Shown here: positions 1 through 64,000 of the stretch, piece after piece
Position numbering within the stretch: position 1 is the stretch's first letter
Layout of the letters: the number at the start of each line of letters is the position of its first letter
Source: Hypomyces perniciosus
Taxonomy: Eukaryota; Ascomycota; Sordariomycetes; Hypocreales; Hypocreaceae
Length of the DNA stretch: 64,000 nt
NCBI GenBank assembly: GCA_008477525.1
Contig: SPDT01000005.1
Span: forward strand, 682,001-746,000
Direction of reading: 5' to 3'
Made by a program: the position numbers and the translations under genes
The notes under the pieces: model-generated
Told to the model about the DNA's origin: nothing
Database searches by the model: none
The model's input: the letters and a program-made list of their open reading frames with translations, nothing else

Positions 1-738
1 AGCCATTTGCTTTCACCCAGGCATGACAACACTGTGGCTTCATATTGATTTCTCGTATCTCACACATGTACGAAGTACTATAGACTCTTTCATTAATTAC
101 TGAATATTTAATTTATTTAGCGATGCGTGCAACTTCCTGCAACATGTGCGGAGGATATGTGAGCGATTCAGGGCTTAGATAGAGGCCTTTCCACTTCTCG
201 GACTCCTGTTTGTCTCCCACATATTTTACCAAAGACATCTAAGCTCATTACCCCGAGTTAATATCATCACATGCTATTCCTTTCTCATCTGCAAGTCTAA
301 TGCCCACGAAAGGCGCTCAACGGGGCAAGCAAAGCTCCTGCACTGAGGCAGCTTTGCGTGCTCACTTCCGAACTTGGATTAATTAGTTCCCCCTATAACA
401 GCTCATCGTCCAACTTACCGTCGCCATCGTTGATGAATTTATCCAGAAGGCCTACAATTTAGTTAGCTGAAGGTTCAAATAAGGTGGAAGAGGGTAAGGA
501 ACTCTGATTACAGGCCGTGAACGGTAAGCGATATGAAGCCGTGAGGAATAAAAGAAAGAAGAGGAAGAGAAGAAGAAGAGAGAGCAAATGGGATTTCCAT
601 TCCTTCCTTGCACTTGGTTATATTTGCCTTCGGCCCAAAGGCCTCTTCTTTCTAATTTCGAGACCTCCTGTTCTGCCACGAAATGCCTTTCCCCTTGGCA
701 CCCATAACCACCCGCTACCTCAATCCAGTCGTACCTGT
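1..738. other. Intergenic / 3' flank, no gene seen
   Basis: No supported coding region. The stretch lies downstream of the minus-strand C2H2/TPR gene and is probably its 3' UTR plus spacer. A TACGAAGTAC palindromic motif sits near position 68. Positions about 446-560 resemble a second stretch at about 56606-56720, with a shared 15-base core (470-484). A purine-rich tract of GAA/AGA type follows at 545-590. The short open frames on both strands here have low-complexity translations and no recognisable domain. Confidence 0.6.
446..560 (+). repeat. Diverged dispersed repeat, copy A
   Basis: By eye this segment aligns with 56606-56720. The core AAGGTTCAAATAAGG is identical (470-484 here, 629-643 after 56000 there), and flanking bases match at roughly three in four over about 65 nt; both then run into a GGAAGAGAA-type purine tract. 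Each copy lies beside a repeat-protein gene (TPR here, ankyrin-CorA there). Nature unknown: it could be a conserved UTR piece, a MITE remnant or a duplicated flank. Confidence 0.4.
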
Positions 739-3700
739 TCACGCACCAACTTGTTTCTTTGAGAGCTTCCTCATTCTTCTCTTTATGTACTTGAACATGC
801 TAGGCTGAAAGGTTCGCTCCGACATGCCTCTAGCAGATAGCATCTCAAACTCGTCCAAGACATCATCCTCGTCAACGTCGCTACGGGTCGAGTCCTGTTG
901 TTGTCTCTTATATGTTTCAGGTACGTTCGTTTCCCCCATCTTGGTCGCCCTTGCAAGTTGTGCACGGTAGGTTGCCGCCAGGTCAGCCATGCTGGTTAGT
1001 GTATCACGGTGCTCCTCCCCTAATACCTTCCGCCTCTTTTCCAGCACTTCCATCTGTAGCTCTTCTGCCTCCTTCAATTTCCCTTGCCTCGTGTAGATAA
1101 GTGCCATGTCAGCCATGATGGTTAGTGTATCACGGCGCTCCGTCCCCAAGCAGCTCCGCATTCCCGCCAGCACTATCGCCTGTACATCTTCTGCCTCCTC
1201 TAATTTTCCTTGCCTCATGTATATAAGAACTAGGCTAGTCGTGATGATTAATATGTTAGGGTACTCCTCTGATTTCATACTACTAGTAGTATCCAGTGTC
1301 GCCTCGTCAAGTTGTGTCCGTAGCTTTCGTGTGTTCTCTAACACCTTTGCAGCCCCATGGTGGCGCTGGAGTCTAATCCCCGACGCCCATATGTTTAATC
1401 TAGTACTGCCCCTCAGCATCATCGCCATTATGTATACCGTTGCCCGTTCTGCCTCCTCCCATAGCTCTAGCTTGATGCACACGAAGGCTAGATTGGCCAT
1501 GCTCGTCATTCTCGTCATGGCATCCCCCTTTCCTTCCACGCGGAAGAGGAGCTCTTTTGCCGATAGCCATTCTCCTTTCTTGGTGTACGTGAATGCTAGG
1601 TTGGCCATAATCCCCAACGTTAAGGGATGCTCGTCTCCTAGTGCCTTCCTCATTCCCTCCAATGCTTGTGTTTGCATTTCTTCGGCCTCTTCATATCTGT
1701 CCTGGCACAGAAATTCCAGTCCAAGCTGGTCAACGGAGGTAAGAGTATCTGTATGCTCTCGTCCTAGCATTTTTTCTTCATGTGCTATTCTTTGCCGGAG
1801 ATATTCTTCAACCTCGCCAAGTTCGTTCTGGCTTTCAGGGAATAATATATACGGCCTCATCAAAAAGTGGAGATTCAGCATTGAGTCAGCCTATTTCGTC
1901 GGCTTCCTCACCGAATGCTCGCTCAATTCTGCTCTCAAAAACATATAGCACAGGAGAAACCGACCCCTTTCTTTCTCCCCCCCAAAGGAGTGACATCACA
2001 CTGTTGTTGCTCCGAGAAGATACCGCCTCACTTCTTCCGCTTCCAAAAGAAACAGACCCATCCCTCTGTTTCCACTTCTCAAGCTCTTCCTCCCATGAAG
2101 CGACTGACTCAAGTTCGCTGGAGGTTGAAGTTATTAAACTGCCTGCAAAATATGCATTGTGCTGAAAGTACCCGGAGGCATCTACTTTCTTCTCCGGAGA
2201 TTCTTGCGCTTCCTCACGCTTCTCATTCAACAGATTGTTGCGTCTGAGCCAGTCGTAAACCTTGTAGCTGCTCTCGTTTATTCTCTTGTCGGTCTCCCCG
2301 TTATCGTCTGCCCATGGTAACGATCGAAGCGAGAAAGAATGTATGTCTTTGGCAATGTGATCGAGGAGCACATCTTTGTTTATTTCGCCTTCTTGGGTTT
2401 CTGCCCAATTACAGAGCGGACATGACGTAATATCCATCGGAGCCGAACGCCTGGAAACATCAACTAGGAGTGGAATTTGGTCCTGTGGTACGGATGCCGC
2501 ATGTTTTGCCGTGATATGTTCCTCAAGGGCATCTTCACTGCGAAACTGTGGGCCATCTGGACAGGAATAGCAGACCCAGTACTCAAAGCTACTGTGTTCA
2601 TTGAGGAGATGTGCTCGCCAGGAATCCTTTGTGGCAAAGAGAGTCTCAGGTTTCGTGCACTCCGGCAGTATGCAAGTGTACGGGCTAAGGTCGTCGGCAA
2701 GGTGTTTTCTATCTTAGCTCAGCGTCATGCGTAACTCCATCCAGACCAAGGGACTAACTTCCACCTGCGATCTTCTGAGTAATCCCTGGGGAGTGCTTGA
2801 CAACAGCAAGGGCACTTGAAAACAAGGGCTTCCTCATCCACTCTTGGAGGGTGAGGGTATTTAAGCGAGATCACGGTTGACGACATGACAGTCGATGCAG
2901 CTGGTGCTGATTTGTGTACTTGCTGTAAAATAAGGGCATCGCCAACAGCGGACGTGCTGGTGCCTGTTCTTATTGTGGGATTCACCGGTGTCCCTGCTTC
3001 CTGGTCTGGGGGTTTCTCTATGGCAGGTAGAGAGATCTGGATTCCCTTGGCCGACTCTCGAGAAATGATCGGACAGGCATCAATTGCCTCGACAGGTTGG
3101 ATCTGGGATTGGCCCTCTACAACACCCGGACCCAGCTTTTCAGAATGTTGTTGCGCATATAAGAAGCGGTTTCGACGCTTCAGGTTGCACCGGATTAGAC
3201 GTTTCTGGACCTCGCTCAGTCTGGTAGGGTCGATTTGTGCTTTCAAAAACCCCGGATCGGTCTGTTCAAACGAATTGAAAGGTCCTCTGGAAAACTCAGG
3301 GTGGGTGAGCACAATTGTAATGAGATGCTGTTGTAAGTCTTCATGATCCCCTGGTTTGAACCGCTGATCTGCTTTCTGTAGTCGCGAACGTCTGCCTGAC
3401 CTTCGCACTGCGACAGCGATCCGGGCAAGTTGATCAAGCATCACCTCTATAGCTTTCATTTGTCTGTGCAACGGGCTGCGCGAAGCGAGCTGTTTCAACT
3501 CTGTTTCTAATTCTTCATCGGTAGATTCATCCGACCAAGCGGATGATGGACGGTCGCTTTGCTCTTCCATGAGGGGATGCTCATGGGCATGTTCTCCATC
3601 TTGGTTGGGTATTATCTCAGAGAGTGCTAAGGGATATCGTGTCTGAATTAGCGGCTGATAAGTTGGCAGGATGAAATAAATATTTTCTTTTCCCTCACCT

Positions 3701-3969
3701 AACGTTCTGCACTTATCGATGGCTCCAGTGAGCTGATTCAAAAGACTCACTATTACGCCACGGGCTTCTGGTTCAAGGGCGAGTCTCGAGTCGAGAGAAG
3801 CTCGCCTCTGAGCGGATGCACCAGTACTAGAGACCCAGAGGTTGAAGTCCGCCATGCGGTTCTCAGCCCATTCATCCTTCATTAGTGGCTCGACGGCCAG
3901 GCAGGCAGCGAAGCCCTGCAAGCATTCTGCACTTGCTTCAGAAATCATCTTGCCATTTTGGATGGACAT
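739..3969 (-). CDS. C2H2 zinc-finger / kinesin-light-chain-type TPR repeat protein
   Basis: Large fungal repeat protein. The first exon starts at 3969 and encodes about 400 residues of a helical N-terminal region, shared by many fungal C2H2-TPR proteins, ending in a Cys-rich motif (FKCPCCCQALP). A clear 50-nt intron (2758-2709, GTTAGT...ATAG) restores the frame into C2H2-like fingers: C-x4-C...H-x4-H near YTCILPECT, then CYSCPDG and CPLCNW. The C-terminal 380 residues (1881-739) are 42-residue TPRs of kinesin-light-chain type (GREHTDTLTSVDQLG, GDEHPLTLGIMANLA). The finger and TPR frames differ around 1915-1805. A GTGAGG donor at 1911 suggests an intron, but no acceptor is clearly best, so a frameshift is possible. 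There is no NB-ARC or NACHT domain. The family is often linked to fungal non-self recognition repertoires; the exact role is unknown. It is divergent from the gasdermin-like gene, 320 bp apart. Confidence 0.75.
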
Positions 3970-4154
3970 GTTGGATTCTTGGTGGGAGGCGTGTGCGTTC
4001 GGTATTTACTCTCTGTGTTCTGTCCCGCTGGTAGATGGGAGAGGAGATGAATCCTCACGTGGTATCATCGAAGTCATTGGTCGAAATCCCCTGTCAAATG
4101 CATGAGTGTGGGTTACATAAGAGCTACAAGATGCATGTGGTTCATCTAAGCTTC

Positions 4155-4182
4155 ATTATGAGGAGGTGATTATGAGGAGGTG
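4155..4182. repeat. Perfect 14-bp tandem duplication
   Basis: ATTATGAGGAGGTG occurs twice head to tail in the 320-bp spacer between the divergent C2H2/TPR gene and the gasdermin-like gene. It lies about 110 bp upstream of the gasdermin start codon, so it is in the probable shared promoter. A regulatory role is only a possibility. Confidence 0.7.
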
Positions 4183-4289
4183 ATTCTGCTGCTTCAGTAA
4201 GGCCTTTAGCTTTTCGCTCAACATCGAAGCGAGCCTGAGAGTATCCCACATCAGCAAATCACTCACGTGGCGACAGCTTGAGCTTCACC

Positions 4290-5189
4290 ATGGCGCAGCA
4301 ACCCACGTATCTTCTTGCGCCCAGCTTTCGTTTCAAACCTGGCACAGGCCCGATAGCTCTGGGGAACATCATTGCAGACCCTCTGCGGCCGCATCGGGCG
4401 CTAACGACCGTCGAAGCTGAGGCCTTGAAGACGGATTACCCGCGAGTCGAAACGATCACCGATCACAACCGTAGCATGACTCGCAGTGCTATTCACGATA
4501 TTTCGATGGCTATATGGTCCCAATTCCTGCAAACCGTCTCTACTAAAGTGTCCGGCGAGCGAAGTGTCAACGTACAAACAAGCTATACAATGGAAGCTCT
4601 TGAAACAGCTTACTTTGTCACTGACCCGACGCTGAATGTGATTGAAGCTCGCCTCAAGACCCCGCGTGTGCAGGCAGTTATCAAGGCTAGTAACATGCCT
4701 GGGTTCCGGCATCCAGTTTATATGGTCACTGGCTTGATGGTTGCAAAGGGCTTCGCCGCCGTTCAGGAAAGGGGGAAGAACAGGGCTGGTGAGGTGGCGG
4801 TTAGTGGCGATGTTCCCACGCCTGCAGGTGATGTAGGGCTCGGGGCCAGTCTCGCCAGTTCCACTGCCGCTGTGGAGAGCGATGCGTGGAAGGCAGGAGA
4901 GGATATCGTATTCGCTTATCAGCTCCTCAAGATCGAGGTCAAGGGTTGGAGAGGGACAAGAATCGAGTATGATGAACTTAGACACAAGGCGGCTTATCTC
5001 AGCAAAGACGATGATGATGAGGGTGAGGAATCAGATGATGAGGATGCAGACGACGAGATAAGGGAACAGATTACTACATGTGTAACGAGTGTGGATAATC
5101 TGTCACCTTCCAGCGTGGGAGGAATTAAGGTGGTGGAGGTGGGAGAAGGCAAGCACAGTATCACATGTATATCAGCTGTCGATTCATAA
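4290..5189 (+). CDS. Gasdermin-like pore-forming cell-death protein (fungal HET-Q1/RCD-1 type)
   Basis: Intronless 299-residue protein. The start was chosen at the ATG in a strong CACCATGG context; an upstream TTG in the same frame is not used. I read it as a fungal gasdermin from its overall pattern. It has an N-terminal block with ALGNIIADPLRPHRAL (about 23-38), a central block SFLQTVSTKV-like (about 77-87) then SYTMEALETAYF (98-109), and RPVYMVTGLMVAKGF-like strand-turn-strand (about 141-155). The near-neighbour gene also fits. Fungal gasdermins are held inactive by a short C-terminal tail that a protease removes, after which the N-terminal part makes membrane pores and kills the cell. Here a very acidic run (about 240-256) separates the roughly 235-residue body from a 40-residue tail, which fits such a release region (inference). 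The gene lies tail to tail with an S8 protease gene, 132 bp away, as in het-Q1/het-Q2. Identification rests on memory of the family, not on a search. Confidence 0.72.
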   Translation: MAQQPTYLLAPSFRFKPGTGPIALGNIIADPLRPHRALTTVEAEALKTDYPRVETITDHNRSMTRSAIHDISMAIWSQFLQTVSTKVSGERSVNVQTSYTMEALETAYFVTDPTLNVIEARLKTPRVQAVIKASNMPGFRHPVYMVTGLMVAKGFAAVQERGKNRAGEVAVSGDVPTPAGDVGLGASLASSTAAVESDAWKAGEDIVFAYQLLKIEVKGWRGTRIEYDELRHKAAYLSKDDDDEGEESDDEDADDEIREQITTCVTSVDNLSPSSVGGIKVVEVGEGKHSITCISAVDS

Positions 5190-5878
5190 AGACTATGAGG
5201 AGGCAGGTATAAAGTCCAGATAATTTCTACCTGCCTACTACCTGTCAAGTCACTTTCACCTCTTGTAATGGCTCTTGATACTTGGTGTTTACTTAATTTC
5301 TATTAATTACCCGCAAAATACTAGATGCTCGCTAATGCTGCTGCAATGGTTACCCATCGTTCATCTTCAGATTTGTCTATTAGCTGCCACGGCGTCAGGT
5401 ACAAGTAGTGTCCATTCAACGACGGCATGGAAAGGGCCTTGAATAAGGCCAATATCCTACGACGTGTCCGTATCTTACTTTTAATGTTCTGTAATGCAGC
5501 ATCTGACAATGTGCCGACTTCCGCTCTGCCGTTTACGTATCCCAGTAGAACGCCTGCTATGCCTGCCACTATTGCGGTTGCAACCGAGGTACCAGATTGG
5601 TATTTTTCGCCATTGTGGTCGCTCAGCCATGTTCCTGGGACCGCCAAGCCCAGAGTTCCAAATACTGCTGTTTCGTTCTCGTTCCGCGGGGGGTTGAAGT
5701 CTTCAAAGTGACCGTTTACATTGGTGGCGCGGATAGAGATGGCAGAGTCATGGCTCGCAGGGAACATCTCCTTCTGGTTTGCTCCAAAGTTTGAGGCAGC
5801 TGCGAAGAAAAGTATAGAGCCATGACGATGATTCAAGGCATCGAGTATGGCATTGCTGATGCACTGCTGCTCCTCTGC

Positions 5879-5881
5879 CTA
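5879..5881 (-). other. In-frame amber stop inside the S8 protease
   Basis: The codon follows a conserved IISMSFG-type strand of the subtilase, and the same frame continues past it, open and family-like, to 5321. It comes 57 bases after a well-formed intron acceptor (AG ends at 5939). No GT donor upstream and AG downstream would remove it at a normal fungal intron length. It removes the Asn and Ser needed for catalysis. Confidence 0.85.
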
Positions 5882-6562
5882 TCCAAATGACATCGAGATT
5901 ATGTCGGCTTTCCATTCCTTGCTTGCCCAGGAGATGGCCTGAAATCTTGTTAGTAGACTCAGACTCATCTGTTAAAAAAGACTTCTTCTACCTTTGCGAC
6001 ATTCTCGCTTGCCATTGAGAGTTCATTGGGACTTGCTGCGACACGCGCTACGTATACATCTGCTTCTGTAGCAATCTTCATAATGAGAGAGGCCAAGTGA
6101 GTTCCATGCCCGTGGTTGTCCACCCACTCTTCGGAGCCACCGACATAGTCTTTCCATTCTTTGAGGCGAGCCAAATTGTGTGGAAGGTGGAAGAAGCTGG
6201 AATCATCATCGCAACCAGTGTCCAGAATAGCGATCCGAATCCGCGCGGAGGAATGACTGGGAGCCATGCCTGGGGTAGCTGCCAGCATTCTGCTCAGCCG
6301 TTGCATACGTGAGAGCCACTCTCTTGCCGCTTTCTCATTCTTCTCATTCTCCGTATGGGCTTTCTTGGATTTCCGGTTCACTTGTTGCTCCAGCAAAACA
6401 TTACTAAGAGACTGTCGCGCAACCTGCTGAACGGGGGTATTTCCGACTGAAGTGTCCAGAGGGCCAATTTTATTTTGAGTCAGCTGTTCCATCCACTTTG
6501 TCCCTTCGAGGAGCTCCTTTAGCCGAGAGACGACCTTTTCGTACAGGATGTCCCTCCGCTTT

Positions 6563-6566
6563 GGGG
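6563..6566 (-). other. Frameshift site in the S8 protease (C4 run on the coding strand)
   Basis: Upstream of this run the family-like reading is in one frame (CLDPGTFVFTP). Downstream the conserved linker to the subtilase continues in the frame one base short. A homopolymer site can also be an assembly error, so read evidence is needed. Confidence 0.75.
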
Positions 6567-8227
6567 TGTAAAAACAAACGTTCCAGGGTCCAAACAGTCC
6601 TTGGCCGCATTACGATAATCAGAGTATTCAAAGTCTATCCAGAGCCTGTCGTTGTTCAGGCACTGAATAGCTAATAGTAAGTCTTCGTTGGCACTGGCCG
6701 CCAGCGACTGTGCTTGATCCCGACGTTCCCGCCTAGGAAGCGGTGACCCGATGCCAATCTCGACCAACATGATTCCAAGCGCTCGGATCCTTGGGTAGTG
6801 ATGAATCTCACCTTCGATGGCACTATACTCACCTGACCAGGGGTCCTCGTCGCCGAAATGCACTGAGAGATAAGGTCTGGACGGAAACAATTGACCCTGA
6901 TCGCTAGGAATACTGCTTCCACGCTCCTTAATGAACTGAATCGACTCGCTCGTCCATCTCGTCTTCATCCAGTCCGAATCGTAGTACTGCCAGACAGACT
7001 GGGCAAGGATGTAGGCCAGCACGGCTTTCACCTTGGCTGAGACATGGTAGTTCTTCAGAATACTGGCAAGCGAGATGCCGGGAACGTGCTGAACCATTTG
7101 CTTCAGGAAATCCGATCTATACCTCTGAAGCTTTCCGTCTTGGATCGCTAAGCGGACACGCGAGCCGGTATCCACCTTCACGAGCTCACAAAACTTCCCC
7201 TGACCAATTACCCCAATCGCACTCTCTGTGGACGAAAACAGCTGGGCGCAACCACCGTCCCCGGGGAATCTTGCGCGCCTATTTGGCTTCTTTTGCTTCT
7301 TTTGGGCCCTGATTTTCTGTCAGCTTCAGCGATAGCATGTCGAATCTTTAAAAACCTTACTGTGGAACGAGCAGCTCTACATCTTGCCAGCGATCGAACT
7401 GCTCCCCCCATGCCGGACTTGATGAGAAGAGCATGTCAAACTGAACTTGGCCGTCGTCGTTCATGTTTTGCAGCAGCGGCCGCAGCATTAATCTGGCCAA
7501 GTGACTGCGCCTGCCATGATCTTCCCAGACCGGCCCATTACATGTGCAACACATGTGTTCTCGTAAGACGCCGTATATTTGGTCGTGGATTTCGCTAGGA
7601 TGTGGATCGACAGGCCTATCCTTTCGAGACTTCATCGGTATATCCTCGTCGACATTATGCCGCTTGATGTTGCCTCGCTCCACGATTCTTTTCAAGCGGA
7701 GAATGGCCTCGTCGCCATTATTGGTCTTCGATACGAGATTCTGTAGTCCTTGCTGGACTTGTTTCTGAGCCCTTTTATATCTTTGTGAGCCTACTGCCTC
7801 CTGTGCGATGGCCTCCAAGAGTGGGTAACGGCTTGTTGGGACTCGCATTGGCCACTAATAGATATTAGCACCACTAAACTATTGCCGGGTCCCTTACCCA
7901 GAAGTAGGATACTTCCAGACTTACACTACAAATCTTTTCAACATGCCTCAACAACTTTGAGGTGCGCGACCGCAGTTCTTCATCATCATCATCGGGATCA
8001 GTGGAGCTAAGGTAGTCGGCTACTAGCCACAATTCTGTGCCAAGAGAAGCGTACGTCGGTTCCCTGGAAAGCGTTCCTAGTATTATGGCAATTTCCGCAA
8101 TTCGGCGGATGCCAATTTGTGCGAGGTCCGGCGAGTCCTCCAAGGCCATCGTGAATCCCACCGAGTAGCTGATTCCGAAACGCTGGCAACTCTGGACAAG
8201 GTTGGGAGGGAACGAACCCAACGCCAT

Positions 8228-8799
8228 CCCCACCTTTCTAACCGCCCGAATTCTGGTTAACAGCTGAACAACGGGTTCCTATGGGCTGGAAATCTCCGTC
8301 TTTCGGGTGGGGTTGAGCTGGCAACCCAGTTGAGCCTCATAGGCTATGAACTCCCTGTCCACATCGACTTGGCAATGTAACCCCAGAAAGTTTGTGAGCA
8401 TAGTTCACTAGCTAACATATACATTATAATGTATCGTTTCAGATATTTCTCGAATTAAATCTTTTCCATTGCTTCGTCCTTTAGGCTCCGTTGGCTAAAG
8501 AAACAGAGAAAGCATATCAGGGACGGCCCGTGCCGTGTGGATCGGATATGGTCCAGGACGGAGCTGCGAGTGCCGATGGCTTATTAAGGTTTGCTCCGGG
8601 TTTGCGAAGACTTCCGCGCGATAAATTACGTGTAAATAATCGTCTTTTTCTTTTTTTGGGAAAAAGAATATTGAATCTCATACGGTCCAAGTAGATCGCC
8701 CTCATTGCCGGCGCACCATGCCACTTCGGCGTCTGTATTTGCGGTATCTCGGTTGTCGTGACGATCATGAAGTTGGGGCCATACATAGACATAAAACCT
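8228..8799. other. Spacer between two decayed genes, nothing recognised
   Basis: This covers the region upstream of the protease start and beyond the recognisable end of the transcription-factor relic. The short open frames have no family resemblance. The 5' end of the protease and the 3' end of the transcription factor may extend into it. Confidence 0.5.
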
Positions 8800-10939
8800 G
8801 ACCAAAAAAATGACTTCGAAATTGTAATCTTGCCATAAGTGTATCCGCATCCTGTGACGGCTGGCCAGGTTGCTGTGCCTCTGCTACGGGTGGCTGATCC
8901 TGGGGTATCCTCGACAAGTACGACTGTCGGATCCATCTCAGTTTGAAGCTGTATCTCCAGAACATCGTGCCGCCGGCATCTACAAGGCGTCACCTTCGGT
9001 CGGCCTCCCTAGCTCAAGTATCAGCGTCCTCGAATCGGTCGCTTAGACATTTCATCGTGCCAGCGAAATCGAGTTTTCTGCGCACCATGGCGGACTAACG
9101 ATCGACGGAATCGATAAGTAGCAAGAGACATGAGCTAGTTACGACTGCAAAAGCTAAGAGACCAGCCACTGAAACTAGAAGACCTGATAGTTCTTTTATG
9201 GGAATGAAAGAAGTGCATTAAAGAAGTCGACCACAGCGAGTAGACATTTCCAGACGCTCTTGAACCGTTGGAAGGGCTCGGATAGTAAGACGCCTGATCC
9301 TGAGAAGGAAGGGGGTTGGGTAGAGATGGCCGGTTCAGATAGACGATGAGAAGCGCGTGATAATAAGCCCTGAAGATTTCTACAACGAATTAGTCCCATA
9401 TCTTCATCTTGTTGGGGGTTGGACGTTCGGTTGGGAATGCTCATGTTTCTTCTTTACACATTCTGGTTGTGAGTTTGTCAGGTCCTCGAGTTCTCTGCGA
9501 ACATTCTCAATGACCATGTCGATGGGTGATCGATATACGTCCGGTCCATTCCCAATCACACCAAACCCAGGCAGCATGCAGTATGCTCGATCAGTAACCC
9601 GTTGCATTCTGATCAAAGGAGCCAGATATAAATCTCTCTCTAGCCCAGACTCGGTCGGAGACTCACAACATTGCGCAAGGGAGCTGTTCCACGGGAGTTG
9701 ACTGCCGCGTTTGAACGATACCGAAATGCCGCATAATGGTAAGAATGGACAGCTGTGAAAAATGAGGAGCACTAACAGAGGGTTAATATGGTATAAGCCC
9801 AGGACAGCTCTCTTCTCATTCAGAGCGGGAGCCCCAGGTCTGTATGTGCCTTCGCTGAACGTCGCCCAAACCTCAGGAAGGAGAGACTTCGGATGTAGGT
9901 TTGTAGATTCTGGAGGCCTATCCGACCTAAGGTCCAGAACCAATGCCGTGGCCAGCTGCAAAAGGTTGGTCACTTCCGTATTGAAGTAAAAATGGACGTC
10001 GCCCCTACAGTAATAACATCTAATTACTTGGGGCAGGATGGCCAAGTCTATCAAGGGAACTTACCAAGTCAAATGGAGGAGGATGGCCTACAGCAGCTCC
10101 AGGCTCTTCTCCTGGCTGACCATTCTGAAGAGACATTGTGAGTCTGAGTGAAGGGTAAACGGACCTAAGTCCTCTGGGATGATGACAAAGGGGTAGTTGG
10201 GCATGTACTCTCGCTGATATATATTAAAGTACGATGGAACTTCTTCTCTAGTAAACCAGAACCCTGGTATCAACTGGAAAGCTGACGAATTAGCTAGGAT
10301 GGGGAGGGGCAGTTGGAGTCTGACATTGGTCTCTGGGGCAGGCTGTGAACGCTGGATATGCAACGGCTGCGGTGGTTGCTGTTACTACTGCCAGTGATGG
10401 CTGTTGTCTGTCATGCATGCATCATGGCTTTCTGGGGTCAACGGCGGCGTTCCGTTAGCTTGCATATGCTGGCGGGCAGCAATCATGGAGACCAGGCCAT
10501 ACATCTTCTTCTCGGCGGAGCCGCTCTCTTGCTTTCATCTAAGTATAACTGGCAGTTACTGGCAGGGGAATGTTGGATGGGATCCTGCGTTGTGCAGGTT
10601 CCGAAACATGACACGGAAGCATCATGCGGATACACCTAACTACGATTAGCCCATACTATCTGGGAGAGTGGCCAGTTGGGCATACTAAATACAGCTGGTT
10701 TCTAGTGGACGCATTTCCCCAGAGGCCAGTCGTTGATACTTCATCTTCAACCGGGCACAGTTGGTGCAGGCCCGTGTCTTTGGAATCTCCGGCTCATCCG
10801 GGCGATTGCCGGTGACTTGACTCCGGGACGGGCTCCGGGGCCGGTCCATGCACTGCCCGCCCGAGCCATAAAATGGCCGTCCGTTGCCCTCTATTCTTCG
10901 GGGGAAAAGAGCTTCCTGAATGAAATTGAAGTTCAACAT
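8800..10939 (-). pseudogene. Zn2Cys6 fungal transcription factor, RIP-like decay
   Basis: Pieces of a Gal4-type binuclear-cluster regulator are legible in order on the minus strand. The cluster start KTRACTNCARLKMK lies near 10760-10730. The fungal-specific middle region has PGFWFTREEV (about 10265), YMPNYPFVIIPEDL (about 10205), LLQLATALVLDL (about 9960), APLIRMQRV (about 9600) and RFKSVWKCLLAVVDFF (about 9260). A C-terminal piece KLRWIRQSYLSRIP lies near 8935. It is broken. The third cluster Cys is Tyr (TAT), the fifth is Tyr (TAT) and is preceded by a TAG, and a conserved Gln in the middle region is TAG near 10089. Most changes fit C-to-T or G-to-A transitions, the repeat-induced point mutation pattern. 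Frames also shift between 10363 and 10685 and after 9404. A normal GTAAGT donor remains near 10063. It is not expected to make a working factor. Confidence 0.75.
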
Positions 10940-13563
10940 GAAACCTTCAATGAAAATTATTTCACTGTGTCAACCTAGAGACTTATTCATGAAGTATCGG
11001 CACCAAACCGATTGCACAGGCAGCAAACTGCAAGTCGGAGATGTTCTTGCTGTCCGACAGTGAGGTGTCAATCACGTGACACACTGGGTACGGATCCCGG
11101 TGACTTTTCTATCCTCCGTATCCGACCTCCCCTCTTTCCTTGTTTCCCCCTCACTGCGTATTTCGTATAACACCGCTCCCTCAACAACACCCCAGAAGAA
11201 CGATTTCACTTTGATTAAACTTGACTTTTTTTCTTTCCTCAATCCCACCCGCCAGTCTGGAAACGAGCTCAAGATGGAAACCCCCGCTGATCTAGACCTA
11301 AGATCCACAAGCCTTACTGATTCAGTACTAGAACGGATTTCTTTCGGCGATCACCAGCGCTCAATAACCCGTCAACCCTTGATGCTTCATCGGCTGTTGA
11401 TCAACAATGAGAATCGATAGGGCAAAAACCCCCGGGGATGATTGACCGCCCCCTCTGTCACCGCCTAGCGACTGGTAGTCGAGTCGCTAGCATCCTAGAT
11501 CGCCGCCGCCGGTCCATCCATCGACGCTTGGGGGAACCCATGTCTGTCCAAGCGATCCGTCATCCTGGTCGATCGACCGTTACGAGTTAGCGGTGCGAGC
11601 GGTGCAAGCGGTGCTGAACCTCTGTCTCAGACCCGTCATCATGAATGATTCAAAGCGTCAGGGCACCATGAAGATGCCTACGGAGTGTACGAGTATACGA
11701 AGTACGAGCACTCGTAATGTGATACAGCCGGCTCGGACGTGGGCGCAATGCCGCAGCGTTTTGCGCGTGCGCCGGGCCCACCGCCCTGGGAGCCGCACGA
11801 TAGGTATGGGGATTTTGTCCGATGTAACGCAACGGCGTACACCTTCGTCACCTGAGTCTGTTCCAGGTATCCATACTGCCGCATCGAACCAGACATACTC
11901 AGCTAGACCGGGCACTTTGCTCTCAACACTTGACCACACGGATTTGCAAGCGACCCTGGTACCTGCACGATATAGATAGCGAGTTCCGCCATGGCCCAAG
12001 CATGGCTGCAGATGTGGCGCGATATTATGGCCGTCACCTTTCTGTATGGCAATGCCGACCAGCCACCCGGCCCCAACACGCGGAAGAGCTTACATATGCA
12101 ATCGGCCACGTTGGGTATTTGATGGGTAATTCAGGTGGAATTGATGGGGCTCAACGGCCGCTTTTTGGACACGACAACACCAGCTTCCACAAGCAGAATT
12201 CCATGGCCAAAACCCCCCTGTCCTCGTGTATGCATAGAGGGGTGCGATCTATCGGCGATCACCCATTCACGCCGTACGAGTAACGAGTCAGAAAACCCTC
12301 ACACCGTGTTTGTGAATCGTTCACTTGACCCAAGGAGGTAGTATTGGACAATGGGTCTGCGCAGCGATAAGCCGCGTGACGCAGGGCCGTTTTCTTGCAT
12401 TGAAATATACTACCTGCCAAGTGGCAGCTTTACGCCAATGTCTTCAAATCGACCGTTTTGGTGTAACGCACTATATGTTGGCGCAGTTTTTCCATGGCGA
12501 AACCACACAGCGTATAGTCTTGCCAAGAACACTGACTGCATCTCAAACAGAATTGCCCGAGGAACTTCCTGTCAACCTTATCGTCAATTGCAACCCCCCT
12601 CATATCGCTCACACACCGCTTTGCCGTGTTCCCCAGTCATGCCGAACTTTAAGAGACTTTTTATCCTGCTGCGGATCCTAACATGTAGCTGCTTTGAGGG
12701 CTATCGCGGCGGCGGCAAAACACCAAAGCGGGCAGGCGAAGTCACTGGTCACTCCAAGTAGGCGGTTTGGTGGGCAGAGCGCTGCAGAATGACGCCAGGG
12801 TCCTTTTGCTTGTGACTTGACTTGCCTTGTCTCTCCTACGGAGTACCACTATCTACTACCTAGACACCTGTCTGCATCTACGGCATGAATCCGAGGGGAG
12901 CTTACATAGCACATATGCAACGTCGCCGGTGAGACCACACCACAAGGAGTAACTTGACAAGGTCAGCAGGTTTTGTTGACTGTTGTCTTTTTTTTCTCCT
13001 CGTCCTCTGCAGCGCCAAGGGTAGGGTTGTGTGTCTTCGCACAAGGGACAGGGATTATTGTGTGTCTGCCTGCCGATGTTCCAGAATCCAACAACGAAGG
13101 AATTCTACCGAGTACGAATATCGCCGATCGGCCTTTGGAGATTCTTACGTTGTGTTGAACTGAGTTATCATTCCCTCCAACCGAAGGAGCCACTAAAAAA
13201 AAAATTGCTGCGCGAAGGGAAAACAACAAAATCTACAAAGGGAGAAATAATACTCCGTAGTTCGTATGTAGTTTGACACAAAAAAAAAACTTTGTTGATG
13301 TGAGACATCAACTGCCCTTTCTTCCCACGTTTCCTGCCCCCATCTCAACTTTCCCGCGGTATCATTTTTGCCTTGTTTGGACAAGTCTGAGAACTGGCGC
13401 GTGGACGCCTAGACAAAACAAAGAGCCACTATAGTAGCAGTACGACCTTGTAGGTAGCAACGGTAGCCAGTACGTACGCAGGCAGCAAGCTGCCCGCCCT
13501 TCAGCATCCCACACGTGGTTGATGCATGCAGACGGACATGTCTGCTTCTCCTATGTAGTACAA

Positions 13564-13611
13564 AGTATGCAGTACAACCAGTATGAAGTACAACTAGTAT
13601 GCAGTACTCCG
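13564..13611. repeat. 16-bp imperfect tandem repeat, three units
   Basis: Units read AGTATGCAGTACAACC, AGTATGAAGTACAACT, then AGTATGCAGTACTCCG, running into a GTACTCCGTAC palindrome. It shows the dispersed GTAC-type motif arranged in tandem. Confidence 0.75.
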
Positions 13612-14450
13612 TACAACTTGCCAATATTCTGGTCTCTCGTCAATGTATGCCCCTTTTCCTCTCCCATACCTCGGCCTTCGGGCAAAACAAAATCTGCGCG
13701 CGGGGGGTTTGCTGTTCTATACTCGATCAGTCGACAAAAATCAAGGAACTGACAGACAGCCAAGCAGATGGACAGACACACACAGCAGCAGGGAAGATGG
13801 ACACATGAGAAAAAAAAGGTCTTTCAGACCGCAAGATGGGCAGTGGTGGCCATGCCATGCGAGACCAGGTCAAGCCAGGCTCAGGGATGTGACATGTCTG
13901 TTAGTCCTGCATTGGTGGGCACGTAGGTATCTCTCTTTTTTTTTTTTTTTGGCTGGCTCTCTTCCCTGCTTGCTTGCCTCTTTCGCGAGGGAAAAAAAGC
14001 ACGGCGATGATCGGGCGTTTCTTTAACCGGTCAACTAGTAAGTATTTTTTTGGCCCTTCTACGGAGTGGTATGTGTAGTACATGCGAACGAAAATGGAAC
14101 AATATTAGTTTGATATGGCTATACTTCGTAGCTAGCAGTTTATTAGCTAGCTAGGTACTACCAGGAGGGTGGGAGGAGGTTGGCTTGAGCAAGTATCTTT
14201 TTTTCTTCAGCAACCTGCAGAGTAACCCTCCTTTTTCCGTTCGTTCGTTCGGCTCCGGACCTTGAAAGTGGGGGCAGAGTCTCCGAGGCGGAGGAGAGGG
14301 GCAAAAGCGCCTGGAGGCATTTCGGAGTGGGGCCCGAAGAGAGACCTGTGAGCACAGTGTCTTTAGGGGTGCATGTGCACTGGGGGCGCTATACTCTATT
14401 CTCTGCAATCATAGTGCGTACGAACTGCATGCAGGAGGCGGTTCGTATGT

Positions 14451-14490
14451 ACGAGTATGTACGAGTATGTACGAGTATGCACGAGTGGGT
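14451..14490. repeat. 10-bp tandem repeat (ACGAGTATGT), four units
   Basis: Two perfect units and two diverged units, in the gene-poor stretch downstream of the adenylation/flavoprotein gene. No known function. Confidence 0.8.
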
Positions 14491-14968
14491 ATGCATGAGC
14501 ATGGAGGACAAAAGCATGTTGGTTTGATTGGGGGGAGGAGAGAAAAAGTTCCTGGTATATTGGAAGAGAGTACCCAAAAATATGCTTGAGAATCCTGGTT
14601 CCTGCGCCGCCAAGTATCCGTTCCCCCATTACCCTTCCCAGCAAAAAACACCGTGTAAATGCACATATCCCAACCTCCCGAATTCCCGTAATGTCCATGC
14701 CGTAACATACCTAGTAATTACTCCGTGTTTGCGCCAGCCAACAGCCCCGTTTCCCCCAGATCGCCCAAAAACACAGTTCTGACGTGAGAAATATTAAACA
14801 GGGAAAGCAAAAAGGAAAATACATACAAGGAAAATAACAAGAAGAAGAAAAAAAAACACAGACAGCAGAAAAAAGAAAAGAAAAAAAAACCCCCGTAAAC
14901 AAAATCCAGGTACAAAAGCAAAACGGAGAAAAAATTCTGCGGTGGTTGTGAGACCTGCATTTCATGGT

Positions 14969-15012
14969 CAACCACCACCACCACCACTACCACCACTACC
15001 ACCACCACCACC
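14969..15012. repeat. CCA/CTA triplet microsatellite
   Basis: About 14 ACC/ACT triplets end 29 bases downstream of the stop codon of the minus-strand adenylation/flavoprotein gene, so they are probably in its 3' UTR. Length variation between strains is likely. Confidence 0.85.
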
Positions 15013-15040
15013 GCAGATATTGTACGAGTACGGGGTCCAT

Positions 15041-18000
15041 TCAGCTATCCCAGATGGCGCCATATGCGGGGACACCGCGTGTTTCGAGGCCGTAGACGAC
15101 CTTCTTAGTGATCTTCTCGTTGGCGATGATGATGACGGCCTCGGCACAAAACTCCTTGGCCAGGTTATATCCCATGCGGACTAGATCCGGGCGGCCTTGG
15201 ACCCTGGTATCGTGGATCACCGCATCGGGGATGCTGTTACGGATCGTGGTCATCACCTTCTTGCCGAACGACTTCTCTGGCGAGGCGGCCGACCAGATCA
15301 GCTGCGTCGGACAACTGGGCTGGCTAATGTGGCCCAGCAGGGGCCCGATGCCGGACCCCGTGGCGATGATGACCACGCGGTTGAAGAGCGTGGCGATACG
15401 CATAACGCCGCATGTGGGCAAGCCGCGAACCCAGAGCTTAGTGGGCGGGTTCTGGATGCACGATTTGGTCCAGTCGCCGGCGTTGGACACGACGAGCGAG
15501 TAGCCAGGCCCGAAGCCGTCGGCAGTGGCCTGCGGTGCGGGGATCGTCGCAAACGAGTGCCACTCGAGGAGTGGGCGTTTGGAGATGCGCGTGAAGGATC
15601 CGTTGACGGGCACCGTGTAGTCAAAGTGCAGGCGGATGGCGTGGTCAGACAACGGCTCGGCGTTGACGTCGACCTTGCGGAGGAAGAGCCACGACGAAGC
15701 AATGCTGCATGTCGCAACGCCCAGAAGCCAGAAGCCAGGGGTCTTGACGAGCGCAAGGCCGAGATCCTCACCGGCTGGTGTGGCGTCAAAGACACTGACA
15801 ATAGTCTTCACCCAGAAGAGAGCCAAGGCGGTCCATCCCAGGAAGCGGTGCATGCGCTCAAACATATTGTGCTTCGACTTGCGGAAGGCTGGCCAGGCCG
15901 CTACCAGAATCGTGCTGCAGAGCGTAGAGAGGAGCCACGAGACGACCAGGGAGGCTAGGGAGCCGGCGTCCTTCTTGCCTTGGACACGTCCAACCGTGGC
16001 TTGGACCGTAGACGCAACGAGCCATGCGGTAGCGCAGAAGCCCGCTCCAGAATGGACCCCTCCCAAGTGGTAGATCTTGGCGCAGCGGCGTCGAATCCAT
16101 AGAGGGAATGACGTGGGCACAGAGCAGAAGGTGGTGTAGAGAGCGTTGATGACGACGTCTTGTCGGACAAGCACGCCAGTGACGAGGTTGGCCGCAGTGA
16201 TGGTGGCAAGCCATTCCGGCCTGGGGCTCAGCAACAGGACGGCAATGAGAGCGCCAATGTTCAGCACAGAAACAAAGCTGAAGAGAACCCGGTACACAAT
16301 GAGGATGCGGTTTCTGACTCCGCGCCACGGCTTGGCCCAGCTCTTCTCCGGGATATCGGCAGACAGGTCGAGCTTCTCCTTCTCCTTCTCGCTCGGACCG
16401 GACAGAGTGGTTGACGAAGTGGAGCGGATGGATCGGACTTCGACCAGAGTGCCCGACTCGCTGCTGCTTCCAGACTTTCCTTTTGTGTGGCCGCGGACCT
16501 TCTCGTTCTGAACTGGAGTCTCGCTGACCGCAGGAGTTGGCGCCGTGACTAAGGCACGAAGCGCCTTTTTATCAATCTTTCCGTTTGCCGTTGTGGGGAA
16601 CTCATCGAGAAGGTGAAGCGCGGATGGGACGGCGTAGTAAGGCTGGAGTTTCCGTGTATGTTCCAGAATAACGGAGCTATCTTGGTTGGCGGGGACGGCG
16701 TATCCGTGGATCTCACCGTCAATCAACAAGGCACAAGCCCGTGTGACTCCAGGGGCAGAGGCCATGGAAGAAGAAACGCCATCAAGCTCAACTCGGAAGC
16801 CCTAGTTTCGTTCCCACATGTCAGGTCTTGCACGATAATAACAATGAAATGACAAAAGGGGTGTTGGACTCACCTTGACTTTGACTTGGTCGTCGACTCG
16901 GCCGAGAATCTCGATCGAACCATCTGGGCGCCATTGACCCAAATCGCCGGTACAGTACATCTTAGATCTATTAGTTCAAGACAGAGTGTTAGTCTCTTTC
17001 CTCGGTGCCTTTAGCCTGGGGCTATTGCTTGATACTTACCCATCGTGAGCAAAGGGGTCAGGAATGTAAGACTCGTTTGTCTTGGTCTCAAGTCCCACGT
17101 AGCCACGAGACACGCCGTGTCCGCCGGCCCACATCACACCTGCCACGCCTACGGGCATGGACTGGCCATTGTCATCGAGGATATAAACGTTGTTGTTTGG
17201 TGTCGGCCGACCAATGGAGAGTCTGTCGCCGGCAACGTGCTTTTGCATTGTGTTTACAATGGTTGTCTCAGTGGGACCGCAGCAGTTCCAGTAAGTCGCA
17301 TGGGTAGCCCAGAGGTCGGCGAGTCTACAAAAGAGAAAGGCATTAGGATCAAAGCTTATAGATGAAGGGAATGCGCTGGTAATTGGGAAGGGCAAAGCAG
17401 ATCCTTGGCGTCTTACTCCTGTGATGTGGGCTCGCCAGCTGTGGCAACGACCTTGATCTTGGGATACTTGGTAGGAGGGTATTTAGACAGGATGGTTGGC
17501 GTGCAAATCAAGACATCGAGCTAAAGTAACAATAACATGTTAGCTGGCTAGCTCTGTTTTCACATGCCTGGATTGCATGATTTGCGATTATCAATTCGCA
17601 ACTTACCTGCTCAATTGTCGGCTCCCATTTGGAGCCCCGAATAACAAGTGTGCCGCCGTTGCACAGGCATGCGAAGATCTCCCATGCGGCTATTTCTGGT
17701 AGTCAGCAAACCTGATCTGACTCCACATGGCATGGCAAGTGGGAGAGTCGCCCAAACAGGCAATAAAAATAGAATCATACCCATGTCAAAGCTGATGTTG
17801 AGGACTTGTCCCACACGGGTCCCCGGTTGAACGTCAAGATTGCCGGGAGACATGCACACAAGGTTGGCGACATTTTTGTGTGTTACGTCCACGCCTTTAG
17901 GTTTGCCAGTTGTTCCTAATCATCGACGTTAGCCATTGTTGTGTTGAAGGGAGGATATGTCTAGCACATGGATTGATTGACACTTGAGATGACAGGCCAG

Positions 18001-18609
18001 GGTGCGACATAATATGCATGGAGTACTATACGTACCGGAGGTGTAAATGATGTAACAGCCGCCCTCAGAGGTTGACAGGTCTATCCACTGTCCAGCAGGA
18101 GAACCATTGTCGTTGGTGCCATCCAGGGACAGGGTCTCTTCAATGATGACGGGAGTGGCGTTCGGGCAAAGGTCACGGATGCGTTGGACCGTCGAGGACA
18201 AGCAGCAGATAACATCTCCTCCAGATTGTTCGGCGACATGTCGGATAGTTGAGTCCGGTACAACACCCCCGTCAAGAGGAACATACTGGGCACCGCAAGA
18301 CAAGATTGCCCAGATGCCCACCACCATCTCCGTACTTCGCTTAACCACGAGGGGGATTCTCTGGTGGGGGCGGACACCGAGGCTGCGAAGTCTCACTGCG
18401 AGTGCTCGTGCCTTGACAGCAAGTTGACGGTATGTCAATTCTCGAACAGTAGCACCGGACAGGTCGTGAACAGCCACGACATCTGGAAAGGATGTGACAT
18501 GGTGATAAAAGGAGGAGGTAACGGTCGGGAACGGGCTGGGGATCTGGGGGCCAAACTGCATGGCGGTGTGAGGCAAGGAGGAGGAGGAGGGTTTGCTTTG
18601 TGCATCCAT
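15041..18609 (-). CDS. AMP-binding adenylation domain fused to transmembrane flavoprotein (TmpA/TmpB-like)
   Basis: Seven exons read by eye: 18609-18036, 17915-17781, 17689-17607, 17520-17417, 17324-17040, 16967-16874 and 16801-15041, giving 1011 residues; phases agree throughout. The N-terminal half is a complete adenylation domain: [11 protein letters not shown] (A3), [17 protein letters not shown] (A5), [16 protein letters not shown] (A7), [16 protein letters not shown] (A8) and NGKIDKKAL (A10). No carrier (PCP) domain follows. Instead a Ser-rich linker leads to about six hydrophobic segments and a ferric-reductase-like FAD/NAD(P) region ([15 protein letters not shown], then [12 protein letters not shown]). 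This matches the TmpA/TmpB flavoproteins of Aspergillus nidulans, which act in signalling for asexual development; TmpB is the one I recall with the AMP-binding domain. The acyl or amino-acid substrate cannot be told. The first ATG chosen avoids an in-frame low-complexity leader that starts at 18780. Confidence 0.85.
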
Positions 18610-20016
18610 CGTGATGAATGTGTGTGAATATATATAAAGATGAAAGTAGGATTTATGGCATGGGAGTGAGTAGAAGAGTGGGAGGAAGGAAGAAGGAAGG
18701 GGAGGAGAAGAAATATGAGGATGAGGATGATGAGGCGGGCCGAGTGTAGTGTTCTGAGTTGGGACTGGCTCCTCCATCATCGAAGGTCGAGAGAAGGACG
18801 ACTTATATACTTAGTGTGGGACTGTTGTTCATGGCTTCCCTCGATCCTGCATGTCTCCATCTTGGACCGTTCCCCTGTGCAGACAGGCCATGTTCGCAGT
18901 GGCATGCTTCGTAACCCTTGGCTACGAGACGGTAGAGCCGCCACTCAACCGCTGCTTGCATGCTGCATGAGTGACTTTGGCCCAACAAGGGCAGGGCGAC
19001 GAGGAGAGACCAAGAACCACAACAGCACGCATAACGGGCCGGTAGGACCCCAGGCCAGGATAGGCAGGCTAGGATATGACAAGTCAGCGTACTGTACGGA
19101 GCAGTACCTTGACGTAGTACTGTACGTTTTCGTAAGCCTCTAATGCATCGGCTGGCTGCCCGCTCTGGAATTCATGCGGCCGAAAAGACCGCTTATGGAG
19201 GGGCGATATCCGACCTCTGGCCGTACGGACATGCATACAAGCTCCGTACATACAACGTGCATACTGGGCCCGGGAGTGGAGCATCAAGCATCAAGGGTAT
19301 GGAGGTACTCGTAAGCAGGCCGATGGATGTTTAGCCACCCACCGGGGGGTGTCCGCGGATGACGGCGACAGGATAACAGCAGGAGGAGGAGAAAGGGTTG
19401 GAGGGTTCGGTTGGGAAGGTTTGTTGTCGCATTCCGAGAGACAAGACGATATGGGATGGGACGGTGCGAGACGAGACGACAAAAAAAAAGCAGATGGGGT
19501 GCGGTGCAGGACCCGAGAGTCCGGCAAGGACAAAGACAAAGCCGACCAGACCAGACACTATCCAACAGAAGACAAGAGGGAGTCTCTGGATCAGACACAC
19601 GAGACGAGGCGAACGGACAGAACCGGAGAACAGCGCAGCCGCTGCGGGAGGAATGCCACCATTGGCTATGACCGACCCAAAAGGGCAGTGGATGGAAGAC
19701 AATACATGGCCCGAATGGGACAGAGACGAAGTCCCAGAGGGCAATTCTCGCACGATGCTGTCCGCTCGCTAAGACATTTCAGGCCAAACAGTCCACAGGC
19801 TAGACCTCGTAGGCCCTGGCCGCTCTGAGCTGTGTCTGGTTCGGTACTTGGCGAGCAGATGTATGATGTGGATGGGAAGAGACTTAGAGACTCAGAGACA
19901 CAGCCCACAGAAACACAGACACACGAGACATAAAGAGACAGAGAGGTGTCTGTCTGTGAGGTACGAGGTGACAAGTGAGAGAGAAACTTACAGGGGTCTC
20001 CGAGAGCACTAGCGAA

Positions 20017-20034
20017 GTGTGTGTGTGTGTGTGT
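20017..20034. repeat. GT dinucleotide microsatellite
   Basis: About nine GT units in the divergent spacer. Confidence 0.9.
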
Positions 20035-20330
20035 GCACCGACCAGTGACCGCGAGATCCACAGCATCGGTAATCCATCTGGAGCCTCCAGAAGGCTATGG
20101 ACTGGATGGATGGATTGCATGAGGTAGTTGAGTCTTTTTCTTCAATCATGTAGGTACTGTCCATGCTAAGGTAGCATCAATGTGGTCATATCTACCTGTC
20201 GAAGACATGTACCTACTTGGCAAGCATGTGGATGGGGCCGTTATGTTGTTCGTTTGTTATGTTCGCATGTACGAAGCATGTATCACGTATGTCTGTGGTC
20301 TTGGACCTGGAAAAGAGGAGAGAGAGCCAC

Positions 20331-20372
20331 CATCTCCGTCTGGCCATCTCCGTCTGACTATCTCCGTCTGAC
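20331..20372. repeat. 14-bp tandem repeat, three units
   Basis: CATCTCCGTCTGGC, CATCTCCGTCTGAC and TATCTCCGTCTGAC follow each other directly. No known role. Confidence 0.85.
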
Positions 20373-20616
20373 CAGCCACGGCATTTTCTCCCCTTTGCCT
20401 CCCCTTTGCCTCTCCTTCGTCAACGGCGCGGGGCCATGTACTTGCTCCATTGAGTAATATGTCCTTTTTCAGTCTGTGTGTGATTGCAGGTGTGAATGCG
20501 GGTGCGTAACGCACGACGCCGATGATGTGATTGATTTACATGCTTTGAGTCGATCTCCTCGGCTGTGAACGTTTTTTTTTTTTTTTTCCTTTGTGTCTTG
20601 TCTCTAATCCCTCTGT

Positions 20617-20618
<2 letters not shown>

Positions 20619-20652
<34 letters not shown>
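20619..20652. repeat. GT dinucleotide microsatellite, long
   Basis: About 17 uninterrupted GT units after a T-rich tract. A likely polymorphic locus. Confidence 0.92.
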
Positions 20653-20657
<5 letters not shown>

Positions 20658-21362
20658 ATGTGTGTATATGCTTAGTGCGTGCCATCAATGTCTGTGAATG
20701 CTTTTCCTGGGGAATGCCTGTTAAGCTGAGCGTGAACGAAGGATTGCCCTTTTTAGCTATTTTTCAGGTCAGTTTGATCATGGTGATAATACTACGGAGT
20801 ACTGGGGTGTACTTTGTAATACAGGCAATGTGCAGGTATACTAGAGATAACACAAAGTAATTAAATTAAAAACACGACATCTGCTCGGCCTGTCTCTCGT
20901 CTCTTTTCCCCTTTGGCCCGGGGCATGTTATCGCCCAGCATCGTCGCCTCCCTCAGAATCGTCAAGGAAAAAAGTTGCAGCCAACATACATATGCGAATT
21001 TATTAACTCACTAAAATACTACTACTACATCCTTACACATATAGTACTACGTAGATCCAGAACCTGTCAAGTAGTGTCTCCATCTATTCTCGACTGAGCC
21101 ACCCCTGCGTCAATCCACTAACAAGACAAGCCATGGGTCCACGATGCCCATGTCCCTCCCATCCAATACATATAATATAGTATTACTCCGTTTGGAGCAC
21201 TGTGCTCCGTGGTAGTGCTCCGCATCGTAGCGTTGAAGATTACCTGTCTGTCTCCACGCCTCCTCCGTCTCCGTGCCCTGAGCCGTTTGCGGTCCTGCGG
21301 TTTTTTCTTTCCGCCATCCCTCCGTTATTCTCCGCCCCCATCCCTCGAGGCTACCCTACCCT

Positions 21363-21365
21363 ACG

Positions 21366-21397
<32 letters not shown>

Positions 21398-21398
21398 A
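21363..21398. repeat. CTAT/CTTT tetranucleotide microsatellite
   Basis: CTAT units pass into five or so CTTT units, about 390 bp upstream of the hydratase start. Confidence 0.85.
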
Positions 21399-21782
21399 TA
21401 TGTTTATCACAACACCTTCAGAGGAAGGGAGTCCGCACAGTAGCATATGGCCTGGCCCAACATCCCAATCTGTAATCTTTTGCATACGCAAACACGGCCC
21501 AAACTACGGAGTAGGGCATAATCATAACTGCCGGCCTAATAGTGGAGTGAGAAGTGTGTGACGTGCCCGGCATATGAGTATATAGCGAGCCCCGCCATCT
21601 CCTCCTCGTTCTCAGCCGAACCCTTTTTTTGCTTTGCCGCCAACAGCAACAAAAGATACAAACAACAGCACAGACTTGACTCTCATCTTCCTTGTCCCAT
21701 ATACATTGCTACTACGGAGTACCTCTCAGCTATCCAGTGACGTGACAGAAACAAGTCACAGATCGAAATCGGCCAAACAAAC

Positions 21783-23564
21783 ATGTCTGGATCTGGATCT
21801 GGATCTAACGTTGGCCTCGTCAACGTCGCGTCACCTGTGGATGGCGTCAAAGTCATCACATTTAACCGGCCCCAGAAGCGAAACGCACTGTCCAAGGAAC
21901 TTCTAGCCGAGTTCCTCTCCACGCTGTCAGAGGCGTCTCGAGACTCAGCGGTCAAGGTCATTGTGCTCACCGGTGCCAATGGTTTCTTCTCAGGTACGTT
22001 CCTCAGCCCGGATCGCGAGCAGATGAGATCAGGTAGTTGGCCGAGGCCAAACCAAACAAACACGTCGTGACACGTCTTTTACAGCTCTCTATCCAGCTAC
22101 TTGTCTCTGCCTCTCTTTTGTTTTCCTTCTTCTGGCCTCTCGGCCCGCCCAAGATCCTGGCTAATGGCGTGGCGTAACCTTGCATGTGCATAGCCGGTGC
22201 CGATCTCCAGGACATTGCAGCCTTAGATGCTGCGGGCGCTAGATCATGCCGTTACCTTGAGGACCTCTGTATCGGCATGGCGTCTGTCAGAAAGCCCATA
22301 TTGGCAGCGGTTGAAGGGCCTGCGGTACGTGCGACCCCCCTCCACCTTCCAGCCTCTTTTCTCCTATTCCCGTCGTGCTTCCTGATGAAGGCTCTCGTTG
22401 TCTGTTTTAGGGGCGAATGGGGGCTTTCATTGGGAAGCCTTCTGTGCAAGGCTGATAAACTAACATGTGCTATGTCTTGGCTTGCAGCTTGGTGGAGGCT
22501 TCGAGGTCGCTCTCATGGTCAGTATCCTCCCTTGCCAGCATAAAGTTCCCTATCTTTGACTCTTGTCTCTTTCCTTTGCGTCCCTGTCCTTGTCGCAATC
22601 TAACCGTGGATCCCTGGTCTTCCTGGTTGTTGTCCACCCTCCACCACTCATTCTCGTCCCTCCTTCGCACATGATGCATCCCTTTCTCTCATCCCCCACT
22701 TGCGTGCAGCCTCATGGCGGTGTCATGACTATTGAGGCAAGCCAGTTTGCTAACTACACGCGAGAGAACAGTGTGACATGATATTCGCATCCAAGACGAA
22801 GACTTACTTCGCGCTGCCAGAGGTCAAGCGTGGACTTATTCCTGGAGCTGGAGGGACTCAGCGCCTGACAGCAGCCTTGGGCAAGTTTCGGGTATGCACA
22901 AGCCGCATCAATGTTCCCCTTGTTCTTTTCTTTTTTCTTGGCAGCCTCTTGCTCTCTCGATGTCCCCTTTCCCAGCCTCTCCTTCTGCTCCCCATCCCTC
23001 TCGTCCCCATACCTGTTTCTCCATACGTGCAGGATGCAGAGTAACATCAAGACCGGTGCAGTTGGTGATGACCTGAAGGGTGCATACTCCGCACATGCTT
23101 ACAAGCTGTGATATAGGCAATGCGAACCATCCTCTTGGGAAAGCCAATCACAGCTGAAGAAGGACTGACACATGGTCTTGTGTGTGACCTGTTCGAAGAC
23201 GGGACAGTATTGGACCACACAATTCAAGTTGCTGCAGAGCTCGCAGCCAACGCGACGGAGGCCATGCACCTGGCAAAGGAAGCTATATGCCGAGGTACGA
23301 GGCCCCAACCCTTCTCTCTTCCCTCAATGTCGTTATTTGACGTCTCTCTCCCTCCACTTTTCTTCATCACGACTATTGGACTTGAGAAGGAGAGACACAC
23401 GGGATAACAACTATGGACCCAACATGTTGCTGACACAAATCTTCTTTCTCTCCTTAGCCGACAGTCTCTGCCGCGATGACGAATTCGAGAGAACGCTCTA
23501 CTACGTCACCTTTGGCACAGAGGAAAAGATTCGAGGCGTCAATGGCTTCCTGAAAAAGACGTAA
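21783..23564 (+). CDS. Enoyl-CoA hydratase/isomerase family protein
   Basis: Six exons: 21783-21993, 22194-22324, 22488-22517, 22772-22891, 23117-23294 and 23458-23564, giving 258 residues, the usual size for crotonase-fold enzymes. It opens with a Ser-Gly repeat (MSGSGSGS), then the crotonase core [16 protein letters not shown]. The oxyanion-hole segment is [11 protein letters not shown], followed by [17 protein letters not shown] and [19 protein letters not shown]. Both Glu residues expected for the hydratase reaction are present, in GGGFE and LPEVKRG. Its likely role is hydration of 2-enoyl-CoA in fatty-acid or branched-chain amino-acid breakdown. I see no convincing C-terminal peroxisomal SKL (it ends LKKT), and a mitochondrial presequence is not obvious. 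Exon 3 is only 30 nt; its donor is GTCAGT. Confidence 0.9.
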
Positions 23565-26500
23565 AGGGACTGAAGGGTCCACCACGTGTTTGACAGATTA
23601 ATTATGGAACTGGGGGCTGAGAAATACAGGCTCCATACCGTGGAGAGCAGCAGTCAAGCACCGTGTTGATGATTTACATACATGCAACTATGTACGATAG
23701 CCAAGAGATGGGTGAAACAAAGAGGATGTGGATGATTAATCCTCATTTTTCTGCGCAACTTTGCTGAACCATAGTAATGATCTACATGGTATACACACAG
23801 GCAGGCAGACGAGACAAGAAATGAGTGAAACAAATAAATGTGGACGCTGAATCACGCCCGCGAACTCTTGCTGCTATCACCCCATACGGGTCCTATCCAC
23901 CTACTGTTTAAGAAACCGAAACAGCCATTTCTAATCGGTACATCCGCTTTCAAAATCCCATTCTTGCCTCGGTGAACCCTTTCTCCCTCTTCATGTTTGA
24001 CCTTTTGTTCCCACTGTGAGATCGATCCTAATCGCCGATTTCCACGTGGAATCCGTAGCACGAAGAGTTCAAGATCCCAAATTAAGAATAGACGGGGTTC
24101 GAGTTCAGCATCGCAAGGCGGAAACAACGGTAAAATTGTCCGATCCGACGTTTGCGCATTCCGGATCAGAGGGCGGATAGATGACTCTCGCGGTGCTCCA
24201 TATGTGTCGACCTGATCACCAACAGGCAGCGCCTACGAGTAAGGGGGCCAAAGCTGAATGCAAAGTACGATAGGTATATCATATCCCTCCTAATAGTCGC
24301 AGTATTGCGGTGTAGCCCTGACGTTGGGCGACTTGCACAGGCGGGAGAGACAAAAGTCCAGATGCAGGTCTGCAACACACAGATGCACCCCGGGTACACG
24401 TCAGTATCCATTGAGGCTTGTCATAGGCTGGGCAACATCCCACATGATGTAAGAACCAAGGATTGTTTCCCGTAGTAATGCATATATGTAAAATACTTCG
24501 AATAGTACAAAGTACAGAGCACTAGTATGTGTCTCGTGAACCTTGTCTGTGGGAAATGTGCAATGCAACATACAGCCCGCTGACGAATGTGACGATGAAT
24601 GCATGCATCTTGCACTGGACACAAGTGCCAACCCGTTACACAAAACATGATAGGTAGTGGTACAGGAGAGATGAGGCCCTCGCCGAGGGAAACCGGGAGG
24701 ATATCGCATGAACCCGCTGCCCTCCTCTCGCCTTTCGCCGTTCACTCCCACCCCCCATGTCCGTTTGACCTGAGACTCCCTCCATTTTCTTTTTAATGAA
24801 CCGTCACCAGACTCTTATGTATGATTTTGTTCATGTCCGAAGATAACACAAAAGGTGGGGGGGTTTCATTCGACTCAGGCACACAACTATCCGCAACATT
24901 CCATGATTAGTAGTTATCTGAGACATACATATTTCTGCCAGCCACCCAACATCTACTCGTAAGCATTACTCACACCCCATCTTTATTCCTTCCTCCCTTT
25001 CTTGCGATTCTGCACTCTCTCTCTAGTCTGGGTTCACCCACCCTCTCTTCCTTCAGGACTCACCACACACACACCCCCGCTAAAGGTCTGATTCTCTCTC
25101 ATTCTCGGAAATTTATCATGTTTAAACTAAGAGCAGCAAAACCAGTCTAGAAGACGGCGCCGCCCTTCTCTTTGGTCTCTACACTACATACGCCAAAGCC
25201 ACAGACGCGCCCATATCTCACCAAAACTCTTCATGAGGAATTCATTATCATGACGTTGCCACGAGGCCAACACGCCGCGCCCCGGGTTCCAGGGACTGGT
25301 GGAAGACACCTTCATAGTCTTGTCCGCCGCCACAACCACCCACATGGTAGAGGATTCAGCACTATTGGTTTTGTACACCCCTCAATCATTGCCAAAGAAA
25401 TCTCTCCATACAGTAGAGACATTTTGCTCACACGTCACACACACTCGTCACATTCACACGGCTCTCACCCGTTGGAACCAACGGAAACCCGATGGTCGTG
25501 TCTAAAGGGATCTGAGACTGTGGCGTTTCGCCCGCCGCCCTCTCTCGTTCATCTTCCGAGCAACCTCCCATAACCGACCCAACGGGTGAGGCGAGGCGAG
25601 GAGAATCATCGACCGACTTTGAGTTTTGCCAAGGAATTCACCGTTTTGTTTGCTTTGCCACCCTTCTTGGCGCCATCATGACGTTCGTCGGTTGAGGGAA
25701 AGGCGTCCCGATAGGAGATCTGTCTCGCTCATCAAGGCTACCCCTTTTTTTTTGCACAGCTGCGTTTATTGGCACGACCAATTTCTCGGGATAAGCTTTG
25801 CCCATAACGCCGGCCAGATGGTATAGTTCTCAGATCTCGATGGATGTCGTATTTACCCCTCCCCAAGTCGGCCGATGGGCGCGGCTGATCGCCGTTAATG
25901 AGGCCAAGAAAGGATCTGTCCGACACTGACGCCCGGATCGGGATATTTGTACGCTCGGAGTATTATGGTGATCCTGTCTGAGCTGAAGCGCGAGGGTGGT
26001 GTTGCATACGCCCGTGTCGAACTTGCAAGGCGAAATGGCCTGTGCCATGGTGTGTTATTCACACTGCCTCGTCTTGATTCCCGGACCTCTACACATGTCA
26101 CCACATTTCTTCCATAACAGTGTTGACTCAAACCAGTAGTATACTTTTGCCTTGACATGTAGAACTCGTATCAGATGTCCATCACCACAACAGGCCATGA
26201 ACACAGCTAGGTTCTAACCTACACCGATCTCGTTACACAAGACACACCTAATCGATCGATGTGACTTAAATTTAAACTCTCCTCTCTACGTATTCACACT
26301 TGCCACGTAGCAGTACAAACGTCATTCCAGATATCACTCGGTCAAGGACCCTATCGGACATGTGAACAGTAGAGCACAACCGCCGCTGTCTCGGCTTTCA
26401 GTGATGTGAGGGCTAGGAACTTTTGATCATGCCAGCACACACCTGGCTTTGTGCTACCTCGGAATCTTGATTTCGACCGGGACCCTTATGAGACTATAGC

Positions 26501-29067
26501 ACTTTTGAACGATGTGCTATCACTCTGGTCACAAACAATTCGCATAGAGAATCGGTATATTCCGCAGGGAGATGGAACACGATGTCACTTCTGCCTTAAC
26601 GTTCATTGATTTCATTCAGTCTATAAGTCATTCATAGAATTAATCGTCAAAGTTTTTTTAATCCGAATGATCACAATATTTACTGTTAAGTGCCATACTC
26701 TCATGTACTAACATTTTTGCCACCCTTCAACTACCCTATACTCTGCGCATCAATTAGAAGAAAATGGGCTCCAACCAATAAGATAGGATATGAATACATA
26801 TTGAGTCTCAATAATTACAGATCTCTGAACTGAGTGTGATAGGGGATTATTGGGGGTTTACTCCGCCATAAATACAATTATCACAAACCCACCACTTTGT
26901 CTAGTCGAAACCACATAGCATCACGACTTAGACCAACGAAGTCGGTCGAGAAAACTAGATAATAAACCCCAGAAGCAGGTAGCTATATGTAGATGAAAGC
27001 TCTACGGACTAGTTGGAAACAATTGTCTGAATATCGAGTTATTATCCCCCTTCTGTCGAGGACCTCAGAACGGTATTTTGGGCATGACCCAGATACACAT
27101 AAAAATAGGATACAATAAATGAGGATTGTACCCAACCAGGCCTCAGATACAATGACTAGACAATAAAATGTAGTGTATTGGAAGATGATTGCGGATTTTA
27201 TCAAGCCAACCTCAGTTCTTAATCATCCAACTATCACACCCACTAGCTGGCTTTATAGAAACTATCTATACACAACATCATCCATGACACCCCAACAGAT
27301 ATACCCGTCACAAGTGCAGGTTACCGTATGGAAATAAAAGCTCGACAGACTGCTTAGCCACAATAGTCTAAATATAAGAAGCACCCATTAGAAAACCAAT
27401 GGCCTGTTGCGAAGAAAGTCACAAACAGATTTGAGGTTGAAGGCACATACATAAACTACGAAACAACTAATCAGGTGACAATCACCATGAATCCGGAATA
27501 TGCTTTACATCTCAAACGTTTTAAACGTTCAGGCTCATCAATCTTCTGCCACAATCTCAGTTTTCAATACTATACGGAGTAGGGGTGTATGTGATACTCC
27601 GTACTCTGTACTATTTTGCGATTCGGGCCACTGTCCCCCCGAGAACGTAAACAAACCAGACTGATAATACGGAATATGGCCCCCAATATCTTACCTAGGT
27701 AATATCATCACTAGTTCAACTAGTGCTAGTACTTCATAGCCTCCCCGCTACTCGAAGTTCATGCCCAACGTCGTCATCACGAGTCAGTAGTCCGCCTCCG
27801 GCAAAATTGAGCCCGGAGAGATGGCGCCGCCACTTTGGAGTAGTCGGGATTCGAGAAAGGTGAGCATCGCAATGCTACTCCAAAGTCGCAGCTTTAAAGA
27901 AATCTACTAAATTAGTCCCGTCGGTAGTCGATGTCCGTGGCTTGACACCCGTCAGAATCCCCAGGTTATCTCTTTGTCCTCCAATAGTCACGATGGGGTG
28001 TTGTTGCATCGACGTAACCCTACTACACCATCACGAGATGTTAGTTCTATTTGGCAGATGAACGTCAGGCGCAACATCATTACTCGCACACCGTATTATC
28101 GCCTACTCCGTATTCCTTAACTCCATCTCATTTAACTCTCCCAAACAGGCCACAACCATCATAGGCTTGGGGCAGCTGGACTCTCCAAACTTGACAGTCA
28201 GCTCTTGATTATCTACTATTCCCCTGAACCCTGTAGTACTACTGCCCTAGGTGTTCTGTAAGCAGCTAAGAGTTTTTTATAGTCCTATCTGCTTGCTCTT
28301 TACGTCTGGCCCACCAATGAGCGATGTGGTAGTAGTACTACTACTAGTATTGTCGAGCGGTAATATGCGCAGCGGGTCTCGCTTGACCTGCAAGGTCGCA
28401 GCACTATTATAGGGAGGCTTTATATCCGGGACTGACAGCGACCCAGGACTGTACGACTATCAAGGGACATACCAGTAACTCACGAGAACAAACAAGGTGA
28501 AACCCTGGGGAAAGCTCTTACACGAACGGCAAAATACGAGCATACGAGCACATTATGGTCCGTCATAAGCAATACGAGCAACACTAAGGAGGACACTACT
28601 CGTAACTGGTTCATGAACCCGTCAGCCTGAATGCTACGACTACCCACAGCTCATTAAACGAAATGGATCTCACTGACATTGGCCGATCGCGTTCAAGTGA
28701 AACAGGGAACAAATCAAGAAAAATAGGCAGACCCCATAGCAGTTGATAAACATCATCAAATAAAGTTGCTGTCGTAAGGACTGGACTAGTATAGTACTAC
28801 AACAAAAAATTCACTAGACAGAGGGGGAATCATTATGCTTCGAAAACAAACCATTCCTGCCCATAAAACATTAATAATATTTCACACATAGATATTGTTC
28901 GCACCCAGGAAAAGACCACCTGACTGAAAACACAATTATAGGTCCCTTGTGTGTATCAAAAAAACTTTCCTACCCATATATCTTACAACATAGTTCGTAA
29001 TTATTTTCGTTCCAAGATGTATGGCTTCGGAAAAGCTTGACACTTTTTTTTGCTTGTTTTGTGACCA
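23565..29067. other. 5.5 kb gene desert, AT-richer in its second half
   Basis: No coding region is supported. From about 26200 to 29040 the sequence is visibly richer in A/T and in stop codons in all frames, as expected of old RIP-mutated or neutrally decaying DNA. Two segments, about 26974-27034 and 27316-27375, look like diverged copies of each other. Several palindromic GTAC/CGGAG motifs occur (about 27570-27612). No transposase or reverse transcriptase remains legible. Confidence 0.5.
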
Positions 29068-30925
29068 TTAGTGCTTGACACCCGCCTCGAGGCTGCCTTC
29101 AGATTCGTGTGACCGTCGTCTCTCCTTGTCCTTGATGAATTTGGGCCAGGTGTTAGTGAGGACCAAGTACTTGATGCTCATCTCCGAATCGTCAAACACA
29201 GTCTCGTCGAACTCGTCAGGAATGTCACCCCAGTAGCGAACAATGTTGAGCGTGCTCTCGGAGTCGTTGCGGCCAGGGCCATCACCGAATGGCGTGGCGG
29301 GATCGGGGCTGCTGCGCTCGGTGCCGCAGATGATGCGCGCGGCGTCCTCGAAGACGACCTGGAGGCTCTTGAAGTCTTGGGACGAGAGGTTGATCTGGAA
29401 CTCGGCGTGGGTGGCGCTGATAAACTCGACGTAGATCTTGAGGGCGCTCTCAAAGCACTCGCGGGGCAGTTCCTCGGTGACACTGTTGGCTTTCTCCGAC
29501 TCCTTGGTAGGGGGGAAGTAGGTGGTCTTCCATTCTCGGACACGGGTCAAGAAAGCAATATTCTCTCCGGAAAAGTCCCTGAGCGCAGAGAAATGCTGAA
29601 GAGGCTCGGGGTTCTTGGACAGAGTGAGCTCGAGCGCCTCCATAGTCAAGATACTACGATCAGAGTTGCTGGTGTGAACCGACGAAGCCCTGCTCTTACG
29701 TCCCATCCATGAAGATCCAGTAGACTCGGTGTTGATAGACTTGCCGCCACCAAAAGCCTTCTTGCGGGTCTCCCATCGGGCAATTGAATCGAGCGTCTCC
29801 TGAGTAAGAGATTGGTGCTTGACGACTTCGACAATCGGGACGAAGACGGTGAAAATTTCAAGCATCATGATGGAGACGGCGATCCTATATTTTGATGCAT
29901 GTGAGATAAAAGATTAATACCAATGGTGATGGAATGAACTAACCATTGAGGAGGGATGAAGACGTTGTTGACAGGTTCCATTGCAGGGACATACAAGGCA
30001 ATCAACCACATAGGAGCGGAGTGGAGACTATTCCTGTAATTAGCCAAGTCCAATAGAAAAGGGGAGGGGGAACCACGCACTTGGAGAGACAGCAGGCAAT
30101 GGTCTGGAACCTCCATCCTTGGGTATCGCGAAGGTTACGAGCACGGAAGAGGATATAAGGCGCAAATATCCATGCCCAGAACATTTGCCAGAAGACCGAA
30201 GGCCACCTAAGGAAAGCGTAAGCTATGACGAAGTTAACGCATCTCAAAGGATGACATACCACTCCCAACCGCGACCCTGTGCAACCTTTTGCTCCATGAG
30301 AGTACCCATGACCTCAGTGCCGGGAATACCAAATGAGTCGTGGAATTTGCGGGAAATGAGAAACATGAAGACGGTTAAGAAGAGCTATTCGAATTGGTCA
30401 GTCAAAAATACCTCAATACTATTCGATCTGGACGGTGATGGTTACGTGGAAGCCCATCCCGGTGGACACAAGGAGGATAGTTCGGTAAGTGTAATCCAAC
30501 TGGCGCCATCGACTGAGGAGGTTCTTGCGAGATACGGGAGCCGTAGGAGTTTCGGATGTCTTGAGGAACTTCCTCTGCGCGTCGGCAACGTAGAGGAATC
30601 GACTGTTAGAGGCGTGGAAGAGTGCAATTCCGAAGGGGAACCATATGCTCATGATCCAGAATTCGACGACCTCTGGCATCAAAGCACCATAGCTGTAACC
30701 GGTCTGGACTGCCATCCAGTAGAGATGCATAAGAGTGATAGCAGCAAATGATAAGGGCAAGCCCCGAATCCTCAGAATGGGCATTTCGCGCCGGACCCAG
30801 AGGTAGATCATACCACCAAAGAGGACAGCCGTCCAAACTACGGTAAAGATGATGTAGAAGACACCCAGAGGTCCGAACCGAAGTTCAGGCTTGGAGTCTG
30901 TCGTAACACCGAGCTCAGAGCCCAT
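29068..30925 (-). CDS. Seven-transmembrane protein with C-terminal RGS domain (GprK/Rgs7-like)
   Basis: Five exons: 30925-30446, 30384-30260, 30206-30081, 30033-29944 and 29884-29068, giving 545 residues. Seven hydrophobic segments can be counted, from [20 protein letters not shown] near residue 20 to [16 protein letters not shown] near 285. A cytosolic region follows with an RGS box: [47 protein letters not shown] and [14 protein letters not shown] domains speed GTP hydrolysis by G-alpha. In fungi 7TM-RGS proteins are candidate receptors that both sense and damp G-protein signalling in development. It has a long intergenic promoter with a 12-bp triple repeat about 470 bp upstream. The choice between GprK-like and Rgs7-like cannot be made by eye. 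Confidence 0.88.
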
Positions 30926-31390
30926 TGTCGCGACAGTTGATCAAAAGATAGTATGGAAGATGGTGAATGATGATGGGAAGGTTAGAAGTGATTATAGAAG
31001 TAGATATGTATTGGGGATGAGAACGAGTGGCAGAACTGTCTTGGGTTGATTGGGGGCTGGTTAAATTCTTGTACTGAAAAAAAGGAGAAAGGAGTGACTG
31101 GATGGCCAACACAACGAGCGTGCCACGAAGTGATCAACCCGCCTGAGCTGACTGTCTTGCTGGTGGACGAGGGCTACCGATCGAAGGGTTGAAGCATGTC
31201 AGCCTCGTGGAAGGTGGAGGGGGCGGGTCATAAATAGATGAAGGTTTGTGATAGAACCTTAGTTCTGGTAAAGCCACCGACACGTGTAGGACAAGGCCCT
31301 CCCTGACTTCTTGCGACCAACAACGCCATTCACACGTTCCGTCGATCGTGATGGCGCTGATGGGCAGAGGGATGGGGTGGGAGGAGTGAG

Positions 31391-31426
31391 TGGAAAGGAG
31401 TGTGGAAAGGAGTGTGGAAAGGAGTG
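31391..31426. repeat. Perfect 12-bp tandem repeat, three units
   Basis: TGGAAAGGAGTG is repeated three times without change, about 470 bp upstream of the 7TM-RGS start codon. It could be a promoter element array; it also creates a spurious minus-strand ORF with a repeated Leu-Ser-Thr motif. Confidence 0.9.
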
Positions 31427-32673
31427 TTTGTGGTGACTTTTCCGCCAGCCCTGGTGCAAAGCAAAAAAGAAAAATTAGATTGCCGCTGCTTAGGATAAAC
31501 AATAGCCGTTGCACGGAGTAGGCGTTTTTCTATGTGTGATTGCTGAAAGTAGCTTCATTCGCAGGGGTCACTGGGAGGGCCGGCACACCCCAAACCAGCA
31601 CCCAAGACCGTCCCGCACGGGCAGTCGAACTTCCCCTGTACGTGACTGTTCTTCCCCGGACCATGCTACTCTGTGAAGAGCAGAACAAGGAAAGGCTTTC
31701 TTCCTGGCCTCGTCTCATTTAACTAATGGACAAGGGCCATCCGATCAATGACGGTGCTGTACATCGTCAGTAGGAGGAAGATCCATCATAAACGCCGCTG
31801 TTGAGGTACAATGACACCCACCCCTGTCCTAACCAACACGACAACGCCTGGATACGATTTTTTGGGGGCCGAGTAATTCCTATTAGCCCAGGCCAGGGCC
31901 GCCCACCATCTTGAAAAACCTAAATGTTGATAGACCATCACAATATCGACTTGGAGGGGCTCCACGATCAAAGTCAGTGCTTTTTCGTCATGCCTTCATC
32001 AGGTTATGGCGTTCGGGGCTGGTGTTCTTCATGTACGGATGATTGGAAGAAAAGAACACAAAAAGGAAAAAAAAAGAGGAGCTCAGCCAGATGGCGAGTG
32101 GAGGTTGGAAGAGCTGTGGCCAGCAGATGATAATACTGTTGCCAATGATGTAGCAGCGAAACCGCATCACAAATCCCATCACTAATTCTCCTCGTTCAAA
32201 CAACCCGGTTGGCCAGCAAACCGGCGAGGGACCTCATGCTGTTGTGCTAGCTGGAGCTGCCCTGCATGGAGCTCTTTTAGCGCTGATGCAAGATCAAGAA
32301 TTAGTACTCCGTACCGAGCGAATGATCATAACCAAACCGTACAATTCCAACGAACGGCCCGTTAATCCGCCAGTCTGGTGGCCGCATCCACCAGAGCCAC
32401 CGTACGCTAAGAAGCCGAGCTAGTCGTGATAGAGACCAGCTTTGGAGATCATGGAGTTCTCCATGATCGTACTATTGAATCCAAAGGCGTTAATGCTCGG
32501 AATAATGCTACCAATTGTAGTGTTATGATGTAAATTGCATCAAGGGATCTCCAGACTCCGGTAGATAAACGGACAAGCCACTCTCCACTGCACTAACTCT
32601 GCTTATTTCCTTTTTTCTCGGGTTTTGATCGTGCCGTTAACGATCGAAGAATCAAGATAGGCGCTTTGCCCGC

Positions 32674-33054
32674 TCAACCCAGCAGATGTTTCCTTCCAGA
32701 GGTAATCCGGTCAACTAACCCCTGTGCTGCCCTCATACTTCGGTCCTGAGTAAATTTGTAGATTCCTTGTCTCTCCCAAGCATTCGACCAGGCCAGTTCA
32801 GTGAGACTTGCTCGCGTGGTTGATTCATCTATCCAGATCTCTCCCTCGTCTTGATTCTGTTCGCCGACCAAACCCCCCGGAGCAGAGGCCGTGGTGGAGG
32901 CAAGATCATCTCCATTCATCTCATTGCTCCATCCACAACCCCAATCCATGTCCGCAGAAGCCACATTAACCCTGTCTTGCTCCGTTGCTGCAACTGCCTG
33001 CACACCATTAAAAAGTCCCGTGCGGGAAAATCTGGCTCTCGGTGGCATGGGCAT
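32674..33054 (-). CDS. Hypothetical ORF, weak
   Basis: A 126-codon ATG-led frame with no recognised motif. It is acidic and Ala/Ser-rich in the middle. It has no intron signals and no neighbours that suggest a role. Chance is a reasonable explanation in a 7.9 kb spacer; listed only because it is the longest clean frame there. Confidence 0.12.
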   Translation of the reverse strand: MPMPPRARFSRTGLFNGVQAVAATEQDRVNVASADMDWGCGWSNEMNGDDLASTTASAPGGLVGEQNQDEGEIWIDESTTRASLTELAWSNAWERQGIYKFTQDRSMRAAQGLVDRITSGRKHLLG

Positions 33055-36000
33055 TCCTTTTGCGACTGAACAGATTTTTAGAGTGTCCTCCCTGCAGTGT
33101 AAATGGTGTCCCTGTGTTGCTACTCAAGATTCTCATCTATCAGATTGTGTATTAGAGGATGGTGGGATGAAGCAACCCAGAGACTTGAACTAAAAATTTA
33201 GCGATCATTTTAAGTCCCGGAATATGCTAGTTCAAGCAGGGTCGTTGGTAGTAGTATTACTACTGAGCAGGAAAAGGCGCCCGAGATTTTGCGGCACAGG
33301 AACCCAAAGCGGCGGGCCCCGGCTTCTTCCCATGGTCGGCCGACGCAAATCGGAGAGATGAGTATCGTATCCCATGTATTCTTTTAGTTGAATATCATTG
33401 CGGGATAATGGAATAAGGGTGGGATAACGGTGGCCCTTGCTACTTTTCAGGGGTCCTCGTGGCATGTGAGATGTTGTCATAGCCAAGAGAGCCAAGATAG
33501 TGTCGTCTGCTCTGCCACGCTCTCACAAGCAACCAAAGGCGCTCACTAATGCCTAAGCAGAGGAGCATGCCTTGCACTTAGTCTATGACTCGTCGCACAT
33601 TTTCGCGGTGTCTTTGAATACGCCTCGTTCGCTTGCCCCGGCTACCACGCAAAAGATCCGACGGTTCAAGACAAGACGGCGCCCCCAATTGAGAGTCGAG
33701 ACCGCCACATTAACCTCGCCATTTCTCGTCCACCAGTCTCGTGGCCGTCCTGGAAGCTGGTTTGGCTAGGAAAGAAAATGTCATCGTCTGTAGTTTGCGC
33801 ATGTCAAAGCGTTTTCTTGAAGCTGGTGCTTTTTTTCCCGTACCAATATAGCACGCGATGTCCACACCGAAGTGACAGCGGCACGAGAGAGCAAAAGCAA
33901 TCATCCTCCTGACAGGTCGTTTGACGGCGGGGGGGGATCTCAGCCATGTGCGCACACGGCTGAAGGGGGAAGGTAGAAAAAACAAGCCCAAGACAGTTTG
34001 GCCGAAGGTCCCAGGATTGGTAGAGTGTGTACTTTTGAATCTAAGATGAGAATGCTTGGCAAGGCCCAAAAAAAAAAACATGGTTGGTGGCCTTTGCTCC
34101 ATACGGGGTTGTCCTTCTCAGGTTCCGTACGCAGTATCCAGACGCCCATAACGTTATACTACCGGATAGATATCCGTGAACCAACTTTTAATGGAGACAA
34201 GTCAGTTGGGTCCCACGAGCGGATCGTGCGTGTGGCTGTTCTCATCAGGAAAGGAAAAATTGGCCAAGACGGAGAGCCCGCGTGGCGAACAACAGTGCGT
34301 TAGGGAGGCACCTGGTACCAGAAGCTTCCAACTCCAATCTCAGTACTCCGTAGTAGTGCTTCCTTCTTCACTGGGTGCCCATATGATTTGAAAGCATATC
34401 AACTCTGAGACAAGCAGAGGTTGGTGTTCGCAATGGCACCGCTTTCAGCCGAAAGACGCCGGAGCTACCTAGCATCGTGACAAGCCGGCAGGTCATGTGC
34501 CGACAGAACAAGGGGGGGAAACGCATGAAGTGCCGGAAAGTCACGACGATCACAAAAATTCTGCAATCATGCTTTTTGCTCTGTGTGAGCAGACGTTGTT
34601 GGCATCTGCGTTTGGGCGTTTGTTTCTTTTTTTCGGCGATACTATTAGAGTGCGGCCATGTGTGCGCTAACAAGTTTTTCTGCTTTTTCTGTGACCCAGC
34701 AAAATAAATCCGATTGCTTGGTATGTCCTTTCATGAGTGAGTCGGTAAAATCTTGCTCTTCTTGTCCATGATCCGGTCAAGCTTCCACGGTCATTCGACT
34801 CAAAGTAAACTTGAAGCCAATGCTCTAGCTTCCGTTTGAAACGTTCCTGACATTGCCTCCAACACGTCTCGTAGATTCATGCAAGTGCAGCTTAACGAGT
34901 CTGTGTTCAGTTAGACAAGCGGGATCTGTGGGCCGCCGTTTATGTGTTCCCGCCCTGCATGCGTGCTCACATCTGGCTCAATTAGGTGCGTATCAATTGA
35001 TCCATGTCTTGCTTGTTGAGCCAACTGTTGCCAATGATCGCCAACTATCCCCGACAAATGCGTCCTCTCATGCTCTTACTCGTAGGTCATTCGCGGCCCT
35101 CGAATAACAGCTAGTGCCTGTCATATTTCAGATTGACACGTCGCCTTGCGTGGTCACCAACCCTCGCACAGACGCGGTACTGTGGTGTGTTGGTAGTACT
35201 AGGTAGCCAAGTAGCGACGCAGAACCTGGGGGCTATCTCGACAACCAGGATGATCCCACTTGGTTCATCTGAAATAGATGGTTTGCATTAAGGGAGTCGT
35301 AATAGCAACAAATCAGATGCCAAGTTCTGGAATCACCTATCGTTCAAAGCTCCCAAAACAACCAAATTCTGACCACAGATCGCCAGCAGTTCATGCAAGG
35401 TATGGGGGGAGCGGGCGAAACTAACAGAGGAAGAGGCGCCCGTCGTGTACAATGCAGTGAACAGTTTCCAGTCGCAAGATCCAGCACAGTGCTTGCTCAT
35501 CTCTTTGCGTTATAGAAGCAGACGTAGGCGGTATGCAAGAAACGTTTGAGGCCGGCATCAGTGGGGCAGCTTCACAGCCCATCGACACATCCCGCAGATG
35601 CATGATGCCGGGTATGCCTTATAACGTCTTATTTTCAGTGTCCCGTTGGCATTTTGTTGACAGAAGTGAAGTTTTTTTGGTTGCTTGCAATTGTCCAAGC
35701 AATTCTTCGTCCGCTGGAGAGAACGATTAACAACACATGGAAGGCTTGTGTCTCGTTGGCTGATAATACTTGGCGGAGAACTACGAGTAGTATATTGGGT
35801 CTGTTGCTGCAGGCGCAATTGGCCCCTATTTGGTTGCAAGGCCGATTATTTCGCCCTCAATGCCAACAGTCTGCCTGTTGTCGGTGCCATGTTCGCTCGC
35901 TAGGGACGGACAGCGGGATGGAGGGCAATGCCGGACTCCCGGAGTACCATTATTGTCGCCGGTCGGCAGCTCGCTGTAACAGTGGGGCCACAACGGCCGG

Positions 36001-38297
36001 GACGAAACAGGTGGGGATGATGGGGCCGAAACGTAAAACGGTAATACTAGTGGCTTGATGGCTGCATTTCAGCAGAGGAGCTTCCTCTTGGGCGTGTTGG
36101 GTGCAAGGATTGATGAATCTGGGCAGATTCCTCCCTACCTACTTCGTACGGAGTAATACTTCGTAGAGACAGAAAAAAAATCTACGGCGGATTACCTACA
36201 TGTGTGGCTTGTGGTCTACGTCCAGCTGCTCCTTCCCTGTACTGCCGCCACAGTGAGGCGTCACTCCTCCCTTTGTATTCCCTTTTGCACTTTGCAAGAC
36301 ACTCGTGGGCTTCTAAGGGGGCGTATGTATCCCATTGGTGGTGATAATGTGTGATCAGATGATAAAAATTGTGTGTATGTAATACTTCGTATGCCCTCTT
36401 AGCTAAGGGCTGAGGTTTGGTAACAACGCCAAGATCTGAGAGGCAAAACCATCACCAGCTGGCCATTAGGGCAAGCCACACTGCCCTTCCCTGACACTAC
36501 CTACTTCGTACTTAGATAGTACTTGGTCTGTCATGATTTAACGTCCACTTCAGAAGCCGCTTATCTCCAAGTGGAGCAAAGAATGTGTAATTGGCCAAGA
36601 TTTTCTTCCGTGTTTCGTCTCCAGGGTAAGTTGGGGCGGTGAGGAGAGGATTCCTCGAAACGCAACCCATACCAAGACGCACCAAGACGCACCAAGGATG
36701 AGGCTTTCAACGGCTCATGCAAGCGTCCATAAACAGTCCCTGTTGACTCCTCCTCCCACCCATGCGGGCGATTGGCGCGGCTCTCTTCTTGGTGCTGTTC
36801 AGCGCTCTTCTTGTCAGAACTCGTGCTTTCAACGACAAGCCATTGGCACCGACACATACTTCGTACATAGCGCCAATGCCGTCGCATGACGCTCATCATC
36901 GGCCAGTTAATTGTAACATACGACAGCCACATGGCATTGAGAGGACGTTGGGGCATCCGTACCGTAGGGCTGATGCGCCGCTCCACGGCTGGCATGAGAC
37001 CACCGTTTTCTGATGCAGACGCGCGTTTTCCGCTGTTAGAGGCTAAAGATCCATGACGCTGGCTGACACAGCTCAAAGATGATGGCCAGAGTACGAAGTA
37101 CGAACGGGCTCAGTGATCAGTCATTTGTACGAAGTACACATAGGTAATATGCATGGTCTGCTAATAAGGGATACTACTAGTACAATACGCCTATCCATAA
37201 CAGCGGCTATTCATATCTAGCATGTTAGGGATAGATGAAGAGGCCCCGTCACTGTACATAAATGTCGTATCATCGTATGTATACCTACTGCAAGCCACTG
37301 TGGATTCCTGGATAACGGGATCCAACCGCGGGTCGAGCCGAGCCACGAAGCCACTCCACACGCTTCTTCACCAAAACGCCCCCTTTCTGCTGGCCACGAA
37401 CCTCGTATATACGAGTAGAAAGATGTTTTGACAGGGTGAATAAAATTCCTCATATTTCTTCATGTGCTGATACTGCAGTTGTTCTCTCGCATACATGTCC
37501 ATGGTACTCCGTACTCCTCGAGGTGTAAAGGCCCAACGAGCGATTGCCACCTATTTACAGACGATTTTCAGCACGACGGATCCGATTGCATTGGCTAAGA
37601 CTCATCACGTTGCCGATGCGGAAAGTGGACGACCTATGAGTACTCGTATGCAGAGTTACACAGACAGCTACCTAGGGTTTATTCATGTTGTATCCCCTGC
37701 TACGAGCAAAACAAAATCGGTTAGCCTTGCCAGGATGAGTCGTCGCGCGCATCCAAGAGGAAGCCCACGTGAAAGTGACACCGTTTCTGTGCACCCACAG
37801 AGCAAATAATATGTGTCACAAAGATGATTGCGCAATTAAACCGCGCGCGAAAAGAACACACAGATAGATGTTGCTGCGGATGAGCACAGAGAAAAGAAGA
37901 AATCCACAATGACATGAGTACGATTATAATACTAACCAGTGTAATTGGCCAGGACATCCGCGTATCAAGTCCTCATCTCCGAAACGATTCGGACGAGTGA
38001 GACACATATTATGCACTCTCCACTTGGGGTGGTCCTTCATCGGACCAATCTCAAGCACTTCTAAGAGGGGTTCTCCGTCTCGCGCGCGATGTGCCTCCAT
38101 AACAAGATGTTCCAGGACAAAGGACAGGGAAAGAATTAGCCTCAATTACGACCGCCGGGGCACACGGGCCGTGAAATAGCTTGCTAATACTACGGAGTAC
38201 ATATTAGCACATGGTGCGAAGGAAGATCTGAGTATATTTTAAGGTTGCTGAACCACCCTTTTATGAGCAGGCCGTAGGTTACCCGAGCCCTGAAGGA

Positions 38298-38315
38298 GTA
38301 CTCCGTACGGAGTAC
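38298..38315. repeat. 18-bp perfect palindrome of the dispersed motif
   Basis: GTACTCCGTACGGAGTAC reads the same on both strands. It is two copies of the dispersed motif head to head, 510 bp upstream of the methyltransferase start. Confidence 0.9.
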
Positions 38316-38351
38316 GGAAATGCTAAATCCGTTCACCTGTGCGCCTATCAA

Positions 38352-38400
38352 CCATTGAATCTGGCACTACGAAGCGACGTCAAAGTTCCAGATTCAATGG
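38352..38400. repeat. 13-bp inverted repeat (possible hairpin)
   Basis: CCATTGAATCTGG at 38352-38364 is matched by its exact reverse complement at 38388-38400, with a 23-nt loop. Upstream of the LaeA-like gene; function unknown. Confidence 0.85.
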
Positions 38401-38824
38401 AATCCCTGCATGTCTCATATCTGAAGACTTGGATGCCACTTGACGAAGTTTAGCCGGAACCTGTTATGTGCTGCCACTTCTTTAGCTACCACATAACATG
38501 AACAATGTATCTTCGCATGACCGTTGTCGTGCGTCTCCACGTTCCTTCGTGAGCTAGCCCATAAATGATGGATACAGGCGAGGCAACATGCGCTTCTTGG
38601 CCAAGTTGTTGGTCGCTCTTTTGTGTCACGTTTTCCATGGCCTTGATATATCTGACTTTTCCCCGTGGGCTGATACGATTGTTCTTTTCCCTTTGCTGTC
38701 TATCACCTTTTCGCGATAGCAGGCGCTGCTTATATCTTCCCCCATCTCGACCCATCTCGCCGTGCGGCCCCTCATATTGCCCTTGGGAATTTAGGAGGAG
38801 AGACTTGTAGAAAGGGAACGAACA

Positions 38825-40411
38825 ATGGCTGGCGCTTCTGGAAGCAATAGGTCCAGTAGGAGCAATTCCGAAGCCGTTGCTCCTACCGACGTACTGGAAG
38901 CGTCCAAGTTGAGCCCTTCTCTCAAGGAAGCGAGTCCTGTTAGTTATCTAGGTAAGCAAATTCCGTCTCTCTGTCCACAAATATTTGACGTTATGCGATG
39001 AGGAGAACATTAGCTAGGGAACACTTGTTGCGTTGCTTCACGATTCTACTATTAGAAGGGGAACACGGCGGTTAACAAAGCATGGCAGATGAACTAAGAC
39101 GATTCGAGCAGCAGCAACAGCAGCAGCGAGAGGAGCAGCGAGAGGAGCAGCGAAGGGAGGAAGAAGAGGTAGAAGAGGAGCCACAAGAAAACCAGGGCCT
39201 GCTACATGGTAACGCTGTAATTGAGCCCGGTGGCAGTGACGAAGATGGCGAATTTTCACCTAGCGAGTTTGACGCCGAGTCCATTGGCAGCCGCTCCTCT
39301 TCGGCATCGCTACAATCCAGCATCCTCGAGCACAGCTACGTTAATGGCCGACGATACCATCGCTATCGCCATGGCCGCTACCCAATCCCCAACGATGAGA
39401 CAGAGCAAAACCGTGAGGATATGCTGCACACGATGATGCTGGAAGCAACAGATGGACGGCTGTTTTACTCCCCTATTGGGAAGAACCCGCAGAAGATTAT
39501 CGATCTGGGAACGGGTACTGGCTTGTGGGCTATTGAGAGTAAGTCTTTACCTTCACCTCCCTCTTCTGTCCTGAGATATATCTCTTCTCGCGCATAGTCC
39601 TATATCCCAAATGGGTCCTTGCGAGACTGACCATAGTCTTCGACAGTGGGCGATAGGTATCCAAGTGCTGAGGTCATGGGACTCGATCTTAGTCCCATCC
39701 AGCCCGTCTGGGTTCCGCCCAATGTCAAATTTCTCGTTGATGACGTCGAGGCCGAGTGGCTCAATGGCGAGGACTGGGATTTTGTCCACCTGCGTAACAT
39801 GATACCCATCCTTAAATCACCCGTCGGAATCCTCAAGCAGGCATACGAGTAAGTTTGTCTTTGGTGATTTTCTGTGTTCTTTTGACCTGATTAATGTGAT
39901 TTATGTAGTAATATGAAGCCTGGTGCCTGGGTCGAGCTGCAAGACGTTGATGGCGACGTTCACTCCGACGACAACAGCGTTCCCCCGGACTGGCCCCTGA
40001 AGCGATTTACCGACTATCTCATCGAAGCCTTTGCCAAGTTTGGCACGAATTCCCATGCTGCCGTGTTTGGAGGTCAATACCTGCAACAGGCAGGTTTCGT
40101 CAACATTCAACACAACATCATCAAGTTGCCATACGGCACATGGCCAAAGGATAAGTTAGTCCCCTCAATCCTCTTACTCCTTGAGGATGAAGAGCTAACT
40201 ATGGTATTGCAGACTCATGCGTCTTGTCGGCATGTACTACCGTACCGCCTGCGAAGACTTCTTCCCTGCCGTTGGCGCCATTCACTTCCCCATGCTAGGA
40301 TGGGACAGAGCAGAAATGGAAGTCTTCTTCGCACAATGCCGACAAGCCATGCGGGACCCCAACGTTCACGCCTACGGCCAAATGCACTTCTGGAGCGGCC
40401 AGAAACCCTGA
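38825..40411 (+). CDS. LaeA-like SAM-dependent methyltransferase
   Basis: Five exons: 38825-38951, 39089-39538, 39647-39848, 39909-40154 and 40213-40411, giving 407 residues. An acidic, Ser/Gln-rich N-terminal part contains a CAG-like run (EQQQQQQREEQREEQ). The conserved entry to this family, NGRRYHRYRHGRYPIPNDE, precedes the SAM site IIDLGTGTGLWAIE (motif I), then GLDLSPIQPVWVPPNVKF, WDFVHLRNM, and KPGAWVELQDVDGDV. This is the fungal Methyltransf_23 group related to LaeA, the global regulator of secondary metabolism. Most members are paralogues of unknown target, so LaeA itself is not implied. The first intron joins frames only with the acceptor ending at 39088. If that intron is wrong, the ATG at 39082 would be the start. 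Confidence 0.85.
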
Positions 40412-41074
40412 AACGGCCCCTAAAAAGGGATCTTGACCATCAACCGAAATGCCCAACTAACGACCGTCATCGAGCGCAATAAAGAGAGGGAATAGAAAAA
40501 AAAAAGGGAGGCATCTAGGAATTTAAGCGAGCATCCAAGGGCGTCATCAAAATTTTGGCCGTCAAGCCCCATCTTGGCTTATATCAAGAGAGACATTTGA
40601 CGTACGCCGGGACGGGGGGCGAAGGGAAAAAAGAATTGCAAATACGAAGTATATTGTGTGTATTTTTCTTTTTCTGTAATATGACAGTCCTCTTTGCGGG
40701 CGTATTGTTATTAGTACTCCGTACTATTTCAGCCCATGATTACGACGACGACAATGATTTGCATGATCTTTTTATTTATTTTTTGTTTTAACTTTTTTTC
40801 TTTTTACAAGCACGCCCATATTTGCGATAACTTATTGGTATTGGAGCCTTTCTGTTCTCTGGTTTCGTACGATTATGCCATTTATGGCCCTTCTCTTCGT
40901 TGTGTTCCTGTTATGAACACCCTTGTTATGCCAAGTTTCATGGCCATATGGATGGCTGACAGAATATTGAATACACAGCTGAGTATAACTTACAACCACA
41001 GCCGCGTTGCATGCCCACGAGAAACGCTATGAGACAAACATGACTTCCATCTTTTTGCTCTCAATTCTCATCCC
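40412..41074. other. Convergent 3' spacer
   Basis: Between the methyltransferase stop and the ESF1 stop. T-rich, with one AGTACTCCGTACT palindrome at 40713-40725; nothing else seen. Confidence 0.6.
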
Positions 41075-43222
41075 TCACCGTCGCCCCTTTTTAGCCTTTT
41101 TACCACTACTCCTGTCCTCAATTTCATCACCCACCGTCACCTTTCTCTTCTTCCTGCCCTCCTCCAGCAACTTCTTCATACCCTCCGTAGCCTTAAACCG
41201 CGGATTGGACGGGTCAATCGCAAACTCATGGCTGTCAAACACGGCCTTGAACCGGTCATCTGCGACATCCATCTTAAAGTCCTCCTGCAGGCCCGCGCGA
41301 TCATCTTTGCCCTTCTTCTGATGCTTCTTCTTCTTGCTCTTTTGCTTCTCAGCACGTATGATCTCGTTCATGTCGAAGTGGTCTAGGTGCTCAGCCTGGT
41401 TCTCGTCTGCGTCTTCGGCCATGACCTTGGTGAGGTGGGCTTTTTCCTCTGCGTCGCGGGCGACGGCGGCTTCACGGGCTTCGCGCTTCTTGCGGCGCTC
41501 TTCCTTGCGGACAGATGTCTTGGACACAGGTGCAGGATCCTCTGTCGTGAAGAAGGGGTCGTTGAATCCAAGGTCGTCTGCATCGTCGTTGTCGTCACCC
41601 TGGACCTCTTGGACTGCGTCCTCGTCCTGTTCTAGGCCTTCTCGCTTGGCCTTGGCGGCCTGTCGCTTCTTCTCCTTGCGCTCTCTTTCTTTGCGAGCAT
41701 ATTTTTCGATTGTAGTCTCCTCTTGATCCTCCTTCTTGGACTTGTTGTTGTCCGTCAGGGCCGGGGTGAATGTAACCTCCATCTCGCCGACAGGTGCATC
41801 CTTGGACTTTTTTACCGGCTCATCCGCGAGTCCTAGTGCTTCTCGCATATTTTTCCGGGCCAGTTCCTTCTTCGTCAACTTGCGCTCACCATCTGCAGCA
41901 ACTTCGTCATCCTCGCCGGCTTCTTCATCAGCCTCCTCATCGCTGTCGCTGTCGCCGGCAAGGTATGCCTTTAAATCTTGCTCATTAATTTCCGCCCTGC
42001 TTCCTTTGAATGCTCGCTTGATGGACTCTTTTCGGTTGATTTCCTCTGGGTGCATGTCCCAAGTGAGCTTCACCTTGGAGCTTTGCAGCGCATTGGTGAC
42101 GAACTCGATGGGTTTGTAAGATTCGGGCACCTTGTCGCACTGGTCCCGAGGCTCGTCGTCAAACGTGACCTCGTCTGGGACAAATCGTAGATCAATGAAG
42201 TTTGATGATGCCTGGTATTCAGTTCCGTCCGTTGCCTCGTAGATAGCCTGTGCAGTGCTCTTGCTCGAGCAAGTCATCACAGCGTAGTAGTACCGTAATC
42301 GATCCAGCTGATATGCTCGTAAGGCGTCGCTGTCAAAATCTTGGTCATTACCCTCCTGAACCAACTTCTTCTTAATGGCAGCCTCCTCGGCCTCGCTGTC
42401 GGATGCGCTGTCGTCGTCAGAGTCTTCATCCTTTTTCCCTTTCTTGAAGAGCTCCTTGGGTGGTCCCTCAAGCTCCTCCTGCTGCATTCGCTCCTTTCCA
42501 AACTCGCTGGGATAGACAGAAATATTGAGGACCTTGCCACCATCAGTGGCCGGGATGAAGCTGGAGAAGAGAGCCATCAAGTCAGTCGACTTGACATGGT
42601 CCCAGTCTAGATTGACGATGGCGATCCGGTTTGTGACATCTCCAGTTTCAACTTCCTCTCGCTCGAGTCGTTGCATATCACCGCCGGTCGCAAGGTCCAT
42701 TGCCTCTTCATCCGATTCAGAGTCGGAATCCGAGTCGTCTTCGGAGGATGAGAAGCCTCCGTCTCGCGCTGGGTCATATTTCCTGGCTCTTTCGTGAGCG
42801 GCCCTCAGCTCCCTCTGAACGATTTCGTCATCATCGACCTCTATTTCTGGATCCTCTTCATCGTCATCCTCGTCGTCGTCTTTCTGGTCCTGCTTTGCGG
42901 GTTTGGCGTCGCCTTCATCTCCCTCTTCGTCGTCGTCGTCGTCTTCCTCCTCGTCTTCACCCTCAAACTGATATAGTCTTTCCAGAGCCTTCTTCTTGCT
43001 ATCCGACTTGACCTTGCGCCCGTATCTGTCTACTCGTGCCGTTGCGGTAAAGTCATTGTCCTTGAGCATGCCCTCGAAACGCTTGTCGATTGTCGTCTTA
43101 GCATGCTTCCTTGAGGGCAATCGGAATCGCGGGTCGGTCTCGAAGCTAGCAAACCGCTCATCGGTGATTCGGGATAGAGGCGCAGCGCCCCCGGCATTCT
43201 TCTTGCTCTTGCGCTTGTCCAT
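41075..43222 (-). CDS. ESF1: Pre-rRNA processing protein ESF1
   Basis: Intronless, 715 residues, close to the size of fungal Esf1. It acts in the nucleolus in 18S rRNA maturation (SSU processome). It opens with MDKRKSKKNAGG, then the family block ITDERFASFETDPRFRLPSRKHAK and RFEGML. Long Asp/Glu runs follow. The central ESF1 RRM-like block shows RIAIVNLDWDHVKSTDLMAL, NISVYPSEFGKERM and LDRLRYYYAVMTCSS. A basic tail with KPSKEY-free NUC153-type sequence closes it: FAIDPSNPRFKATEGMKKLL. The start is taken at ATG 43222; the open frame extends 41 codons further upstream without an ATG. It is head to head with DBP4, 773 bp apart, another SSU-processome gene. Confidence 0.93.
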   Translation of the reverse strand: MDKRKSKKNAGGAAPLSRITDERFASFETDPRFRLPSRKHAKTTIDKRFEGMLKDNDFTATARVDRYGRKVKSDSKKKALERLYQFEGEDEEEDDDDDEEGDEGDAKPAKQDQKDDDEDDDEEDPEIEVDDDEIVQRELRAAHERARKYDPARDGGFSSSEDDSDSDSESDEEAMDLATGGDMQRLEREEVETGDVTNRIAIVNLDWDHVKSTDLMALFSSFIPATDGGKVLNISVYPSEFGKERMQQEELEGPPKELFKKGKKDEDSDDDSASDSEAEEAAIKKKLVQEGNDQDFDSDALRAYQLDRLRYYYAVMTCSSKSTAQAIYEATDGTEYQASSNFIDLRFVPDEVTFDDEPRDQCDKVPESYKPIEFVTNALQSSKVKLTWDMHPEEINRKESIKRAFKGSRAEINEQDLKAYLAGDSDSDEEADEEAGEDDEVAADGERKLTKKELARKNMREALGLADEPVKKSKDAPVGEMEVTFTPALTDNNKSKKEDQEETTIEKYARKERERKEKKRQAAKAKREGLEQDEDAVQEVQGDDNDDADDLGFNDPFFTTEDPAPVSKTSVRKEERRKKREAREAAVARDAEEKAHLTKVMAEDADENQAEHLDHFDMNEIIRAEKQKSKKKKHQKKGKDDRAGLQEDFKMDVADDRFKAVFDSHEFAIDPSNPRFKATEGMKKLLEEGRKKRKVTVGDEIEDRSSGKKAKKGRR

Positions 43223-43995
43223 TTTGTGGCAATCAGGCTGGAGGTTGGAATCGCGGGTGATGAATCTTGACGCTTCAGCTTCACCAACTTTTTTTTCTGG
43301 AAAGTTTTTGGCAGGGGTAGCAGCTATCAGTTTATCAGAAGCCAATGAGGAGACAGTGGACCTGGCGGAAGCATTCCACTTAGTGGGGTCAAGCCGCTGT
43401 GCCCCTCTAGGTATGATTCTGGCGCGCTATAAACTTCAATGTAAGTGAGCAGCATCCTTGAAGGCTTGAAGGAGTCTTGATTTCGTATCTACTCAGATGA
43501 TTGGGAGTGTTCCAGATGAAAAAGTATTTGGGATCAATGACAAGCATGATTTCAACTATTGCAGTGAGAATTGGAACGTAGAGTTGACCTGAGGGAAGAG
43601 AACCTAGATCATGTAGAACAGATGGGCGATTGATTCTGCAGTGATCACTCACGAAGAGGGTCAAATCAATACATATGAGAGTCTAAAATGGAATAGATGA
43701 AGATGCCAAATAGAAGCTATCTACATGCATTTGTGTAGGCCTTTTCTTACACGACCTATGATATTATAGATATTATAAGTATTCAATGGTGATAATCGAG
43801 ATGGGATTACTATTACTAGCAGCTGTCAGCAGCTGTAGCCAAGTGCTCCAACTATGCACCCCGGTAACCGCCGATAAGATAACCATAGACCAGGACAAAA
43901 AAAGGTTTCCCAATGCTCTCTCAAGTCTGACGATCACAGTTGGCGTTTTGCTCGCATCGACTTCTCTTCCACTTCCATCAGCCTCCGAGGACGCA
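43223..43995. promoter_or_regulatory. Shared divergent promoter region of ESF1 and DBP4
   Basis: The 773-bp gap between two start codons of ribosome-biogenesis genes must hold both promoters. Pyrimidine-rich stretches lie near both starts (for example about 43920-43985). I do not see a clean RRPE (A/T-rich AAAATTTT) box. Co-regulation is inferred from arrangement and function only. Confidence 0.5.
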
Positions 43996-46495
43996 ATGCC
44001 TACACGAACTCCCGGAAAGCGGCCGCCGCAGCATAAGCCCAACAAGACAGAACTCAAGCAGCAAAAGAGAAAACGAGACAATGTCGATTTACAGAAGATC
44101 GAGACGGCCGTCGCCGAGCTTGTACGTGGGGTTGCTGTATGGGAACTCTGCCTCTGATGCCGTCGCTAACTATTGCTTATCACAGGATCCCAAAGCTGGC
44201 AACGTAAAGACCTTCGCAGATCTGTCTTCAGCCATTTCCCCAGCGACTGCGTCCGGTCTCCAGTCCTCACACTTCACTACCATGACCGAAATCCAGGAGC
44301 AGGCAATCCCTCTCGCATTGAAGGGCAAGGATATCTTGGGCGCGGCAAAAACAGGCAGCGGCAAGACATTGGCTTTCCTGATCCCGGTTCTGGAGAAGCT
44401 CTATCGCGAGCAATGGACGGAATTCGATGGTCTCGGCGCTCTCATCCTCTCCCCCACGCGCGAGCTTGCGGTTCAGATTTTCGAGGTGCTGCGCAAGATT
44501 GGACGACACCACTCCTTTTCGGCTGGGTTGGTTATTGGTGGCAAGAGCTTGAAGGAGGAGGCTGAAAGATTGGTTCGAATGAATATCCTGGTGTGCACGC
44601 CGGGTCGTATGTTGCAGCATCTAGACCAGACGGCTGGCTTCGACGCCAACAACTTGCAAATTCTGGTACTGGACGAGGCAGATCGAATCATGGATATGGG
44701 TTTCCAGTCTGCAGTTGATGCGCTGGTTGAACATCTGCCCAAAGAACGACAGACGCTCATGTTCAGCGCGACCCAGAGCAAGAAGGTCTCTGACCTCGCG
44801 CGTCTGAGCCTCAAAGACCCGGAATATGTCTCTGTACACCAGGATGCCACGACTGCGACGCCCGCGACCCTTCAACAACACTACATCGTCACTCCGCTCT
44901 CCGAGAAACTCGATACGCTATACGGCTTTATCAAGGCGAACGTGAAGAGCAAAATCATCGTCTTCCTGAGTTCTGGAAAGCAAGTTCGGTTCGTCTACGA
45001 AAGCTTTCGCCACCTCCAGCCTGGTATCCCACTTCTTCATCTTCATGGCCGGCAAAAACAGGTTGCCCGATTGGAAATCACAAATAGATTCACCGCCGCC
45101 AAGACATCATGTCTGTTCGCTACCGACGTCGTCGCTCGAGGCATTGACTTCCCCGCCGTGGACTGGGTCATCCAGGTTGATTGCCCTGAAGATGCAGATA
45201 CATACATTCATCGCGTTGGACGAACAGCCCGCTTCCAAAGTAACGGCCGTGCCGTCCTCTTCCTTGACCCCAGCGAGGAGGAGGGCATGCTAAAGCGACT
45301 GGAGCATAAGAAAATCCCTATACAAAAAGTCAACGTCAAAGAGAAGAAAAAGAAGAGCATCCAGAACAACTTGCAGAACATGTGCTTCCAGTTCCCAGAC
45401 CTGAAATATCTGGGCCAGAAGGCCTTCATCAGTTACACAAGATCGATCCACCTGCAAAAGGACAAGGAAGTGTTCAAGTTTAACAAGCTCGACTTGGACA
45501 CTTTTGCTTCAAGTCTGGGTCTCCCGGGTACTCCGCAGATCAAGTTCCAGAAGGGCGAAGACATTAAGCGGATAAAGAATGCGCCCCGTCAGGGCATGTC
45601 AAGTGACTCAGAGTCAGATATGGACCTGGACGGAGCATACGACAAAAAGAAGGATAAGAAGAAAACCGAGGTACGGACCAAGTACGACAGAATGTTCGAG
45701 CGAACAAACCAGGACGTTCTATCAAGTCATTACTCAAAACTTGTTGCGGATGGTGACGCGGCAAAACTGGATGGAGACGATGACGATGACGACGACTTCC
45801 TGTCGGTGAAGCGAAGGCTCAATGACGATGATTTGGACGAAGTTGCCCAGAAAGCCCCCATCAACACAGCAAAGCTCCTGGAAGTAGGCGGCGATGATCT
45901 TTACGTGGTGGACTCAAAACGACGAGAAAAGGCCCTCAAGTCTAAAAAGAAGATGCTCAAGTTCAAAGGAAACCCCTCAAAACTTGTCTTTGACGAGGAT
46001 GGCAACGCACATGAGGTGTACGAGCTACAGGATGAGGACGACTTCAAGCAACAAGGACCCGCGGAGGAGCAGCGACAGAAATTCTTGGAGGGTGAGGTCG
46101 AACGCGTCAAAGAAGCCGATCTGGATGACAAATTACTCGCCAAGCAGCGCAAGAGGGAGAAGAAGGAGAAGAGAAAAGCCCGAGAAGCCATGGAGATGGC
46201 CGGCGGAGATGATTCAGACACGGCCCCGCAACTCGTGGGTCCAGACGATGGTGAAGATCCCCTGGCTTTGCTGCGCTCACTGCCCATGGCGGGCAAAGAC
46301 GACCATAGCGACGAAGCGTCAGAAGCTGAGCCGCCGCGCAAGAAGGCCAAGAAGTGGTTCCAGGATGACTCTGAGGACGAGAAGAAAGAGAAGAAGAGCA
46401 AGAAGAGGAAGGGAGGAAAGGTCTTCGAGATGGACCAGGAGCCAGAGACGCTGGAGGATCTGGAAGCTCTGGCTGCCGGCTTGTTGGATGGATGA
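43996..46495 (+). CDS. DBP4: ATP-dependent RNA helicase DBP4 (HCA4)
   Basis: Two exons, 43996-44121 and 44186-46495 (intron 64 nt, GTACGT...CACAG), 811 residues. DEAD-box helicase of the nucleolus that frees U14 snoRNA from pre-rRNA during 18S maturation. Motifs in order are the Q motif ([11 protein letters not shown]), AAKTGSGKT (I), PTRELA (Ia), TPGRMLQH (Ib), [13 protein letters not shown] (II), SAT (III), [10 protein letters not shown] (V) and HRVGRTAR (VI). After the core comes the Dbp4-type extension: [20 protein letters not shown], then an acidic and Lys-rich tail. The N-terminal piece [20 protein letters not shown] also fits the family. An overlapping +1 frame at 45894-46712 is a shadow. 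Confidence 0.95.
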
Positions 46496-46956
46496 AGGTA
46501 GTTTCAGTGTTGATACCCTTATTATGGCCCTGGGCCGCAGTATTTATAGCCAAGGGAGTAGCAAAAAGGAAAGAAATAGTAGACTGTTGTCACAAAATGC
46601 GAGCATGAGTTCTATGAAAGAGGTAGAGGTAGGATCCTCTCTAAATAAAGAAACAAAACTGGTATATATTCCTCTTTGCGAATTAACCAACGCCTATATC
46701 TGGCCTCTGTAAAACTCCCCATGCTGTCAATGCTGGCTTGCTAGAAAACAAAGGCGGACAAGAGCATGTATATAAAACCCTGCCCGCAGCTGATGCTAAT
46801 TCTTTCATTCAAACGTGTCACATTCCATCCCTTTTTCTACCTAACCCGCGCGCCCACAGCTCCAAGAAGAGTTCCGACAAACGGTCAAGGAAAAAAAAGA
46901 AGAGAAGAAAAAAAAAAGAACAAGAGGCGGTCCACTCTATGATGCCTGTGTCCGCT
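46496..46956. other. Convergent 3' spacer
   Basis: Between the stops of DBP4 (plus) and the SUN-domain gene (minus). A-rich tract AAAAAAAAGAAGAGAAGAAAA-like near 46890-46925; nothing else seen. Confidence 0.6.
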
Positions 46957-49900
46957 TTATTCCCCACTCTTTGAAAAGTCGACCTTTTGTCCAAAGAGTC
47001 GGATTCGGTAGAAACACGTATAATTCGCAGCCCCGTAGTTGCTAGTAGCCCGAACAGCTACTATATCTGTCTCGGCTCCAAGTGCCATGAGCTCGTTGCT
47101 GAGACGGTAGACTTGTACACCATCATGTAACTCAGCGCCCTCGTAGACAAATTGGCCAATCTTTGCGTATGTGGGGGGAAACTCGTGGGGTGTATAGTTC
47201 CAATCCGTGTCATTGTCTGGGAAATGGTTAGCAGCGAAGTCACGTACTCGCCCCCGAACGACCGGGTCCTCAAAGTTAGCGTAGACCTCGATGTCGCGTG
47301 GCCGGGCCTCAGGGTCTGTAGTCGCGCCGGGCAGGATATGTTCGATGACAACGTGCTGGGGAACGATGGTGTGACCGAGTGTAACGGTGAGATAAGCGTC
47401 GTACGGGTTGCCGCGTTTGTTGATCTTGCGGGAGGCGCACCAACAGTCGCCGTCATCGTGCCAAGGCTGAAGGGCAACGTTGGCCGGGCGAGGCTTGATG
47501 GCCTTGACGCCTTTCTGATTGAGATATTCTTTACTTGGCTTGTAATTGGGGGACGTGAGACTGCTAACGATGGCGCCGGCACCCACACCAAAGTAATTAA
47601 CCTGGTTCTTCAGGTCCTTATCCCAGTGATCGTGGATCCTGTTCTTTGCCATAGCCTCCAAGTTTGCATCAGCGATTGACTTGCGGACCAGCCCATTGAC
47701 AAGCTGGGCAATCTCTTTTCGCGTCATGCCTGCCGGGGCCTCGTCGTTGGCAAGTTGGATGGATTCTCGCACCAATCTCTCGAGTTTTGGCTGAAGCTCG
47801 CTTATCTCAGCCCTCATCTCAGCACGGTGGGTGGTAAACTCGTTTTTCAGGTGTCGGAGAAACTCATCACGAGTGACAACCACGCCGCCAGTGTTTCCCC
47901 TGCCAAGCTGCTCCTTCACTATCTTTTCGAGACGCGTATCAAGGTCAGCCTTCGAGCCAGTCAACTTCATCTTGTCCAAGGCTGAGCCAATCATCTGCGA
48001 GACCTTGCGTTGGTTGTTTGTTATCCATGTGTCCCAGGCGTGAGGCAGTTTCTCAGATAGTCTATCCTCCATCTTGCCGACATCCAAATTCAACTGGGAG
48101 GTGAATGCCGGGTCCTTTGCTAGCCGAGCAGCAATGGCCTTCCATTGTCGCTCTGACGATACCCCGTACGTATTGCCTTTCTTCTCCAAAGTCAGGAAAC
48201 TGCCGTCTTGGTGGATCAGGTCTCGAATGGCATGCCAAAACTGCTGTGTCACGACAGGTTTACCGTCCTTCAGCTTCATGTGGACAAGCTCTGGAACGAT
48301 TGACTCCAACTTCTTGATGGAGGCCTCGTGTAACTTGTCAGCTTTCTTTAACAAGCGGAGCTCTCGAAATATCTTGTTTAGCGAGTCCTCCAATTTGGTT
48401 TGTTGGTCATCACTCAAATCGGACAACCTTGGAAAACCATCCAATGGGTTGCGTGGCCATGAGATTGACGGAATGAAGCCTCCAATCCTGCCACTGATGG
48501 CTCCAAAACTAGGCCAGGATGGAGTAGGAAATCTAGGCATCATGACAACGCCTGTGGGAAAGTTGGCATATGCGGCCCTTGATAATGTGAATCCCATGAT
48601 GAGCATCAAAAGACCGGCGAAGAGATAGATAGCTGCCACCCCAAAGGAGGCAAGACGCTGTCGGACAGGGGGTGTGAAAACAGAGGAGAATGTCCTCGCA
48701 ATTCGATTGGCCATAGAGCGAAGGAACCACACCAAGGCCTGCAGATATGTCCATGGGTTTAGCAATTCCCACCAATCGATGGCATCGTCGTCAAACGCAC
48801 GCAAGCCTTCCCTGTTGGTGGACCGAGACTGGTGCCAAGGACTGAGGGACTTTAGCTCCGCCCATCTCTGCCGCCATTCCTCTCGTCGAGCTTCAGCAGC
48901 CTCTCTCGCACGCCGTTGTCGAGCGGCCTCCGCTTCTGCCGCTTGGATATCTTTTTGGATGGCATCGTCCATCTCGCTGCGGTCTGTGCGAATTTGGGGA
49001 TCTGCGTTGTTGGTGCGCCCTGGACCACGAGAGAAGAGCCCTGTGCCAGAACCACCCGAAGAAGGCTTCGGCCGACGCCTTGAATCTCGTGCCTGATCCT
49101 CGTTACTGATGTTTTGGCTTATTGCTTGCTGAGTGGTTTCATTCCGGCTAAGCAACTTGAGTCTGGCGTCCAGCCTCTGCTGTTCTGAGCGGTAAGGTTG
49201 AAAACCTGTTGGTGCCTCATCATCCGGGCCCAATTGAGGCTCAGATTCTGGAGGACTGGCTAAAGCAAGACCACTGCTACTTCCGAAGAGGCCTTGCAAC
49301 ATATTCCGGGCCTGTTTCAAGGCTGGGGCGTTCACATCGATTCCACTTTCCTGCATGGATTCTGGGGTGTTTTGCTGTTCATTTTCTTGTTGCCTAGATG
49401 CATCCTCTCGTATCGCCCTTCGGCGGCGGAGGTCACGTTGGTTTGTATCCTCTGGAGGCGACACGGATAGGTGAGTAGAGCGTATTGATGTTGTCACAGC
49501 AGCGGCATTATCGGGACTCTTGTCGGCTGCCAGCGCGGATTGAAGTGATTTGCTGGCCAGTTGCTGCCTCAATGGCGACCTGAAAGTGGAAGTTGGAGGA
49601 ATTGTAGGTCTAGGCGACAAATCTATTGTCGCATCTCCGTAGTAGTCATTCTCCATATCAAAGCTACGTGCGTCATCGAATTCACTTCCATCAGGCGTCC
49701 AACCCCGAAGGTTTGGGGTTGGACGACGGGTGTCCGCCGTGGCAGGGGAATGAGAAGCATTTCGCTCTGAAGCACAGTTAGAGCCAGAAAAGAAGCAATG
49801 CGTTTTGCTCGACAAGACTTACCAGCCCTTTGATTTGTCGTAGACCTTCTAGGTCTGTAATCGGCTTCACTCCTAGCTAGCTCATCCTCCTCTTCCACAG

Positions 49901-50213
49901 GGTGGGAGGGTTGGCGAGATCCCTGTCTCCTATTTGATCTCTCATCTCGTTCGTTTGCATCACTGCCACGCTCTCCTGGATGCCTTACGAGGGTGTCTTG
50001 CACAGCCGAATTGAGATCACCTTGCCGTGCTAGTCGAGCGAGCGTAGGCTCAACCCCCGCGCCGTAGGCATACTGTCTTCTTGAGCTAGGCGTGCCTCGA
50101 AGTGGAGGGAGTTTTGGCTTTTTAAAGTCGACCAAAGCAAGACTACGGATGCCTTGCGGCTGCTGGAGGGCGAGAGCCATTTCTATCTCCCTGCGCGTAG
50201 GTGGGCCACTCAT
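46957..50213 (-). CDS. SUN-domain inner nuclear membrane protein (Sad1-like)
   Basis: Two exons, 50213-49823 and 49766-46957 (intron 56 nt, GTAAGT...TTCAG), 1066 residues. A long, low-complexity nucleoplasmic N-terminal part rich in Ser, Arg and Gln leads to one clear membrane segment, AIYLFAGLLMLIMGF (about residue 510). A helical, probably coiled-coil lumenal stretch follows. The SUN domain fills the last 210 residues: NYFGVGAGAIVSSLTSPNY, CWCASR, IVPQHVVIEHI, RDIEVYANFEDP and NYTCFYRIRLFGQ. SUN proteins pair with KASH proteins to form LINC bridges that tie the nucleus or spindle pole body to the cytoskeleton. The single transmembrane segment plus C-terminal SUN argues for Sad1 rather than the mid-SUN Slp1 type. 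Confidence 0.92.
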
Positions 50214-51890
50214 GGTGAAAAGTAGTGCAGTAGTGAGGTTTGAAGAGCGTCGTAAATTTCGGTGATGAATAGAGAGAGATTATTGACTCCCGACAAAAGG
50301 GGTGGGATCCTCCTGATAATAGTAGTCGACTGAGGGGTGCGGAAGCTGGGACCCGGAGATGAGTGATGAAAATAGCAACAGGTGAGTCGTTTGTGGCTGG
50401 AAGCTATTCACACAGAGTGAAAGCAGCCTGACCAGATCCTGGCCCAGACTCAGGCCCGATCTTTGGTTGGCGCTGGCGACTTCTTTGTCTCCTGGTCAAG
50501 TTGAATCCCTTGTGACGTTGGGATCGCGGTCAACAAAGAGCATCTTTGTGAAGATGAGGAGTGAGAAGCATGACAGATTTGAAGCGGCCTTTTGAAGAGG
50601 AGAGGAGAGGAGAGGAGATGTCACTGCGTGATGGGAATAGGTGGAACAGTCTCCGGATACCGACTTTGAACAGCCACAGGACAAAGAACTGGGGCAATGT
50701 CGGTTTGCTCAGTCGTTTTGATGCCTTTGTGACTTGTTTTGGGCGATGAGACCAGTGAAGCGCGCGGGACCGTGACGCGCCGAAGCTTAAGCGGCGCATT
50801 GGGAACGAGCTAAAGTGCAGTCACGTGCGTGTCAAGATCGGGTACAAAGTACGCAGTACTCTGTACAAACGTCAATGAAGGCTTAGTGAACAGGAATCAA
50901 TGCAATGGCTGAGCTGAAGGTGATGACAGTTCTAATAATAGCTGACATGAATGCTTTTTCTTCCTAGTCAAATGTGTAATAACTGGGTTCACAAGATAGA
51001 ATATGCCCAATTCTTGATTCAATGCAGTCCCTCTTATTGTTCCGCAATTGTCGTATTGTTCAACTTTTCAGAATTCGCATGCATGTCTCATCTCATCCCT
51101 TCCAAGATCAACAAAAGGCATCTGCAGATTCTGCACCAACATCCGCCACTCCGTTTGCAAATGGCGTTTTGACAAGGCTTTTTTTTTTGGCTAATTCAAA
51201 CAAGGATTTGATTATTACTCCGTACCTGTAACGTTGCTAGTCAGGCGTTGAGCTCAATAAAATTGGCTGTAATATGTATTACCTGCTCTAGCCGTATTTA
51301 TTGGCAGTAAAGCAACAAACCAACCAGCCATTGCCAACAAAATGGAGACAAAACATATACTACTGCCATTCGGCTTGGCTTCAACTCCCCTCCGTCACGG
51401 CCCGTCTGACTGAAGCTTCTTCTTCCTCCGTGCCGTGTTGGTTGCCTTGGCAAAAATGGTCCCAGGTCCAGGTCTGCCACTAATACGGAGCTGGACAGCC
51501 CTCTGATCTCCGCGCGGATACGGATCAATAATCATGACAGCTAGATAATACATGGAAGAAGACGCATAAACCGGAGTTTCTCATCAAGCTCTTTTGCCCC
51601 TCCCCCCACAGTCGCAGTCGCACCAGCAGGCGCGGACGCCGCCACGTTTGGTGGTGGTTGGAGATCATCACCAGTGCCAGTCCCAGCTTGTCGATCCGCG
51701 CCTATCAAGAGACTTAATTTCACCCGTAGCACCGACTATTAATAAATTTCATATTCCCCTCCCTCACCACCCTCTCGCTGCTACTTCTACTGCTACTACT
51801 TCTGCTACTACTACTGCTGCTACTGCTGCCCCTCACCATAGATTTCACCGTTTCGTCTCTTCAACCGCAAGACCAGACACCTCTGTCGCA
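50214..51890. other. Divergent promoter region between SUN gene and UDP-galactose epimerase
   Basis: 1.7 kb with no supported gene. It holds GAGGA-type direct repeats near 50596-50617, GTAC palindromes near 50847 and 51217, and a CTN-triplet tract immediately before the epimerase start. Confidence 0.6.
51777..51830. repeat. CTA/CTG/CTT triplet microsatellite in the epimerase 5' leader
   Basis: About 17 CTN triplets end 60 bases before the start codon, so they are probably transcribed as part of the 5' UTR. Length differences could affect expression; this is untested. Confidence 0.85.
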
Positions 51891-53275
<1,385 letters not shown>

Positions 53276-53453
53276 ACTCCACCGAGTGAGGAACTAATTA
53301 TAAAGTACGATGAAAAATAAACTGAAAAGAGTTGGATTCAAGGCTTTACATAGACGCAATGCCAAATTTTGGTATCAACAGCCATGGTGAGCATTTTTGC
53401 CCAAGGAACAATCGGCGAATGGAAAACATGTGGCATTTATAACATGAGTAAAA

Positions 53454-54510
53454 CTAAATCTTCAACAACAGCTTGCCAGTTGTTTTCCTGCTTTCAATGT
53501 CTGTGTGCGCCCGCGCAGCATCCTTGAGTGGGTAGATCTCGTGGATCTTCACCTCCACCTTCTTGGATGTGACAAGCTCGAACAGCTCGGTGGTGTACTT
53601 CTCCAGATCCGCCCTCTCGGCGACGTATCCGTTGACAATTGGTCTCAAGAGCTTGATGTTCTTGGGACCAAGCCGCAGGATGTTCACAGGGGGGACGGCG
53701 CCAGACTAATAAGTCGTTGTTAGAACCTGTCTTTGATAAACGCCTTTGTTGGAGTTTGCAATGAATGCTTACCGCGTTGCCAAAGGAAATGAGATGGCCC
53801 TTGAGCGCAATCATCTCCAGATCCACCTCAAATGTCGCCTTGCCAATACCATCGAAAATGACGTCCACACCATGGCCGTTCGTAATCTCCTTCACCTTGC
53901 TCACAATGTCGTCATGCGAATTAATCGTCCACTCCGCACCGTACTTCCTCGCCAGCTCCAGCTTCTCCTCCGTGCTCGCCGTGGCAATGATCTTGGCGCC
54001 AACGCTCTTCAGCATCTGCACAAGCAACGTGCCCACACCACCCGCCGCAGCGTGCACAAACGTCCACTGGCCGGCCTGCACATTGCCCGCCTCACGGATG
54101 AAGGTCCACGCCGTAAGGCCCTGCAGGAAAATCGCCGCGGCGTCCTCGCTGGAGATATTGTCGGGGATTCTGACGACCTTGGAGGCATCCACGGTGGAAT
54201 ACTCGGCGTAAGAGCCGGTTTCACCGGCCATGTAAGCGACACGGGTTCCGGGGGTAAAGTCCGAAACAGACTCGTGCGCCGCGACGACTTCGCCCGAGGC
54301 TTCTCGGCCGAGAGTCAGGGGTAAGCTGGGGGTGGGATAGAGACCTGTGCGGAAGTAGGTGTCGATGTAGTTGATACCGGCAAAGTGGTTCTTGATGAGG
54401 ATCTGGCCGGCGGATAAGGAGGGAACGGGGATATCCTTGTAGTCCAGGACTTCAACGCCGCCGTTCTTGGCGATTTGAACGGCCTTCATGGTAGCAGGAA
54501 TTGGCGCCAT
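53454..54510 (-). CDS. Zeta-crystallin-like NADPH:quinone oxidoreductase (ZTA1 type)
   Basis: Two exons, 54510-53773 and 53705-53454 (intron 67 nt), 329 residues from the ATG at 54510. Medium-chain dehydrogenase/reductase fold without zinc ligands. It has GINYIDTYFRTGLYP, LGREASGEVV, the NADPH loop FVHAAAGGVGTLLVQML, and FDGIGKATFEVDLEMIALKG. The family reduces quinones one electron at a time and binds AU-rich RNA. The same frame stays open upstream to 54825. From an ATG at 54708 it adds 66 residues rich in Arg, Ser and Leu, ending RQFSSSSVT, which looks like a mitochondrial presequence. Two start sites could therefore give cytosolic and mitochondrial forms. Confidence 0.92.
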
Positions 54511-54708
54511 TGTTACGGATGAAGATGAGAATTGTCTATGGAATTGGAGTGTTTTTGTTAAGAACAATGAGGAGGATGGCTGTGTTGATAAGGAGGGGCA
54601 GAGATGGCGATAATGACGCCGATGAGGGGTTCTGTCCGCGAAGACGGCAATAGTCGGCCTATAATACAGCCTCCCACGCGTAATCCTGGCCGCGAGCGAT
54701 TGCGACAT
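54511..54708 (-). other. Possible alternative N-terminal mitochondrial presequence of the quinone oxidoreductase
   Basis: Open, in frame and without an acidic stretch. It begins MSQSLAARITRGRLYYR and ends just before the downstream Met with an Arg-x-Phe-Ser-Ser style cleavage context. Arg-rich and with few acidic residues, it has the composition of a matrix-targeting signal. Whether transcripts cover it is not known. Confidence 0.5.
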
Positions 54709-55310
54709 CTGCTGAATTGTAAGCAATCGAACCTGGGAGTTCTCAAAGAGGACCTTGGGACGGAGTTGAGAAAGTGTGGTTGGCCTATGTCCGAGGTAAT
54801 TAGTAATGTACAATTGCCGAAGCACGCCCTATGGTCATTACTAGTACGGGAACTTTATGTCACTACCTATGTGAGTTTCACTGTTGCAGTACCGATATTC
54901 GGAGGTCCTTTTATTTTCTATTTGCAGTTGCTATACTTTCGTAGATAGATGCTGGCAAGATCCCGATTCCCGTGCAAGTCAGTTTCAGAAACCTGGTGAC
55001 ATTTCTTCCACATATAAGAGAACGAAGGCGACGATACAAATTTCCGAAAACATAATGAGAATAATGCATGCGTATCTAGCCGAACTAAAGATTACAATAC
55101 CAAGACTCGATCGAATGCATGTCTTTGTGCCAAGTTGATGTTAGATGTCACCTTGATGGGCACGGCTTTCTGTACCTCACATAGGGCGGGGTTAATTTGA
55201 CATGTCGAAAAGTGGGCGCAAGACTCTGTCCTTCATAGTGCCATCAACAAAACGGAATCATCTCAAGGTTTTCCGAAAGTAATAGTGTCCCTCGGCTGAT
55301 CCACCGCAAA
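54709..55310. other. Divergent spacer, no gene
   Basis: Promoter region between the quinone oxidoreductase (minus) and the exopolyphosphatase (plus). No repeat or coding signal is seen beyond the open frame described above. Confidence 0.6.
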
Positions 55311-56550
55311 ATGCCACCACCTAGACTCTCTTTGAAAGGCTTCCTAGCCGCGGCTCGGAGAGCCTTGACGGGCCCCGCTCCCCACAGCTCCGCGCCTTTG
55401 ACCTTTGTCGTGGGCAATGAGTCTGCTGGTATGTCGACCGGACTAAGTATACAAGAACAAAAAGAACTAATGACTGTTCAAACTAGATCTCGATTCTCTT
55501 TGTTCGGCTGTTGTCTTGGCCTATCTCCGGTCCAACTCTCCACCCCACAACCTGCACATCCCCTTGTCCAACATCCCTCGGTCTGATCTGGCTCTCCGGA
55601 CTGAAATGACCGCCGTGCTGCGACACGCAGGTCTAGTCCCCAACGACTTACTGACGCTCTCTGAATTGCCTGACTTGAATCCCGAGGATGCCCGATGGTT
55701 CCTCGTGGATCACAATGCACTGACGGGACCGCTTAAGAAGTTCCAGCAACAAGTTGTTGGCTGTATCGATCACCATGTAGATGAGAATGTGACGAGCCGG
55801 GATGTGGTTCCCCGAATTGTTGAGCCGTGCGGGAGCTGTATCAGCTTAATCGTGGAAGAAAGCCGTGCAGCTTGGGATGCATTGCCGGAAACAGAAAACG
55901 GCGATGCCGCAGCCGAAGATGGCAAGCTTGCAGGTCTTTGCTTGGCACCGATTCTCATTGACACCATCAACTTGAAAGACAAATTAAAGGTCAAGCCAAA
56001 GGATCTCCTAGCCACGGAGTATCTCGAGACAAAGATCCAAGACCAGAACTTTTGTCAAACCGAACTCTTTGACGAAATCACCGCTGTCAAGGACGATATC
56101 TCTGACCTCAGCCTCCACGACATCTTCAGGAAAGACTACAAGGAGTGGGAAGAAGCTGGTATCTTGCTGGGTATTAGCTGCGTCGTGCAGAACTTTGACT
56201 ACCTGGTGGACAGAGCCGACCCTGAGACCTTCATCAAGGAGTTGGCAGCTTGGGCAGCTGAGAAGAAGCTTGACGTTGCAAGTGTGATGACGGTGTCGAG
56301 TCCTGGAGGAGTGTTCCAGCGACATCTCCTAGTATGGGGCATCACTGAGAAGGGACTGACCGCAGTGGACAAATTTGCAAGCATCTCCGAGGGCCTGCAG
56401 CTACAAACGTGGCGTGATGGAGTGCTCGATGATGGGAAGAAGAGAATGGGATGGAGACAAATGGATTTGGCCTCGAGCAGGAAGCAGGTGGCCCCCTTGC
56501 TACGCGAGGCACTAAAAGCGGTTGGAGGTTCGTCTCATTCTCAGCTATGA
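55311..56550 (+). CDS. DHH-family exopolyphosphatase (PPX1-like)
   Basis: Two exons, 55311-55428 and 55487-56550 (intron 58 nt, GTATGT...ACTAG), 393 residues. It removes terminal phosphates from inorganic polyphosphate with metal-bound Asp/His centres. The DHH motifs are NESADLDSLCSAVVLAYL (motif I, split by the intron), FLVDHNAL (II), VGCIDHHVDENV (III, the DHH itself) and ILIDTINLKDK (IV). The DHHA2 domain follows with FRKDYKEWEEAGILLGISCV, and the C-terminus has VWGITEKGL. No secretion signal is seen; the N-terminus KGFLAAARRALTG is basic and hydrophobic, which could be weakly mitochondrial. Confidence 0.92.
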
Positions 56551-56605
56551 AATGCATAGTCAAGCATTTTGAATGAACAGGAAAAGGGGGTACTGAAGTA
56601 ACCTA

Positions 56606-56720
56606 GAAGACCTGTAGATTGGCTGCTCAAGGTTCAAATAAGGCGGAACAGGGCAAAGGGACTCTAAACTTCATAAATAGCGACTGGAGCCGATGAAAGA
56701 TGAGATACAGAGTTCTTATA
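56606..56720 (+). repeat. Diverged dispersed repeat, copy B
   Basis: Matches 446-560 as described for copy A, in the same orientation, with the identical 15-base core at 56629-56643. It begins 56 bp after the exopolyphosphatase stop. Confidence 0.4.
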
Positions 56721-57004
56721 CAATACAAAGCTGAGGAGGAAGAGGAAAATAAGGAAGAGAAGAAGGGAAAACAGGCAGAATCACTCGTGGCTAGTGAGGC
56801 TGCATGGAGCTGAATGTCGTTGCAGCTTCATGCAGCTCGAGATTTTTTGCCAGGGATTCGATTGGCTGGCCTGCTTACCGTCTTGTCCGAATAAAATAAC
56901 CAGGACGCTTGTGAGAATACCCCTCAGTGTCTGAAAGCGCCCTTCAAAGATTGTTTGGATGTCTGTTGTGCTTTTTAACTAACAATCTTGGGCTGTCTAT
57001 GAAT

Positions 57005-57030
57005 CCCCCCCCCCCCCCCCCCCCCCCCCC
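57005..57030. repeat. Poly-C tract, 26 bases
   Basis: Uninterrupted C run ending 46 bases before the ankyrin-CorA start codon, in its probable 5' UTR. Such G/C runs are length-unstable and error-prone in assembly. Confidence 0.9.
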
Positions 57031-57076
57031 TTTCCTGACTGCCTCGATTGACCGTCAATATTTCGATTGATCCGAT

Positions 57077-60000
57077 ATGCCAGGCCCAAAAGATGCACCG
57101 CTCCAAGATGTCGAGCCCACACCTAGTCACTTCGAGACATCGTCGTTGACGACAACACCGGAAATACTGCTTTTAGAAGCAGCTAGACAAGGGAACGCAA
57201 CTGAGGTTCGTCGATTATTGGACGAAGGGCGCTTTCGAATTGAGTCGAAAGACCCGACTGGACAAACACCATTGCATCTAGCCATCTTGAATGGCCATAC
57301 AGACCTGGTTCAGTGCCTGGTGGAGGAATACAACGCAGATATCGATGAAGCTACACATGATGGTAGCACACCTTTACATCTTGCTGTGAACATAGACTCG
57401 CGCGAGCTCATCGAAGTTCTAATCTCACTCGGGGGTGATGTGGACTCCATGAACGAGGATAGCGGAGCCACTCCTCTCCATATTGCGTGTGAACTTGGGA
57501 ACATCCAAATTACGGAAGTCCTTCTTGAGAATGACGCCAACATCGATGCAAGACGCCTTGATGGTTACACGCCGCTCTTTATTTCTGTGACTTCTGGTCA
57601 ATCGGAATTGACTGAATGTCTACTACAGCACCAAGCAGACAAGACTTTGCGTCTTCCCGACGGCACAAGCGTGGAGGAAGCTGCTGGCGGAAATGAAGAC
57701 ATAATACAGCTTCTGAAGACCGAAAGGCTGTTATTCAAGGGTCCTGAGATATATGACGACGAGCCTGAACCTGAGCCAAATCTCCCTCCTATCCAACACC
57801 CCCCACCCCCAACTGAAGATGACAAGCTCCAAGCTTGCCACGGCTTCGAGGCGACAGTTATCCAGTTCTCTATTAGTGAGAGAGAACGCCGTTCTCATCG
57901 ACGCGTTTCTATCTACGATCTGCTTTATGGGAAAGGAAGTGATGTTTCTGCATTCCCTGGCCTACAGGATCTCCAGACAGGGGATGGGAAGATATTTACT
58001 TGGTATCATCTGCCCGCAAATAATGTGAGTCATCAATTTAACACCTTAGAAGACAAGAAACTGATTGAGTCGGTCCAGATGACATGGGTGGAGGTATTAT
58101 CGCAATTACTTTTTAACCCCTAACAGCAATAATGAGACTGACAATGCTAGGCAGACACTGATCGTGAAGCTTATCGCGAAGAAAATACCCAATGCCTCCA
58201 TGCCAGATGCAAATTTCAAGTCCAATCTCAGTCTCTCCACTCCATTTGGAGACTATGAACAATCGCAGAGTACCCATTCCTCTTTCCAACGACCTCCGTG
58301 TAGGCGAGTCGAGGTAAATCCATTATCTATCCAGGATAGCTGCAATGACTGACCAGGAAAAGCACCCTGACGAAAAATTCGCCTGGGGAACGCCCGAAAA
58401 AATCGTAACATTTGTAAGTTGTATGCCATTGCACGACATGATCTATATGCTGAACACCTTTCATATTCCTCTCCTTCACTATGAGCTATACGATGATTAC
58501 AAAACCATGGCAGCAACCCTTGGTGAAGTGAGGAAACGGGCTATAACGGCGAGGAGAACCAATCGACAAAGACCACTATCCACCTTTCAAGAGACCACCA
58601 CTACTATGCCTCCACCTCCACCTCCACCTCCACCTCCGCAACCCTCGGCTACTCCAGCAACTGTACCGAGTCCTCCTATTCTCTCTAAGCTGGCCCAGGA
58701 TGAAGAGGTAAAGCGAGGGACCATTAAATTACAAGTGGAATCCAAGGCCATAGATTTAACGATCAAAGACCGTGGTGCTTCCCATCATCCAACGGGTGAA
58801 ATAGCGCCAGCACTCACTCAAGACGTAGCAAGGGATGAAGAAACAACAACTGTTGCGGAACTGACACATGATAACGCCGGTATAAGCCGTCTTGCTGCCA
58901 ATACAGAAGAGCCGAGAAGAAAATTAAGGTTTCCAGGACAGGATGCATTGCTCGAGTATCGCAAACGAAAGAAAAGTAGAAAGGCTAAAAGGAAAATTTT
59001 CCATCACGCAACACCTGGGAATGCAACAGTAGAACTTGAAAATCCACATGCGAGCCTTATCAGAGGGTATACAATTCCCGAGGAACCTGGGCAACTAGGG
59101 CTACAGCCACGGAGAACGCTGGATCAATACTTCTACTCGCGCCTTGAGAACACATCTCATCGGGACCAGGATCAAGTTGTCTATAGGTATCTCAAAAAAG
59201 ATGCACGCAGACCCAAGATATTCATGGTTGACCAATTATGGCTATGGGTCCTCAACGGGGGTAAGCAATTTCCGGTGCATAGGGCAACTTTCGCTAATGT
59301 TGTTTGAGATACCATCATCACCTGTTGTCCAATTCGATGGCAAGCCTGGGTGAGCCGATCACAGCAACCCACAGCTGGCACGATTCCAATGTTGTGGGGA
59401 GCGGCGGGTTATTCTAGAGAGCCCCGGGTCGATTCGAACGATAACACCTACAAAGGGAGGAAAAGGGAGTCAAAAGTGCCTAAACTTGTACAAAACGACC
59501 CGATGAATGCTCATCAAAAGATACTAAAGCACCTTCGAGACCCAGCTAGGAAACCAATCACGTCAGTGTATGATCTCGCGAACATTGTCACTAATTACTG
59601 CGTCAATATCTTTGATGAGTATTCGATTCCTGAAGATTATCATTTCTTCTCCTTTTTCGAGCACTCCATCGGCAACGTGGTGCGTAATTTGCTTTCTCTC
59701 GTGTCACATGCTACGATGCTGACGGACAGGAAGAATGAAAAGGCAACCATATGCCTACAAGAGTTCCGACAAAACATTCACAAAGTAAAAGGGAAAAAAG
59801 ACGCTTGGCGTTTGATCGATATGAGTTTCACTGATGAGACAGATTTATTGGTCGAGATTGAAGATATCCAGGACGAATTGAACATCTTACAGCTCGTCCT
59901 GTCGGACCAGCAGAATACTGTTAAACAGCTGTCCAACATTATCGACTCAATCACGAATCAGGACGAGAGTTTGACTTCATCAAGGAGATTTGATAGCAGC

Positions 60001-60854
60001 AGCATCGAGAATCGGCTTACGCACGTGAAACTCATGCAAGGGATGGCCAAAAAGACTCGAGATTCGGTAGGTTTGTCCTAGAAGCACTGTTGAACCAGAT
60101 AGTATGGTCTAATGTCGGTATCTGCAGCTCTATAATCTGGTAGACTTGAAACAGAAACAAGCCAATTCCTTTGAGGCTTCGGCTGCTCGAGCTCAGGCGG
60201 AGCTCGCAGCAGAACAGACAGAAGAGTCTGCGAGGCAATCCAAGACGCTCGTAGTCTTTACTGTGGTGACCATAGTATTTGTGAGTGATCTCAGTGTTCC
60301 AAGGTACGACCTTGTAGTGTTGACTCATCGCTTGAAGCTGCCCTTATCATTTATGGCTGCGTTCTTTGCCATTCCCCTGGATGTTTTCCCCACAGATGAT
60401 AACCAGAAACTGGAGCTTGGATACGTCCTCAAGTACATGTGTATGGGCGCATTCAGCTGCGAAGCATTGCTAGGTAGCGATCACTTGGCTGATGACTTTT
60501 GTGACAGTAAGCATTGCATTCGCATCAGCTATACCATTTGTTTGGCTCGCTTTCAAGATTGACGACCTCTCCCGCACGATGAAAGAGCTACTTGGAAAGA
60601 AGATGATAAAGATTTCGCCACGCAATCTCCTGCTCGTGATCCTCTGTGTCATTATATTTATCATCGTTATTCCGGTCATCATCTGGACGACTCAACTAGC
60701 AACCAGTCTCAAGCTTACTCTTACTGTTTGTATGGCGATTCTGGTACTCACTGCAATAATATCGATAGGCGTGAGAAACTGGATATACGCTGAACGAGGC
60801 GAGCCCAAAGTCCTATCAATGTCAAGCAACAATACGACCAGCTTTGCAGATTGA
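57077..60854 (+). CDS. Ankyrin-repeat CorA-like membrane protein
   Basis: Eight exons read by eye: 57077-58024, 58079-58093 (15 nt), 58155-58313, 58357-59260, 59309-60066, 60128-60280, 60338-60440 and 60508-60854, giving about 1128 residues. Five or so ankyrin repeats come first (DPTGQTPLHLAILNGHTDLV, then DGSTPLHLAV, GATPLHIACELGN, DGYTPLFISVTSGQ). The family linker IYDLLYGKG and FTWYHLPANN follows, then a Pro-rich insert (PPPPPPPPPPQP). The CorA-like part has LQPRRTLDQYFYSRL, HRDQDQVVYRYLKKD, FMVDQLWLWVLNG and ETDLLVEIEDIQDELN. Four or so C-terminal membrane segments begin VFTVVTIVFLPLSFMAAFFA. The GMN motif of true Mg2+ channels is absent, as is usual in these fungal proteins, so transport is not proven. 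A 51-nt in-frame segment, 58414-58464, looks like a former intron. Confidence 0.85.
58414..58464 (+). other. Probable retained intron (acceptor lost) inside the ankyrin-CorA gene
   Basis: The segment starts with a consensus GTAAGT donor and has a GCTGAAC branch-like site 15 bases before its end, but ends TTTCAT where an intron would end TTTCAG. It is 51 nt long with no stop, so retention adds 17 residues. Removing it would bring the flanking residues into the usual family spacing around a conserved Pro-Leu-Leu-His-Tyr-Glu segment. Confidence 0.6.
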
Positions 60855-60973
60855 ACGAATGTTGGCGCATTAAAAGGCGACTAGCTGATAGGTAGAAGAC
60901 TAGGCACATGCTTGTAAACAGGTTTATGGTAGCTTCATATGTTATTATACAATCTACGAAGTAGGAAGTATAA

Positions 60974-62023
60974 TTAATCTAAATATGAGCATATTAAGAA
61001 CACAACTGTCAAGAAGGGTATGATGCTGAATGCCACTGCAGCCCACCCCAGCCCCATGGCGACAGATCCAACATGTCCTTTTATGGCACCGGCAGTGAGG
61101 GTTTCCGCCACGGTAGCAGCTCCGGCACTTGCTAAATGCTGCCAGAAGACAGACAGAAGTACCATCAATGCCGATATGAACAAGCATGATGCGGCGATAC
61201 GAGCAACCGGTCGTGCTGGGAAAGGCTTGACTTCGCTGTCTTCAGAGTCTTCCTCTCTAACCCAACCTGGGAACGTCAACAGCAACAAAAAGCTGATGAA
61301 GTCTAATGGCAAAGCGATGAATCTATGGAGTATATGAAGACTAATTAGTACTGGATTTCCTTACACGAATGCATGATGAGTTGTCTGGGGATTCATACAA
61401 TAACCCATTAAAGACAATACCGTCTTTGATACTTTTTGCGATGCCCACGAGATTTAGCGGGTCGTATGTAATGCTGGATTCATTCTGACCCATAGCTAGA
61501 TATTTGACAAGACTCGCAATGCCATTGGCGTTGGTCGAGCAGCTCCAATCTCCAGATGGCAAGCTGGCGCACAGTCCGATGAAACTCACGCGGACTTGCA
61601 ACGACGTATTATTCCCGACTAAACTTGCCAGAGCGGCAGAGATGTTTGTGCTTGCGTTGGCGGGATCTACCACCTTGTAAGAGAGGGAGAGGAGGTACAC
61701 ATCGTTGAGACCTTCGCTTGTACAGCCCCCCAGGATGATGCCTGCAGAAGCCGGTAAGTCGGTTGGCGTGGCTAATGGGCAGGCCAAATGAATATACATA
61801 TGAAGACAACTTTAATGATAATGACCGTTATTAAGATACGGTGGATACCTATAATCGGTATGATTCCTGTCAGGAGGACCCATGTTAGTCATGATGGCCA
61901 TTTTACGCGCGTAGCTCATCACACGCATAGTGTAGGGTGTGACGGACTATTATACCATCTTGATCGAAACCTAGTCGGACCAGAACCGATGGAGGAGGAG
62001 GAGAAGGTGGTGCCGGAGGCCAT
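60974..62023 (-). CDS. Fig1-like membrane protein (mating / calcium-influx regulator family)
   Basis: Introns fit at 61797-61742 and 61398-61323, the latter with a TACTAAT branch. The legible order is a first membrane segment IPIIGIHRILITVIIIKVVF, then LGGCTSEGLNDVYLLSLSY. A lumenal loop with the Fig1 signature follows (VRVSFIGLCASLPSGDWSC; G-x-C...C), then DPLNLVGIAKSIKDGIVFNG. Three more membrane segments include DFISFLLLLTFPGW and AVAFSIIPFLTVVFLICSYL. Fig1 proteins aid calcium entry and membrane fusion during mating in yeast, and hyphal development in filamentous fungi. The first exon is unsure: the likeliest upstream ATG is at 62023 (MASGTTFSSSS), but I cannot fix its splice to the first membrane segment. 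It is convergent with the ankyrin-CorA gene, 119 bp apart. Confidence 0.7.
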
Positions 62024-62811
62024 ACTGAAAATGTCCTTGTGGAGGTAACGAGTAACAGGTAATATATATTTTTACCCAATTCTGGCCAAGGATAGCAACC
62101 GGCAATGTTTCTGTGAGATGCTGGTGGCGACTGTGACCATAGGGTTGTTGTCTGACAGACTCGACTTCTACTCCGCACCATAATCTGGAGAGAATCCCAA
62201 GAATCGACGATCACGTGGAAGCAAGTGTTTCCAAAACTTCAACTGGCCAATGATAGATAATGTCTGCTGCGTAGGGGAAGCTGTGGTTGCTTGGCCGCGC
62301 AGCATTGCGGCCTGAAGACGCGGCTGAAAGTCCACGAATCGTGACAACCAATGGAGGTGATGAGCGGGTATGCCTTGTGCTGCAGACCCTGGCCTATGCA
62401 GCAAAGCCTGTCTTTCCTGTGTTCGTCATTACCACGAAGTACTTCGTAGAATCTGTATAATCTGACTGCAGAAATGCCACGATTCTTGCCTCTTTCGTCT
62501 GAAGTCCACCCCTTGAGCCATCTGTTAGACCGAAGTCTCCGGACCGGCTCCGACGCTAGCGGCCGGCCGGCCCGGTGAGATTGCACGGAGCACTCACGGA
62601 TACGAGGAGCTATCATCCGCACCATACTGTCTGCTGGGTTCATGATAAAACCGTCTTCACTGCTGATTCATGTCGTAGTTTACTTGACCATCGAGAACCT
62701 TTATCGGATGCAGGTGTTTGCAATCGGGTATGGGGGCATCGAACTTTAGGAAACATTGACGGCAGTGAGATGAGGAGGGATCGAAATGACTTAATATTCG
62801 TACAGACTCTA
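62024..62811. other. Spacer, no gene supported
   Basis: It lies between the Fig1-like start and the stop of the next minus-strand gene. It contains the perfect 14-bp palindrome ACGAAGTACTTCGT at 62434-62447. Short ORFs overlap on both strands with no domain. Confidence 0.55.
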
Positions 62812-64000
62812 CTAAGGGATCGCTTGCTCAGAGAATCGATTGAGCGCCTGAGCCCGCTGTTCTCTTGCTTGCGTACCGACATGATGACTTCGTAGATTCT
62901 CCACCTCCTTCAGCACCCGTACAAATTCCCTATGCATCAACCGCCGCTTTCCCAGCAAGTCCAGCGTATCCTGTGGTGGGGGGTTGTGTATCAGCTCCTC
63001 GGCGGCGGGATCGGCAACCAGGATACAAGCCTTCAGCGAGGCGTAGAGTGCTCCGGTGGGCCAGATCGGAGGCTGCTCTTTCAACATCTCTGGATACACC
63101 CAGCGTAGTGCATCAGTGCATAGCTTGCGGTCTCCCGTTGCTGCCAGGACGCGATATGCCAACTCGTATTGTTCGGGTGAGCGAGCTCTCTGAAATCTGG
63201 GGGGTGTGCGGAAAACATCCCAGAACCTCTCCCAGTCTACACGATAAGCGTAAACAGCCATGAGCCGAAGTACTTGATTGTGATCCAGGGGAGATCTCGT
63301 CTCGACTAGAAGAAACTCAAGGTTCTTTTGCGCACGCTGTAGCTCAGGACCGTAGGCTGGTGAGGCAACAAGAGATTCAATGAGGGTAACTAGCCAGTCC
63401 TTGGACATAATCGACATTCCACGCTCCTCAGCCACTAGACAAAGCTGGTCCACAAGCGCAATTCGTTCCGATGCGGTGCCTTGAGTCGATGGAGATGCCT
63501 GAAAGACTGCCGAAATCAGAGCTTGAATGCTTTCTGGATTTAAAGAAGCCCCCGCTACTTGAAGATCGCGTATTTGCTGCCGTAATATGCCCAGATCAAG
63601 TGCATTGCCATTCGTCTGATCTTCGGCTACTTCTGGCTCGGGATGACTTGGAGTCGCCTTTGATTCACTTCGCTGGGCATGGGATTGAAGACGACGTGCC
63701 AGTGTTGAAAATTGCCGCTGGTGCTGGGAGGCCCGTTTCAGGGCCTGCCATTGCATCGCAGATGAACTGGTGGATAGCTGGACTCTTGATGACATAGATG
63801 CCTCCAATTCAGCCGCATCTATCGCCTTCTTTCCCCTTATTTTTTGGCCTTCCTCCAGGCTCCTCTTCAGTATGCCTTGCCAGAGTGTCTCTAAATCAAG
63901 CTCATTTCGCCTGGACTCCGTCATACATTGTACCACAACGGTGGTGGTTCCTGTTAGTGGCGCGCCAAACCCAGAGAATCGTCCGCTTTCGTCGAAGCTC
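62812..64000 (-). CDS. Conserved hypothetical protein, C-terminal part (mitochondrial PPR-like helical protein?), runs off the window
   Basis: The frame is open from the window edge to a stop at 62812, about 395 codons, without intron signals; the true start lies beyond 64000. The visible part begins FDESGRFSGFGAPLTGTTTV, then MTESRRNELDLETLW. It is mainly amphipathic helices in pairs (LVTLIESLVASPAYGPELQ, NQVLRLMAVYAYRVDWERFW, YELAYRVLAATGDRKLCTDA), which suggests a helical-repeat (PPR or TPR type) protein. The segment QRQFSTLARRLQSHAQRS is Arg/Ser rich. A role in mitochondrial gene expression is a guess from this pattern; I do not recognise a named family. Confidence 0.7.
   Translation of the reverse strand, partial: SFDESGRFSGFGAPLTGTTTVVVQCMTESRRNELDLETLWQGILKRSLEEGQKIRGKKAIDAAELEASMSSRVQLSTSSSAMQWQALKRASQHQRQFSTLARRLQSHAQRSESKATPSHPEPEVAEDQTNGNALDLGILRQQIRDLQVAGASLNPESIQALISAVFQASPSTQGTASERIALVDQLCLVAEERGMSIMSKDWLVTLIESLVASPAYGPELQRAQKNLEFLLVETRSPLDHNQVLRLMAVYAYRVDWERFWDVFRTPPRFQRARSPEQYELAYRVLAATGDRKLCTDALRWVYPEMLKEQPPIWPTGALYASLKACILVADPAAEELIHNPPPQDTLDLLGKRRLMHREFVRVLKEVENLRSHHVGTQAREQRAQALNRFSEQAIP

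What the first reader, a model, noticed from the sequence alone, without database searches (positions are those of the whole stretch)
4290..8227. Gasdermin / subtilisin-protease pair (het-Q1/het-Q2-like) with the protease arm broken
Seen: a compact gene that reads like a fungal gasdermin lies tail to tail (132 bp) with an S8 protease gene that has a DUF7580-like front half. Known: in Podospora anserina, HET-Q2 (S8 protease) cleaves HET-Q1 (gasdermin) to trigger regulated cell death in non-self recognition. Inferred: this is a homologous two-gene death module in which this strain kept the pore-former but lost the protease, the state expected of one haplotype at a polymorphic incompatibility locus.
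Basis: partly seen in the sequence, partly recalled or inferred. Interest (0 to 1): 0.9.

Follow-up and report, generated by a model that had tools for sequence, protein, structure and literature searches.

The report
Three-gene fungal gasdermin death cluster
In this fungus a cell-killing pore protein sits beside the enzyme predicted to switch it on, which is broken here, and beside a sensor-like gene that recurs with both in other fungi, suggesting a sensor, trigger and killer built as three separate parts.

Summary
The ORF at 4290-5189 is a fungal gasdermin by sequence (RCD-1, HET-Q1) and by predicted fold. A DUF7580-S8 protease gene lies tail to tail with it. Against relatives that gene has two lesions: a reading-frame change between 6570 and 6561, and a TAG at 5881-5879. 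Start, three introns and four catalytic motifs remain, so the loss looks recent. The TAG near 8280 lies upstream of the gene.

All five gasdermin loci found in this genome are tail to tail with a DUF7580-S8 protease, and each has a third gene: an N-terminal domain, zinc fingers, then TPR, NACHT-ankyrin or unknown modules. Relatives of the three genes share contigs in other ascomycetes, and the window's gene order recurs. Nine of nine genes with the receptor's N-terminal domain lie beside a DUF7580 gene; four of those pairs have no S8 or gasdermin hit. DUF7580 is predicted to be kinase-like, apparently without catalytic aspartates.

Best reading: receptor, pseudokinase-protease and gasdermin as separate proteins, with the protease inactive in this assembly. 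Pairing of gasdermin with protease is known; I found the separate receptor in no paper that I could search. The proposed incompatibility haplotype remains untested.

The parts
4290..5189 (+). Gasdermin gene, 299 aa, no intron, open. Predicted pore-forming domain about residues 1-232; residues 237-299 form a low-confidence acidic tail, the presumed inhibitory tail
5321..8149 (-). DUF7580-S8 protease gene (start taken at 8149; 8227 possible), interrupted by two lesions
7855..7924 (-). Intron 1 of the protease gene (GTAAGT...TTAG), inferred from relatives
7317..7360 (-). Intron 2 of the protease gene (GTAAGG donor; acceptor at 7317 or 7309), inferred
5939..5991 (-). Intron 3 of the protease gene (GTAGAA...TACTAAC...CAG), inferred
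6570..7319 (-). Most of the DUF7580 domain; predicted kinase-like fold, apparently lacking the catalytic aspartates
6561..6570 (-). Lesion 1: change of reading frame; the upstream frame stops at 6519-6521
5879..5881 (-). Lesion 2: in-frame TAG inside the S8 domain, in an exon that aligns with relatives on both sides of it
5992..6561 (-). S8 first half, with the Asp motif (AILDTG, from 6231) and His motif (HGHGTH, from 6114)
5324..5938 (-). S8 second half, with the Asn motif (AAASN, from 5803) and Ser motif (SGTSVATAI, from 5596), downstream of the TAG
2759..3969 (-). Receptor gene, exon A: N-terminal domain (3706-3948), linker, start of the zinc-finger block; divergent from the gasdermin with 320 bp between the starts
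1889..2708 (-). Receptor gene, exon B: C2H2-like zinc-finger block (2312-2710) and linker
742..1890 (-). TPR repeats (TPR_12, E 2.1e-33), probably the C-terminal sensor part of the receptor gene; the exon junction to exon B is not resolved

Best explanation
This is a three-component regulated-cell-death cluster of an ascomycete. A zinc-finger receptor with an exchangeable sensor part (TPR here) detects a signal. It acts on the DUF7580-S8 protein, whose kinase-like but probably catalytically dead DUF7580 part would be the relay and whose S8 part the cutter. The S8 part then cuts the short C-terminal tail of the gasdermin, most likely near the partly conserved HKAAYL stretch (residues 232-237), and freed gasdermin opens pores in the fungus's own membrane. 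Shown: the three genes, their domains, the predicted pore-protein fold, recurrence of the trio within and outside this genome, and the two protease lesions. Inferred: the signalling order, the cut site and cell death. In this assembly the protease cannot be made full length from the predicted frame, so the gasdermin is probably idle unless another protease (for example the C8 paralogue) cuts it. The loss looks recent.
Against: No expression, cleavage or death data. The gasdermin model is of middling confidence (mean pLDDT 68). The DUF7580 model has no Foldseek match at E <= 0.001 (best 1.6e-3). The receptor's TPR exon junction is unresolved. Sharing a contig length is not adjacency for large contigs, and of the 15 contigs with both gasdermin and protease rows only 7 hold a listed receptor row. 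Zinc-finger hits without the N-terminal domain also occur elsewhere in the genome: two in both searches and four weaker ones in one. Whether the receptor acts upstream of the protease is guilt by association. The frame change could be an assembly error.
Confidence: 0.7

Rival explanations
1. Plain two-gene HET-Q1/HET-Q2-type pair; the zinc-finger gene is a bystander in a region rich in immune genes.
For: Reviews describe fungal gasdermins as two-gene clusters with receptor-like proteases (PMC10197012 section 15; PMC12881547 passages). Eight of 15 contigs with gasdermin and protease rows have no listed receptor row.
Against: The receptor is at 5 of 5 gasdermin loci here. Its relatives share contigs with gasdermin or protease relatives from several ascomycete genera, some with consecutive tags. 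Nine of 9 genes with its N-terminal domain lie by a DUF7580 gene.
Confidence: 0.15
2. The protease is not broken in nature: the frame change and the stop are assembly errors.
For: All introns, start and catalytic motifs are kept, and there is no clear excess divergence.
Against: Two separate lesions are needed, one of them an in-frame stop inside a conserved exon. The L014 protease has an uninterrupted 655-codon reading frame in the same assembly.
Confidence: 0.15
3. This is one haplotype of a balanced allorecognition locus: other isolates carry the intact protease.
For: het-Q1 and het-Q2 are idiomorphs in P. anserina (PMC12881547 passages). At hetB of A. fumigatus, a het locus with two unrelated alleles, the CHAT protease allele is present in 22 of 46 assemblies of that and related species (PMC11138114 passages). 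The loss looks recent.
Against: No isolate data. The arrangement is a conserved cluster across genera rather than an idiomorph. One null copy is equally expected under ordinary birth and death.
Confidence: 0.2
4. The truncated DUF7580 protein and the receptor keep a role without S8, like the four receptor/DUF7580 pairs elsewhere in this genome; the gasdermin is cut by a paralogous protease.
For: Four of nine receptor genes pair with DUF7580 genes near which no S8 and no gasdermin hit lies. The frame upstream of lesion 1 covers most of DUF7580.
Against: The truncated reading frame ends in unrelated residues. No direct evidence.
Confidence: 0.15

Closest known systems
HET-Q1 / HET-Q2 of Podospora anserina
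   Same: Gasdermin with a short C-terminal tail plus an S8 protease; HET-Q1 pore entry 9uv9 is matched by the profile
   Different: HET-Q2 is a 388-aa protease and an idiomorph of het-Q1 (PMC10989679 and PMC12881547 passages); here the protease is a larger multidomain neighbour on the same chromosome, with a third gene
Q2L protease / fungal gasdermin two-gene clusters
   Same: Neighbouring genes; about 63% of fungal gasdermins are clustered with S8 proteases (PMC10197012 section 15; about 60% in PMC10989679 passages); some proteases are fused to kinase-like domains (PMC12881547 passages)
   Different: In the published scheme the protease itself carries the sensor repeats ('contracted' pathway); here the sensor modules sit on a separate receptor gene
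RCD-1 of Neurospora crassa
   Different: RCD-1 acts by two allelic partners without cleavage (PMC12881547 passages); this protein has an acidic tail and a protease neighbour
Mammalian inflammasome-caspase-gasdermin axis
   Same: Receptor, protease and gasdermin would be three separate proteins (analogy)
   Different: Subtilisin instead of caspase, pseudokinase-like DUF7580 and zinc fingers instead of death domains; no homology claimed outside the gasdermin and NACHT parts
Bacterial gasdermin-protease operons
   Different: Eukaryotic genes, with introns in the protease and receptor genes, and a separate receptor

Membership tests
Gasdermin family (fungal branch) | Sequence relationship to known gasdermins | tested here: met
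   Profile hits RCD-1 7.4e-10 and HET-Q1 pore 0.0017; single sequence 3.7e-4 to RCD-1-2; no Pfam family at E <= 1
Gasdermin family (fungal branch) | Gasdermin N-domain fold | tested here: met
Gasdermin family (fungal branch) | Membrane pore and cell death | not testable with these tools
   needs expression in yeast
Q2L (HET-Q2-like) S8 protease beside a gasdermin | S8 domain with Asp, His, Asn and Ser motifs, adjacent to a gasdermin gene | tested here: met
   Motifs from 6231, 6114, 5803 and 5596, tail to tail
Q2L (HET-Q2-like) S8 protease beside a gasdermin | Able to encode a full-length protease | tested here: not met
   Frame change 6570-6561 and TAG 5881-5879; the window copy is therefore a broken member
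Q2L (HET-Q2-like) S8 protease beside a gasdermin | Cleaves the gasdermin tail | not testable with these tools
   needs co-expression
het-Q type incompatibility locus | Idiomorphic or balanced polymorphism between isolates | not testable with these tools
   no second isolate held; own genome only
NLR (STAND) receptor | NACHT or NB-ARC domain | tested here: inconclusive
   Receptor exons of the L014 and L015 loci (on L020, L021) have NPHP3_N and winged-helix hits, L020 also a NACHT hit just under its cut-off; those scanned in the window and at L016 (on L022) have TPR but no nucleotide-binding hit; that at L017 (on L023) no Pfam hit at E <= 0.01
Protein kinase fold (DUF7580) | Kinase-like fold | tested here: met
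Protein kinase fold (DUF7580) | Catalytic HRD and DFG aspartates | tested here: not met
   Motif positions placed by eye: Trp in 44 of 46 rows at the HRD Asp; at the DFG Asp the six commonest residues (37 of 46 rows; the other 9 not shown) include no Asp

The most novel reading that the evidence does not exclude
A family of zinc-finger receptors and DUF7580 pseudokinase-like proteins is a conserved fungal signalling core, encoded as neighbouring genes (9 of 9 in this genome), onto which different death outputs are mounted. In five loci the DUF7580 protein carries a subtilisin and a gasdermin gene lies beside it, giving an uncontracted, inflammasome-like pathway with receptor, protease and pore protein as three separate proteins. 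In the other four the DUF7580 protein works without S8 and without a gasdermin.
Probability: 0.5. Interest if true: 0.75.

Novelty: new variant of a known kind. Interest (0 to 1): 0.62.

Why it matters
[quoted passage not shown] A separate, recurrent receptor gene gives a concrete candidate for the missing upstream step and makes it testable by deletion and co-expression. It would also show a receptor-protease-gasdermin division of labour, like that of mammals, built from other parts. The broken protease gives a natural case in which the killer is kept and its trigger lost.

Tried and rejected
Considered and dropped: (a) the window order is a private inversion, because the receptor is beside the gasdermin here but beside the protease at L014-L017; rejected since A. 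sclerotialis, T. ceciliae, Pyrenula and P. canariense have consecutive tag numbers for receptor and gasdermin. (b) The stop near 8280 is a third lesion; rejected, the starts of five of nine relatives align at 8149-8161. (c) RIP as the cause of the lesions; the TA/AT index is not raised (protease 0.65, whole window 0.69). (d) The P. viridicatum protein P0249, S8 plus receptor, as a true fusion; more likely a merged gene model, since its S8 part lacks the protease's front and its receptor part lacks the N-terminal domain (read by eye). (e) A HeLo-like N-terminus on the four DUF7580 proteins without S8: resemblance recalled only; no HeLo-like family among the Pfam hits at E <= 1 in the ten pieces scanned. 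(f) Organism: not identified; closest named relatives are Trichoderma (gasdermin 75%) and Pseudogymnoascus (L014 protease 67%).

Literature: Clave et al. 2022 (PMC8851545), the primary survey, is not held, so I could not check whether it mentions the receptor. Searches: gasdermin, zinc finger, fungal, gene cluster, NLR: 0 papers; DUF7580: 0; gasdermin, C2H2, subtilase, fungi: 0; 20 of 129 listed, none with DUF7580; 20 of 770 listed; 'fungal gasdermin', 25 of 38 listed; pseudokinase, 2 papers; 10 of 13 listed; 15 of 281 listed. I saw listings, and passages or one section of those cited; no paper was read whole. The Sordariales NLR survey PMC12258605 (passages) reports 34 NLRs with C2H2 fingers, zinc fingers mostly C-terminal, and has no occurrence of 'gasdermin' in its main text. 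PMC9815663 (passages) has no occurrence of 'zinc finger' or 'C2H2'. PMC13311144 (passages) treats HeLo proteins as gasdermin-like and names no zinc finger.
Full report
Observation. The window is part of a 44.0-Mb fungal genome held in 23 contigs. At 4290-5189 lies an open, intron-free frame of 299 codons. On the other strand, 5321 to about 8149, lie pieces that match DUF7580 (E 2.3e-19) and Peptidase_S8 (E 1.1e-4 and 5.1e-5). The two genes end towards each other about 131 bp apart.

The protease is broken in two places. Nine relatives were aligned piece by piece to the window. T. chlorosporum P0153 covers it from 8161 to 5324 in five stretches at 51-65% identity. Three breaks are introns with consensus ends, inferred (7924-7855; 7360 to 7317 or 7309; 5991-5939). 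Two are not: a frame change between 6570 and 6561 in a poorly conserved loop after DUF7580, and a TAG at 5881-5879 in the middle of a conserved exon. All four catalytic motifs are still in the DNA. There is no clear excess divergence: window to T. chlorosporum 76% in gasdermin and 61/67/65% in three protease pieces, T. chlorosporum to T. viride 71% and 65/70/71%; window to A. sclerotialis 66% and 51/55/62%, T. chlorosporum to A. sclerotialis 61% and 48/51/54%, but A. wentii to A. sclerotialis 64% and 60/65/73% (seven relatives; the T. viride model, 559 aa, is partial). So the loss is recent, or an allele, or (less likely) an assembly error. No RIP signal.

Not alone in its genome. Five gasdermin hits were found, each with an S8 hit tail to tail: the window, C8:2194608 (47% identical), C8:4043382, C22:4767133 and C8:3093564. 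All five proteases carry DUF7580. The C8:2194608 protease has an uninterrupted 655-codon frame over DUF7580 and S8; the other three have S8 pieces spread over exons and look intact, but I did not verify their splicing. A sixth, decayed S8 copy (C3:1521801, four TAG and one TAA, 71% identical to the C8:2194608 protease) has no gasdermin hit near it.

A third gene. At each of the five loci a further gene encodes an N-terminal domain of about 80 residues (A2), a linker and a C2H2-like zinc-finger block (A1), followed by TPR (window, L016), NACHT-type, winged helix and ankyrin (L014, L015), or nothing known (L017). Pfam itself gives only a weak C2H2 hit in the window (E 0.0036, below its cut-off); several relatives carry PF26082, whose zinc-finger name I recall, in the precomputed list. 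In the window it is divergent from the gasdermin (320 bp between the starts); at the other four it is divergent from the protease. The same two pairs of loci, window/L014 and L016/L017, are closest in all three gene families by alignment score, as expected if the trio is inherited together.

Outside this genome. Relatives of the receptor (109 rows at E <= 1e-5) carry, by precomputed Pfam accessions and given names (some accession names recalled), WD40, ankyrin, TPR, protein kinase, PNP_UDP and phospholipase C modules. I compared contig lengths of the 120 gasdermin rows listed (of 163), 80 protease and 109 receptor rows: 15 are shared by gasdermin and protease, 19 by gasdermin and receptor, 14 by protease and receptor, 7 by all three. 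A few of these contigs are short metagenome pieces where a coincidence is possible, and on chromosome-sized contigs sharing alone does not mean neighbouring. Tag numbers make adjacency likely: PHISCL_03792/03793/03794 (receptor, gasdermin, protease; A. sclerotialis), V8C37DRAFT_378458/378459/378462 (the same three; T. ceciliae), Q9160_006648/006647 (receptor and gasdermin; Pyrenula, with TPR as here), N7482_000471/000472 (receptor and gasdermin; P. canariense), AbraIFM66950_006298 and 006296, N8T08_009505 and 009507, FGADI_11481/11480 (receptor and protease), TARUN_8913/8912 and ACHAQJ_010699/010698 (gasdermin and protease). The window's order is thus shared with other genera, not a private inversion. 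Against this: 101 of 120 gasdermin rows share no contig with a listed receptor, and 8 of the 15 gasdermin-protease contigs have no listed receptor; the lists are cut, the length filter excludes long receptors, and many contigs are short, but I cannot say how much of the gap that explains.

A wider module. In this genome nine places match the receptor's N-terminal domain, each with a zinc-finger hit beside it. Zinc-finger hits without that domain also occur: C8:1495504 and C3:4622586 in both searches, and four weaker ones. All nine lie within about 3 kb of a DUF7580 gene: four at the other gasdermin loci, the window's with the gasdermin between, and four (C5, C3, C23, C14; L024-L027) divergent from a DUF7580 gene with no S8 and no gasdermin hit nearby. 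Two further DUF7580 hits (C23:2594006, C22:2731678) have no receptor hit nearby. In 20,000 random placements of 9 and 11 genes at most 2 of 9 came within 5 kb.

Known and new. Gasdermin beside an S8 protease is the known rule in fungi: about 80% of fungal gasdermins have a protease neighbour (PMC10197012 section 15; PMC10989679 passages). That part, and a broken copy, is a new member. In the reviews the protease is the receptor-like part ('contracted' pathway for the NLR-fused ones). A separate receptor gene recurring with both is what I did not find in the searches; the primary survey was not available, and the passages that I saw of PMC12881547 mention two- or three-gene clusters without naming a third gene for gasdermins. 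I therefore rate it a new variant of a known kind.

Mechanism and limits. Shown by sequence and prediction: three genes, domains, recurrence, lesions. Inferred: receptor acts on DUF7580, S8 cuts the gasdermin tail, pores kill the cell. Untested: polymorphism among isolates, transcripts, cleavage.

Noticed in passing
L028 (own genome C3:1521801-1522724): A decayed S8 protease copy, 71% identical to the protease of the C8:2194608 trio, with four TAG and one TAA and no gasdermin hit nearby: a second dead protease of this family.
   Followed up: partly
L024, L025, L026, L027: Four divergent pairs of a zinc-finger receptor gene and a DUF7580 gene with no S8 and no gasdermin hit nearby; at L024, L026 and L027 an open frame upstream of DUF7580 holds MSG.E.AG.VLGA.P. 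Output of these pairs unknown.
   Followed up: partly
rows P0056, P0064, P0094: Relatives of this gasdermin in Penicillium herquei and Pleurostoma richardsiae are named 'aldehyde dehydrogenase conserved site' in public records, probably an annotation error that hides gasdermins.
   Followed up: no
row P0249 (Penicillium viridicatum): A single public gene model joins the S8 part and the zinc-finger receptor, probably merging neighbouring genes of this cluster.
   Followed up: partly
L018 (own genome C16:1320000-1329000): Two further S8 protease hits on opposite strands lie within about 3 kb of each other; no gasdermin hit nearby.
   Followed up: no
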